Positions 1 to 44,863 of a stretch of DNA of 44,863 bases are shown in pieces. The DNA is from a virus, in the IMG/VR virus record IMGVR_UViG_3300047547_000115, positions 1 to 44,863 of that record. One strand, written 5' to 3'. The first letter of the stretch is position 1. Each line of letters starts with the position of its first letter. Both the position numbers and the translations under genes were made by a program. The notes below the pieces were generated by a model that saw nothing but the letters and a program-made list of their open reading frames with translations, was not told where the DNA came from and ran no database searches.

Positions 1-134
1 TTTGCATTTCTTGGTCATACCATTTATCCAAGTCACGTAACCTTGGATCACTTAGTGCCAAACGTAACCCTTGCCGTGCTTCCTCGGCTTGTTTACCACT
101 CACTCCTTTCAATTTATCCAACGAATCAGACATC
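1..134. repeat. Terminal overlap, left copy
   Basis: Identical to 44730-44863 except at position 8 (T here, C at 44737). It lies wholly within the giant-protein frame, and that frame continues across the join. This makes it an assembly overlap or circular permutation rather than a coding duplication. Confidence 0.95.
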
Positions 135-3100
135 TTGTTTACATCAAACCCGTCCTCTCTTGCCAAAGAAAATGCCACCGCTTGCATATGCGTGGGTCTT
201 TTACCCAAAGAATCAATAGCACGGTCTTGCACAAAATTATTAGCCTGACGTGCGTACTGATTAGCTTGGTTCTTTGTCACATCCCACATCATGGCGATGT
301 CACCACGGTTGTCTTTCCCTTGCCACCAGTTAAACATCGCTTGTTGAAACTTTGTCGGTGGTCTCGGTGGCGGAGGAGGTGGGGGTGTACCAGCGGGAGG
401 TCTCGGTGGCGGTGGAGGAATCGGTCCACCGGGTGCCCCACCTGATGGCGTTCGTTCTGCTGGCAGAGTTACACTTCCGCCAGAGCCATGACCTGTTGTG
501 CTTGGTACACCCCCTGAAGAACGTTGTACTGAGGGCAAAAGAGAAGCCGTAGGAACAGAGCCAGTTTGTGGTGGGACTGTTTTAGGTGGGGGAGTTACCG
601 CGTTCTTTGAAAGGTTGGTTGCTCCTACGGTTGGGGATTGTTTTGGTTGCTTAGCGACAGACGCTTTCTTCGTCTCTGTTTTATACGCATCTTTACCAAA
701 CAACGAGAATTGTTTGTCCTTTACGTTTTTTAACGAAAACTTCAACCCAGTGGTTGTGGTCTTTGGTGTTCCGTCTGGGTTGCGGAAAATAAGATCATCA
801 CGATCTTCCGCCTTTTTATGCTCACCTATCTCCACTTTCTCCCCTTGGTCTCCTGTCAACTCACGCATCAACCTAGGAATAAGTTCATCGTAATGAAGAC
901 GCATTCCTTTTTCTTGTTTAATATAGTGCTTTTGTTCATCCATATTAAACACAGCGTCTAAATGATGCCCCTCCGTCATCATCGCTGTCTCTGCATCCGC
1001 GATGGTCACCGAATCCATACCCTTCTCACGGGCATGCTGTATTACCATTTTCAATACCGCACGTTCCCAGTCTTTTAGAATTGTAGGGCCACCTAGTTTT
1101 GCTGTTTTGTCTTGCGGGTTTTGTTTCTTCTGATACTCTAAATCTCTCGTTGCATCTTTATGCCAATCACTTTGGGCTTCTTCCATCATCCAAGTCTTTT
1201 CTCCTGTAGGCAAAGTCACTTGGTGTCCGCGAGAAAAACCTAGAGTGTTTTTGGGTAACGAGTGAGGGGATTCAAACTCTGGTTCCATGAACATACCTTC
1301 TGCTGCACGTTGTACATCTTCTGGAATCATTCCAGCTTGTAAGAACTCTGCATAACTTTTTCCTTGCTTTATTGGTTTCACCAACGCCAACTCCGCATAC
1401 CCTTGCATTTTTTTCTCTGGGGTAGAAGAAACATACCCATAACTAGTAGTTGCTTGCTTTCTTTTTTCTGATTTTACAAATCGTTCATACACATCCCATT
1501 TTTTATTCGCTAACTCCATTAAATCCAATGGCATTGACCTGCCTTCAGGTTCAGGTTTCATTGCTTGTTTTCCGGACATGGCTTTATTGTCAGGCGAAAC
1601 AAAATAATCCATATCATTCGAAACATGCCAACCAGGATAACTCTTACGTATCTCTTGGTTAATTTGTTTTAACTCCGTATAAGCTTGTTTCTTTTCTGGT
1701 GAAAAAGTATTGAGCCTAGCTTGAATATATTCGTTTATTTTTTCTTCGTCTAAAGGAGCATCAAGTTGAGTAAAATCAATACGGTCATAAATAGGGTTAT
1801 AGAATCTTTCATTGACTATAGCCTGTACTTTTCTTGATTGTTCATCATACCACTCATGAGTCAACTGATTATACAATTTTTCCTCAGGTGTTAAGTCGTC
1901 TTGTTCCGCCTTAAACACCTCCACGTTTTCTGCATTCCCCTTCATCCACTGTGCAACTTCTTCCATCGACCTTGGAGATTCTTGCAACCATTCAGTTAAT
2001 CCTTTGTCTTTGTAATGTTCTAGTTCCAACTTTGCTATCTTACCCTGTGACACAAGGTTATTCAAACGATTCTCTATCTGTGTCCCACTAAGCTTGGCTG
2101 TGGACTTAAACCCCGAATGCTCTAGCGCAGCTTCGTGTGCGTAGGAATAGAATGGTCCCTTAACTGGAGTTGTTTCTGTAGGAACTTCTGCTTTTGGAGT
2201 CTCTTGTGGTAACTGACTCTGTGTTGTTTCCACTGGAGCAGTAGGTTTAACCTCAGCCGCAACTGGTTCGCTTTCTACCTTTGCCGCCTCCACGGCTGGC
2301 GTCTCTATCACCGGCAACTCCGCTGGCTTTGCTTCTGGTTGTCCAAACGCCAACCTCAACACATCCCCTCGTGTTTGTGGTTCTGTCACATCAATCGTAG
2401 GTCCTTGCGAAGTGTCTGCTATCTGTGTTGTCTGACGTGCCTGCTCTTTTGGCACCAGATTCTCTTCTCCCATTTCTATGGTAGAAAATGGTTTCTTTGC
2501 AAGAATACTAGGCAAAGCCAACAAAGCCAACCCAGCTAACCCAGACCCTAGCTGGGCTGACCCTTGTTCAACGTTACCACCAGACAAGCTCCCAGCACCT
2601 TGTGCAATCTGTCCCGGTGCTTGTGCTACCATAGGACCAACAAACGAAGCGCCGATTGCTCGTTTCAAACCCTGACCTATAGCTCGTTCAGGAGCCATTC
2701 CGACCAAACCCAGCGGAGACAAAACAGCACTAGCCAAGCCAACCGCTGCTTGGTTCAACCCAGCTGTCACCTTACTACCCACTCCCGGATCAGGAGACAA
2801 ATCCTGTGCCGTTACCGCCAATTTATTTACCCCCGGATTGGACATCAAATCAATGTCCTCAATGGTAGTCACTCCACGCTCTGCTCGTTGTCTAGCCAAC
2901 TCTTGCTGATACGATTGTTCAACTCCTGGGCCTGTTCCAACAAACACAGGTGAAAACTTCTGCAACACGTCTTTACGTGTCTGCGGTATCACCGCTGATC
3001 CAAGATCAAACCTAGGAGACAACGAACGTTCTGGCGGAGGTTCTTTATACCGAAACGGGACATGCGGCTCTTCCACTGCCACAGTTTCCCACTCATCATC

Positions 3101-3142
3101 TACGTTAGGAATCACTTCCCATTGATCGTCTTCGTTTGGCAT
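1..3142 (-). CDS. Giant internal virion protein, N-terminal part (residues 1-1047 of 1738)
   Basis: The ATG is at 3142 and the frame stays open to the window edge; I checked each in-frame codon and found no stop. Joined through the terminal overlap to 42655-44863 it gives 1739 codons. Visible features: an acidic N-terminus, an Ala/Gly-rich hydrophobic stretch near residues 95-150, a Pro/Glu/Thr-rich linker, a conserved QSDWH motif at residues 657-661 followed by an alpha/beta-looking segment, and a proline run near 905-927. QSDWH segments recur in very large phage and mobile-element polyproteins of unknown activity (recalled from family knowledge). Its place after the ejection-type genes suggests a protein packaged in the head and injected with DNA. 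An enzymatic role for the QSDWH part is possible but unproven. Confidence 0.85.
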   Translation of the reverse strand, partial: MPNEDDQWEVIPNVDDEWETVAVEEPHVPFRYKEPPPERSLSPRFDLGSAVIPQTRKDVLQKFSPVFVGTGPGVEQSYQQELARQRAERGVTTIEDIDLMSNPGVNKLAVTAQDLSPDPGVGSKVTAGLNQAAVGLASAVLSPLGLVGMAPERAIGQGLKRAIGASFVGPMVAQAPGQIAQGAGSLSGGNVEQGSAQLGSGLAGLALLALPSILAKKPFSTIEMGEENLVPKEQARQTTQIADTSQGPTIDVTEPQTRGDVLRLAFGQPEAKPAELPVIETPAVEAAKVESEPVAAEVKPTAPVETTQSQLPQETPKAEVPTETTPVKGPFYSYAHEAALEHSGFKSTAKLSGTQIENRLNNLVSQGKIAKLELEHYKDKGLTEWLQESPRSMEEVAQWMKGNAENVEVFKAEQDDLTPEEKLYNQLTHEWYDEQSRKVQAIVNERFYNPIYDRIDFTQLDAPLDEEKINEYIQARLNTFSPEKKQAYTELKQINQEIRKSYPGWHVSNDMDYFVSPDNKAMSGKQAMKPEPEGRSMPLDLMELANKKWDVYERFVKSEKRKQATTSYGYVSSTPEKKMQGYAELALVKPIKQGKSYAEFLQAGMIPEDVQRAAEGMFMEPEFESPHSLPKNTLGFSRGHQVTLPTGEKTWMMEEAQSDWHKDATRDLEYQKKQNPQDKTAKLGGPTILKDWERAVLKMVIQHAREKGMDSVTIADAETAMMTEGHHLDAVFNMDEQKHYIKQEKGMRLHYDELIPRLMRELTGDQGEKVEIGEHKKAEDRDDLIFRNPDGTPKTTTTGLKFSLKNVKDKQFSLFGKDAYKTETKKASVAKQPKQSPTVGATNLSKNAVTPPPKTVPPQTGSVPTASLLPSVQRSSGGVPSTTGHGSGGSVTLPAERTPSGGAPGGPIPPPPPRPPAGTPPPPPPPRPPTKFQQAMFNWWQGKDNRGDIAMMWDVTKNQANQYARQANNFVQDRAIDSLGKRPTHMQAVAFSLAREDGFDVNKMSDSLDKLKGVSGKQAEEARQGLRLALSDPRLRDLDKWYDQEMQ

Positions 3143-3144
3143 AA

Positions 3145-4119
3145 TCAGTCAATAGGTACAAGTTCACCACCTTGATAACGGAAGCGTTTGATTTCACCTG
3201 TTGTCCTATTCCGCTTGGTCAAAATCTTACCTTCATTAGCGTCCGGCCACACCATTCGATTCGTCTTACCCTGCGCTTGTTGCATTTTATTATACAACAA
3301 CACCTTCGCTCGCACGGTATCCTCCATTGCTTTATCCGCACCAACAGGATTCGGATCAGCGTCCTGTGCAGTCCCTACACGTAACTTCGCTGCGGCAGAT
3401 GCTTCACCGGGAGTCAAAACATCACCAAGCGAAAAAGGTTTTTCCGCAGGTGGAGCAGTATACCCTTGTGGGAAGAAACCTACACCTGTTTGGAATGAAG
3501 CCTGTGGGTTTATTGTTTGCCCTAATCCACCTACTGGAGGTAAGGCTGTATGTCCAGGTGCAACGTCCCTTGCGGCCGTTCCAAGTACTCCACCCTGCGG
3601 AGTCCATAATGTGGTATTATTACCACCAACCACCACATTATGTTGCGGATTTCCGCCAGCAAACTGCAATGCCACATTAGGGTCGTTTATGTTTGAATGA
3701 CCCAACCCAGCAAAGTGACTGATAGCCTGAGCACCATGCAATGGGTTATCCATCACCGCTGGGGCAAGCGCACGCAACACTTCAGGATCAACACCACCCA
3801 TACCAAGTCCGTTCTTAGCCAAGGCGTCTCCAAGGGCCTTCGTTTCATTCATCTTACCCACAATCTGATCGGTCTTGGCTTTAGCCAACCCACCTTCAGC
3901 ATTGTAATAATTACTATGCGCTTCCATTTGCTTCGCTTGGTCACCTGCAATCCTCTCCTGTAACCCAAGATGTTGTTTCTGTAACGCAAGTTGTTGTTCC
4001 TGCATCCGTTGTTCCGCTTGTGCTTTTGGCAATGCTAACAACAATTGCATTATCGTCCCACCCAACCCTTGTCCAGCATTAGCTGCGTCCATCCACGGAG
4101 AACTTTGTATCAACGGCAT
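3145..4119 (-). CDS. Putative internal virion / ejection protein, 324 aa
   Basis: I do not recognise a named family. Residues 35-65 are Gln-rich and coiled-coil-like, the middle is Gly/Pro/Asn-rich, and the C-terminus is basic (TKRNRTTGEIKRFRY). There is no signal peptide. It lies 4 bases after the 203-residue protein and 2 bases before the giant protein, so all three are probably cotranscribed. In podoviruses this slot usually encodes proteins carried in the capsid and ejected with the genome, which is the basis of the call. It could also be a chaperone for the giant protein. Confidence 0.65.
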   Translation of the reverse strand: MPLIQSSPWMDAANAGQGLGGTIMQLLLALPKAQAEQRMQEQQLALQKQHLGLQERIAGDQAKQMEAHSNYYNAEGGLAKAKTDQIVGKMNETKALGDALAKNGLGMGGVDPEVLRALAPAVMDNPLHGAQAISHFAGLGHSNINDPNVALQFAGGNPQHNVVVGGNNTTLWTPQGGVLGTAARDVAPGHTALPPVGGLGQTINPQASFQTGVGFFPQGYTAPPAEKPFSLGDVLTPGEASAAAKLRVGTAQDADPNPVGADKAMEDTVRAKVLLYNKMQQAQGKTNRMVWPDANEGKILTKRNRTTGEIKRFRYQGGELVPID

Positions 4120-4123
4120 AGAT

Positions 4124-4735
4124 TTACTTTCCTTTTGGTTTTACAATCGACCCCAACCCACCTTTAGACGCACCATACATAGCCCCGAGTGTTCCAGCGG
4201 TGGACATAAGACTACCCAACCCAGCAAGACTATCGCCAGCATGACCAGCAAGTTGCACCAAATAAGGCGTAGCTTGTGATGAAGAGTTTGCCAAGTTACT
4301 AAACACACCCAACTGATTCTGTGCTTCTGCGTTTTTCAACCATTGCTGTGACTGCATTCCGCTCACTCCTTGCAACCCAGCTTGAGCTTGGTTTTGTGCG
4401 GCGATAACATCCCTCGTGCGGGTGTCCCTTTGCTGACCTTCACTTATCGGGGACAAAGCTGATCCTAGAGGTAGACTTTGCACGTCACGATACAGAGCAT
4501 TGGCTTGGTCTTCGCCTTGTTTCATTTGACGTCCAACTTGTTCAGGCGATGACTCCTGCAAGGACCGCTGAAACACCGGCGTAGCCCTTGCTTGCAAGGA
4601 CTGTTGATAAGCAATCTGGTTCTGGATTTGTTTCTCCATAGCGTCTTGTGCCTTTGCAGCACCAGCCATGCTTAAACCTGTGCCTGCGGCTGAAGCCGCT
4701 AGTCCTGCAACTGTAGCTATAGTTTCAATACCCAT
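4124..4735 (-). CDS. Putative DNA-transfer (ejection) protein, 203 aa
   Basis: The N-terminus is an Ala/Gly-rich hydrophobic helix (about residues 5-28). A long Gln/Ala-rich coiled coil follows, then a Gly/Ser-rich C-terminus ending in basic KPKGK. This composition is typical of small podoviral internal or DNA-transfer proteins such as T7 gp14 or P22 gp7; the match is by pattern, not alignment. It starts 1 base after the stop of the neighbouring Gln-rich 210-residue gene. Likely role: a pore or channel component ejected into the host envelope. Confidence 0.6.
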   Translation of the reverse strand: MGIETIATVAGLAASAAGTGLSMAGAAKAQDAMEKQIQNQIAYQQSLQARATPVFQRSLQESSPEQVGRQMKQGEDQANALYRDVQSLPLGSALSPISEGQQRDTRTRDVIAAQNQAQAGLQGVSGMQSQQWLKNAEAQNQLGVFSNLANSSSQATPYLVQLAGHAGDSLAGLGSLMSTAGTLGAMYGASKGGLGSIVKPKGK

Positions 4736-4736
4736 A

Positions 4737-5369
4737 TTATCTTATTGGTGAAGTTGTTGAATTAACAGGCAAAGGAGCACCGGTTGTGCCTTGGAATCCA
4801 TACGTTCCTAAAGGTTTTTGTCCTCCAGTTTGTCCTCCCCCATATAACCCGCCAAGACGTCCAGCAAGATACGTGTTCACCCAACCCTGAAACATATTAC
4901 CCAAAGGAGCCACTTGTGAAGGTGCTTGAAACTGTGATGCTGCTTGTAACGCCTGTTGTTGTGCTAGAGTAGGATCACCTGACGCGATTAGTTGAGAGGT
5001 CACATTTGCCTTCTCTCTTGCAACATTTTGCTGTGCGTCCCTGCCAGCTTGTATTGCTTGGTTGGATACCAAACTTTCATTCAACGCTGTTTGCTGTGCT
5101 AACGAGGCGGCGGAGTTTCTAGCCGTTGAACTATGCAGCAATCCTTTATCCGCCAGGGTGTATCCTAGCTGTTGTTGCGACGCTTGGTGTTGTTGTGCTA
5201 ACTGAGGCAACAAAGCATTCAACGTCTTTTGCTGCACTCCTTGATAAAACTGTGGAGTAAAGCCACTAAATACTTTATTGATACTCGCCAAACCTTGTTC
5301 AATCTGTTGTTGCCTTGCGGCTTGTGCTTGGCTTATACCACCATCCCCGCCTGATCCACCCATACACAT
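4737..5369 (-). CDS. Gln/Ala-rich putative ejection protein, 210 aa
   Basis: The protein opens with a short Gly-rich head (MCMGGSGGDGG), then a Gln/Ala-rich helical body (residues 14-150) and a Gly/Thr/Pro tail. A Cys near the N-terminus follows one residue only, so it is not a lipoprotein signal. The composition and the place between the acetyltransferase-like gene and another ejection-type gene support a packaged virion protein. The start is the first ATG; an alternative in-frame ATG lies two codons inside. Confidence 0.6.
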   Translation of the reverse strand: MCMGGSGGDGGISQAQAARQQQIEQGLASINKVFSGFTPQFYQGVQQKTLNALLPQLAQQHQASQQQLGYTLADKGLLHSSTARNSAASLAQQTALNESLVSNQAIQAGRDAQQNVAREKANVTSQLIASGDPTLAQQQALQAASQFQAPSQVAPLGNMFQGWVNTYLAGRLGGLYGGGQTGGQKPLGTYGFQGTTGAPLPVNSTTSPIR

Positions 5370-5370
5370 A

Positions 5371-5742
5371 TTAAGCCTTTAGGTTTTTAAGAAACAGTTT
5401 AACGTCGCCTACATCAGTATACCCCACACGGGATATATAAGGTCGGTAGGGTGAATTGACCGTGCAAGGCAAGGCAATTATGCCGTTACCATTGCAAGCC
5501 AACATGTTTTCAAAAAAGTTCAACACACACATACTATCTCTAGCCTTCGTGCGTTTGGTATCCATCCACACCAACACCGAAGGCACCACACCAATATACC
5601 CTACCATGTTTTGGTCCTTTTCTACCACATAAGAAGGAGCCAATGTCGCATGTCCATCTGCCTCGGTTAACTTCTGTAACACCTCGATGTCATTTTCTTT
5701 TATGTTACGTATATGCACCAATCCTGATTCCAGAGTTTTCAT
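5371..5742 (-). CDS. GNAT-like acetyltransferase-fold protein, 123 aa
   Basis: The layout is GNAT-like: an N-terminal IRNIKENDIEVL segment, a central VGYIGVVPSVLVW strand pair, a helix, and a C-terminal SPYRPYISRVGYTDVGD segment that matches the usual GNAT ending. The acetyl-CoA pyrophosphate loop (R/QxxGxG/A) is not evident, so activity is doubtful. Its start overlaps the stop of the 404-residue gene by 4 bases (ATGA-type coupling). Similar small GNAT-like proteins sit among head and tail genes in other phages; their substrate is generally unknown. Confidence 0.55.
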   Translation of the reverse strand: MKTLESGLVHIRNIKENDIEVLQKLTEADGHATLAPSYVVEKDQNMVGYIGVVPSVLVWMDTKRTKARDSMCVLNFFENMLACNGNGIIALPCTVNSPYRPYISRVGYTDVGDVKLFLKNLKA

Positions 5743-6953
5743 AAATAGTTAATCACCAACTCGCTAAACACCGCAGCCTCTGCACCTGTCGTTTGCGCTC
5801 TAAGACGCAAGTGCGTTCCTTCCCCGCTCAATGGCACCACACCTTGATCGAAGGAAGATTGACTAGCGGTGTAAACAGTATCCAGTATTCCACTGACCCA
5901 ATCCATACCTACAGCAACAGCCCAGGCACCAGTGACAGCGACATCTACCGTCTGTGCTTTTTTCTTTGTCGCTGGCGTTCGTAAATCAAGCCAAGGAGTT
6001 TCAACCGTGGCGACTGTGCTGTCATAGGTGTTATTATTGGTTCCGCCATAACGGTAAATAGTGGCTTTGCTCGTGGTTTGGTCAATACCCCTGACATAAA
6101 CCTGACCTCCATAAATTACAAACTTTTCAGGAATGAACGTATGCCCTAAAGAATCTATAGGTTCATATTGTGACCACGCAGCAATCTTAGCAGAAGGGAA
6201 GTAGCTAAACACATAGATTACCCCGTTCAAATGCAACCAATAACGTCCTGATTGAGGTTCGACCACCGCGGTGGCCTTGTTTGCTGCGAGAAAACCACTT
6301 CCGGCAGAACGTATTGAAGCCTGAACCAACGAATCCACAGGTGAACCTAGGTCATCCACGAACGCATTCAAACTCGTTTCTCTTGCTCTTAACGACCTAA
6401 TCCCTGAATCATGCAAGAACAACAAATCCAAGTCCCCTTTTGGTTGTACTGACTGTGGAGCAATCGTGCCGATGTTTTGCAGAATCTGCACTTGCTGCCA
6501 GTTCAAAGGATCACTAGCCACTTGCCATATTTGCACCGTGGACCGACTCAAAAACGCCAGCTTGCCTTGAAATGGTGCAATCGCCATTAACGACTCTGGA
6601 GTGGCAAAGTAATTAGACATCTCTACATTACCATTACCCAGTGCTTGTAAATCATTCCATACTGTCGCATCACCCACAGCACTAAAATACACAAGCGAAC
6701 CCGCCAGCATATACACCTTATTTCCGTAGGTAAAACAGAACGTAGGTATAACCCCCGACAGATCGCCCTCGCCAACCGTCACCTGCACCTGAGTTCCACT
6801 GTCAGTAAACGTGACACTAAACCTATCATTCGTAGCAGGTGCAGTCGACACTTGATGATAAAGAAACTGATACTTAGTCCCTTGCGGAGCCACTGCATCA
6901 CGTCCGCCGTTAATCGCGTCTATCCCATTATTTAATGGTACATGTATATCCAT
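5739..6953 (-). CDS. Tail nozzle / DNA-stabilisation-like beta-propeller protein, 404 aa
   Basis: Repeated beta-strand blades are visible (YGNKVYMLAGSLVYFS at residues 76-91, then FQGKLAFLSRSTVQIWQ and SGRYWLHLNGVIYVFS), with an INGGRDA segment near the N-terminus. The pattern resembles the beta-propeller part of podoviral tail nozzle or packaged-DNA stabilisation proteins (P22 gp10, T7 gp12 type). The typical N-terminal part of that family (GGxxxKRKxF) is instead in the 548-residue neighbour 3 bases upstream, which suggests the protein is split. It would close the short tail after packaging. Confidence 0.6.
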   Translation of the reverse strand: MDIHVPLNNGIDAINGGRDAVAPQGTKYQFLYHQVSTAPATNDRFSVTFTDSGTQVQVTVGEGDLSGVIPTFCFTYGNKVYMLAGSLVYFSAVGDATVWNDLQALGNGNVEMSNYFATPESLMAIAPFQGKLAFLSRSTVQIWQVASDPLNWQQVQILQNIGTIAPQSVQPKGDLDLLFLHDSGIRSLRARETSLNAFVDDLGSPVDSLVQASIRSAGSGFLAANKATAVVEPQSGRYWLHLNGVIYVFSYFPSAKIAAWSQYEPIDSLGHTFIPEKFVIYGGQVYVRGIDQTTSKATIYRYGGTNNNTYDSTVATVETPWLDLRTPATKKKAQTVDVAVTGAWAVAVGMDWVSGILDTVYTASQSSFDQGVVPLSGEGTHLRLRAQTTGAEAAVFSELVINYL

Positions 6954-6956
6954 AAC

Positions 6957-8603
6957 CTAAGCACCAAAAATCATGATTGTAACATATGCAGACTCAACTG
7001 TTACTCCTGCCGCATCAGTCACAAAACACTTAGCCCTTGCAGCTAGACTTGCTGATTTCGGGGGTAACGCATTCATTTGACTGCATGTAATGTTAGTCTG
7101 CCCTTCCGTTGGCGTATCTGCTACTATCATTTGTGTCGGGGCACCAGCCGCAATATCAACAACCCATTGATAGGTGTAAGGGGCTATACCTCCAGTTACA
7201 ACCGCTTTGAACGGCCCAGCGGTTGCAAAAGCCCTAACAGAGTTACCAGACCGTTGAGCGTAGATTGAAATTATACTTGGTTCAATGCTAATACTTGGGA
7301 TTGATGACCCAGGTTCAACAATGCTTCCGGTTGCACCAGAGGATACTGTCAATGAACCGGATACAACCAACAACGGGTCAGCACTGGTAGTAACCTTACG
7401 TGAAATCCGTAAAGCATTCCCTATCTGACAAGCCTGATACCCAGTTGTCGCTGTCCGCCCATTGATATTGGACGCAACCCGTGCGACAAAAGTAGTGAGT
7501 GACTCATTCGATGGTGAAGGATAAGTTAAAGCACCAGAAAGAAGGCTAATTGATTGTGTCGGGTTATTTGTATCATCTATTTGTAGATAAGACAAAACAA
7601 ACCCAGTGCCAGCAAATTCCAAAATACAATCGCCAATGCAAATGCTACCGGTTGCTGTAACTGATACAACATGACCGTTTGCATCGTCCCCGGCGGTAGT
7701 GCTAACCAACACCACGGTTCCGTTATCGGCAGTAGCAGAGTAGCCTGTTGTGGTAGTCAAATCATTTATAGCATCAGCCACGAGTTCCGCTGTGCGAGTA
7801 TTGTCTGTTGTATACGTCACTGTCCCCGAAAGAAGTTCATTACCATTAACCAACACTGATGTGATTGTGTTCCCGTTCGCACCAGCACGAATGCTAAAAC
7901 CGCCTGAAGGATACGTGGCGGATACTCCCCGTTTTCCAGTCGAGCTTCTCACCGGAGCTGAACCGCTTCCGTTGAAATTCCACGCAGCAGGGGTGTCTGT
8001 GCTTACCGTATAGGCAGCACTCCCAGGTCCGGTAACAATCACAGGGTCAGTTACTGTGCCTGCGAAAGTAGCCGTATATAACCCCGACGCATTTACCATA
8101 GCCAGCAACATCTTCATGACCTGTGTTGGAGTCATAGAAGCCAATACAACACCATTGGTTAGATCATACACCGGCACACCATTGTAAAAAGCAAGCGTGG
8201 TATTATCCGACATTGTGGCTATAACAAAAGCCAAGCCCTCAAACACGGTAGAACACACCACCCCTGTTGCTGTGGCCGTAGGTGTGTAAGGATAATTCGT
8301 TGCCGTTCGTGCAAGCTTTTGATAGGTAAACCCGCTAGGCGGCCAGTTAGCCGAATCATCATTGGTTTCACCACCAAAAATTACAATAGAACTCTGTAAC
8401 GCTTCCATACCAAACGTAGCAGTTACATGCGAATTTGCTGTAGGTGTCAAATCCACCCCGACAAATGCTTTTCGCTTCTCACACTCACCGCCTTGATTGA
8501 TATGCGCGTTTAACAGCGACGTCAACGTCCCTATTTGAGACGTCAACGTCGACCTGCGGGAATCCAATCCCCAGCGGAAGTTCTGTAATATGGTTTCGCC
8601 CAT
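6957..8603 (-). CDS. Tail nozzle-associated structural protein with C-terminal Ig-like domain, 548 aa
   Basis: The N-terminus (residues 8-50, with WGLDSRRS and GGECEKRKAFV) looks like the start of nozzle/stabilisation proteins. The middle holds Ser/Thr/Gly-rich beta domains, including a phage-type segment around ANGNTITSVLVNGNELL with an INDLTTTTGYSA helix. The last ~100 residues, with GGIAPYTYQW, look like a PKD/Ig-like domain of the kind found on exposed virion surfaces. It shares one base with the 128-residue gene. Inference: the N-terminus docks to the tail and the C-terminus is displayed. Confidence 0.6.
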   Translation of the reverse strand: MGETILQNFRWGLDSRRSTLTSQIGTLTSLLNAHINQGGECEKRKAFVGVDLTPTANSHVTATFGMEALQSSIVIFGGETNDDSANWPPSGFTYQKLARTATNYPYTPTATATGVVCSTVFEGLAFVIATMSDNTTLAFYNGVPVYDLTNGVVLASMTPTQVMKMLLAMVNASGLYTATFAGTVTDPVIVTGPGSAAYTVSTDTPAAWNFNGSGSAPVRSSTGKRGVSATYPSGGFSIRAGANGNTITSVLVNGNELLSGTVTYTTDNTRTAELVADAINDLTTTTGYSATADNGTVVLVSTTAGDDANGHVVSVTATGSICIGDCILEFAGTGFVLSYLQIDDTNNPTQSISLLSGALTYPSPSNESLTTFVARVASNINGRTATTGYQACQIGNALRISRKVTTSADPLLVVSGSLTVSSGATGSIVEPGSSIPSISIEPSIISIYAQRSGNSVRAFATAGPFKAVVTGGIAPYTYQWVVDIAAGAPTQMIVADTPTEGQTNITCSQMNALPPKSASLAARAKCFVTDAAGVTVESAYVTIMIFGA

Positions 8604-8989
8604 TAGTCGTTAGTGATTAAAGGTTCAAGAATGTCATAAAACCCCTCTGGAAGATTAACGGACTTGGGAATCGAACTGAACTTAAACTGATACAAGTCAA
8701 CTTCAACCTCACGTTTAAGCAACTCTTTCCATTCGGTTTCCCATTGTTTCAAAAACTCTTCTTTTTCCTTCTCGTCAGTGTTGGAGGCAAGAAAATCCAC
8801 CTTCTCTCTTTCCTTCTCTTGCAGTATTTCCATATCATCCTTCAACCGCTTTCCTGTTCTAGCTGTCGCCCAAGCAACATCGGGACCAGGCGTCACTAAT
8901 GCTTTGTTGGTTGCCTTGTCTACCAAATTCAGATACCCCCGAACTGAATTAAACGCCAGTATCCATTCATATGTAACTTTAGTTTTCAT
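8603..8989 (-). CDS. Hypothetical coiled-coil virion-region protein, 128 aa
   Basis: No family recognised. The N-terminal ~40 residues look globular (a VRGYLNLVDKATNKAL strand-turn-strand). The centre is a strongly charged helix (KEREKVDFLASNTDEKEKEEF), and the C-terminus has a short hydrophobic end. A GAAGGA ribosome site precedes the ATG. One copy of the genome-wide palindrome sits just upstream of that site, so this gene may be controlled separately from the fibre genes before it. A tail-fibre assembly chaperone is conceivable but unsupported. Confidence 0.7.
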   Translation of the reverse strand: MKTKVTYEWILAFNSVRGYLNLVDKATNKALVTPGPDVAWATARTGKRLKDDMEILQEKEREKVDFLASNTDEKEKEEFLKQWETEWKELLKREVEVDLYQFKFSSIPKSVNLPEGFYDILEPLITND

Positions 8990-9005
8990 TTTATTCCTTC
9001 TGTCA

Positions 9006-9022
9006 TGCCCAAATTTTGGGCA
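9006..9022. repeat. Palindromic element copy 1
   Basis: TGCCCAAATTTTGGGCA: 8-base arms around a single central base, flanked by GTCA on the left. It lies 9 bases downstream of the stop of the 181-residue gene and upstream of the ribosome site of the 128-residue gene. Confidence 0.9.
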
Positions 9023-9031
9023 GCACCTTTT

Positions 9032-9577
9032 TTATGCTCTGTTGTGAAGTTCCACTATTGAATTCACACCTTTGATTATGTTTCCTCCATTCGCTACAGA
9101 CCATACTGCACGAATGTCTATCAGTCGAGAAGACGTCCAATCAATAGTGGTGTAATCTACACCATTGGTTAAATAACTACTCAACGGATAAAATACTTGT
9201 GGGTAGGTCACCGGGTCCGAGGTGTCTAAACCTATTGACACAGTGCCTTGTAAAGAGATATTACCGCTAGCCCCAGCAGTAGCTACAGTGGACAGATAAT
9301 CTACGTCAAAATTACAAACTCCACTATGTGTTGCTTTTGAAATAGACACACTGGCTATAACCGTACTACCAAACTTACATTTAATTGTAACTCCCTCCAC
9401 CCCTGATCCACATTGGTAAGTTCCTCGGAGTTTTGCCCGTATCGCCATACCAGCCTTGATATAACTTGCCGGGATGGTTAGTCCCCCCGTGCCGGAACCA
9501 ATCAATGAACCTTCAGTCGTCGAGTTTTGAACAGTCGACGTGGCGGTTTGAACGAATATGATTGAGTTGTTTATCAT
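9032..9577 (-). CDS. Putative tail appendage protein, 181 aa
   Basis: The protein is beta-rich and Ser/Thr/Gly-rich, with a segment like the jelly-roll ends of phage fibres (IPASYIKAGMAIRAKLRGTY; strand pairs spaced by Gly/Ser). There is no signal peptide or membrane segment. Its start overlaps the stop of the 1248-residue fibre by 4 bases, so it is very probably translated with it and may form a fibre tip or cap. A palindrome copy begins within 10 bases downstream of its stop. Confidence 0.6.
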   Translation of the reverse strand: MINNSIIFVQTATSTVQNSTTEGSLIGSGTGGLTIPASYIKAGMAIRAKLRGTYQCGSGVEGVTIKCKFGSTVIASVSISKATHSGVCNFDVDYLSTVATAGASGNISLQGTVSIGLDTSDPVTYPQVFYPLSSYLTNGVDYTTIDWTSSRLIDIRAVWSVANGGNIIKGVNSIVELHNRA

Positions 9578-12500
9578 CCAAAAATCACAACCCGGTATTG
9601 GTTAGAAGTTGGTGCGGTGACGAATGTAACCTGCACAGCGTTTGTCGAACTACGTGTCACGTCGAATAAAACATCATCTTTGGTTGAGTTATCAAAAACG
9701 CTAACCCCGACATCGTATGTGCCGAAATTGTGTGTAATTGTGTATGTCGTGTTTGACCCATCTCCTACAGACCCAGCAATAACCCTTGCTGGAGTTTTTC
9801 CGTTAATCGTCACTCCAGCGGGCAACGTATTTGAGCCAGTTACATTGCCAGAACTATCAAGCTGCAACACGGTAGAAACAGTCAATGACGGTAAATTAAC
9901 CATCCCGGCGAAGTAGTTGATATCATTCGCATCAACTTGATAAATTCCATACCCCGTGGTAACGCCGGTCGTCTTTTGTGTGTTAATCCACAAGCCATAA
10001 GCTGTAGTAAATGCCCCGCTATTGGCTACCGGAGACAAAGCTCTGAACGAGTAAGCTGATGTGATTGTATTCCCACTTGCTGACTTAACATAAGCCTGAA
10101 TACCAAACACCAGATTTGTTGTCCCAGAATAATTGGACTCAACCAAAGCCTCTAACCCACCAATAGTGGTGGAGTTTGTCCCTTTCGGATTGCAGTAAAT
10201 ACCTGTAACATACGCAGCAGTGGAAGCTGTGTTATCAATCCACAATCCGTAGGAATTCGTAATCGTCGCGTTTGTTCCAACCTTTGGAGGCCCAGTCAAT
10301 GCCAGCGTTGCAGCCGAGGTCAGCGTGCTTGCGCCAACAAAAGAGTAGGTCCGAGCGCGAATCACCATTGTACGCTGTGTCGTCAATGCGCCGGTTGCAA
10401 ACTGGTTTGTATAGGCAAAGTCAAAATTAACATCAGGCACTTCAGTGGATGCTGGTAATGCCGTAAGTGCCTTACCGGTCAACTTCAACATCGTGTTGTA
10501 TGTCAATGTTGAGCCATGCTGCACTAACTCGAACAAAGCAGTTGGTGCGGTTCCTGTATTGATACCGCTGGCAGTTGCGCTCACATACAATTCCGAATTG
10601 ATAATCCCACAAGCCAATGTTGAATCAAACGTTACCGCTCCAGTTGCATGCACTGTGCCTAGAACGTCCAATGTGTAACTAGGGTCAACACCAACACCTA
10701 ACTTCGGTGACGCCCCAGCGATAAACCTGTGGCATAGCGTGCTTGTATTGTCCCCTTTGAAGATATCAATAACACAGTTGCCACTCGTATTTGTATTCCG
10801 AAATACCCGGAAATTCGCTGACTGACTTGTAACAGGAAAATCCACTTCCAAATACATTGGCGTTGCGTTGCCTACTCCGACCCACAAGATACCTCCAGCA
10901 TTGGCTGCATTTCCTAGTCTCGCATGTCCACTCACATCTAAAGCATAACTTGGTGTAACTCCAATGCCTAAACCTGTTGACGTAATACTGACCATTTCTG
11001 TAGCGCTCACAGGTGATCCCGTTCCTGTGGCTACAGCAAATGTCCACCGTGTGTTGGTATCATCCCAACGAATATACCCAGCGGTATGCGTTCCCCCTTT
11101 GGTCAATGTCGGGCTCGCATAGGTTCCGCTCAATATTGCACCGGCAAGCAGGTAATAATCCACGTTTGTGGAATTATACATGGAAGCGATTTGAAACGGG
11201 TAATTTGTTGAGCTAGTGGTTCGAGTAAACAAATTTGACGCTGTATTGATTCCTGGAGCCGTATTACCCAGATCAATTCCAACGGGCAGGCTTAATGTCA
11301 CTGCGCCAGTCGCTGCGCTTGCTGTAATCTGATTCGCTGTTCCAGTAATCGAAAGCACATTGCCTGTGCCGGAACTTAACTGAACAGTAGCACTAGCAAT
11401 GCGAGCATAGACGCCAGTCGAAAGAACCCAAAGATTCCCATCCACATTAGATGATGGAGTATAACCATAGTTGAGTCTGAATGCTGTGCTGTTCTCAAGT
11501 TTGAACACATTGGATGAACGGTCCATTGTAGCGCAAGCAGTAAACGTAGTCTGGTCATCCGATAATTGACCTATCGCTGCTGCGCCTGTGTTGTCGCAGA
11601 AGATATTCAACTGACCGGATTGGACACCAAAACCATAGTTAGCTGAACCATCTTCATAGAGTAGTATTCGGTCCAACTGTGTCGTTGCGCCCCATGTCAA
11701 TTTCTGCGCCAGCGTCATCACGCCGGTATTTGTGATCTTCAACACGTCCACATTGGAACTACCAACTGACCGAAGCAAAAACTGCCAGGCATCACTCGTT
11801 CCAGAAATACCCTGGGTTTGAAACTGCATCTTACGAGTGGCATTGGCCGCTCCATCCCATACAGCGGCCTGCATGTTAAACCACGGCGAATGTTTATGCG
11901 TCGTATTACTGGATGATGTTGCCGTTGTGGTAAGCCTGATTGCTTCATCGGCACTTGTCCAAACAGTGGAAGACGTTGCAAAAGAGAACGTAAGCAAGCC
12001 AGTAAGCGTGGGAGTATTTGTCCATGTTGGAGCACCTGTTCCTCCACTGGTTAGAAAATAACCGGATGTCCCCGCTGATGTCCAAGCCAATGCTGTTCCG
12101 GTTCCATAAGCCACACCGCCAGCAGTGGCCGTCGCTGATGCTCCTGTTCCACCACGGGCGATACTCAAGGTTCCAGTCCAGCCGGCTGTAATCGTTGTCG
12201 CAGCTAAAAGACAAGTGGTAGGAGAACCACTCAACGCAAGCGTGACGTTCGTGTCATCTACCTTGGATAAAGCGGCTCCACTACCAATGTCTCCGGCCGC
12301 AATCACAGCCCATGATGGGACACCCGATGATACCTGTTGCAAATACTTTGCACTGGCTGTCGTATTCTGTCCTGTTTCAGTTATGGTTGACGTTGAATCC
12401 GAATACAGCACTCGATTTCCACCAGACCATGTGGACGATCCCCCGATCTTTAGGCTGAACGTAACACCAGACAAAACCAATCCGTTTCCAGCCGAGTAGG

Positions 12501-13320
12501 AAGCCACTTGGAAAAACACACTAAACACCAAAGCAGTTGTCCCTAGTGTCGGTGAAGACACGGTTTGAACATAGCCCCTGTTGATATTTGTTGAACCCCC
12601 GGTGATGTAAGTGTACATCCCTTTATTGACCTCGGCATCAGAGTCAGCATCAGTAGCACGGGACCAAGCACCAGCAGCAGACACGTATATCCCGTTTTCT
12701 GCACCTGCGGTTTGATTCTTCACCAAAACTCGACTTGCACTTGTTGCAACCCCGTCAATGGTTTGTTCGCCTGATAAAGTGATATTAGCTGTTGTCGCAC
12801 AAGCGCAAGGGTCATGAACAGTTAACCCTGCAGCAATAGCGTCAACATAAGACTTTGTGGCCAAATGCGACGAAGCAGTGGGATCAGCGGCAGTGATACA
12901 TCCAGCGGAATCACGTAAAGCGATGGTTGACACCGTAGCAGTTAAACTTGTATCATACCCATCAACATAATCTGCGTTGAGGTTTGTAACCCTTGTTGCT
13001 GTTGACCCGGCAGAGGAAGGAGCACCACAGTTTGTGCTAAACCCAGGAGCACCAGAACCACCATTCAACGCAGGGGTGCCTGTAAAGGTCCATAAACCAC
13101 TGATTGATTCCGCTAAGTCTAACCGAGGTATTGTCTGCACTGCACTACTTGCATAATACTTCGCACGTTTACCTCCGCTTCCCGTGGCCGCAGTATCAAA
13201 CCACATTACGCCTTCTGTAGTAGAAGCTGTGCCTGTGGTCTGCCACATGCGTAAATTCCGCAACTCTTGCACTCCAGTGCCAAGCTGGTGACATGTTACT
13301 GTTTTTATTCCAGAAGCCAT
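9574..13320 (-). CDS. Large tail fibre protein, 1248 aa
   Basis: This is a host-recognition fibre. Residues 154-161 (ATKSYVDA) and the following LVKNQTAGAENGIYV (199-213) with RATDADSDAEVNKGM (221-235) are a very common phage appendage domain. Long Ser/Thr/Ala/Gly beta-repeat shaft regions follow, with recurring GIGVTPSYALDVSG/GVGVDPSYTLDVLG units. The C-terminal ~75 residues (ITHNFGTYDVGVSVFDN ... VVIFG) are a compact beta domain also seen in the 121-residue neighbour. It is translationally linked to the 181-residue gene by a 4-base overlap. Confidence 0.9.
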   Translation of the reverse strand: MASGIKTVTCHQLGTGVQELRNLRMWQTTGTASTTEGVMWFDTAATGSGGKRAKYYASSAVQTIPRLDLAESISGLWTFTGTPALNGGSGAPGFSTNCGAPSSAGSTATRVTNLNADYVDGYDTSLTATVSTIALRDSAGCITAADPTASSHLATKSYVDAIAAGLTVHDPCACATTANITLSGEQTIDGVATSASRVLVKNQTAGAENGIYVSAAGAWSRATDADSDAEVNKGMYTYITGGSTNINRGYVQTVSSPTLGTTALVFSVFFQVASYSAGNGLVLSGVTFSLKIGGSSTWSGGNRVLYSDSTSTITETGQNTTASAKYLQQVSSGVPSWAVIAAGDIGSGAALSKVDDTNVTLALSGSPTTCLLAATTITAGWTGTLSIARGGTGASATATAGGVAYGTGTALAWTSAGTSGYFLTSGGTGAPTWTNTPTLTGLLTFSFATSSTVWTSADEAIRLTTTATSSSNTTHKHSPWFNMQAAVWDGAANATRKMQFQTQGISGTSDAWQFLLRSVGSSNVDVLKITNTGVMTLAQKLTWGATTQLDRILLYEDGSANYGFGVQSGQLNIFCDNTGAAAIGQLSDDQTTFTACATMDRSSNVFKLENSTAFRLNYGYTPSSNVDGNLWVLSTGVYARIASATVQLSSGTGNVLSITGTANQITASAATGAVTLSLPVGIDLGNTAPGINTASNLFTRTTSSTNYPFQIASMYNSTNVDYYLLAGAILSGTYASPTLTKGGTHTAGYIRWDDTNTRWTFAVATGTGSPVSATEMVSITSTGLGIGVTPSYALDVSGHARLGNAANAGGILWVGVGNATPMYLEVDFPVTSQSANFRVFRNTNTSGNCVIDIFKGDNTSTLCHRFIAGASPKLGVGVDPSYTLDVLGTVHATGAVTFDSTLACGIINSELYVSATASGINTGTAPTALFELVQHGSTLTYNTMLKLTGKALTALPASTEVPDVNFDFAYTNQFATGALTTQRTMVIRARTYSFVGASTLTSAATLALTGPPKVGTNATITNSYGLWIDNTASTAAYVTGIYCNPKGTNSTTIGGLEALVESNYSGTTNLVFGIQAYVKSASGNTITSAYSFRALSPVANSGAFTTAYGLWINTQKTTGVTTGYGIYQVDANDINYFAGMVNLPSLTVSTVLQLDSSGNVTGSNTLPAGVTINGKTPARVIAGSVGDGSNTTYTITHNFGTYDVGVSVFDNSTKDDVLFDVTRSSTNAVQVTFVTAPTSNQYRVVIFG

Positions 13321-13323
13321 AGG

Positions 13324-13689
13324 TTACCTTGCGAAAATCCAACCAGTTAAAGAAGAAGCGTGAGAAACGACCACTGTGTTATTGTCCGTATGGTCCACTG
13401 CAGCAATTATCTGCGAAAACGTATCGTCATAAACATCAATGATTGGTTTGAAACCCAATCCATGAACCCAAGTCCATGTATCCGATGCAACCAGAATCTG
13501 TTTAGTATTCGGTGCAACATGGGCTACCACTTCTGCATCACTACGCCATTTACGATTCCCTCCATCATCAGTTCCCCAAAGCAAATCAGTGCCGGGGGAC
13601 CAGTCTGGCCGAACTAGGTCGTAAGCATCGCTAGCGGTTTTTTTGAACCCAGAAAACCGACTCGCTGTAGTTGATGACGAACTAGGCAT
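13324..13689 (-). CDS. Small fibre-related protein, 121 aa
   Basis: The first ~50 residues carry Ser/Thr and WRSDAEV segments. The C-terminal ~60 (TWTWVHGLGFKPIIDVYDD ... VVVSHASSLTGWIF) have the HNFG/VDVYD beta-domain pattern that also ends the adjacent 1248-residue fibre, so the two probably share a related domain. It lies 3 bases before that fibre and shares one base with the outer spanin gene. Probably an adhesin accessory or fibre connector. Confidence 0.6.
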   Translation of the reverse strand: MPSSSSTTASRFSGFKKTASDAYDLVRPDWSPGTDLLWGTDDGGNRKWRSDAEVVAHVAPNTKQILVASDTWTWVHGLGFKPIIDVYDDTFSQIIAAVDHTDNNTVVVSHASSLTGWIFAR

Positions 13690-13901
13690 TATCGGACCTT
13701 ATCGGCTAACGCGTTATTGATCTCTTGCCAACGTGCATCAGGCACAAACCAACCATCATGTTGTGGGGACACTGACTGTCCCGCCTTGACTCTTGTCACC
13801 GCTTTCTCGCCGCTGATTACTCTGTATTTCACGCAACCATTGGTCAAGCCGCACATTAGCAGCATCAGCGTTATCGGTAAGAATTTCTTTGTCAATTTCA
13901 T
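13689..13901 (-). CDS. Outer spanin-like lipoprotein (o-spanin), 70 aa
   Basis: A short lipoprotein: basic start (MKLTKK), hydrophobic stretch LPITLMLLM, then a lipobox-like LTNGC with the lipidation Cys at residue 23. The remaining ~47 residues would be periplasmic. 146 bases of the gene overlap the 82-residue inner-membrane spanin gene in another frame, the Rz/Rz1-type arrangement. The pair would fuse inner and outer membranes as the last step of lysis. The lipobox is loose (Thr rather than Leu at -3), the main doubt. Confidence 0.75.
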   Translation of the reverse strand: MKLTKKFLPITLMLLMCGLTNGCVKYRVISGEKAVTRVKAGQSVSPQHDGWFVPDARWQEINNALADKVR

Positions 13902-14004
13902 TTGATCTTTCTTGTCTACGATAAACAGGATCAGATGTTTTAGTTGAATACTCTTTCAAATACCAAAAAAGAACACTCAACAAAGTTCCGATCAAGGTTA
14001 TCAT
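13756..14004 (-). CDS. Inner-membrane spanin-like protein (i-spanin), 82 aa
   Basis: One N-terminal membrane segment (about residues 3-17), then a hydrophilic, coiled-coil-compatible periplasmic part rich in Asp, Arg and Gln. It is shorter than classical Rz. The start overlaps the holin-like 122-residue gene by 4 bases, and its 3' two-thirds overlaps the outer spanin gene. The topology and overlap, more than the sequence, support the call. Confidence 0.7.
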   Translation of the reverse strand: MITLIGTLLSVLFWYLKEYSTKTSDPVYRRQERSNEIDKEILTDNADAANVRLDQWLREIQSNQRRESGDKSQGGTVSVPTT

Positions 14005-14369
14005 GCTGTAGGTTTTTTGGCCAAACCACGGATGACTGTATAAATACCTATGAGACCAGACAAAGCAGCGGTAACATCAAAGTTAATCGGTTTACCTAAC
14101 GCTTGAAACATTACAGTAATGATACCTGCACCAGCGACAAGCCAAAACTCCGTGGTTTTGTAGCCTGCTTTAATCACCGGTAACGCAGCTTTGACATCAG
14201 CGAAGTCTTTTTTAGCTTCCTCCGCGACTTTGGGAACCAACGCGATCAACGCAGAACGATCACCTGTCTTTGCTAGTTTTATCGCGTTAATAGCGGCTTG
14301 AATTGTCTCCACCGAATGCCCAGCATCCTGTAACAAAACCTGTAACTGTGATTTTTCTTGATCTGTCAT
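14001..14369 (-). CDS. Holin-like membrane protein, 122 aa
   Basis: The N-terminal ~70 residues are a soluble helical bundle. Two membrane helices follow (about 75-91 and 99-115) with a short turn containing PINFD and a basic tail (GLAKKPTA). No named holin family recognised. Its location between another two-helix protein and the spanins supports a pore-forming or pore-regulating role in lysis. Confidence 0.6.
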   Translation of the reverse strand: MTDQEKSQLQVLLQDAGHSVETIQAAINAIKLAKTGDRSALIALVPKVAEEAKKDFADVKAALPVIKAGYKTTEFWLVAGAGIITVMFQALGKPINFDVTAALSGLIGIYTVIRGLAKKPTA

Positions 14370-14371
14370 AA

Positions 14372-14602
14372 TTAACCTTTCTTAATAAGCACCACTGTGT
14401 CTTCTTCTGGTAACGGAGATTGTTTCAAATACAAACAGGTGCCAACAACACCTGCGGTAATATAAAGCTGAATGAGTTTAAGTAACCCTTCACGTAGATT
14501 AAACGACTCTGGAGCGATGATTATGGAAGCAACCGCCGACGCACCACCAGAGATGAAAGCACCAATCAACCCATGCAACCAACGGTGAGTTTTAGTTCTC
14601 AT
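14372..14602 (-). CDS. Small two-helix holin-like protein, 76 aa
   Basis: There are two hydrophobic segments: one Gly/Ala/Ser-rich at about residues 10-30 and a second at 43-60. The ends are charged (MRTKTHRWLH and VVLIKKG). Size and topology fit class II holins. It shares one base with the XhlA-like gene upstream and lies 2 bases before the 122-residue membrane protein. Which of the two holin-like proteins is holin and which antiholin cannot be decided from sequence. Confidence 0.6.
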   Translation of the reverse strand: MRTKTHRWLHGLIGAFISGGASAVASIIIAPESFNLREGLLKLIQLYITAGVVGTCLYLKQSPLPEEDTVVLIKKG

Positions 14603-14802
14603 TATTTACTAACGAGTTTAATCACTAACTCCAGTGCCATCAATGCCCCTGTTCCAATCCAGATTGATTTTTCCAACGACCTAACACGAGAAAAAAGTTC
14701 AACTGAGGTCTGCGTGTTATGTTGTTTAATCTCCTCTATTGACTGTTTCATGTATTCAATGTCGGTTTCAATAACAGCTATACGTTGTTGGTCTTGTCCC
14801 AT
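14602..14802 (-). CDS. XhlA-like holin-associated protein, 66 aa
   Basis: A coiled-coil N-terminus (residues 1-45, with a DIEYMKQSIEEIK heptad pattern) and one C-terminal membrane helix (about 48-64) match the layout of XhlA-type haemolysin/holin partners. A strong GAAGGAG ribosome site lies about 10 bases upstream and fixes this ATG; the nearby second ATG 4 bases upstream is out of frame. First gene of the lysis cluster. Confidence 0.65.
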   Translation of the reverse strand: MGQDQQRIAVIETDIEYMKQSIEEIKQHNTQTSVELFSRVRSLEKSIWIGTGALMALELVIKLVSK

Positions 14803-14857
14803 GCATATGCCTTACTCCTTCGTGCTTTACACCATAAAGGTTAGTGTTACTGCATCA

Positions 14858-15127
14858 TCAACTCACTTCCTTCTCGTCCATCTTCCCCGCCAGAAAGTCG
14901 CGAATTCCGGCAGTAATCTCCGCCGCGTTCGGCATCGCTAGAATCTCTAACTGACTCAGGCTGATCTCATTCCGATGGATGTTACTACGTGTCCCAGCTT
15001 CATCCTGGTCCCAATATTCGAACACAGCGACTGCCGACCACGGCAGCCCGACTGGAGATGAGATTCGCAATTCAATCTGACTCCGTTTCGGCGTCAGTTC
15101 CTTTGTAACCTTGGGATATTCTTTCAT
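14858..15127 (-). CDS. Hypothetical protein, 89 aa
   Basis: No recognised family. Charged N-terminus (MKEYPKVTKELTPKRSQ), a beta-looking middle (AVAVFEYWDQDE), and a helical C-terminus (LSQLEILAMPNAAEITAGIRDFL). It is placed between the 565-residue fibre and the lysis cluster, 5 bases from the former. It may be a fibre accessory; nothing in the sequence decides this. Spacing and codon pattern match its neighbours, so it is very likely real. Confidence 0.65.
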   Translation of the reverse strand: MKEYPKVTKELTPKRSQIELRISSPVGLPWSAVAVFEYWDQDEAGTRSNIHRNEISLSQLEILAMPNAAEITAGIRDFLAGKMDEKEVS

Positions 15128-15132
15128 AATCG

Positions 15133-16830
15133 TTATTCAATAATACAAACCGCGTGAACAACTTTCCAATAGGTGGACGCATTGCTCACTGATGGCTGAA
15201 TCGTGAATCCAAAGCCCGCAGATGCTGTGCTGTCAACCGCTGAGGTTCCACCAAATGGATCAGCTAAATCAAAGTAGCTTGCGGAAGAAAAATCACCCCA
15301 GCCGGTTGTTACCGCGGTTGGGTTTGCGCCGAAACGAATCACCCCATCCATCCTCTGAGAGTTTGTTACATCCAAGTTTGAGAACCGCAACTCCATGAGA
15401 TATGGTCTTACCGTGGTTGAACTTGAAAATGTCGTGGAAACATCATCGTAAATCTTCGTCGAACCGTAATAAACCCTCAATGTGAACGTGGCTGAACTTC
15501 CCGAGTTGTTCTGAACATCACCCCTTATTACAAAGCGAGCCGTTCTATTCGTCCCAAGCACATTCGCCGGAATCACGTTAGTATAAGCAACAGTTTCCGA
15601 CGTTGTCGTGTTAATGTTTGTTACCGTTCCAACCCGATTCAATACCCACGGCGCATCTGACCATTGCTGGATATTGCCTGTCCCCATTTGCAGGACTTGC
15701 CATGCGTTCCCCCTCGCTAACTTCGCCAGTGTATCTGTCGCGCTGGCATAAAGGATATCCCCAGTCGTATAAGTCTGAACCCCAGTCCCTCCATAAACCG
15801 CGCTCACTGGAATGTTTGGCCCGACCCTGACTGCCCGCCACCGCGTGCTAGTTTGGTCGTAAAACAGTTTCAACACATGGTTCGGCAGCATTGTAATATC
15901 CGCGTTGAGACTGAACCTGTTCGTCGCCACACTTCCAGAATCCTCAGCCTTCAACACGATGTTGAATGAGCCCACATTCACCAACTCAATCTCCTCCGGC
16001 CCCAACGCCCCCACAATCCCCGTAATGTTCCTCGCCGCGTCACTCGTCAACCTCCACGTATAATTCGTCTCGTATCCAGTTGGATTATAGTCGTTTTGGT
16101 CCGAAGTGATTTGAGTCGGAGTAATTACACCAGTCCGAGAAACCCGATTAGCGAATGTGGCCAAGTTCGTTACCACTATACCGTACTGCGATGATATTCC
16201 AGTCAACGTCGCATTGCTCGACCCACTTGCAACCCAATTAGGTCCATTCAACTGACCTGCACTGATTGTAAGACCACCACTAGGAACTAGTTCCTCTGCT
16301 GCACCGGACGAAGCGGAATTACGTCCTAAAAGCTTCCCTGTCCCTAGTGTAAGACCAGAACCAGTATACGCACCGGGACCAACATAATCCGTTCCAGCAG
16401 CAGCGGCCGTGGCTACAGACGTGCCATTGGCTTTGACCAGACCAGACAATCCAGCTAGTGTAAAGTTATTGGTTAGATAGATATTTCCAAACCAAAAATT
16501 TGTCAACGCTGTAACGGTTCCGCCAACAGTCCCACCAAAGGAACCAGAACTGTTAAACTGCAACTGCCCACTAGAACCCCCAGGAGAACCCCCGCCACCG
16601 CCACCAAAAGCATGTGACACACCGTCAGAGGTCATATACTTAAACGCGTCCCCGGTAGCAAACAAACTCACATACCCAGAAGGGGGAGTGGTGCTCGGAT
16701 CAGCCACGTTCGCCAATCGTAAGTCCCCTTCTGTGCCTAGCCAAATACGTGTATTAGCGGTTGTCTTTGGCGGAGTTGGTTGGCCCAATGCACCAATAGC
16801 AAAAAGAAAAATGAGATACCAATTTTTCAT
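15133..16830 (-). CDS. Tail fibre/appendage protein with N-terminal signal-peptide-like segment, 565 aa
   Basis: The first 16 residues (MKNWYLIFLFAIGALG) look like a Sec signal or membrane anchor, unusual for a virion fibre. Then come a Gly-rich run, a beta-rich shaft, a domain with TPTQITSDQNDYNP and NVGSFNIVLKAEDS of a type common in phage appendages, and a C-terminal jelly-roll-like domain (TARFVIRGDVQNNSG ... YFDLADPF). Its start overlaps the stop of the 250-residue gene by 4 bases, which supports this start. Either the hydrophobic segment buries in the particle or the protein is exported. Confidence 0.75.
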   Translation of the reverse strand: MKNWYLIFLFAIGALGQPTPPKTTANTRIWLGTEGDLRLANVADPSTTPPSGYVSLFATGDAFKYMTSDGVSHAFGGGGGGSPGGSSGQLQFNSSGSFGGTVGGTVTALTNFWFGNIYLTNNFTLAGLSGLVKANGTSVATAAAAGTDYVGPGAYTGSGLTLGTGKLLGRNSASSGAAEELVPSGGLTISAGQLNGPNWVASGSSNATLTGISSQYGIVVTNLATFANRVSRTGVITPTQITSDQNDYNPTGYETNYTWRLTSDAARNITGIVGALGPEEIELVNVGSFNIVLKAEDSGSVATNRFSLNADITMLPNHVLKLFYDQTSTRWRAVRVGPNIPVSAVYGGTGVQTYTTGDILYASATDTLAKLARGNAWQVLQMGTGNIQQWSDAPWVLNRVGTVTNINTTTSETVAYTNVIPANVLGTNRTARFVIRGDVQNNSGSSATFTLRVYYGSTKIYDDVSTTFSSSTTVRPYLMELRFSNLDVTNSQRMDGVIRFGANPTAVTTGWGDFSSASYFDLADPFGGTSAVDSTASAGFGFTIQPSVSNASTYWKVVHAVCIIE

Positions 16831-17579
16831 ATATATGTTGCTTGGATGTAAAAGTCAGACGTGGGGGAGACTGTGGCATTTGTCAATGCTGCTTGTTCTT
16901 GAACCACACAACCATAATGCAACGTCCCATCTGCGTCCTCCTGCATAGGGATAAGTCCATTACGTAAACCAAAACAAAGGACCACAGCAGAGCTTGCTGG
17001 GACGAGAGTAGTAAGCACTTTCAAACTACTTGCTCCTGGAGAGTCAACCGCATAAACAACCGCGTATTTGTCTGTTACTGCAGTATTCTGTAACCTCAAC
17101 TTACGCATAGATTTTCTTGTCGCACCAGAGGCTTCAGACCAAATCGTACGTGAAGCAACAAGGGTAGTCAAGTCGCCAACAGTAGTCAAATTGGGGTCAT
17201 TAAACACCTCATGTTCTTCAACCAAAGCGGTTATGTTAAACTTCGTTGTATCCGTAGCCTCTACAGTGAGGGTGTTTTCGGTCGTGCTAATCACGAGAAC
17301 GACACCTGGAGAGTTAAACTTCATCCCTTGCACCGGGAATTGCAGTATTCCCGACCAGTTCGCCAACACCCGTTGCGGAGCGTAAATTGGCACAGCACCG
17401 TTAGCAGGAATCCCAGTCGCTGTGCTTGTAGACAACGTATGAATTTGAAGAAACTTATCCGACGAAGAAGTCGAATCAATCTCGACTTTGAACAACGTTG
17501 GACCTAAAACTTTTGATGCTGTTGTGGTTATCGCCAGATAATACCCAGCAAGCTGTTGATATGGAGGTGTCCTAATCAT
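16827..17579 (-). CDS. Hypothetical structural protein, 250 aa
   Basis: The protein is beta-rich with few charges and no signal peptide. It has repeated hydrophobic strands such as YAVVYAVDSPGASSLKVL and SAVVLCFGLRNGLIP. No family recognised. It lies directly after the adaptor-like protein (2 bases) and overlaps the 565-residue fibre start by 4 bases, so a head-tail or fibre-attachment role is likely. Confidence 0.65.
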   Translation of the reverse strand: MIRTPPYQQLAGYYLAITTTASKVLGPTLFKVEIDSTSSSDKFLQIHTLSTSTATGIPANGAVPIYAPQRVLANWSGILQFPVQGMKFNSPGVVLVISTTENTLTVEATDTTKFNITALVEEHEVFNDPNLTTVGDLTTLVASRTIWSEASGATRKSMRKLRLQNTAVTDKYAVVYAVDSPGASSLKVLTTLVPASSAVVLCFGLRNGLIPMQEDADGTLHYGCVVQEQAALTNATVSPTSDFYIQATYI

Positions 17580-17581
17580 AA

Positions 17582-18313
17582 TTACCCTTGTGCTACTATA
17601 ATCATTGAAGCTGTTCGGATCGGTCTACGTTCACCATCATAAGAGTTAAGGCTTGTTACACGACTTCGCACAGGGTAAGCACCGCGGACTTTGTTCAATC
17701 TATCCTGGGCCATACCTAACATTTGCTGTGCATTTGGTTTACCCCCAGCCGCAAGCTTAGCAGCAGCAGCGAAGTAAACCACCATCAAATCATCCAAATC
17801 AAGTGTGGCGGATGTTACATACGAACTTCCACCTGATTTCAAATCAGTCAGGGTTCGTTGGCCATCAAACCGTAAAATCTGTTGTGTCACCGGTATCGGC
17901 CAGACCTCAAACTGGGTTTCACTATAAATATCCCAGCGCATAATTGGGTCCGTGGCACGAACGGCAACATTGCCGTCTCCAGAAGGGAAGGTGTTGTATT
18001 CCGTCTGACCTATCCCATACGCCACATCTCTTTCAATCGTCCCCCAAAAAGCAGATACTTTTACCGGACGTTCATAATTCAATCCAGTGGGTAAGGTTTG
18101 ATACCTATTACCCACCCCCGCACCGACAGTAACAAAGTTCTGACTGCTGTTCAAAAACTGCCAGTCATACTCTCCCGCCAACCACTTCTGCTTGTTGTCA
18201 AGCAACGTATACAACTCCTGATCCTGCGCCGTGGCTACGTTGGCAGTTAGAACATACCCAAGCTCACCTTTGAGCATTAACAACGCATTAGCAAGAGTTG
18301 TATTACGTGCCAT
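17582..18313 (-). CDS. Head-tail adaptor / tail tubular A-like protein, 243 aa
   Basis: Helical start (NTTLANALLMLKGELG), then DNKQKWLAGEYDWQFLNSS followed by beta strands and a long C-terminal helix (DDLMVVYFAAAAKLAAGGKPN). The order (nucleotide-binding-free adaptor, WL..YDW motif, beta core, C-terminal helix) is the pattern of podoviral adaptor proteins (P22 gp4, T7 gp11 type), which ring the portal and join it to the nozzle. The match is by pattern and position between capsid and tail genes. Confidence 0.65.
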   Translation of the reverse strand: MARNTTLANALLMLKGELGYVLTANVATAQDQELYTLLDNKQKWLAGEYDWQFLNSSQNFVTVGAGVGNRYQTLPTGLNYERPVKVSAFWGTIERDVAYGIGQTEYNTFPSGDGNVAVRATDPIMRWDIYSETQFEVWPIPVTQQILRFDGQRTLTDLKSGGSSYVTSATLDLDDLMVVYFAAAAKLAAGGKPNAQQMLGMAQDRLNKVRGAYPVRSRVTSLNSYDGERRPIRTASMIIVAQG

Positions 18314-18314
18314 A

Positions 18315-18650
18315 TTAAGCAGCAGAAAAGTGTTTAGCTACATACTCCGTCGAAAAGACCTCATCAAAGGTTGTCGGCAGTTTTGGCGAAGAACCTGGAA
18401 AGAGTTTTTCCACCAAACCAATCTCGCCGTCAGGGTCTTTCATATTCACATACCGCTCTTTGAGATATTGAAGCAGTTCACGTGAATCCACCTCTTTATC
18501 GCCCTGCATGGTCATGTCACAAAGAGTCTCACCCTTGGACACAACTTCAAAACCATTCTTTAGCACCAAAGCCTCAGCGGGAGTGATTGAAGTCACCGGC
18601 ACTGTGCTTCCATATTCGTTTATGCGTAACATTCCACTTGCAGTTTCCAT
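18315..18650 (-). CDS. Hypothetical structural-region protein, 111 aa
   Basis: A small acidic protein with no membrane segment. The centre (TPAEALVLKNGFEVVSKGETLCDMTMQGDKEVDSRE) looks like a small alpha/beta domain and the C-terminus is helical. It sits between the signal-peptide protein and the adaptor, a usual place for head completion proteins. An inverted repeat lies just ahead of its ATG and may influence its translation. Confidence 0.65.
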   Translation of the reverse strand: METASGMLRINEYGSTVPVTSITPAEALVLKNGFEVVSKGETLCDMTMQGDKEVDSRELLQYLKERYVNMKDPDGEIGLVEKLFPGSSPKLPTTFDEVFSTEYVAKHFSAA

Positions 18651-18658
18651 AGTAAATA

Positions 18659-18689
18659 TGTTCCGTTACATTTAATCTGCGACGGAACA
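18659..18689 (-). promoter_or_regulatory. Inverted repeat ahead of the 111-residue gene
   Basis: Perfect 8-base arms (TGTTCCGT / ACGGAACA) with a 15-base loop, ending 8 bases before the ATG at 18650. The right arm contains the best GGAA ribosome-site candidate, so the hairpin could hide it. No T-run follows, so a terminator is unlikely. Confidence 0.45.
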
Positions 18690-18702
18690 AGCGCAGAATA
18701 GG

Positions 18703-19383
18703 TTAAGGAACGAATGAGTTATACGACACGTTGCATAACGTCAATGCTCCGGTTGAAACAGAATTTGTTCCAATAGCCACCGAATGCAGACGAATCAATC
18801 GGGTGCCAGAAACAAACACCGAAGGCAGGTTTGTGATAACCGTCACATAGTTCGTTGCTGTCGACGCAGGAGTGATGGTTACCGCAAAGGTGTTCAAAGA
18901 CAGATCGAAATTCACACCATCCGCGGAACGGACGAATGTAAGAGTCGATGTGTTGGTCATTGTCGAGTTTCCTTGGAAAAGGATGGACAAAGACGCGTTG
19001 GCATTAGCATTGCCGTTAGCGTCTGCCACATTACGAACCTCTGCTTGCCAAGGGCCAGCGTAGGTCGTGTTTGTAACAGAAACACCAGCGGAGGTGCCAG
19101 TGACATAATTGGTTGCATTCGGATACAACGCAACACCAAGCGTATTCGTCACGACGATGTTGGTTGTATATGCGTTTGTAGCATACCATGTAGTCGTATT
19201 TGTCGAAGCCGGCCAAAACGTAACCGAACCTGGATAATACGTATTGGTCGTGGTCGTCGTGACCGTAGTCACTGTCGAAGGCGCACCAAGAAAACTGGCG
19301 GTGTTAAAGTTAGCTGCCTTGCTCATGTCGGCTACGACGAAAGCAAGTAAGCTAAGTGCGATAGCAATAAGATACTTTTTCAT
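18703..19383 (-). CDS. Thr/Asn-rich protein with Sec signal peptide next to the capsid gene, 226 aa
   Basis: The start at 19383 is chosen because AAAAAGGA precedes it and it begins a clear signal peptide (MKKYLIAIALSLLAFVV, cleavage near residues 23-24, SKAA). The mature part is beta-rich with many Thr, Asn and Ser and no Cys pair. The slot just after the major capsid gene usually holds a head-decoration protein, but those are not exported. Either the signal-like helix is an anchor in the particle or the protein is secreted. One palindrome copy lies between the capsid stop and this ribosome site. Confidence 0.75.
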   Translation of the reverse strand: MKKYLIAIALSLLAFVVADMSKAANFNTASFLGAPSTVTTVTTTTTNTYYPGSVTFWPASTNTTTWYATNAYTTNIVVTNTLGVALYPNATNYVTGTSAGVSVTNTTYAGPWQAEVRNVADANGNANANASLSILFQGNSTMTNTSTLTFVRSADGVNFDLSLNTFAVTITPASTATNYVTVITNLPSVFVSGTRLIRLHSVAIGTNSVSTGALTLCNVSYNSFVP

Positions 19384-19403
19384 TTGTTTATCCTTTTTGG
19401 TTG

Positions 19404-19420
19404 TGCCCAAATTTTGGGCA
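19404..19420. repeat. Palindromic element copy 2
   Basis: TGCCCAAATTTTGGGCA followed by TGAC. It begins 5 bases after the major capsid stop and lies ahead of the signal-peptide gene's ribosome site. A possible 3'-end hairpin for the capsid message or an operator. Confidence 0.9.
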
Positions 19421-19424
19421 TGAC

Positions 19425-20465
19425 TTATGCGATAGAATACACCCCGGAGCAGTTCCGCTGGCGAGCACAAAGAGCACCAGTGTATGTCATTGAACGCATG
19501 TAAACGAGGTATTGATAAGGACGAACTGGTTCGCGGAGTTTATTCTCCTCGTCCTGCATTGGATACAACGTCAACTTGCTGTCGTCGAAGATGTAACACT
19601 TCTTGGACATACCCATGTCGTCCAATGTGGGGTCGTATGTAAACGTTCCCAGACCACGCAGAGAGATGTCGGCAATTCCCAGGTCGGTTTTTCCGTTATT
19701 TACAAAGCCTTCATAGGAATACAACCCTTTGCTTTGCAGTTCAGACTCCAACGCTTCGATAAACGCCGAGCCAGCCAAAGCGATATTCGGCTTACCACCG
19801 AAACGCTTCAATTGGCGGAGTTCTCCACGCAACGTCTTACTCAACGTCTGATTCTCCTCTGATGCAGTGATGTTTAATGAACTCCGATTCCGCCAAGCGG
19901 GATAAGTCACATTAGACAAACCACCAACCGTGCCCACAGTTGAATCATCAAACATGAGTGAACGCACCCCAGGAATCTGCTTCGCGTCCTGCGAACCATC
20001 GCCCCAGAGCATACTGTTCATCGAACGTGCCCACGATTCACCGAAGTCCTCCAGACGGTTCTGAAGAATCGAAGTCAAACGGGTCAACTCAACCTCTGAA
20101 TGTTCCGAAGTTTTCTGATTATCCGTCACCGTAATCCCGTCCTTCTTGAGTTCGGTTTCGGTGAGAATCAACCCAGCGTGCATTTCCTTCCAAGGATACG
20201 TACCACGAAGGGCATTCTGTGCTTGTGTAAACACCAACGCATCGTCCTCCGCGAATCCTTGAAAGAACCCAGACACACCAGACATGAAGTTAATCTGCAC
20301 TGGCAGAGAAACATTGTCCTTGCCTCCAGGGAACGTTTTTTTCTTCGCTTGCAGAATCCGCACAAGAGGTTTATCTTGCACAGTCTGTGCGAACACTTTA
20401 CCCCTCACATACATTGTCAACGCCATGCTGACAATATCGGAGGCCACTGTTAATCCAAGAGCCAT
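19425..20465 (-). CDS. Major capsid protein, 346 aa
   Basis: Shell protein of the icosahedral head. It follows portal and scaffold, has the expected length for an HK97-fold capsid protein of short-tailed phages, and shows the usual pattern: an N-terminal arm, an EDDALVFTQ segment, a long helix with NRLEDFGESWARSMNSMLWGDGS, and a C-terminal strand (PVRPYQYLVYMRSMTYTGALC). AGAAAGA precedes the ATG. A palindrome copy starts 5 bases after the stop. Confidence 0.88.
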   Translation of the reverse strand: MALGLTVASDIVSMALTMYVRGKVFAQTVQDKPLVRILQAKKKTFPGGKDNVSLPVQINFMSGVSGFFQGFAEDDALVFTQAQNALRGTYPWKEMHAGLILTETELKKDGITVTDNQKTSEHSEVELTRLTSILQNRLEDFGESWARSMNSMLWGDGSQDAKQIPGVRSLMFDDSTVGTVGGLSNVTYPAWRNRSSLNITASEENQTLSKTLRGELRQLKRFGGKPNIALAGSAFIEALESELQSKGLYSYEGFVNNGKTDLGIADISLRGLGTFTYDPTLDDMGMSKKCYIFDDSKLTLYPMQDEENKLREPVRPYQYLVYMRSMTYTGALCARQRNCSGVYSIA

Positions 20466-20474
20466 ATAATCTTT

Positions 20475-21482
20475 CTACCGATGTTTTGCAGCCACGGACT
20501 GGACCAAAGAGCTAAAATCTCCCCAGTCATCCAATGACTTTATCGGCTGTTTGAAGTTAGGTGAAGCACCATTTGAGCGAAGAACCTTCCGTTCGGGAAG
20601 CTTTGGAACTAGGACGTTTAACCGGGACTTGACATCCGCATAGGCTTTCTCAGCATTGGCTATGGCGGCGGACACTGTTCGCGGAACATTCTGCGTGTTC
20701 AGTGTCGTAAGGCGATCAACCAGCATGTCTTTGATCTTAACATAATCAGGATCAGCTTGCATTTTGTTCTGTTCCCAAGTGTTCAACGTAGACACCATTT
20801 GTTGGTGCATCTGTGCCTCGGTTTGTTGCTGATTAGAGGACAACTGTTGTTGTGTTACGTTGACTTGAGACCTTCTGGCGGAGAGTTCCTTTGCGGTCTC
20901 CGCATCAATCACTCCATCGTCTAACTTCTTTTGCAAGTCAGCAGGCAGCTTTGAACCAAGCCCGATGTCAATGGTTTCGATATAGGTATTCAACCTATCA
21001 CGTAACGCACGAACATCGGTTTTAGCCAAAGCCGACAGTTCCAAGGCGGTATTAAGGTCCTCGACCGAGATGTTGTTTTTTGCACAATACTGACTAATAT
21101 CTGACCCCAGTTTTGCTGGAGCTTCAAGTTCAGCTAGTTTTGTCTTAACCTCATCCCGTTCTTTGATTACTTCTTTCCACCGTGGATGTTCATGGAATGG
21201 CGGAAGGTCTGATTTTGTTTCCTTACCTTCGTCGGTTTCGGTCTTTTCCTCAGACGGGACTTCTGACTCCTCCTTTGCTTCGGTAGAAGGAACCTCAGTC
21301 TCGTCGTTCTTTTTGTCAGCGGGCGATGCTGACGTAGAAGACTGCACAGCTTTCGCTATACACTCCGCTATTGTATCGCCTGATGGGGTGGACGAAGCCT
21401 CAGTTACGTCCGGTTTTGCTACGGTTGACGAGTCCGTGGCGGGAGCTTTATCGTCGAGATTAGTTGTTGATTCCTTGTCCAT
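20475..21482 (-). CDS. Capsid scaffolding protein, 335 aa
   Basis: Directly between portal and major capsid genes. The first ~95 residues are acidic, Ser/Thr/Glu-rich and probably disordered; the middle is coiled-coil (RDEVKTKLAELEA and a Gln-rich stretch); the C-terminus is basic (PKLPERKVLRSN). This is the normal build of a scaffolding protein that directs head assembly and leaves before packaging. No protease domain seen. Confidence 0.85.
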   Translation of the reverse strand: MDKESTTNLDDKAPATDSSTVAKPDVTEASSTPSGDTIAECIAKAVQSSTSASPADKKNDETEVPSTEAKEESEVPSEEKTETDEGKETKSDLPPFHEHPRWKEVIKERDEVKTKLAELEAPAKLGSDISQYCAKNNISVEDLNTALELSALAKTDVRALRDRLNTYIETIDIGLGSKLPADLQKKLDDGVIDAETAKELSARRSQVNVTQQQLSSNQQQTEAQMHQQMVSTLNTWEQNKMQADPDYVKIKDMLVDRLTTLNTQNVPRTVSAAIANAEKAYADVKSRLNVLVPKLPERKVLRSNGASPNFKQPIKSLDDWGDFSSLVQSVAAKHR

Positions 21483-21483
21483 A

Positions 21484-23595
21484 CTATGCTGCTTGTTGTT
21501 GTCTCAAGGCACCTTGAGGGGTTGGATGTGGCGGAGAAAGATGTTGTGATGGCATTTGACCATTCATGGTCGGGGCAGAAGCTTGACCTTGTGCGGGAGG
21601 ACGCATGGAGGGTTGAGCTTGCGCTTGTGGTTGCATTGCCATTGGTTGGGGCGTACCCAACGGGAAAGCTTCATCTGGGTCCAAACGATCATCCAATCTT
21701 TTAATGGTTTCACGCAAAATGAAATTCGGATTAGCACCAGCGGCAATCAATGTCGGCGCAAGCATTTGAAAGTTCGCGATTTCCAATGCACGATTGGGGC
21801 GACCGGAAGATGAGGCGACAATGTCGAGGTAAAGGTAGTTCAGATAGTCCTCTTTATCCAACTCAGGCCATACAGCACCAGGACCGGCAATACGTATCAC
21901 TTCTGGTTTCTGCATTTCACGTATCAAAATCTCTCCGCCCGCTTGTGCCATTTGACTTAAAAGGTCATCCAGATCATCCACATTGGACGAAGCGGTGACA
22001 ATCCTGGACTGCTCATTGATCGTGGCGGCTGTAGCAGTGGCTTTGTTTGATGCAGCTTGTGGACCTTCCTCTGTCCCTAGCGACAGAAACATATCCTGTG
22101 TCTGTGGTCCAACATCATACGCCATTGGGTCAATTGGCGCAGGACGCATGACAGCGACTACATCATTGATGTTAGTGCCAGGAGGGATGCCCTGTAACTC
22201 CAGCAAACGGTTTGGCTGAGTGGACTCAAGCAAGGATTTATCGTCCTCGGTGAGGAAACCTTTACCGGCTATGTATCGTGGAGCGTTAGCTTTACGTTGT
22301 TCGCGAAGTGCTTCACGGCTGCGGTTCCACTCTTTCTGTGCATGACGGATGAGTCGAACGTCTGACGGAGGAAACACCGTGGCTTTGTTGCCAGATTCGA
22401 CTTCTATGTCGTTAAACGTGAGGGCAAATACCGGCCAGAAACAGTTGATCTGCGGTGCGACAGGTTCTGGCGGTTTGATATAACCTTTATAACCATCAAG
22501 AATAAAAAACGTAGCACCAAGAGACTTGTCAAACACCTCGAAAAGACAGACCCGTTTTTTGGTTGCCTCTGACGCTGGGTCGTCTACCGACAAGGGCATT
22601 CTGGCTTCGGTGTCATCGTATTCGCCACTGGGATAGTATTGCACCAATTCATTCGTATCATCCAGGTCGAGATTGAAAAAAGCATTCACTTCTTCCACGG
22701 TCATCAAATGCTGTTGGGCGATCCATTTTGCACCGACAAAGCCTTTCAAACACGAGCAGGATATGTCGGGGATGATACTTGACGCAGAGGGGAAGTCAAA
22801 GATCAGACGGGTTTGCACTTTCTGCAACTCACCATTTTGCAACGTAGCGGCGATGTTGTTTGACAACATTTTCAAATCTTCCATCTCCGGGTCGGTGTCT
22901 TGTATCTCACCATCATGGACACGGGCGACAATACGTTTGGCGGATTTAAGTTGATCCAGCATATCTCCGCCAACCTCTTGCGAGGACAAAGGAGCGTTTC
23001 CACCACGAGAAAAATTAACCCGAACATACCCCACTCCGCAAGTAACCACTCTCCGAACAAGCTGCTTCATTTGCAGTTTGAACATGAGTTGTTGGTTGTC
23101 ACACTGCCATTTGTAGATAATCTCCAGGGTGCGGCCGATTTTATCCACCATATCCCGATGGGCACGTCCCTGGGCGTAGTCGGTTAAAAGGGCGGTCGCC
23201 GCGAGCTTGACATCAGGGCCCATACCGGGGTCAGCGAGAACCTCTTGAGCGTGAAGCAATGACTCTTGGCGACCATCCCAAATTTGAAAATCCTCACGAC
23301 GGCGGCGTTTGGCAATCGCTTTTGGGTCGCGGGCGTATAGGTGTGATACCTTTTGGTTCACCGAACGAAGGACGAGGTTGACAACATACCGCTGGGACTC
23401 AATAGCTTCCTGTCCTTCCCATTGGATTCCAGCAGCGAAGTTCATGTCATCCCTCATACGTTCGTAGTCTTTCTTCCAATGACTACGGGCGTCACGAATA
23501 CGTTTGGTCCAACGCTTTACCTCCGCCTGAACTGATTCAGGGATTTCGTCAGTAACGGCGGTGTTGCTCGGCAGTATGTTGGTTGAATCGTCCAT
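21484..23595 (-). CDS. Portal protein, 703 aa
   Basis: The large size, the N-terminal WKKDYERMRDDMNFAAGIQW and RYVVNLVLRSVNQKVSHLYARDPKA segments, and the position between terminase and scaffold identify a P22-type portal: a dodecameric ring at one vertex through which DNA enters. The C-terminal ~80 residues are Gln/Pro/Met-rich, as in the barrel extension or a flexible tail. It shares one base with the large terminase stop. Confidence 0.9.
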   Translation of the reverse strand: MDDSTNILPSNTAVTDEIPESVQAEVKRWTKRIRDARSHWKKDYERMRDDMNFAAGIQWEGQEAIESQRYVVNLVLRSVNQKVSHLYARDPKAIAKRRRREDFQIWDGRQESLLHAQEVLADPGMGPDVKLAATALLTDYAQGRAHRDMVDKIGRTLEIIYKWQCDNQQLMFKLQMKQLVRRVVTCGVGYVRVNFSRGGNAPLSSQEVGGDMLDQLKSAKRIVARVHDGEIQDTDPEMEDLKMLSNNIAATLQNGELQKVQTRLIFDFPSASSIIPDISCSCLKGFVGAKWIAQQHLMTVEEVNAFFNLDLDDTNELVQYYPSGEYDDTEARMPLSVDDPASEATKKRVCLFEVFDKSLGATFFILDGYKGYIKPPEPVAPQINCFWPVFALTFNDIEVESGNKATVFPPSDVRLIRHAQKEWNRSREALREQRKANAPRYIAGKGFLTEDDKSLLESTQPNRLLELQGIPPGTNINDVVAVMRPAPIDPMAYDVGPQTQDMFLSLGTEEGPQAASNKATATAATINEQSRIVTASSNVDDLDDLLSQMAQAGGEILIREMQKPEVIRIAGPGAVWPELDKEDYLNYLYLDIVASSSGRPNRALEIANFQMLAPTLIAAGANPNFILRETIKRLDDRLDPDEAFPLGTPQPMAMQPQAQAQPSMRPPAQGQASAPTMNGQMPSQHLSPPHPTPQGALRQQQAA

Positions 23596-25082
23596 TACAA
23601 ATCAGCAAGTTGCATTTCACGACTAAAGCGAGAACGCTTGTCGTGTTGTTTTAACCAACGGAGTGTGAGATCACCAAGAGTGAAGGGCTGGAAGGTCTTT
23701 TGCACTTGTTGCTTGTTGGCGGAAATCATTGTGTCCAAACCCATACCGAGATGTGCTAAAGCGTCAACAAAGTCGTCATGCTTGCCGGAGTCAAATGCAA
23801 GCATTTCAGCCAACGCGGAAGGGAACCAATGAGCAAAGGTGGGCCAGCGGACCATTCCGCATTTCATTCGTGCGCGGATGGACTGAGCACGGGTCCGTTT
23901 ATCCCTTGCGGGGGTTACCTCTTCGACATAGGTATAAACCTGTTCCTCACGCATACGTTTGGTGAGAAACGGACCTATCGACTTCGATATATGGCCTTTC
24001 TCTGCCCACCAGACCTGAGGCCGTCTACGTTTCATCATGGCTAACATTGCTTCGATAGAGTCATCAGTAGCGGCTTGTTTCCAAAAAATGTCAGGTAGAA
24101 TCCATAGGACACCGTTCTCATCCACACCGCCAGGAAGATGACAGGTAAAGTCAGCCTTCTGGTCCAATGACACAGCAAAGTCAGACGCGACATAGTGGAT
24201 AAGGTCGTGTGGAAGTTCTTCAGGACGATAAGCGGCGGATTCAATCCAGTCTTTCTTGAAGAAATCACCGTCCTCAGGATGAGGGTCTTGGTCATACAAC
24301 CCAGCACGATTTGGGTGGTGGCGGATGGTTTCCGCCATGTCCTCGGTGAACCACTCCGGCCAAAGACGTTCGCCGGGGAGACGTCCAAGCGGGTCGTCAG
24401 CCTGAGCGAAGAAGGGGATTTTTATAACCTTCCACTTCTCTGGCTGGGTCGCCATAAGCCAGCCCGCGAGGTCATCCTCATGCCGGCGGTTACAGATAAG
24501 TATTTGTGACGCACCGGGTTTAAGCCGCGGCCAGAAGTCGTTGAGATACCAATCTTTTACCTTCTCGCGGTAGAGGTCTGAATACGCGTCCTCTTCGGTC
24601 CCGATTGGGTCGTCAATCAGGCCCAAATCTGCACGATGTCCGGCAATACCAGCATTCACACCCGCGCAGAAGAAACGGCCGCCGTTGGTAGTCTCCCACT
24701 CTCCAGCGGAACGACTGTCAGCACAGAGGTTGTAACCCAGCTCCTTGTGCTTCATCTGGATGAGGTTACGGGCCTTACGGCTGAATGACTCAATGAGCGT
24801 GTATGAGTAAGAACAGGCAAGAACCGTTGACCCTGGGCGGCGGCCAAGAAAATGCGGCGGGAATAGCAAAGAAGTATAGGTTGATTTAGCTGACCCTGGT
24901 GGTAGCATGATAAGAAGATTGCGTTGCGCACCTTCTTCAATAGCGGTTAGCTCGGTCAGTATCAACCTATGATGAGTGGCTGGTTCAAACCCGCAAGCTC
25001 TTGCCCAGGCGACGAGATCGTGACGTATCTCGCGGCGTTCCGCTAACTTCTTTGCGGCTTCGATGGTTAGTGGTTCGGGCAT
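23595..25082 (-). CDS. terL: Terminase large subunit
   Basis: DNA-packaging motor. The ATPase part has Walker A LPPGSAKST (residues 60-68 from the ATG at 25082) and a Walker B-like LGLIDDP (~153-159). The C-terminal RNase-H-type nuclease has the conserved Asp of ASDFAVS (~D301) and the HDDFVDA segment (~435-441). The frame is open to a GTG at 25100; the ATG is preferred, but neither has a clear ribosome site. Packaging mode cannot be read directly; an apparent circular map is compatible with headful cutting. Confidence 0.95.
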   Translation of the reverse strand: MPEPLTIEAAKKLAERREIRHDLVAWARACGFEPATHHRLILTELTAIEEGAQRNLLIMLPPGSAKSTYTSLLFPPHFLGRRPGSTVLACSYSYTLIESFSRKARNLIQMKHKELGYNLCADSRSAGEWETTNGGRFFCAGVNAGIAGHRADLGLIDDPIGTEEDAYSDLYREKVKDWYLNDFWPRLKPGASQILICNRRHEDDLAGWLMATQPEKWKVIKIPFFAQADDPLGRLPGERLWPEWFTEDMAETIRHHPNRAGLYDQDPHPEDGDFFKKDWIESAAYRPEELPHDLIHYVASDFAVSLDQKADFTCHLPGGVDENGVLWILPDIFWKQAATDDSIEAMLAMMKRRRPQVWWAEKGHISKSIGPFLTKRMREEQVYTYVEEVTPARDKRTRAQSIRARMKCGMVRWPTFAHWFPSALAEMLAFDSGKHDDFVDALAHLGMGLDTMISANKQQVQKTFQPFTLGDLTLRWLKQHDKRSRFSREMQLADL

Positions 25083-25120
25083 ACGATGCGATGGAAGCAC
25101 TTCTGCGGCTATGCCGCCTG

Positions 25121-25669
25121 TTAGTTCCTTGCCTTTCCGTTATCCGCGATGATGGTTGCCAGTTCTTCGTCCGTAAGTTTGTCCAATTCAACCTTGGATG
25201 TATGTGTAATGGGCTGGTTGGGCTTACCGTAGACACGGTCCAGGAGGTCGCAAGCGGCTTTCCGCTGGGTCTCAGGCTGGCATTCTTCTTTGTCGCGAAT
25301 CTCGATCAACTTAAACACGCTGTCCAACGCAGCGGACTGAAGGACTTCGCGGACAGTGTCTCGTCCGGCTTTACGTATTTCCTCCACGATGAGTTGCCTC
25401 GCCCAGGGTTGGCGGCAGATTGCCGCTATCGCGGCGGGGGAGAAACCTAGCTGGTCGCTAATCTCTTTATGTGACATGCCTGACGCCGCCATGAATGCAA
25501 TGGCGCGTTGATGCGGGCGTTCTTTCTTGTTTCGATAATAAGGCGGAGTATGCCCGCCAACCAAATCCCTATCAGCCATTGGGATGGTATCGCCCATATT
25601 TTGGGCATGACCCTTTGGGGTTGTTTCCCGCTTGGTCAAACTATCAACAAACTCTAATACGTTGTCCAT
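25121..25669 (-). CDS. Probable terminase small subunit, 182 aa
   Basis: An N-terminal variable part, then a helix-turn-helix at residues 64-84 (GMSHKEISDQLGFSPAAIAAI), a long helical oligomerisation region, and a short C-terminal tail. Layout and position ahead of the large terminase fit a small terminase that recognises the packaging site. Residues 20-26 (GHAQNMG) are encoded by a copy of the palindromic repeat. First gene of the late unit; its ATG has only a weak AAGAGA site. Confidence 0.7.
   Translation of the reverse strand: MDNVLEFVDSLTKRETTPKGHAQNMGDTIPMADRDLVGGHTPPYYRNKKERPHQRAIAFMAASGMSHKEISDQLGFSPAAIAAICRQPWARQLIVEEIRKAGRDTVREVLQSAALDSVFKLIEIRDKEECQPETQRKAACDLLDRVYGKPNQPITHTSKVELDKLTDEELATIIADNGKARN
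25591..25607. repeat. Palindromic element copy 3 (imperfect, coding)
   Basis: CGCCCATATTTTGGGCA followed by TGACC. It is inside the small-terminase gene near its 5' end, encoding GHAQNMG. Inner arms keep GCCCA / TGGGC. Confidence 0.8.
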
Positions 25670-26323
25670 AGTCTCTTGTCTGTATGTACACCGCCAAGGG
25701 CACGAAAGGATTCAACGGCTGGCGGCGAATCAATTCTTGATCGCACTCGGGCATGGCGGAAAGAACTACTTCCCTTACCTCTCTCTTCTTTTCTCTCTCG
25801 CGCAAATAATCCATATCGCCCATACCTAAGCCTCGCCCTCTTTGGGCGAATTTGCAACATATATTATCTTCTTCTCTGCTCCGCGCTTGAGGGCTTAACC
25901 TGAGCGAAGTTTCCCGTTTGGGGCGGTTTGGTGGAGGGGGGTCCCATCATATATGCACGAGAACGCAGCGAGGGGTGGGCCGGGGGACGGCATTAGACGT
26001 GCTCGTGTGCGTTGTGGACAAGGAAGCCTGCCAGCCTGGAATCTCGATTAAGCCGATAGGGATGGGAGAGAAGGCAAGAATTGCCGACTCAAAACGGGAC
26101 AGCCCCTGCCTAGAAATTGGAAAGGGGAGAGAAGTGTTTGCAAGGCAATGGCTTAGGGGAGAAAAGGAGCAGGGAAGCAGAAAAGCGTGTCCAAAAATAG
26201 GACACCGAGGCCAGCCAGCCAAGGCGGGAAGAGGTTGGCATGGCATTTGCTTTGCGAAGAGGCAGAGCGGAGAAGCATCCGCTTCATCAGCCCCGGATTG
26301 CAGGGGAAAGAAAGGTCATATAT
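25670..26323. promoter_or_regulatory. Divergent control region between late and early units
   Basis: About 650 bases separate the minus-strand terminase genes from the first convincing plus-strand gene, so divergent promoters are expected here. It is purine-rich on the plus strand and has G-runs (25920-25985). A small hairpin TCGCCC / GGGCGA lies at 25833-25849. Weak AT-rich -10-like sites (GATAAT on the minus strand near 25867) have no good -35. Open frames over it look like chance. No RNA gene recognised. Confidence 0.5.
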
Positions 26324-26644
26324 ATGGTTTACAAAAAAGAATCATGGATTGCCTCTTATAAAAAAGCGGTAACAGATACGGCCCAAAAGCCGTCAAGCGG
26401 GATGGTTTGCGCCTTGGCGACATTGCGGGTCATCCGCGATGGCATTTGCGATGATATTGGGCAGAGCGATGAGCAGAGCAAATTATTCTGCGAAGATGTC
26501 CGCGCCAGCATGAACGAACTCATTAAGCAAATCACAAAGGGCGAGACCGTGCATGGTTTCGCCAGCAATGCGAGCGCGGCAGCGAAAGCGGCGGGATTTG
26601 CCGGAGAAGCATCCGCGCTGGAGCAGGCTGGGCTGGATGCCTAG
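26324..26644 (+). CDS. Small early protein, 106 aa
   Basis: The start at ATG 26324 is preferred over the in-frame ATG at 26240 because AGGGGAAAGAAAGG lies just upstream. The protein is soluble and helical (CALATLRVIRDGICDDIGQSDEQSKLFCEDVRASMNELIKQI) with an Ala/Gly-rich C-terminus. No recognised family. First gene of the plus-strand unit that looks real; it ends in an 8-base overlap with the next frame. Confidence 0.6.
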   Translation: MVYKKESWIASYKKAVTDTAQKPSSGMVCALATLRVIRDGICDDIGQSDEQSKLFCEDVRASMNELIKQITKGETVHGFASNASAAAKAAGFAGEASALEQAGLDA

Positions 26645-26849
26645 AGCGTCCCTAGAACACGGCCTGCCAGAATGCCAATGGCTGGCCTTTTCTGTGGATT
26701 CCAAACTAACAAACAAACAAACAGTCAGATTGCTCATCCGCGCATTTTGGCAAGGATATAGGCATCGCGACAAATATGCACAGGACGTTTTTTGGACGGA
26801 ATTGCGCCAAATGCTCCGCAGAGCAGGCTTTAGGAAGGGCAAAGCATGA
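26637..26849 (+). CDS. Small basic protein, 70 aa
   Basis: The ATG at 26637 lies inside the stop region of the previous gene (ATGCCTAG), a coupling geometry. The frame extends 84 bases further upstream but that part lies over the previous gene. The protein is basic and helical (LTNKQTVRLLIRAFWQGYRHRDKYAQDVFWTELRQMLRRAGF). No recognised family. A short DNA-binding or inhibitor protein is possible. Confidence 0.5.
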   Translation: MPRASLEHGLPECQWLAFSVDSKLTNKQTVRLLIRAFWQGYRHRDKYAQDVFWTELRQMLRRAGFRKGKA

Positions 26850-27073
26850 AAAGGGCCATGGCGAGCCTAAGGCCTTGCGGCAATGCGGCTTGGGCGGATT
26901 CTGGCCCTATGGCGAGGCCTTGGGCGGGGGAGCGGCGCATATATGGTACGTACATGGCCCTTGCCATGAGGCCAATGCGTGCGTGCGTGCGTGCGTGGAT
27001 GATATTTACAGCCCCCCCTGCCATAGGCCATATATTATTTGAGCAGCATACCTGTTATAAACCAGCTAAATAG
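26846..27073 (+). CDS. Doubtful small reading frame, 75 aa
   Basis: It begins at an ATGA overlap with the 70-residue gene, but the frame runs through the TGCG microsatellite (encoding RACVRAW) and its composition (Met, Ala, Arg, Pro-rich, no clear fold) looks non-coding. No recognised family. If it is not translated, 26850-27264 is a 415-base non-coding stretch. Confidence 0.2.
   Translation: MKRAMASLRPCGNAAWADSGPMARPWAGERRIYGTYMALAMRPMRACVRAWMIFTAPPAIGHILFEQHTCYKPAK
26976..26997. repeat. TGCG microsatellite
   Basis: Five TGCG units plus TG. It is the inverted partner of the CGCA tract at 27179-27200: about 20 bases can pair across a ~180-base interval. Confidence 0.85.
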
Positions 27074-27264
27074 AGCCAATATTCTAACTTTTAAAAAAAA
27101 AAAAAAATTTTAAACTATATAAAGGGATACCCCCCTGCTCCTCTGAGGCTCTGATATGCCTGGGGGAGGAAAATGAGGCGCACGCACGCACGCACGCACG
27201 AACAATTTATCGCTCCGCCAAGCATGAGCGAGGCATGGTAGGCAACAAACGAAAGGTTGAGGTT
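27074..27264. promoter_or_regulatory. AT-rich segment with A15 tract, possible promoter or origin
   Basis: TTTT-A15-TTTT at 27089-27111 is followed by CTATATAAAGGGATA and a C6 run. A TATAAA at 27118-27123 could be a -10 for the small genes that follow, but a -35 was not seen. The run of A could be an UP element or an unwinding site. A CGCA microsatellite closes the segment. Confidence 0.4.
27179..27200. repeat. CGCA microsatellite (inverted partner)
   Basis: Five CGCA units, the reverse complement of the TGCG tract at 26976-26997. Together they bracket the A15 segment and could form a cruciform or a long hairpin in RNA. Confidence 0.85.
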
Positions 27265-27267
27265 ATG
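27243..27267 (+). promoter_or_regulatory. Duplicated leader with ribosome site, copy 1
   Basis: The 25 bases ending at the ATG of 27265 contain ACAAACGAAAGGTTGAG. They match the bases before the ATG of 27519 except for one G/A change, and GAAAGG is the ribosome site. This match decides the start of both genes. Confidence 0.8.
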
Positions 27268-27471
27268 ATTGGCACAACGGACGAGAGAGAGATGCAGGCA
27301 AAGGCCAACGAGGCATGGGCGAGGTATAATGCCGTCCATGCAAGGTGGATGAATATGGTGGTGGATAGGCACAATCCGTCGTGGATTGCGTTGCAGTGTG
27401 AGTTGAAAACGGCACGGGCAGAATATATTGCAGCCTATCAAGCGTTGCATCCGACGTGGATTATTTTGTAG
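27265..27471 (+). CDS. Small early protein, 68 aa
   Basis: The start at 27265 rather than 27235 is supported by GAAAGG in a leader copied almost base for base ahead of the next gene. A single helical domain with many Ala, Glu and Trp (AKANEAWARYNAVHARWMNM ... ELKTARAEYIAAYQAL). No recognised family. The stop runs into a (GA)8 tract. Confidence 0.6.
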   Translation: MIGTTDEREMQAKANEAWARYNAVHARWMNMVVDRHNPSWIALQCELKTARAEYIAAYQALHPTWIIL

Positions 27472-27486
27472 AGAGAGAGAGAGAGA
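27471..27486 (+). repeat. (GA)8 microsatellite
   Basis: Begins at the last base of a TAG stop and runs 16 bases. A shorter (GA)6 tract at 28511-28522 lies just before another small gene, where it acts as a purine-rich ribosome site. Such tracts change length easily. Confidence 0.75.
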
Positions 27487-27496
27487 AAAACGGAAA

Positions 27497-27521
27497 CAAC
27501 AAACGAAAGGTTGAGATTATG
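27497..27521 (+). promoter_or_regulatory. Duplicated leader with ribosome site, copy 2
   Basis: Second copy of the leader ending at the ATG of 27519, 24 of 25 bases the same as copy 1. The proteins that follow are unrelated, so only the leader was copied. Confidence 0.8.
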
Positions 27522-27722
27522 TATGCTAGTGTTAACTTCAAATCCAAGAAAGCATTCCGCGAGGCGGTCGCAGCGGGAAAGCGTATTACCATCTATGCGC
27601 CAGGAATGGGCAGCCCGGTCGACAATGGACGCGACTTCGTCGAAGGTCCATGGTTTCCTGAACCGCATAAGTGGTATGCGCAGGTAGAAATGAAAGACGG
27701 TGTGGTGGTGAAAGTGAAGTAA
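27519..27722 (+). CDS. Small conserved-looking phage protein, 67 aa
   Basis: The start is fixed by the duplicated GAAAGG leader. The sequence (NFKSKKAFREAVAAGKRITIYAPG ... FVEGPWFPEPHKWYAQVEMKDGVV) has the look of a small phage and bacterial family of unknown function with the EGPxxPxPHxWYA signature; this is recalled, not searched. A compact alpha-beta protein, no membrane segment. Confidence 0.7.
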   Translation: MYASVNFKSKKAFREAVAAGKRITIYAPGMGSPVDNGRDFVEGPWFPEPHKWYAQVEMKDGVVVKVK

Positions 27723-27723
27723 C

Positions 27724-27930
27724 ATGAAAGAAAAACAACAAATGTGGCCGGTGTTGCCAACATTCCGCCAAGCAATCGAGAGAATTGAACCTAGGGCAAA
27801 AGAAGCACCAGAAAGTTTTTTGCATCAGTTTCTTTTATTATGTTTGGACGCAAAGGCTGTAGGCTTACTTGGCCCAAAAGAAACACGATTGCTTGTTGAC
27901 GCCTACCAAGCGTGGTTACGGCTGAATTAG
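27724..27930 (+). CDS. Small early protein, 68 aa
   Basis: It begins 1 base after the stop of the preceding gene. Helical throughout with a Leu-rich centre (SFLHQFLLLCLDAKAVGLLGPKETRLLVDAYQAWL). Function unknown. A palindrome copy starts 3 bases after its stop. Confidence 0.6.
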   Translation: MKEKQQMWPVLPTFRQAIERIEPRAKEAPESFLHQFLLLCLDAKAVGLLGPKETRLLVDAYQAWLRLN

Positions 27931-27933
27931 TAA

Positions 27934-27950
27934 TGCCCAAAATTTGGGCA
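27934..27950. repeat. Palindromic element copy 4
   Basis: TGCCCAAAATTTGGGCA, perfect arms. It starts 3 bases after the stop of the 68-residue gene (27724-27930) and is followed by TAAC. Confidence 0.9.
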
Positions 27951-28097
27951 TAACGAGAGAAAAGGAATAAACTGCATGGTAGAGCCTAGCAGAAAGCATG
28001 CCAAGAGGCGAGCAGGGGAGCAAATAATTTCAGAATATTCCCTTGCGCCCTTCGCCAAGCCATGCTAGGCTTTCCATGCGGCCCAGAAAGGGCTTTT

Positions 28098-28508
28098 ATG
28101 CAAACAACTTTTTCACAACCAGAATTCGCCACGCACAGGCGCGAAATGGCAGTCAATCGTCGGGATGAGTTGCTCATCGAGTTTTGCGAACGGCACAAAC
28201 TCTGCATTCGCCGGTTGGCTACCTGGCGGATGCTACCGCCAGATGGACAGGTCGCCGGATACATCAACGGCTTCCCGCAGTCCTATGGTATTCTACGTGC
28301 AACCGGCAATGGTCTTTGCATCATTGAACGCCAGGACGGGACCTTGTTCGAGGGCCATCTGGACTGGTTCATCCGCAGTCGCGAAGCGGCTGAGAAGTCT
28401 TTGCACAAGAAACCCGACAGCGACAACGGAAGTGAGAAACCCGCCAAGGCACGACGAAGCCGATTAACGGCAGAACAGCAAGCACTGCTGGCACAGATTT
28501 GTGAATGA
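28098..28508 (+). CDS. Hypothetical early protein, 136 aa
   Basis: The start at 28098 is chosen because AGAAAGGG ends 5 bases before it; the frame is open from 28062. The middle is a folded domain with RRLATWRMLPPDGQVAGYINGFPQSYGIL and an ERQDGTLFEGHLDWFIRSRE beta segment. The C-terminus is basic (KARRSRLTAEQQ). No family recognised. Confidence 0.6.
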   Translation: MQTTFSQPEFATHRREMAVNRRDELLIEFCERHKLCIRRLATWRMLPPDGQVAGYINGFPQSYGILRATGNGLCIIERQDGTLFEGHLDWFIRSREAAEKSLHKKPDSDNGSEKPAKARRSRLTAEQQALLAQICE

Positions 28509-28526
28509 GGGAGAGAGAGAGAAAGT

Positions 28527-28682
28527 ATGAACAACAACACCAAAGCGAAATTCAAACAACTCCGCAAGGTCGATCGTCGTGCGCTACAGGCACCACGGAA
28601 GTCGCGTGTCGGCAAAGTCGGACGTTGCTCATCTAAATTTTCGGCGGATACGACCGCCAAAACAAGTCAGGGTGGCTTGTAA
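28527..28682 (+). CDS. Very small basic protein, 51 aa
   Basis: An ATG preceded by a purine-rich (GA)6-AAG site opens a 51-codon frame ending in TAA. About a quarter of the residues are Lys or Arg (FKQLRKVDRRALQAPRKSRVGK), so nucleic-acid binding is a guess. It fills the gap between two other genes. Short length keeps confidence moderate. Confidence 0.45.
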   Translation: MNNNTKAKFKQLRKVDRRALQAPRKSRVGKVGRCSSKFSADTTAKTSQGGL

Positions 28683-28698
28683 TCCATCCTACGGTGTC

Positions 28699-28728
28699 GT
28701 GTAAAGCACCGATGTTAAATCTTTACAC
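28699..28728 (+). promoter_or_regulatory. Inverted repeat upstream of the 214-residue gene
   Basis: Perfect 8-base arms GTGTAAAG / CTTTACAC around 14 bases, then A6. The right arm ends 15 bases before the ATG at 28744. It could be an operator or a hairpin in the leader. Confidence 0.45.
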
Positions 28729-28743
28729 AAAAAACGAACATAT

Positions 28744-29388
28744 ATGATTGAAACAATAAGGGAATCCCTTGGATTCAAGGTGCCAGTGCTGTGGTATGCC
28801 TCTGTCGACGAAGCAGACAAGGCGGCAGGTCGCGTTGGTGCTGTGCTGGACGAATGCAACCTCAACCTCACCTACCGAGGCACGAACGTTGAGGCACGTC
28901 AGCGCATTTGCGACGTGGTTGAGAAAGCGTCCAAGATTGCCCGTAAGACCAAACCGGTGCTCAAGGACGGTAAACCCCTCGTTAAAGACGGTGAAGCCGT
29001 GACCGAATACGACGAGACAGAGCAGGTCTACGTCGACCGTGCGATGGCGACAGCCAAACTCACCGTCGAAGCTTTACAGGCTGAGGTGACTAAAGCCTGC
29101 AAGGGTGGGTTCAAAGAGGAAGACGGCGAGGAAGTTAAACCCCTCGCTGTGGACATCAAGGAGCGTGAACGCAAGCCGACAGCACCGAAAAAGCTGGCCG
29201 ACTCGTTCCTGGAAGGTGCGAAGAAACTGTTGGCAGACGCCACCAAGCTCGCTGCGTTTGGCAAGGCTTATACCAGCCTGCTCAAGAAGCCCTTGGCGTC
29301 AACCACCGACCCTGTCGCCATCGGCTGGGCGTTGAAGGAGTTGATTGCCGCACGTCAAGCGGCTGAAATGGCCAAGATTACTGGCTAA
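28744..29388 (+). CDS. Hypothetical early protein, 214 aa
   Basis: Mostly helical and charged. The N-terminal half has GFKVPVLWYASVDEADKAAGRV. A Lys-rich linker (residues ~70-85) repeats KDGKPLVKDGEAV. The C-terminus is Ala/Lys-rich (KKLADSFLEGAKKLLADATKLAAFGKAY). Its codons are richer in G and C than those of the genes after it. Followed at once by a strong terminator hairpin, so it probably ends a transcript. Function unknown. Confidence 0.75.
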   Translation: MIETIRESLGFKVPVLWYASVDEADKAAGRVGAVLDECNLNLTYRGTNVEARQRICDVVEKASKIARKTKPVLKDGKPLVKDGEAVTEYDETEQVYVDRAMATAKLTVEALQAEVTKACKGGFKEEDGEEVKPLAVDIKERERKPTAPKKLADSFLEGAKKLLADATKLAAFGKAYTSLLKKPLASTTDPVAIGWALKELIAARQAAEMAKITG

Positions 29389-29393
29389 ACCAA

Positions 29394-29420
29394 TGCGGGT
29401 GGACGTTAGGTCCACCCGCA
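29394..29420 (+). terminator. Strong stem-loop terminator
   Basis: Perfect 11-base stem TGCGGGTGGAC / GTCCACCCGCA with loop GTTAG, 5 bases after the stop of the 214-residue gene. The following CCGTTTATCC is only weakly T-rich, so termination may be partial. Confidence 0.75.
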
Positions 29421-29442
29421 CCGTTTATCCTGTATGTATTTC

Positions 29443-29521
29443 GCCACCATCACGTTAGCAACTGTCCGTCATACACAGCAAGTTACTGACCTTTCTTGCT
29501 TCATTGCAGCTTGATGGTGGT
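29443..29521 (+). ncRNA. Candidate structured RNA element between terminator and next gene
   Basis: Outer stem GCCACCATCA (29443-29452) pairs with TGATGGTGGT (29512-29521), followed by TTTAATC. Inside are nested pairs GCAA/TTGC (29458-29461 with 29504-29507) and AGCAAG/CTTGCT (29477-29482 with 29495-29500) with a 12-base loop. This could be a small RNA with its own terminator or a leader regulating the gene at 29545. No known class recognised. Confidence 0.35.
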
Positions 29522-29544
29522 TTTAATCTTAACTAACCAATCCT

Positions 29545-29988
29545 ATGAACGACCACGTGGCGGAAAAACAGACGCTAGGGAATAGTGACGACGCATGCGT
29601 CACACCCCGAGACATGAGTGCATTGTGTCATGCAGGTGGAAACCCTGCCGTGGTCCTCTCTTGCAAAGAATGCGGGGGTGAGGTTGACCTTAACTATATA
29701 GGAAAGGTGCGTGAGAAACTCGAAACCAACCAAATATGTTACGTTTGCAACTTTTGGCTGGAAATAATCGAAGCTAAAAACGAACTATACCGTGTGTTCA
29801 TTGACGGCAAAGCCTATGTTATAGGTGAATTCTACCACAGACTTTCTCCTTTTTGTGGGTTTAATGGCAACAAATACAGAATAAAGATAAACAACAAAGC
29901 CATAATCACCACAAAAAACTTATGGTTCAACGGATACATCCCGGATAGATTTCGTTCCCGGTTGCCTAACAACGCGGAGTTTATATGA
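29545..29988 (+). CDS. Zinc-ribbon-like hypothetical protein, 147 aa
   Basis: Two CxxC pairs (SCKECGG and CYVCNFW, about residues 40-68) form a probable zinc ribbon. The C-terminal half is a beta-rich domain (YRVFIDGKAYVIGEFYHRL ... YRIKINNKAIITTKNLWFNG). It may bind nucleic acid; no family recognised. Ends with an ATGA overlap into the next gene. Confidence 0.65.
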   Translation: MNDHVAEKQTLGNSDDACVTPRDMSALCHAGGNPAVVLSCKECGGEVDLNYIGKVREKLETNQICYVCNFWLEIIEAKNELYRVFIDGKAYVIGEFYHRLSPFCGFNGNKYRIKINNKAIITTKNLWFNGYIPDRFRSRLPNNAEFI

Positions 29989-30194
29989 TATGTGAATGTA
30001 ACAATTGTAGTGAGTGTGAAAAAGCATATAACAACTATCTAACAGAACTAGCCAATCATTGCACTAGTGTGCAACCAGATAAAAACTTTCGCCAAATGAT
30101 GTTAGATAAATACGGGCAACATATTGAAAATAGAGCACAAAAAGCAAAAAACAAATTACTTAAAAATGAAACTAACCCAACAACAATGTGTTGA
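29985..30194 (+). CDS. Cys-rich small protein, 69 aa
   Basis: It starts in an ATGA overlap. N-terminal CECNNCSEC is a four-Cys cluster that could bind a metal. The rest is a Lys/Asn-rich helix. The last 29 bases are shared with the following gene in another frame. No known family. Confidence 0.55.
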   Translation: MICECNNCSECEKAYNNYLTELANHCTSVQPDKNFRQMMLDKYGQHIENRAQKAKNKLLKNETNPTTMC

Positions 30195-30366
30195 CCTGAG
30201 CCAACTCGCACACAAAGAGTTCCAACGGGACCTTGGTTCCCACGTAGCGCCATATACAAAACCTTCTCCCTGGGAAGATTTGTCCTACGAAGAAAAGCTT
30301 TGTTGGCAACGTGCAGTGGCTGCTGTAATCGCTAACCTTCCTCCATATGTCACCCCAGTTAAGTGA
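30166..30366 (+). CDS. Small early protein, 66 aa
   Basis: The frame is open from 30124, but ATG 30166 is chosen because it gives a normal start (MKLTQQQCVDLSQLAHKEF) and less overlap. A soluble, helical protein with PWEDLSYEEKLCWQRAVAAVIANL. It overlaps its neighbours by 29 and 20 bases. This compact arrangement suggests an old cotranslated group. Confidence 0.6.
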   Translation: MKLTQQQCVDLSQLAHKEFQRDLGSHVAPYTKPSPWEDLSYEEKLCWQRAVAAVIANLPPYVTPVK

Positions 30367-30865
30367 AAAAGCGTTTCGCACCTACGAAGGTGTCATCGCA
30401 AAGGTGGTAGAAGCCTACCCAAATGTGGTATCACTCCAACCGTCCATCCAAGGTGTCGCGGCGACAACCTTTGTTGCCCGCCTGCGTGACGCAATGAAAT
30501 CCTTCCATGAATATGCGTGGACGTCTGACATCAACCACAGAGTCTTTTGCGGAGTATACATCAACATCATCGTAACCTTTGGCAAAGACGGTTATGTACT
30601 TGTCGGCCCTCGTTCGTCCATCTCCGCCATGCGGTCTCCAGCGCAAACCCAACCCTCTGTAACCGTCCACACATCCGACGATGGTCTACACATCGCCATT
30701 AACCCCACATTCACCCCCGAATGTCTTGCCTTCCTCGCACATAACCGTGCTCTTGCTCGTCCGTTAATAATCTCTGGGTTGGCTCCTGAAAAAGCCGATG
30801 AACTATCCACACATTTTGACATCTTGTTGGAACCACACTCCGGCGGGTGTTATACACTATCATGA
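30347..30865 (+). CDS. Hypothetical early protein, 172 aa
   Basis: An alpha/beta protein: an N-terminal helix (EKAFRTYEGVIAKVVEAY), a central VARLRDAMKSFHEYAW helix, strands VYINIIVTFGKDGYVLVG, then a C-terminal FLAHNRALARPLIISGLAPEKA. No recognised motif. ATGA-linked to the next gene. Confidence 0.65.
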   Translation: MSPQLSEKAFRTYEGVIAKVVEAYPNVVSLQPSIQGVAATTFVARLRDAMKSFHEYAWTSDINHRVFCGVYINIIVTFGKDGYVLVGPRSSISAMRSPAQTQPSVTVHTSDDGLHIAINPTFTPECLAFLAHNRALARPLIISGLAPEKADELSTHFDILLEPHSGGCYTLS

Positions 30866-31293
30866 ACACACAAAATGCTTATCACGACCCATTTCGTGAA
30901 ATATCGGTTGACGATAAAGTTAAGATAAACGTAACCATTGACAAGAACACATACAACGCCATCAAGTGCCCTCGAATGGAACATGGAACCATTCAGATCA
31001 CCCTAGCGTTGTTGTTGAAAAAGCTCCAACAATCCTTGGCGGAACATAACATCACCACCTATTCAGACAAAGAACAGTATGAACACTTCCTTGCCACTTG
31101 CTCCATCCAGTCATGCCCAAAATTTGGGCACGACCGAGGAACCATTGAATCTAATCCAGTTGCAAAAACCAATGCACCTAATGTCGGAGGAAGAACTTCG
31201 TCAGCGTGTGATGGAACTCCGCCAGCTACGCACAGCAGCACAGACACTCAGAGCAAAGCTATCAGTGGACGAAAAGGAAGAAAAGGAGACTAG
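30862..31293 (+). CDS. Hypothetical protein, 143 aa, with possible extended tail
   Basis: It begins at ATG 30862 in an ATGA overlap. The first ~85 residues (VDDKVKINVTIDKNTYNAIKC ... LALLLKKLQQSL) look like a folded ribbon-helix-like protein. After a palindrome copy at 31114-31130 the remainder is Ser/Thr/Gly-rich and low in complexity, as though the frame continued past its original end. The tail overlaps the following gene. Confidence 0.6.
   Translation: MNTQNAYHDPFREISVDDKVKINVTIDKNTYNAIKCPRMEHGTIQITLALLLKKLQQSLAEHNITTYSDKEQYEHFLATCSIQSCPKFGHDRGTIESNPVAKTNAPNVGGRTSSACDGTPPATHSSTDTQSKAISGRKGRKGD
31114..31130. repeat. Palindromic element copy 5 (coding)
   Basis: TGCCCAAAATTTGGGCA with GTCA before and CGAC after, so symmetry extends to about 25 bases with one mismatch. 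It lies in the 143-residue gene, just upstream of the overlapping 53-residue gene. Confidence 0.9.
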
Positions 31294-31342
31294 GACGGAG
31301 AAACAAATCGCAGCGGTGGATTCGTTCTTGAATTCGTTATGA
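31181..31342 (+). CDS. Small coiled-coil protein, 53 aa
   Basis: The segment MSEEELRQRVMELRQLRTAAQTLRAKL has the sequence style of small phage proteins with an LRxLRxxxQTLRAxL signature (recalled). The start could be 31172 or 31181. It overlaps the 143-residue gene by 113 bases, so one of the two overlapping ends may be non-functional. It is ATGA-linked to the RlpA-like gene. Confidence 0.5.
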   Translation: MSEEELRQRVMELRQLRTAAQTLRAKLSVDEKEEKETRTEKQIAAVDSFLNSL

Positions 31343-31653
31343 GGACGATTTCCTTGTTGTTTACCTGTCTATCCATCTCGGCTGAAACCGCCTCATGGTA
31401 TGGCCAAGAATGTACTGGGCGGTTGATGGCTAATGGCAAACCATTCAACCCAAACGCACTTACTTGTGCTAGTTGGTGTTACCCACTGGGCACTCGACTC
31501 CGAGTATCCCATGGAACAAACACAATCACAGTTGTGGTGACTGATCGTGGTCCAACCCGGCGATTACACCGAGACATTGACCTGAGTCGGGCAGCTTTTG
31601 AAAAGCTAGCAAACCTTAAACAAGGACTGATAACAATTACAATAAAACCATAA
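31339..31653 (+). CDS. RlpA-like double-psi beta-barrel protein (candidate lytic transglycosylase), 104 aa
   Basis: The short hydrophobic start (MRTISLLFTCLSISAETA) looks like a signal peptide. The rest fits the RlpA double-psi barrel almost end to end: ASWYGQECTGRLMANGKPFNP (18-38), YPLGTRLRVSH, VVVTDRGP (65-72) with the conserved Asp69, and RDIDLSRAAFEKLAN (78-92). RlpA cleaves naked glycan strands in peptidoglycan in some bacteria. Four Cys at 10, 25, 43 and 47 may pair. It is the only wall-active domain recognised here, yet it sits in the early unit. Confidence 0.85.
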   Translation: MRTISLLFTCLSISAETASWYGQECTGRLMANGKPFNPNALTCASWCYPLGTRLRVSHGTNTITVVVTDRGPTRRLHRDIDLSRAAFEKLANLKQGLITITIKP

Positions 31654-31664
31654 AATGCCGGATT

Positions 31665-32216
31665 ATGAATACTGAAAAATACGATTCAACTGATGATACT
31701 TTGAAGCACATTTTACAAGTGCGGCAACTGCTTTACATCATGCAAAATAAGCTTGAAGAACGCGGGTTCAAGCATGACCAATCAAAACTAAAACAGCCGG
31801 AAAAAGAAATCTTCGACGAGATGACACCAAAGTTGAAGGCTTTGACCTACGGAAGTCCTGAATACAAAGCATCACTCTCCGAACTTGGGGTTGCGCTGAA
31901 ACACCACTATGAAAACAATTCTCATCACCCGGAGCATCACAAGAGTTACGAGTGTAACATCTGCTTTCACAGTGTTGTAAAAACTCTACCTAATGTTTGT
32001 CCTAAGTGCGGCAATCCGCAATTTACAGAGGGTTTTGATGTTGCCGGGATGACGTTGCTGGATTTGGTGGAGATGTTCTGTGATTGGAAAGCTGCCACGG
32101 AACGCCACGCAGATGGCGACTTTGGAAAAAGCATCACCATTAACTCAAAGCGGTTTAAGCTTTCAGATCAATTGTCATCAATTATCCACAACACAAAGCT
32201 CGAATTAGGGTGGTAA
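31665..32216 (+). CDS. DUF5662-like protein with inserted zinc ribbon, 183 aa
   Basis: The family signature is clear: HDQSK (37-41), HHYENNSHHPEH (80-91), LVEMFCDWKAATERHADGDFGKS (134-156). Its His/Asp pattern suggests a metal-dependent enzyme, but the reaction is unknown. Between the two halves lies a ribbon with C97, C100, C112 and C115 (CNICFHS ... CPKCGN), which looks like an insertion. Confidence 0.75.
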   Translation: MNTEKYDSTDDTLKHILQVRQLLYIMQNKLEERGFKHDQSKLKQPEKEIFDEMTPKLKALTYGSPEYKASLSELGVALKHHYENNSHHPEHHKSYECNICFHSVVKTLPNVCPKCGNPQFTEGFDVAGMTLLDLVEMFCDWKAATERHADGDFGKSITINSKRFKLSDQLSSIIHNTKLELGW

Positions 32217-32234
32217 ATAAATCAAAAACACACA

Positions 32235-32528
32235 ATGAAAACCGCCCAAGAATTCAAAGAATTTTTCTCCGCGATACCGGAGGAGAAATGGTTCATTGGA
32301 TATTTTGTATCAGACAAAGACCCTAACATGTGTTGCGCCTTAGGCCATCTAGGACATCGCTTCGACAAAGCCACTAACAATAGTAAACTTTTTCTTATCC
32401 TTTGCAATAAAGTAAAAGTTGATTCAGTGACAGAAGTAAATGATAAATCTTCCAAGTCTTTTCCGCAACCCACACCCAAACAACGCATCCTTGCGTTGTG
32501 TGACAAGATGATTGCCGCTGGGTTATGA
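32235..32528 (+). CDS. Hypothetical early protein, 97 aa
   Basis: N-terminal KTAQEFKEFFSAIPEEKWFIGYF followed by CCALGHLGHRF resembles small phage proteins of the type 'IPExxW ... CALGHxG' (recalled). Function unknown. Soluble, helical C-terminus (PTPKQRILALCDKMIAAG). Confidence 0.65.
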   Translation: MKTAQEFKEFFSAIPEEKWFIGYFVSDKDPNMCCALGHLGHRFDKATNNSKLFLILCNKVKVDSVTEVNDKSSKSFPQPTPKQRILALCDKMIAAGL

Positions 32529-32638
32529 AAACAAAATGCAAAAGATGCAATGCTTACGGATAAAGAATTTTATAAACAGCTACATACAAAATAAACGAAC
32601 AATACATGATAAAACAACAAAACACCTAAACAAACACA

Positions 32639-33550
32639 ATGAACACACTATACATTGACAACTCGTTCCTAGAACTCCTTCAAACCTGTCCCAGAGCATT
32701 GGACTATAACCGTCTCCGTAAACGCACACTGGCCGGAGCAAAACCCGCACTTAACTTCGGCACCTCAGGTCACAAAGCCCTGGAACATCGTTACAAGGCT
32801 TGCCTTAACCAAGCCGTTTCTCCTCAGGTCGAAGACGAACAAATTCGTATTCTCGAAACCTTCTTTGCGACCAACCCACCGCCAGAGGACGAATACCGCA
32901 ATCTCAACTGGGCAATCGAATTGTTTGTCAAAAAATATAACAAACACTACTCCTCAGAACCATTTTCCGTTCTCCTTGACGAGAATCAAAAACCTCTTGT
33001 CGAACTCCCCTTCACCGTCCCTTTGGCTACCATAGGTGACGTCTCCGTCATCTACATGGGACGTATTGACCTTCCCGTCCTATGGGATGATCAGGTGTTC
33101 ATCCTCGACCATAAAACCACATCCATGCTCGGTCAAGGTTTCTGGGATGACCTTCGCGTGTCCCCACAACAAATCGGCTACGCTTGGGCGTTTTGGAAAC
33201 TCACCGGACGATGTCCTGCTGGGTTCTGTGTCAACGCAATACGGACAAAACAAGCCCCGGTGAAACCCAAAAACGGTATTGATGCCTGGTGGTCGGAATG
33301 TTACGAACGTTCAAAGGAGTTTTTATCTATCGATCAATACAACGAATGGGAAGAAAACCTGATTAAATTGGTCGAAGAGTATTTATTTCATGAAAACAAA
33401 TCGTATTTTCCTATGAAGAAAAAGTGGTGTTGTGGCAAATACGGACGTTGTCAATACTATGAAGTCTGCACTACTAACCGCGAATCCCGCGACATGATGT
33501 TGCAGTCGTCTATGTATGTGGACAACGATTGGTCTCCATTAAACCCATGA
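32639..33550 (+). CDS. Cas4/RecB-type PD-(D/E)XK nuclease with probable Fe-S cluster, 303 aa
   Basis: Nuclease motifs in order: GTSGHKALEH with H45, MGRIDLP with D144, ILDHKTT with D157 and K159, and QQIGYAWA with Q178/Y181. Cys17 plus C264/C265, C271 and C277 at the C-terminus match the iron-sulphur clasp of Cas4/AddB nucleases. It would process DNA ends. The nearby Sak4-like ATPase and ssDNA-binding-like protein suggest recombination rather than CRISPR; no array was seen. Confidence 0.85.
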   Translation: MNTLYIDNSFLELLQTCPRALDYNRLRKRTLAGAKPALNFGTSGHKALEHRYKACLNQAVSPQVEDEQIRILETFFATNPPPEDEYRNLNWAIELFVKKYNKHYSSEPFSVLLDENQKPLVELPFTVPLATIGDVSVIYMGRIDLPVLWDDQVFILDHKTTSMLGQGFWDDLRVSPQQIGYAWAFWKLTGRCPAGFCVNAIRTKQAPVKPKNGIDAWWSECYERSKEFLSIDQYNEWEENLIKLVEEYLFHENKSYFPMKKKWCCGKYGRCQYYEVCTTNRESRDMMLQSSMYVDNDWSPLNP

Positions 33551-33750
33551 GAGAAAACCAAATGCGTTGTGTTCTATGCAAAGTCATTTTGCTGGAATTA
33601 ACAACCCACGGTATGTGTGAACTTTGTGACGAACGTGTCCAATCAACTTATAAAGCATATGACCAAAGAACAGGAGCAAGTGAAACAGTTCATGAAGACG
33701 GCGAGACAAGACTGTCCAGACGTTCTGACATTTCCCAGTCTGGCAGTTAG
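33547..33750 (+). CDS. Small zinc-finger-like protein, 67 aa
   Basis: Starts in an ATGA overlap with the nuclease gene. CVLC and CELC pairs about 20 residues apart suggest a treble-clef or ribbon zinc site; the C-terminus is polar. It overlaps the MazG-like gene by 92 bases in another frame. Function unknown. Confidence 0.55.
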   Translation: MRENQMRCVLCKVILLELTTHGMCELCDERVQSTYKAYDQRTGASETVHEDGETRLSRRSDISQSGS

Positions 33751-34036
33751 TGCGTTTCGTGTTAGATTGATCAGAGAAGAACTTAGTGAATTTAAGGAGG
33801 CAACGCAAAAATACAACTTCGTCGAAATAGCTGACGCTCTGGGTGACTTACTGTATGTTGTCCTCGGTGCTGGTGTAGCCTATGGTATTGACCTCGAACC
33901 AATCTTTCAGGAGATTCACAAGTCAAACATGACTAAATTTGAGGACGGTTATGTCCGTGCTGACGGAAAGTTAATAAAAGGTCCAAAGTATTCTCCCCCT
34001 GACTTGTTCCCAATTTTAATAAAACAACTAAAATGA
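33659..34036 (+). CDS. MazG-like nucleotide pyrophosphohydrolase, 125 aa
   Basis: The all-alpha MazG/PRA-PH pattern is clear: REELSEFKEA (39-48; E40, E41, E44) and EIADALGDLLYVVLG (56-70; E56, D59, D63), which bind Mg and the triphosphate. It would hydrolyse NTPs or dNTPs to monophosphates and PPi, adjusting pools or alarmones. The start at 33659 (MTKEQEQ) is preferred over 33617, which lies deeper in the previous gene. Confidence 0.8.
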   Translation: MTKEQEQVKQFMKTARQDCPDVLTFPSLAVSAFRVRLIREELSEFKEATQKYNFVEIADALGDLLYVVLGAGVAYGIDLEPIFQEIHKSNMTKFEDGYVRADGKLIKGPKYSPPDLFPILIKQLK

Positions 34037-34161
34037 AACTGTCTGAAATCGCAGTTCTCATCTGGTGTTCTTTATTCGCACTGGCCCTTATTTGGCTGAC
34101 AGTGCAAATCTATTTCGTGTCAAAAATAAAAACAAACAAACATAAAAACAAAACAAAATGA
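34033..34161 (+). CDS. Single-pass membrane microprotein, 42 aa
   Basis: A 42-codon frame joined by ATGA overlaps on both sides, which is strong evidence that it is translated. Residues 6-30 are a membrane helix (IAVLIWCSLFALALIWLTVQIYF) interrupted here only for naming; the tail is Lys/Asn-rich and would be cytoplasmic if the N-terminus is outside. Possible roles include superinfection exclusion or envelope modification; the sequence does not decide. Confidence 0.6.
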   Translation: MKLSEIAVLIWCSLFALALIWLTVQIYFVSKIKTNKHKNKTK

Positions 34162-34559
34162 AAACATATAGTGGTAAAGTCCAAGACTTTCTTGACTACA
34201 TGAAAACACAAGAAACTCAAATACAAAATGTGCGTTCTACTTACTTAGAACTAATAGACCTTTTCCCACAATACGCAGATAACATATACCCAATAGCGGT
34301 ATGCAACCAAATTGACTTTGAATTCTTAAAACACGAAGACGCGTGTGTTGTGATGAACACCTTGGCGGCTGGTAAGTGGAATAAAACACCGGAGCAAGCA
34401 ACTATAAACTACACCGTAAAGGAATGGCACAATGGTGTCACCGTCCGACTCTATCGCACCGAACCCGGACCTCATTGTCGGGTGATTGAGGTTGAAGAAA
34501 CCTTGCCCGCTGTGCCGGAAAGGAAAATGATAACCATAAAGGTTGTCTGTGGAGAATAA
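34158..34559 (+). CDS. Hypothetical early protein, 133 aa
   Basis: N-terminal half helical (VQDFLDYMKTQETQIQ, STYLELIDLFPQ). C-terminal half beta-rich with TVKEWHNGVTVRLYRTEPGPHCRVIEVEETLP. No recognised family. ATGA-linked to the membrane microprotein and 4 bases before the Sak4-like gene. Confidence 0.6.
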   Translation: MKTYSGKVQDFLDYMKTQETQIQNVRSTYLELIDLFPQYADNIYPIAVCNQIDFEFLKHEDACVVMNTLAAGKWNKTPEQATINYTVKEWHNGVTVRLYRTEPGPHCRVIEVEETLPAVPERKMITIKVVCGE

Positions 34560-34563
34560 ATAT

Positions 34564-35337
34564 ATGACCCGCTTCATCCGCGAAGGGCGTTTCGGCCCAC
34601 CTAAGTCATTCAAAACAGGTGCCGTCGTTGGCACTTACCCACGTCCCCTACTCGTTCTTTCATTTGACGTTGGCGGGACTGACATCATTCGAGAACCTAT
34701 CACGTTCATCCCACACAATGAACTCAACGCTGTATGTGCTTTGCCTAGCGACAAAATATCGCCCTTATCCGTGGTCGACCTGTCATCCCTTAACAACCAA
34801 GCACTTACTTCAGCCTATCAACCTGTACCAGACACTACCACCTTCCCAGCAACTATCTCCTGCGTCAACGCCCTCACCAACCGTTGTCCATGGAAAACTG
34901 TGGTCATTGACACTGTCACCGGTCTCTCTGACTGCATCTGGGGACACCAATCCGCGACCAACGCGCCAGCCTTGGCGGACCCACGTAAATGGGCAGGTAA
35001 TATCGGCATGAAGGTCAAGCAAGTCATCGACCGCACTAATCAAATACAAGCCCATACCGTCTTTATCTTCCACTCTGAGGTTATCAAAGATGAAACCACA
35101 TCAGCTATTGGTGAACAGCCGATGGTTTACTCCAAACTCCGTGACTGTATTGGCGGACTGTTTTCCCAGTTCTTTTACGCATTCACAGACGTTTCAACCA
35201 AAGGTCAACCTCAAGCGTGGGTGCGAACCCAACCTTTTGGCCTAATCAAAGGCATCGGTGTTCGTTGGCCAGCAGACCTGCCAAACGTATGTGGCGCAAC
35301 GTTCCAAGCGATATACGGTAAATCCAATGTCGTCTAA
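34564..35337 (+). CDS. Sak4-like RecA-fold ATPase (phage recombination), 257 aa
   Basis: Start at 34564 gives MTRFIREGRFGPPKSFKTGAV. The phosphate loop GPPKSFKT (11-18) keeps Lys and Thr but has Phe in place of the usual Gly before Lys. Walker B is WKTVVIDT (D116). The body (ADPRKWAGNIGMKVKQVIDR, FIFHSEV) fits the AAA_24/Sak4 group of phage single-strand annealing or strand-exchange ATPases. The adjacent ssDNA-binding-like gene is the usual partner. Confidence 0.75.
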   Translation: MTRFIREGRFGPPKSFKTGAVVGTYPRPLLVLSFDVGGTDIIREPITFIPHNELNAVCALPSDKISPLSVVDLSSLNNQALTSAYQPVPDTTTFPATISCVNALTNRCPWKTVVIDTVTGLSDCIWGHQSATNAPALADPRKWAGNIGMKVKQVIDRTNQIQAHTVFIFHSEVIKDETTSAIGEQPMVYSKLRDCIGGLFSQFFYAFTDVSTKGQPQAWVRTQPFGLIKGIGVRWPADLPNVCGATFQAIYGKSNVV

Positions 35338-35411
35338 CAATTTGGCCATACGGCCATTAAGGAAAACCATCCTAAATAAAACGGTTAAAAACAAAACAAC
35401 AAAAACAAAAC

Positions 35412-35885
35412 ATGAACACAGACACAGAACAAAACTCATTCGTTGATCCTTTGGATACCAACGTGAACGACATCAACACCAAATACCCGTTGATCCCTGC
35501 CGGCACGGTGACTGAAATGCGTATCAAAGACGCAAAGCTTGACGCTAACAAAGCGGGTGATGGACAGAATTTGGTTCTTGCTTTTGAGACCATTAAGGAA
35601 CTGATGTCTACCGACAACGAATCCATCCCGCCAGGGTTGACCATCTCCCACTACATCCCGATCAACCCAAAACACACTGAAGGCAAGCAACCATACACAT
35701 TGGACCAAATCAAAAAAGCCATCGCAATGGTTGCTCAATCCGCACACATGAACTGTTCCGTCAAGGACATTATCACCAACCCCGCCATTCTCACTGGCAA
35801 GGTTGTAAACGTCAAGGTTTCTATCTCTAAAGAAACCGCAGAGTTCGCCGCAGCCAACCGCCTACGTTTCATTGTGGTACGTTAA
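35412..35885 (+). CDS. Probable ssDNA-binding / DUF669-like partner of Sak4, 157 aa
   Basis: A small beta-rich protein: YPLIPAGTVTEMRIKDAKLDANKAGDGQNLVLAFETIKE, then VVNVKVSISKETAEF, the strand pattern of phage DUF669-type or OB-fold proteins that follow Sak4-type ATPases. The assignment rests on composition and neighbour. A ~75-base A-rich leader precedes it. Confidence 0.55.
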   Translation: MNTDTEQNSFVDPLDTNVNDINTKYPLIPAGTVTEMRIKDAKLDANKAGDGQNLVLAFETIKELMSTDNESIPPGLTISHYIPINPKHTEGKQPYTLDQIKKAIAMVAQSAHMNCSVKDIITNPAILTGKVVNVKVSISKETAEFAAANRLRFIVVR

Positions 35886-35930
35886 CCTTCACAACACTAA
35901 CCGCCAGGCGTAGGTCCGATCCCTGCGTCT

Positions 35931-35947
35931 GGCCCAAAATTAGGGCA
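35931..35947. repeat. Palindromic element copy 6 (imperfect)
   Basis: GGCCCAAAATTAGGGCA, followed by TCAC. It is in the gap between the ssDNA-binding-like gene and the DnaQ-like gene, ending 5 bases before the latter's ATG. Confidence 0.75.
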
Positions 35948-35952
35948 TCACC

Positions 35953-36549
35953 ATGCTTTTATTCTTTGACACCGAGACTACTGGAAAGGCCAACTTTAAC
36001 GTCCCGCCTGATCATCCCAGTCAACCAAGACTAGTGCAACTTGCCTGTGAGTTATACACACTTGATGGCACTCGACCGCTCCATACATTATCCGTCATCA
36101 TCAAACCCGAAGGGTTTACCATCCCCGAAGAAACTTCAAAGATACACGGCATCACTCAAGACATAGCCAACGCTATTGGCGTGAAACAATCCTGGGCCGT
36201 AAATACGTTTCTTGGTATGATGTCACACGCAAAATACTTTATTGCTCATAATGTTTCTTTTGACACACTGATAATGCTAAAAGAATTTCATGTCGCCGGT
36301 AAATGGACCATCACCTCTCCCAACCCATTTACATCCACTTTCTGCACCATGCAGACAGCAACCAACGTATGCAAACTGCCTGGCAACTACGGTAAATACA
36401 AATGGCCTAAACTTTCTGAAGCATACAAATACGCTTTCAATGAAGACCTTCAACACGCACACGACGCCTTGGTGGACGTTCGTGCATGTAAACGTGTGTA
36501 TGACTGGCTTTCAACCAAACAACTAACCCCAACATCAAAACCTGTATGA
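35953..36549 (+). CDS. DnaQ-like DEDDh 3'-5' exonuclease, 198 aa
   Basis: The four exonuclease acids and the active His are in place: FDTETTG (D6, E8), HNVSFD (D104), HAHDALVDV (H170, D175). It may proofread, process DNA ends or degrade RNA/DNA; the downstream polymerase has its own exonuclease domain. An imperfect palindrome copy lies 5 bases before the start. Ends in an ATGA overlap with the next gene. Confidence 0.9.
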   Translation: MLLFFDTETTGKANFNVPPDHPSQPRLVQLACELYTLDGTRPLHTLSVIIKPEGFTIPEETSKIHGITQDIANAIGVKQSWAVNTFLGMMSHAKYFIAHNVSFDTLIMLKEFHVAGKWTITSPNPFTSTFCTMQTATNVCKLPGNYGKYKWPKLSEAYKYAFNEDLQHAHDALVDVRACKRVYDWLSTKQLTPTSKPV

Positions 36550-36854
36550 GTCAATCCAATCCTAATCCGGAAGAACGTGCACGTATTGTCGCCGCTGCGA
36601 CCAAGGTGTTCAAACCCGCCGACCCTTCGCCGGAAGAACAACTTATCACCCGGTTTGAACAACACAAAAAACAAGTAGAACAAATGATGCTTACGGTTAA
36701 AAACGCTGAAGGTGGATACTTCCGCAACCCTAAGGCGGCGATAGAACTCTCAGCCAAGCAATACGCAGAGCAGTTACACTCCTGGTCTAAAGACGAAATA
36801 CTCTACCTCCTTTGCGCCTTCCTCGGCAACGCAACCTACGAAAACCTACGTTAA
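36546..36854 (+). CDS. Hypothetical protein, 102 aa
   Basis: A charged helical protein (PEERARIVAAATKVF, ITRFEQHKKQVEQMML) with a C-terminal SWSKDEILYLLCAFLGNATY. No recognised family. Its stop is 1 base before the ParB-methyltransferase start. Confidence 0.6.
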   Translation: MSQSNPNPEERARIVAAATKVFKPADPSPEEQLITRFEQHKKQVEQMMLTVKNAEGGYFRNPKAAIELSAKQYAEQLHSWSKDEILYLLCAFLGNATYENLR

Positions 36855-36855
36855 T

Positions 36856-38322
36856 ATGGAAACCTTGCCCCTTAAAGACATCATTGTCGAAGACCGTTTC
36901 CGTGTTGACTACGGAGACCTCGAATCCCTCAAACAATCCATTTCAGCCTATGGTCTTATCCAACCCATTGTGGTCGACCAAAACAACCGTCTCATTGCAG
37001 GTGGACGTCGTTACATGGCACATCAGCAGTTGGGTTTGCCTACTATCTCGGTCGTCCGACGTGAAACCTTGTCTCAAGACGAACTGTTCGAACTTGAACT
37101 CGAAGAAAACCTTCGCCGCAAAGACATGTCGTGGCAAGAACACTGTCTAGGCGTTGCTAAGATACACGAAATCAAACTACACAACGCTGCACTCAACTCC
37201 ACTTCTTGGAGTGAACGTGCAACAGGTGAACTCCTAGGTGTCGCTAAAGGACAGATATACTACGCCAAATACTTTGCAAAAAAACTTGCGGACAAAGCCT
37301 CTCCTTACTGGCAATGCGAGCAAATGTATGATGCTATACGTCTTAAACTCCGCGAAGAAGAAGACGAAGCCTTGGCGGAGTTAGCCAAACGCCGGATAGA
37401 ACAAGGAACAAAAGCGTTTGTTTCGCAAGCAATAAACTCACTTATTGAAACATCTAGTGTAACGGAACAAACCGCTCCAGAGGATGTGCAAAAACAACAC
37501 GCGAAAGAACGCTACTTATCCAACCCTCATAACAATCCGGATGAGTTCGAGACCTACTACGCTGAACGTCAAGCACAAGATCCAACCGGACCATTGATAG
37601 CTCTATCAAACCGGTTGTTTAACATTAACTGCCTTGACTTCATGAAAGCTAACCCTGCTCGGTTTGACCATATCATAACCGACCCGCCTTATGGTATTGA
37701 CATGGCTATGTTGGATCAAACGAATCTAGGTATAAATAACATAGACACTGTGGCCGAGACTCATGTCGTTAAAGACAATATCGAACTCTTGCATTCCTTT
37801 ATCGCCTTATCATTCACCTCTCTCAAAGACCAAGGTTTTCTAGTCTTTTGGACCGACATGGATCACTGGAACCTTCTATCACAATACGCAACCTCTATTG
37901 GCTTTGCAGTGCAGCGTTGGCCTTTAACCTGGATTAAAACTCACGTTTGTGCTAACAACGCAGCTCAATATAACACCACTAAAACCACTGAAATAGCTAT
38001 GTTGTGTCGTAAACCCGGCACCGTTCTTGCCAAACACACCGGCGCCTCCCACATCATCGCGTCGCATGATGATTACAAAGACCAAATGCAGCATCCTTTT
38101 GTCAAACCGTTCGACGTCTGGTCCTTTATCATTGATGCCGTATCCATTCCAGGTCAACTAATCCTCGAACCCTTTGCTGGTGAAGGTTCTGGTGTGCTTT
38201 CTATTCTACGTAAAGACCGCCACGTTATCGCCTGTGAACTGGATACAAAACACTACAACCGTCTCAATGAAAACGTCCGTGATTACTACCTCCGATTAAA
38301 TTCTAACTGCCGGTTTGTATGA
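36856..38322 (+). CDS. ParB-like domain fused to beta-class DNA methyltransferase, 488 aa
   Basis: Residues 1-100 are a ParB/Srx-type domain: PLKDIIVEDRFRVD, LKQSISAYGLIQPIVV, RLIAGGRRYMAHQQL, ELEENLRRKDMSWQE. After a ~150-residue helical linker comes the methyltransferase: TDPPYG (275-280), then the substrate region, then LEPFAGEGSG (437-446), the SAM-binding motif. Catalytic motif before SAM motif is beta-class order, implying N6-adenine or N4-cytosine methylation. Phages use such enzymes to evade host restriction or mark DNA. Confidence 0.88.
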   Translation: METLPLKDIIVEDRFRVDYGDLESLKQSISAYGLIQPIVVDQNNRLIAGGRRYMAHQQLGLPTISVVRRETLSQDELFELELEENLRRKDMSWQEHCLGVAKIHEIKLHNAALNSTSWSERATGELLGVAKGQIYYAKYFAKKLADKASPYWQCEQMYDAIRLKLREEEDEALAELAKRRIEQGTKAFVSQAINSLIETSSVTEQTAPEDVQKQHAKERYLSNPHNNPDEFETYYAERQAQDPTGPLIALSNRLFNINCLDFMKANPARFDHIITDPPYGIDMAMLDQTNLGINNIDTVAETHVVKDNIELLHSFIALSFTSLKDQGFLVFWTDMDHWNLLSQYATSIGFAVQRWPLTWIKTHVCANNAAQYNTTKTTEIAMLCRKPGTVLAKHTGASHIIASHDDYKDQMQHPFVKPFDVWSFIIDAVSIPGQLILEPFAGEGSGVLSILRKDRHVIACELDTKHYNRLNENVRDYYLRLNSNCRFV

Positions 38323-38495
38323 GAAAGCAGCATCAAGTTCACTTTGATGGATACGTTTACATTGTCGTTATCGACAAAGGGAACATTGTGTCCGTCCGTG
38401 AAGTTGCAACTGATTCCGGTCTCAGTGAAACCATTTCATTCTCATCTCTCTCACCTCGAATACAAGAAATAATACTACAAGAAACAAATGAATAA
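38319..38495 (+). CDS. Small protein, 58 aa
   Basis: ATGA overlap with the methyltransferase and an 8-base overlap with the next gene support translation. A beta-rich small protein (QVHFDGYVYIVVIDKGNIVSVREV) with a helical C-terminus. Function unknown. Confidence 0.55.
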   Translation: MRKQHQVHFDGYVYIVVIDKGNIVSVREVATDSGLSETISFSSLSPRIQEIILQETNE

Positions 38496-38760
38496 ACAGC
38501 TTGATTTAATCTTATTCGGTCTTATAGCAGACGCACAGCATGACATCGGGCATCATCTGTGTGAACAGGACTACAGCCTTCTGCTCAACACCATGAACCA
38601 ATGCATCCCCGCCATGATTAACAAATTCATTCGCGGTGCAAAGGAACATCCATTGCCGTTGGTTGAAAAAGTCACCCCCGAAGACCTTTTGGCAGAAGCC
38701 TTTGATCAAGTCTTTTACGCTAAAGCACTACAAGAAAGGTTTAACAATGAGCGTCCCTAA
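38488..38760 (+). CDS. Hypothetical protein, 90 aa
   Basis: Helical, with N-terminal LDLILFGLIADAQHDIGHHL and central MINKFIRGAKEHPLPLVEKVTPEDLLAEAF. No recognised family. Its last 14 bases overlap the polymerase gene. Confidence 0.6.
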   Translation: MNKQLDLILFGLIADAQHDIGHHLCEQDYSLLLNTMNQCIPAMINKFIRGAKEHPLPLVEKVTPEDLLAEAFDQVFYAKALQERFNNERP

Positions 38761-41407
38761 CCTCCCGCCCACAGTAACATCCTTTCCTTACCGTATCGCA
38801 TTCATCGGCGAAGCACCAAACAAAGACGACGTCTCTTATGGTAAACCTTTCTCTGGGTTTGGCGGAAGGTTATTCAATCAACTCTTGTCAAAGGCAAACA
38901 TTGTAAACAACGCTTGCTTCTTAGGTTACGTCACCCAAGAACAACCCACGGATAACGATCTAAGTTTATTCGCTTGGACTGGCACTGAGATTCAGTCAGG
39001 AGTCGCCTGTCTCACTACTCAGTTAGCTGAGTTCAAACCTAACCTCATTGTATGTCTTGGTCCCACTTCCTTACACCTTTTCAAAGAAGGGAACGTCGCA
39101 CCGCCAATACGTAAATCCAAAGGTAAATACCGTCACGCTTACCCTAACTCCATTGACTCTTGGCGGGGTTCGTTGTTCACCGCCAGCATGACTTCACCAT
39201 CCCCTGGCACCAAATGCTTGGCGTCATTCAGTCCAAATTTTTGTCTCCGCCAATACTCATGTGTGCCATTACTCCTTTTTGACCTCATCAAAGCCGCCAA
39301 GGAAGGGTTAACCCCGGACATAATCCTACCCCACCGGGATTTAGAAATTGACCTCACCGTGGACGAGATTATACTCGAACTAAATGAAATCCGCACATTC
39401 CGGCGTCCCATATCAGTCGACATAGAAGGTTATGTCAATGCCATGTCCTGCATCGCCATTGCCTCTTCTGAGTCCCACGCATTCTGCATACCCTTTGCTA
39501 AGCTTAATGGCGAATCGTACTGGTCCTCTCCCGATGACGAGATTGCAATCTGGCGTGCCCTGGTGGGTTGTCTCACCGACCCAGCCGTGCCTAAAATATT
39601 TCAGAACGGTCTTTATGATCGTTTTGTTTTACACTACTCCTATGGTATTCCTGTCTTTGGTAACACTGACGATACCATGTTAAAATTCTGGGAAAAATAC
39701 TGCGAACTTGAAAAGTCTCTTGGCTTCCAGTGTTCGATCCTCACTCAAGAACCTTACTATAAACACGAACGTAAAATCGCAGACTCAGACACACATTACC
39801 GCTACTGCTGCCGAGATGCTGCCGTGACGTTTGAAATCAACTCTAAGTTAGAAGCCATACTAACACCCGAGCAAAAGACCCATTACCGTTTCAACATGGA
39901 CCTTTTGAACATTCTGTTATACATGGAACTTCGAGGTATTAAATACGACACAGCACTAGCAAAACAACTCCACGATACCGTTGAACAATGGGTGTATCGT
40001 TACCAAGCCAAGCTAGACACCATCGCGGGCAGAAACATGATTTTGGTTCCTACCGAAACTGACATCGCAAACGCACGTGCAATCATGTGTTATAAACGAA
40101 ACTTGTTTCAACCTAAAAAGGAATTTGAACCTTGCTACTCTCGTGTCATGGCTCTTTTATCGTCCGGCCAAGTTCTTTCTGACCTCGAACAAGGTTATAT
40201 AAACACCACTCTCGGTCTTTCCCTCAACATTAAATCATCCGCCTTCAAAACCTACCTCTATGAAACACTCCAACTTCCCGTCCAAATCGACCCGACCACC
40301 AAAGCCCCAACAACTGACTACGAAGCACTCATCAAAATACAAAAAAAGTCCCCCCACACTGCGGTCGAAACAGCAATTGAACTTGGTTCTTTACGCACGC
40401 GTCATCAAATGCTTGCGATACATGCTGACGATGATGGACGAATACGGTGTGGTTACAACCTCGTCGGCACTGAGACTGGACGGATTACCTGTTACACTTC
40501 TCCAACGGGCAGTGGCTATAATCTGCAAACAATCCCCTCAGACAATCACTTACACAAAACGGACCACCCATTGCACCAAGGAATGCGTGGGTTATTTGTT
40601 TCAGACCCAGGGTACTATATGTGTCAATGCGATCTTTCGGGAGCAGACGGATGGACTGTGGGAGCCTATCTTAAACAACTTGGTGACCCTACGATGTTGG
40701 AAGACCTCTTAGCCAAAATCAAACCCGCCGCGGTGATATGTTACATGCTCCGTCACGGCAATGCTTCGTTGCTTAACAAACCACGGGCGGAAATAAAAGA
40801 ACTCCTCCGCGAAGTTAAATCCGAGGACTGGGACTACTTCGCCTGCAAACAAGGTATCTGGGGAACCTGTTACCTCATGGGACCAAACAAACTAGCCGAC
40901 GTTATTCTCACCCAATCTGAAGGAAAGGTCGCTTTGTCTCCATCTCAAATCCGGGACTTCCAAGCCGCCGTCTTTCAACGATACAACGTTAAACGTTGGC
41001 ACGAATCTATGACCCGCCAGCTATCACAAAAACCAGAGCTTGTCGCCGCTTCCGGTCATCGACGTCGTTTCTATGGACGTTATGACGAAATCCTTGGTCA
41101 AGCTTTAGCACACCTCCCACAAGCAAATACAACCTATGCAACCAACCTTGCCGCCTGGAAACTCTGGAATGATCCAGAGAATTTTAGTAACACTAATTCG
41201 ATATCATCCCGCTTACGTATTGAACCACTACATCAAGTCCATGACGCATTACTCATGCAATGGAAAACCGAAGATACCGAATGGGCTGTTGGTAAAGTTA
41301 AATCCTACTTTGCTAATCCGTTAATAATTGCTGGCCAGCGTATCACCATACCCTTTGAAGGAAAGTACGGAACTTCATGGGGAGAGTTGAATAAAGGAAC
41401 AATTTAA
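38747..41407 (+). CDS. UDG-like domain fused to DNA polymerase I (family A), 886 aa
   Basis: The start at 38747 has AAGAAAGG upstream; the frame is open from 38636. Residues ~14-185 have the uracil-DNA-glycosylase fold: GEAPNKDD (21-28), GKPFSGFGGRL (32-42), LIVCLGPTSLHLF; but the usual HP of the last motif reads SP (SFSPNFCLRQY). Then a DEDDy exonuclease (D225, E227, D291, Y353, D357) and polymerase motif A CDLSGADGW (D629), B KQGIWGTCYLMG (701-712), C VHDA (D833; the common Glu is Ala). No 5'-3' exonuclease. This is the replicative polymerase. Confidence 0.9.
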   Translation: MSVPNLPPTVTSFPYRIAFIGEAPNKDDVSYGKPFSGFGGRLFNQLLSKANIVNNACFLGYVTQEQPTDNDLSLFAWTGTEIQSGVACLTTQLAEFKPNLIVCLGPTSLHLFKEGNVAPPIRKSKGKYRHAYPNSIDSWRGSLFTASMTSPSPGTKCLASFSPNFCLRQYSCVPLLLFDLIKAAKEGLTPDIILPHRDLEIDLTVDEIILELNEIRTFRRPISVDIEGYVNAMSCIAIASSESHAFCIPFAKLNGESYWSSPDDEIAIWRALVGCLTDPAVPKIFQNGLYDRFVLHYSYGIPVFGNTDDTMLKFWEKYCELEKSLGFQCSILTQEPYYKHERKIADSDTHYRYCCRDAAVTFEINSKLEAILTPEQKTHYRFNMDLLNILLYMELRGIKYDTALAKQLHDTVEQWVYRYQAKLDTIAGRNMILVPTETDIANARAIMCYKRNLFQPKKEFEPCYSRVMALLSSGQVLSDLEQGYINTTLGLSLNIKSSAFKTYLYETLQLPVQIDPTTKAPTTDYEALIKIQKKSPHTAVETAIELGSLRTRHQMLAIHADDDGRIRCGYNLVGTETGRITCYTSPTGSGYNLQTIPSDNHLHKTDHPLHQGMRGLFVSDPGYYMCQCDLSGADGWTVGAYLKQLGDPTMLEDLLAKIKPAAVICYMLRHGNASLLNKPRAEIKELLREVKSEDWDYFACKQGIWGTCYLMGPNKLADVILTQSEGKVALSPSQIRDFQAAVFQRYNVKRWHESMTRQLSQKPELVAASGHRRRFYGRYDEILGQALAHLPQANTTYATNLAAWKLWNDPENFSNTNSISSRLRIEPLHQVHDALLMQWKTEDTEWAVGKVKSYFANPLIIAGQRITIPFEGKYGTSWGELNKGTI

Positions 41408-41411
41408 TCCT

Positions 41412-42671
41412 ATGCCCTTTATACAAGACTACCTATACACCTGTTCTCGTAACGAATGTCCACGTAATTATCATATCTGGTCTGCTCTAACCATCATCGC
41501 CGCGTCAATCCATAAACGTGTCTGTATCAACTGGGGGGACATCGTAATCTACCCTAACCTCTACGTCTGTCTTGTCGGCTCTCAAGGTTCACGTAAATCC
41601 ACCGCCAAGGACATTGCTCGCAAGGTGTTCAAAACCGCCTTTCCTGACTACCCTGTCAACGCCTCCGTCCAGTCCCGCGAGGACATAATTAAATACATGT
41701 CCTCTGACGAACAAGCCATATACTTCAAAGACGCCAATGATACCACCATTGAAGTGCGTCCCATTATGATGTTTATTAACGAGCTTAAAAACTTCCTATC
41801 AATCAACCCTTCTGGCATGATTGACTTCATCACCGACATATACGACCGTGATTACTTCGACTGTTCTACCATCAAACACTCCTTGCAAGACATCCCTAAT
41901 CCATGTGTCAACATTCTTGCCTGCGAAACACCTAAATGGATTACTGACAAACTAAAAGCCGACATCATCACTGGCGGGTTCACTCGTCGTGTACTGTATG
42001 TCTATGAAACCGAACCAGTCAAAAAAATATCCTTTCCTATACCCCCGCCAGACTACCTCATTGTCCGAGCAAAGCTTGTTAAACACCTTCATTTAATCTC
42101 TACCTTCGCGGGCGAGTTCAAATGGCAACAAGAGGCATTAGCCTACTGGGATAAATGGTATCAAGGACTAATCCATCCTACAGACGAAATCATGGCGGGT
42201 TACTACCAATCCAAACATATCCAATGCCTCAAGGTCGCAATGCTGCTGGCTCTTGCTGAGGACGAACCCAAGCTTGTCTTAACCCCCGACCTACTCGAAC
42301 AAGCATCAGCCTTGTTAAACCACATCGAAATCAACATGCCAAAGCTTTCCGTTGCAGCAGGGCGTAACGAACTAGCTGTGCCGCAACAAAAACTCCTTGA
42401 ACTTCTTGAATCCAATGGTGGCTGGATGCCGGAAAAGATTCTAAAACGTGCAACCGATCGTGACCTCAACCCGGCAGAACAAGCCGCGGTGTTACGTCAT
42501 CTTGTAGACACAGACCAAATTATAATCACCACCATGAGAGACTCCAAAGGCACCGACCGACTAATGGTCCTCACCAAACGAAAATACAACGAAGAAAAAG
42601 AGGCTCACGAAAAACGTAAAGCCTCTGATGGTCATGCCCAAATTTTGGGCGCAACTATTTCAAAGTCTTAA
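41412..42671 (+). CDS. DUF3987-like ATPase (helicase/primase-associated), 419 aa
   Basis: N-terminal NYHIWSALTIIAASIHKRVCIN precedes a phosphate loop GSQGSRKST (56-64). A Walker B-like IMMFINEL (118-125) and ILACETP with GGFTRRVLYVYE follow, the pattern of phage DUF3987 ATPases. The C-terminus has a winged-helix-like part and a basic tail that ends in GHAQILGATISKS, encoded through a palindrome copy. Probable replicative helicase or primase-helicase; the primase catalytic part was not seen. Confidence 0.75.
   Translation: MPFIQDYLYTCSRNECPRNYHIWSALTIIAASIHKRVCINWGDIVIYPNLYVCLVGSQGSRKSTAKDIARKVFKTAFPDYPVNASVQSREDIIKYMSSDEQAIYFKDANDTTIEVRPIMMFINELKNFLSINPSGMIDFITDIYDRDYFDCSTIKHSLQDIPNPCVNILACETPKWITDKLKADIITGGFTRRVLYVYETEPVKKISFPIPPPDYLIVRAKLVKHLHLISTFAGEFKWQQEALAYWDKWYQGLIHPTDEIMAGYYQSKHIQCLKVAMLLALAEDEPKLVLTPDLLEQASALLNHIEINMPKLSVAAGRNELAVPQQKLLELLESNGGWMPEKILKRATDRDLNPAEQAAVLRHLVDTDQIIITTMRDSKGTDRLMVLTKRKYNEEKEAHEKRKASDGHAQILGATISKS
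42635..42651. repeat. Palindromic element copy 7 at the convergent junction
   Basis: TGCCCAAATTTTGGGCG with GTCA before it. It lies inside the last codons of the DUF3987-like gene and 3 bases beyond the stop of the convergent giant-protein gene. Confidence 0.85.
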
Positions 42672-44863
42672 GCATAGCAGTCCGGGCTTTATTCTTAGCG
42701 GCGTTCAGGCGAGACTCAAACCTCGCCTGTTTTTGTTGTTGGCTTAGTTTATCCGTATTCTCTTGCATGAACTTCTGGATGGCCAAACTATATTCACGTT
42801 GCATTATCTTACCATACTGTTCTCTCTCCTCATCGGTTAACTGAACATTAGCACCCTGTATTACAATCCTGTCCTCATATCCGGTTAACCTCAGTTTCTT
42901 ATCCGCCAGCCATTTAACCATTTCCTTCGACAACCCAGCGCGAAGTTCTTGTGTCCGATCATACAAAGCTTCCGCAGCTTTACGTGTGGCCATTAACTTA
43001 ACCCTATCATCGTCAGTGCGAACTCGTTCACTCGCATCAACCTTTGCAGCGTTGACACGGTCCTTCCAAGACATCCCTTTCTGTGCATTCAACCTATCCT
43101 TTGCTGTGTCTTTCTTTAAGTCCGTCTTCAATCCAAACGAAGATAAAGTTTGTTTCTGAATCTGTCCAGGGTATTCCTCTCCTTGCACCAAGGCTGAGAT
43201 AGTGTTTGCCGGTATCGGAACAGGTGCTCCTTGTTTCAACGCCTCTTTCACTCTATCCCAGTCATGCAAATGATTCTGCATCCAGTCTTCACCTGTAGCA
43301 AGCACCCAAGCTGATTTACCAAAATTCGACAACTTATACTGATTCACGTCACTCAACGCTGCAAGCACATCTTTCCGTTTATGTGCCCTCTCTACGATCT
43401 GGTGCGTAATCTCCGCCACTAACCCCATAGGGTTCAACCACATTCCTTGTGACTTACCTCCCATGAAATCTGGTATCCAAGCTGAGATTTTCGCCCCTGT
43501 ATAATCATCTTTATTCTCCCACGTGGGTTGTCCCCTTGTTAGATAGTTAATAAACTGATTCGCAACAAAATACGCCAAAGCGATAGTCCCCATGCTTTTG
43601 GTCAATGACCCCGCCAACATACGTTTTTGAAAAGCACTGTCTTTAACATTCTTTGCTGCTTGTCCGAAACCACCAAACTCCGACGCTATTCTACCCATAT
43701 TCCAACTAGGGGCTAGATAAAACAACCTCGCAAGGTCATTAGCCGTGGCTGACTTAATCCACCCCTGTGACATCATATTTCCAAAGAGTGCATTCAAATC
43801 TTTCGACACCTGTCTCCCTACTTCCATATCACTTTTCTGTGGATTCTGTTGTTTAATCCGGTCAAACTCATGACGATAAGTATCCATCATTAACCCACGC
43901 TGAAACTCTTCAAACAACCATTTATTATACCCACCTATACCCGGAATCTTTCTCAACCAATCTGTATGCAGGGCATCACTAAACCTATTAACATTATACC
44001 CTGTCTGTAATGCTATTTGATTAACCCTACGAGCAGCCACCAAATCCGGCAGCATACCCTTTGGCAACTCTCCGCGTGCGTCCATTCGATGCAACGTTGT
44101 ATCATCATTATCCAACAGTAACAACGACTTCCTTGTGCTCTTAAACGCATCCATACCACGTAACGGAGCACTATACAACCACAACCTTATCGGATGATAC
44201 AAGTCAAACATCAACACCGTATGTTTAGCCACCGTCGTTGCCTGCATTATCGCTCTGCCGACCACATCTTTACCAAACAAACTTGTCCCTGTCAAGGCAT
44301 CCAAAAGTCCAACATAACCATTATGAACAGCCACCGGGTGATTCCCGATCATCATTGACTGATACCCTTTTGGTGTCACTGTCACCCCTTGCGTAGTGTC
44401 GAGATTCTTTACCACTGGATTACCTGTCCCAGGATCGGTCATTCCTTTCATGGCACTCACCATATCTGCTCGGTTTGACGCGACCTGTCCAGCCCTTATT
44501 CGATGTTCTAACAAATCAAAAGCATTAAGTGACACATACTTTGTCCCAGCCGCAATACCATCCACTAACGTCTCATGCACCCTTGGCTTAGTATACCCAC
44601 GTCCTCCGCCAGTTCCTGCTGGTGAGTCAAACAACACTGCATTCTCATCACTCACATCCGCCACGTGAGGCACGTAGTTAGGTAGTTTCCTTGTCGGTAT
44701 TTCCCTGCTGTTTTCATGCACTACTTCTTTTTGCATCTCTTGGTCATACCATTTATCCAAGTCACGTAACCTTGGATCACTTAGTGCCAAACGTAACCCT
44801 TGCCGTGCTTCCTCGGCTTGTTTACCACTCACTCCTTTCAATTTATCCAACGAATCAGACATC
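42655..44863 (-). CDS. Giant internal virion protein, C-terminal part
   Basis: This is the continuation of the frame that enters at the window's low end, so it is not a separate gene: the codons before the Met at its edge are the same as those read at 134-150. It supplies about residues 1004-1738 and ends with TAG at 42655-42657. It is helical and charged, with one hydrophobic stretch (around residue 1420, containing ALAYFVAN) and a Lys/Gln-rich, coiled-coil-prone C-terminus. The layout resembles large polyvalent or internal virion proteins of podoviruses that help move DNA through the envelope. Its stop overlaps the 3' end of the convergent plus-strand DUF3987-like gene by 17 bases. Confidence 0.85.
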   Translation of the reverse strand, partial: MSDSLDKLKGVSGKQAEEARQGLRLALSDPRLRDLDKWYDQEMQKEVVHENSREIPTRKLPNYVPHVADVSDENAVLFDSPAGTGGGRGYTKPRVHETLVDGIAAGTKYVSLNAFDLLEHRIRAGQVASNRADMVSAMKGMTDPGTGNPVVKNLDTTQGVTVTPKGYQSMMIGNHPVAVHNGYVGLLDALTGTSLFGKDVVGRAIMQATTVAKHTVLMFDLYHPIRLWLYSAPLRGMDAFKSTRKSLLLLDNDDTTLHRMDARGELPKGMLPDLVAARRVNQIALQTGYNVNRFSDALHTDWLRKIPGIGGYNKWLFEEFQRGLMMDTYRHEFDRIKQQNPQKSDMEVGRQVSKDLNALFGNMMSQGWIKSATANDLARLFYLAPSWNMGRIASEFGGFGQAAKNVKDSAFQKRMLAGSLTKSMGTIALAYFVANQFINYLTRGQPTWENKDDYTGAKISAWIPDFMGGKSQGMWLNPMGLVAEITHQIVERAHKRKDVLAALSDVNQYKLSNFGKSAWVLATGEDWMQNHLHDWDRVKEALKQGAPVPIPANTISALVQGEEYPGQIQKQTLSSFGLKTDLKKDTAKDRLNAQKGMSWKDRVNAAKVDASERVRTDDDRVKLMATRKAAEALYDRTQELRAGLSKEMVKWLADKKLRLTGYEDRIVIQGANVQLTDEEREQYGKIMQREYSLAIQKFMQENTDKLSQQQKQARFESRLNAAKNKARTAMLKTLK
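44730..44863. repeat. Terminal overlap, right copy
   Basis: Second copy of the 134-base overlap; exact over the last 126 bases, with one mismatch 8 bases in. Removing one copy gives a circle of 44,729 bases. Confidence 0.95.

Follow-up and report, generated by a model that had tools for sequence, protein, structure and literature searches.

Cis-acting sites are usually found through the conservation of their sequence. Among phage systems in which a DNA hairpin or palindrome acts as the signal, the concatemer junction of T7 reportedly carries a hairpin, a description ascribed to Chung, Nardone and Hinkle in 1990; a central A-tract and arms of free sequence are, to our knowledge, not known for T7. 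The stem-loop origins of single-stranded DNA phages and rolling-circle replicons contain a conserved sequence for nicking or for primase and mostly come with an HUH Rep, the hairpin promoters of N4 are short and need the virion RNA polymerase, and the telomere-resolution palindrome of N15, on which a protelomerase acts, has no long spacer. Template switching both creates and maintains stems, according to the part of PMC8794818 available to us. The element described here retains its position, its pairing and in many cases a central A-tract, although its arms have exchanged their letters even between phages with 79% identical terminase. No earlier report of it was found among the titles listed for phage inverted repeats, origins and concatemers in the largely open-access literature, and the available part of PMC3276506 holds nothing on it.

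Genome organisation

The stretch of DNA analysed (the window, 44,863 bases) amounts to a nearly complete genome of an uncultured tailed phage. The two ends (1–134 and 44730–44863) overlap by 134 bases at 99% identity, with one mismatch, inside a long late-gene frame, and the assembly is circular. The late genes, including those for the large terminase subunit (TerL), portal and major capsid protein, run leftward from the small terminase subunit gene (TerS) at 25669. Genes for early functions and replication point to the right, starting with orf106 at 26324 but mainly from 27265, and encode among others an exonuclease, a Sak4-like protein, a ParB/methyltransferase fusion, a PolA-family polymerase and a DUF3987 primase. 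The fusion (36856–38322, in the replication region) joins a ParB N-terminal domain to an N6/N4 DNA methyltransferase, and the polymerase (38636–41407) carries a uracil-DNA-glycosylase (UDG)-like domain at its N-terminus; the UDG-PolA polymerase was matched in 13 of 15 related records searched, in six of them as two separate matches. The phage collection searched held no DNA relatives of the right-hand 24,863 bases, and a search with the capsid protein matched only two isolates, at 42% and 34% identity, the nearest being Microcystis phage Mae-Yong1326-1 (42%).

The region between the two gene sets had been singled out in a preliminary description for its odd composition, and this is borne out: at 25.5–27.5 kb the GC content is 0.52–0.54, GC skew is +0.12 to +0.18 and AT skew is positive, whereas most of the genome has a GC content near 0.47 and negative GC skew. 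The accompanying view that it contains few convincing genes holds in part, but the region also includes orf106, a weakly conserved 59-aa frame and the leader of orf68, which extends to 27264 (Table 1). A homologue of orf106 is present in L259 (45% identity over 93 aa, E 2e-11), with no match to orf106 in Pfam. The 59-aa frame is weakly similar (22–36%) to small pre-TerS frames of four relatives, with only L-N invariant. The possible terminator after orf106 is a by-eye call with one mismatch, unlisted by the terminator scan, and the orf68 leader recurs at 27497–27518, before orf67 (27519). Six of seven CATATAT sites on the + strand lie at 25.8–28.8 kb (25858, 25948, 26317, 26938, 27029 and 28739), two of them directly at gene starts (26324 and 28744). 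AG-rich runs precede early genes at 27470–27486 and 28511–28522 and are mirrored at 25778–25800 in the pre-TerS small frame.

Table 1 Features of the element and its surroundings in the window.
Feature	Coordinates	Strand	Remarks
TerL (large terminase subunit)	23595..25100	-	phrog_38, E 1.9e-88
TerS (small terminase subunit)	25121..25669	-	phrog_2538, E 1.8e-4; also by alignment
59-aa frame just before TerS	25644..25823	-	overlaps TerS start
orf106, small early-strand gene left of element	26324..26644	+	AAAGAAAGGT ahead of ATG
Possible terminator after orf106	26661..26692	+	GGCCTGCCA..TGGCTGGCC then TTTTC
Whole dyad, imperfect long inverted repeat	26976..27200		A-tract at centre
Left arm, (TGCG)5.5 microsatellite	26976..26997		100% matching
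C7 run inside left arm	27012..27018	+	
A15 tract	27093..27107	+	TTTT on each side (27089-27111); position 124 of 225
TATATAAAGGGATA then C6, just after A-tract	27116..27135	+	read directly
TATAAA	27118-27123		read directly
Right arm, (CGCA)5.5 microsatellite	27179..27200		100% matching; complementary to left arm
Leader CAACAAACGAAAGGTTGAGGTT and orf68 (27265-27471), first gene right of element	27243..27471	+	

The preliminary description had also noticed an inverted TGCG/CGCA pair around TTTT-A15-TTTT and TATAAA, and the repeats, the A15 and TATAAA are all in place. The element begins 1307 bases from the TerS start codon. Its arms are complementary at 20 of 20 positions with 183 bases between them, and an extended pair of 39-nt arms is 77% complementary; in this extended pairing the first bases of the C7 run pair with GGGGGAGG at 27162–27169. 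The A15 is the only A/T run of at least 9 bases in the window, and TATA/G-run blocks like TATATAAAGGGATA stand beside the A-tract in two relatives (G005 and G011), with a strict consensus absent. An einverted-like scan scored the inverted repeat at 60; its nearest competitor in the genome reached 37, and the highest value among 20 locally shuffled genomes was 42. Under a milder gap penalty the scores were 60 and 42, in an unshuffled comparison. The inverted repeat is more than chance. Folded as DNA, the element reaches -43.9 kcal/mol, as low as none of 60 shuffles (z -5.4).

Distribution of the element among related phages

Related viral contigs were gathered by alignment of portal, TerL and capsid proteins, and the counts below are among the matches listed. 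Members of the resulting clade share 41–55% (TerL), 39–50% (portal) and 49–61% (capsid) identity with the window. Comparison with relatives, which the preliminary description had suggested, revealed a long imperfect inverted repeat of similar position and architecture upstream of TerS in all 21 clade members whose sequence reaches the site. The elements are ~130–370 bp long and lie 1.2–1.9 kb from the TerS match in 16 of the 17 members measured (3.5 kb in G012); the distance is about 2.0 kb in G016 and 3.0 kb in G021. An A/T tract of 9–25 bases is present in 15 of the 21, always near the middle of the dyad (relative position 0.47–0.58 in 15/15) and with its A on the early strand in 13; the elements without a tract of at least 9 bases are those of G001, G004, G007, G012, G014 and G020. 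The element is the top inverted repeat in 11 of 12 contigs that are whole or nearly whole, the exception being G006. For every one of the 21, none of 60 dinucleotide-shuffled versions folds as well as DNA (z -3.4 to -14.2), although these z-scores are descriptive and not a test, because the elements were chosen as inverted repeats or by their A/T tract. The real tests are the whole-contig ranking of inverted repeats, the prediction for G021, the GC-matched comparison and the central position of the tract.

In a TerL tree of 53 author-chosen and author-labelled rows, the clade (98/97) comprises 21 members with the element, five contigs that end too soon and none lacking it; the label 'absent' elsewhere in the tree means absence of an A/T run of at least 12 bases plus judgement. 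Five rows so labelled (L307, L178, L296, L115 and L006) nevertheless have an inverted repeat scoring 47–72 within 5 kb of TerL, and of these L307 (as L101) alone was inspected by eye. Contigs ending at or before the site are L019, L020, L140, L286, L372 and L388. A search of 424 loci (5.81 Mb, counting duplicate contigs) for A/T runs of at least 12 bases gave 29 rows. Each lies upstream of TerS and belongs to a clade member, to L265/L371, whose TerS match equals that of L100 in length and identity, or to L286/G015. All 29 sit at the centre of an element or at a cut contig end, except the A27 of L286/G015.

For an unselected test, from which the window was left out, the 5 kb upstream of TerL were scanned. 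An inverted repeat scoring at least 47 was present in 14 of 17 TerS-bearing loci, as against 3 of 31 GC-matched viral non-members, and an A/T run of at least 12 bases in 9 of 17 as against 0 of 155 non-members. The top-scoring repeat of this stretch in L262 and L375 is not the one with the A-tract, which scores 49. The three misses were L254 (gapped inverted repeat with T13), L270, whose element lies beyond 5 kb and is seen in L023, the same contig, and L105, in which the element is absent. An inverted repeat alone is not diagnostic, because GC-rich non-members have strong ones, scoring up to 105. A prediction was possible for L390/G021, whose TerS match starts 1.3 kb from the contig start, so that the element was expected at the other end: the contig is circular, its ends overlapping by 296 bases, and an inverted repeat scoring 87 with a 9-base tract was found at the predicted place. 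With the same prediction, L370/G022 has ends without overlap and no inverted repeat above 39 in its first 12 kb.

Some neighbouring lineages are without the element. L378/G018 (TerL 49%, circular, just outside the clade) has neither a TerS match nor an element, and the element is likewise absent from L154 and from L105, in which the TerS match is weak (E 3.5e-5). Beside L105 and outside the clade, L286/G015 has an A19 at its cut contig end, and the element may thus extend beyond the clade. A second, longer run (A27) lies at 303–329 of L286, about 280 bases from this A19.

Three of the 21 are weak cases: L289/G014 (inverted repeat scoring 50, without a tract); L254/G006, which was recognised by its T13 and gapped inverted repeat, has hand-set bounds and is not the top inverted repeat of its contig; and L258/G002, in which the element lies at the far end of a contig with non-overlapping ends and its closeness to TerS is deduced from the sister L100. 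Another inverted repeat of the same piece outscores the element in G008 and G017 and ties with it in G013. Similar-looking inverted repeats in L101/L307, L126 and L113 were rejected because of their setting: a late-gene region, a coding sequence, or the vicinity of a TerS-like frame that is itself distant from TerL. The mirrored TGCG pattern gave no match among viral contigs. Single-protein scans yielded 11 distant loci for TerL and none for portal or DNA polymerase, and a scan of genome contigs yielded at least 80 loci, none with an A/T run of at least 12 bases among the matches listed.

Turnover of the arm sequences

The arms differ in sequence from phage to phage. Those of L018 (G001) contain (GTCG), (GT) and (AG) stretches, those of L100 (G005) ACGA/TCGT repeats around T15, and those of L255 and L272 CTAT and GGTC/GGTT, respectively. 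Microsatellites (unit 2–4, at least 12 bases) occur in 6 of 21 elements, on both arms in the window and G001, and are 31 times denser inside elements (10 in 5,076 bases) than elsewhere on the contig pieces that carry them (26 in 404,522 bases). In the closest pair, G005 and G002 (TerL protein 79% identical), the only part of the element that blastn aligns is some 28 bases at the A-tract, against 81% identity over 117 bases and 78% over 64 bases for pieces of the left flank; here the arms have been replaced, with pairing and centre kept. In six member pairs the blastn alignments covered no more than about 30 bases of the elements, in two of them nothing, and they revealed no conserved nick-site sequence. 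Only local matches were used, since global alignment identities of elements are uninformative, shuffled controls scoring alike. In L018 (G001, positions 1–1985), the palindromic CGCATATGCG occurs about six times around the element and is absent from the rest of the piece; it looks like an operator or methylation-site set.

Possible functions

Position, dyad, central tract, distribution over the clade and turnover of the arms are observed directly and mark a genuine element, defined by structure, in one clade of uncultured phages. The claim of the preliminary description that this is a control region is well supported in so far as all 21 clade members reaching the site carry the element, but the early promoter that it proposed is generally disfavoured. 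We consider the element to be a structure-defined, cis-acting DNA hairpin that most likely serves as a replication origin, a reading held tentatively and at a little short of even chances.

That the structure acts as RNA, as a long hairpin transcript (leader, sRNA or RNase III site), or as a transcription insulator heading the early operon, is distinctly unlikely. The element does lie between transcription units, its RNA would fold too, and the A of the tract is mostly on the early strand, but the arm mismatches of 16 elements comprise 33 G-T, 37 A-C and 140 transversions (G006 was taken in reverse orientation for this count and for the fold), and the absence of a G-U excess on either strand is as expected for DNA rather than RNA. 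At the Rfam gathering score there were no matches in the window, and the element-bearing pieces of seven relatives gave two weak tRNA matches only, away from the element. Terminator-like sites stand between the left gene and the element in four of six phages scanned (L098, L021, G002 and L353), in G002 on both sides of it, and a site ahead of the element was unlisted by the scan in the window and L100. Terminator-like totals are near the shuffle mean in relatives (e.g. 4 found, 2.8 expected), and the total of the window (12 found, 3.9 expected) consists partly of the microsatellite arms themselves. In G002, G008, G016 and G005 (L100) the right-hand frame is convergent on the element, which is therefore not in general an early-operon promoter. 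An early promoter or divergent promoter region is accordingly very improbable: TATAAA boxes and a UP-element-like A-tract do stand beside the first main early gene of the window, but sigma-70-like matches are at chance level (3 found, 2.5 expected) and the change in AT skew places the strand switch some 1 kb or further left of the element. A promoter for a phage RNA polymerase (T7-like TATAGGG) was dropped from consideration, as no such polymerase was recognised among the 36 window ORFs scanned with Pfam and the motif is not shared.

The main rival is a hairpin for packaging or at the concatemer junction, which would mark or process the junction of genome copies near TerS; we regard it as rather unlikely. 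The position near TerS suits packaging and an origin equally well, and several ends point towards packaging: the contigs L265, L286 and L266 are cut off at the A/T tract or some 20 bases away from it (the break in L266 being deduced from its offset to L267), and on the circular G001 contig about 320 bases separate the element from the contig end. Direct terminal repeats of 366 bp are described for Mae-Yong1326-1 in the available part of PMC9503304, and its late genes begin near the genome end. However, contig breaks at homopolymers are a common assembly artefact, and the circular contigs of G004, G007 and the window have their ends, which overlap only briefly, at kilobases from the element and thus indicate no physical end there; Mae-Yong1326-1, moreover, is without an A/T run of at least 9 bases in the 6 kb upstream of TerL. 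The element could instead be a mutational by-product, an untranslated spot in which slippage and palindrome-templated repair breed functionless hairpins. Microsatellite arms, fast turnover and the capacity of template switching to create and maintain stems would suit this, as would the further strong inverted repeats near the element in G008, G017, G020 and G021. We nevertheless think it improbable: the element occupies one fixed place, with a central tract, in a clade as divergent as its TerL identities to the window indicate, it is the top inverted repeat of nearly all contigs that are whole or nearly whole, and neutral decay should leave members without it.

The wobble count, the convergent frames and the turnover of arms with kept pairing together suggest a hairpin that acts as DNA. 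Under the replication-origin reading, the arms could fold to a hairpin or cruciform in the supercoiled or single-stranded genome and expose the A-tract, which might then be the loading site for the PolA-family polymerase, the DUF3987 primase/helicase or host proteins. During replication one arm could template the other by template switching, so that the sequence of the arms would be free to change; slippage in a microsatellite on one arm would be copied to the other, keeping the pairing and producing mirrored microsatellites. The GC-skew check proposed for an origin turned out negative: none of 12 contigs shows a switch at the element, mean skew being negative on both sides with only a local positive bump. 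Summed over each contig, the GC skew of the early strand is below zero in 12 of 12 (weakest in G005), though late and early genes oppose each other, and a skew that stays the same across two halves transcribed in opposite directions would be compatible with unidirectional or rolling replication. Iterons shared among members were not found; conspicuous 10-mer repeats around the element are confined to few members, G001 above all, and no 10-mer occurs three or more times near the element of the window. In Pfam scans of 36 distinct window ORFs, no known initiator and no HUH Rep, protelomerase, or single-subunit or virion RNA polymerase was recognised.

A more specific proposal, possible though rather doubtful, is that a replication or packaging start of tailed phages is recognised purely by shape, as a long hairpin tipped by an A-tract, with self-templated repair freeing the letters and mirroring slippage, which would make for a fast-evolving origin that stays functional. 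If the element is functional, origins or packaging sites of uncultured phages could be found by structure. It is also a natural test case for template switching that keeps a DNA hairpin intact.

Comparison with known systems

Like the hairpin of the T7 concatemer junction, the element is an inverted repeat able to form a hairpin, situated towards the terminase end in the genome of a lytic phage, but a phage RNA polymerase is unrecognised here among the window ORFs scanned with Pfam. Like the stem-loop origins of single-stranded DNA phages and rolling-circle replication, it could present a single-strand hairpin to the replication machinery, although neither a conserved nick or primase sequence nor an HUH Rep was recognised. 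With the N4 promoters it would share the use of an extruded DNA hairpin as a recognition signal, but a virion RNA polymerase was likewise not recognised among those ORFs. The N15 telomere-resolution site is also a long palindromic site in a phage genome, whereas the arms here are imperfect and surround a long centre. The closest parallel in behaviour comes from quasipalindromes kept by template switching, whose arms, according to the available part of PMC8794818, stay complementary while their sequence changes, as in the phages compared here; what is described there is a mutation process, whereas the locus upstream of TerS represents a family of elements.
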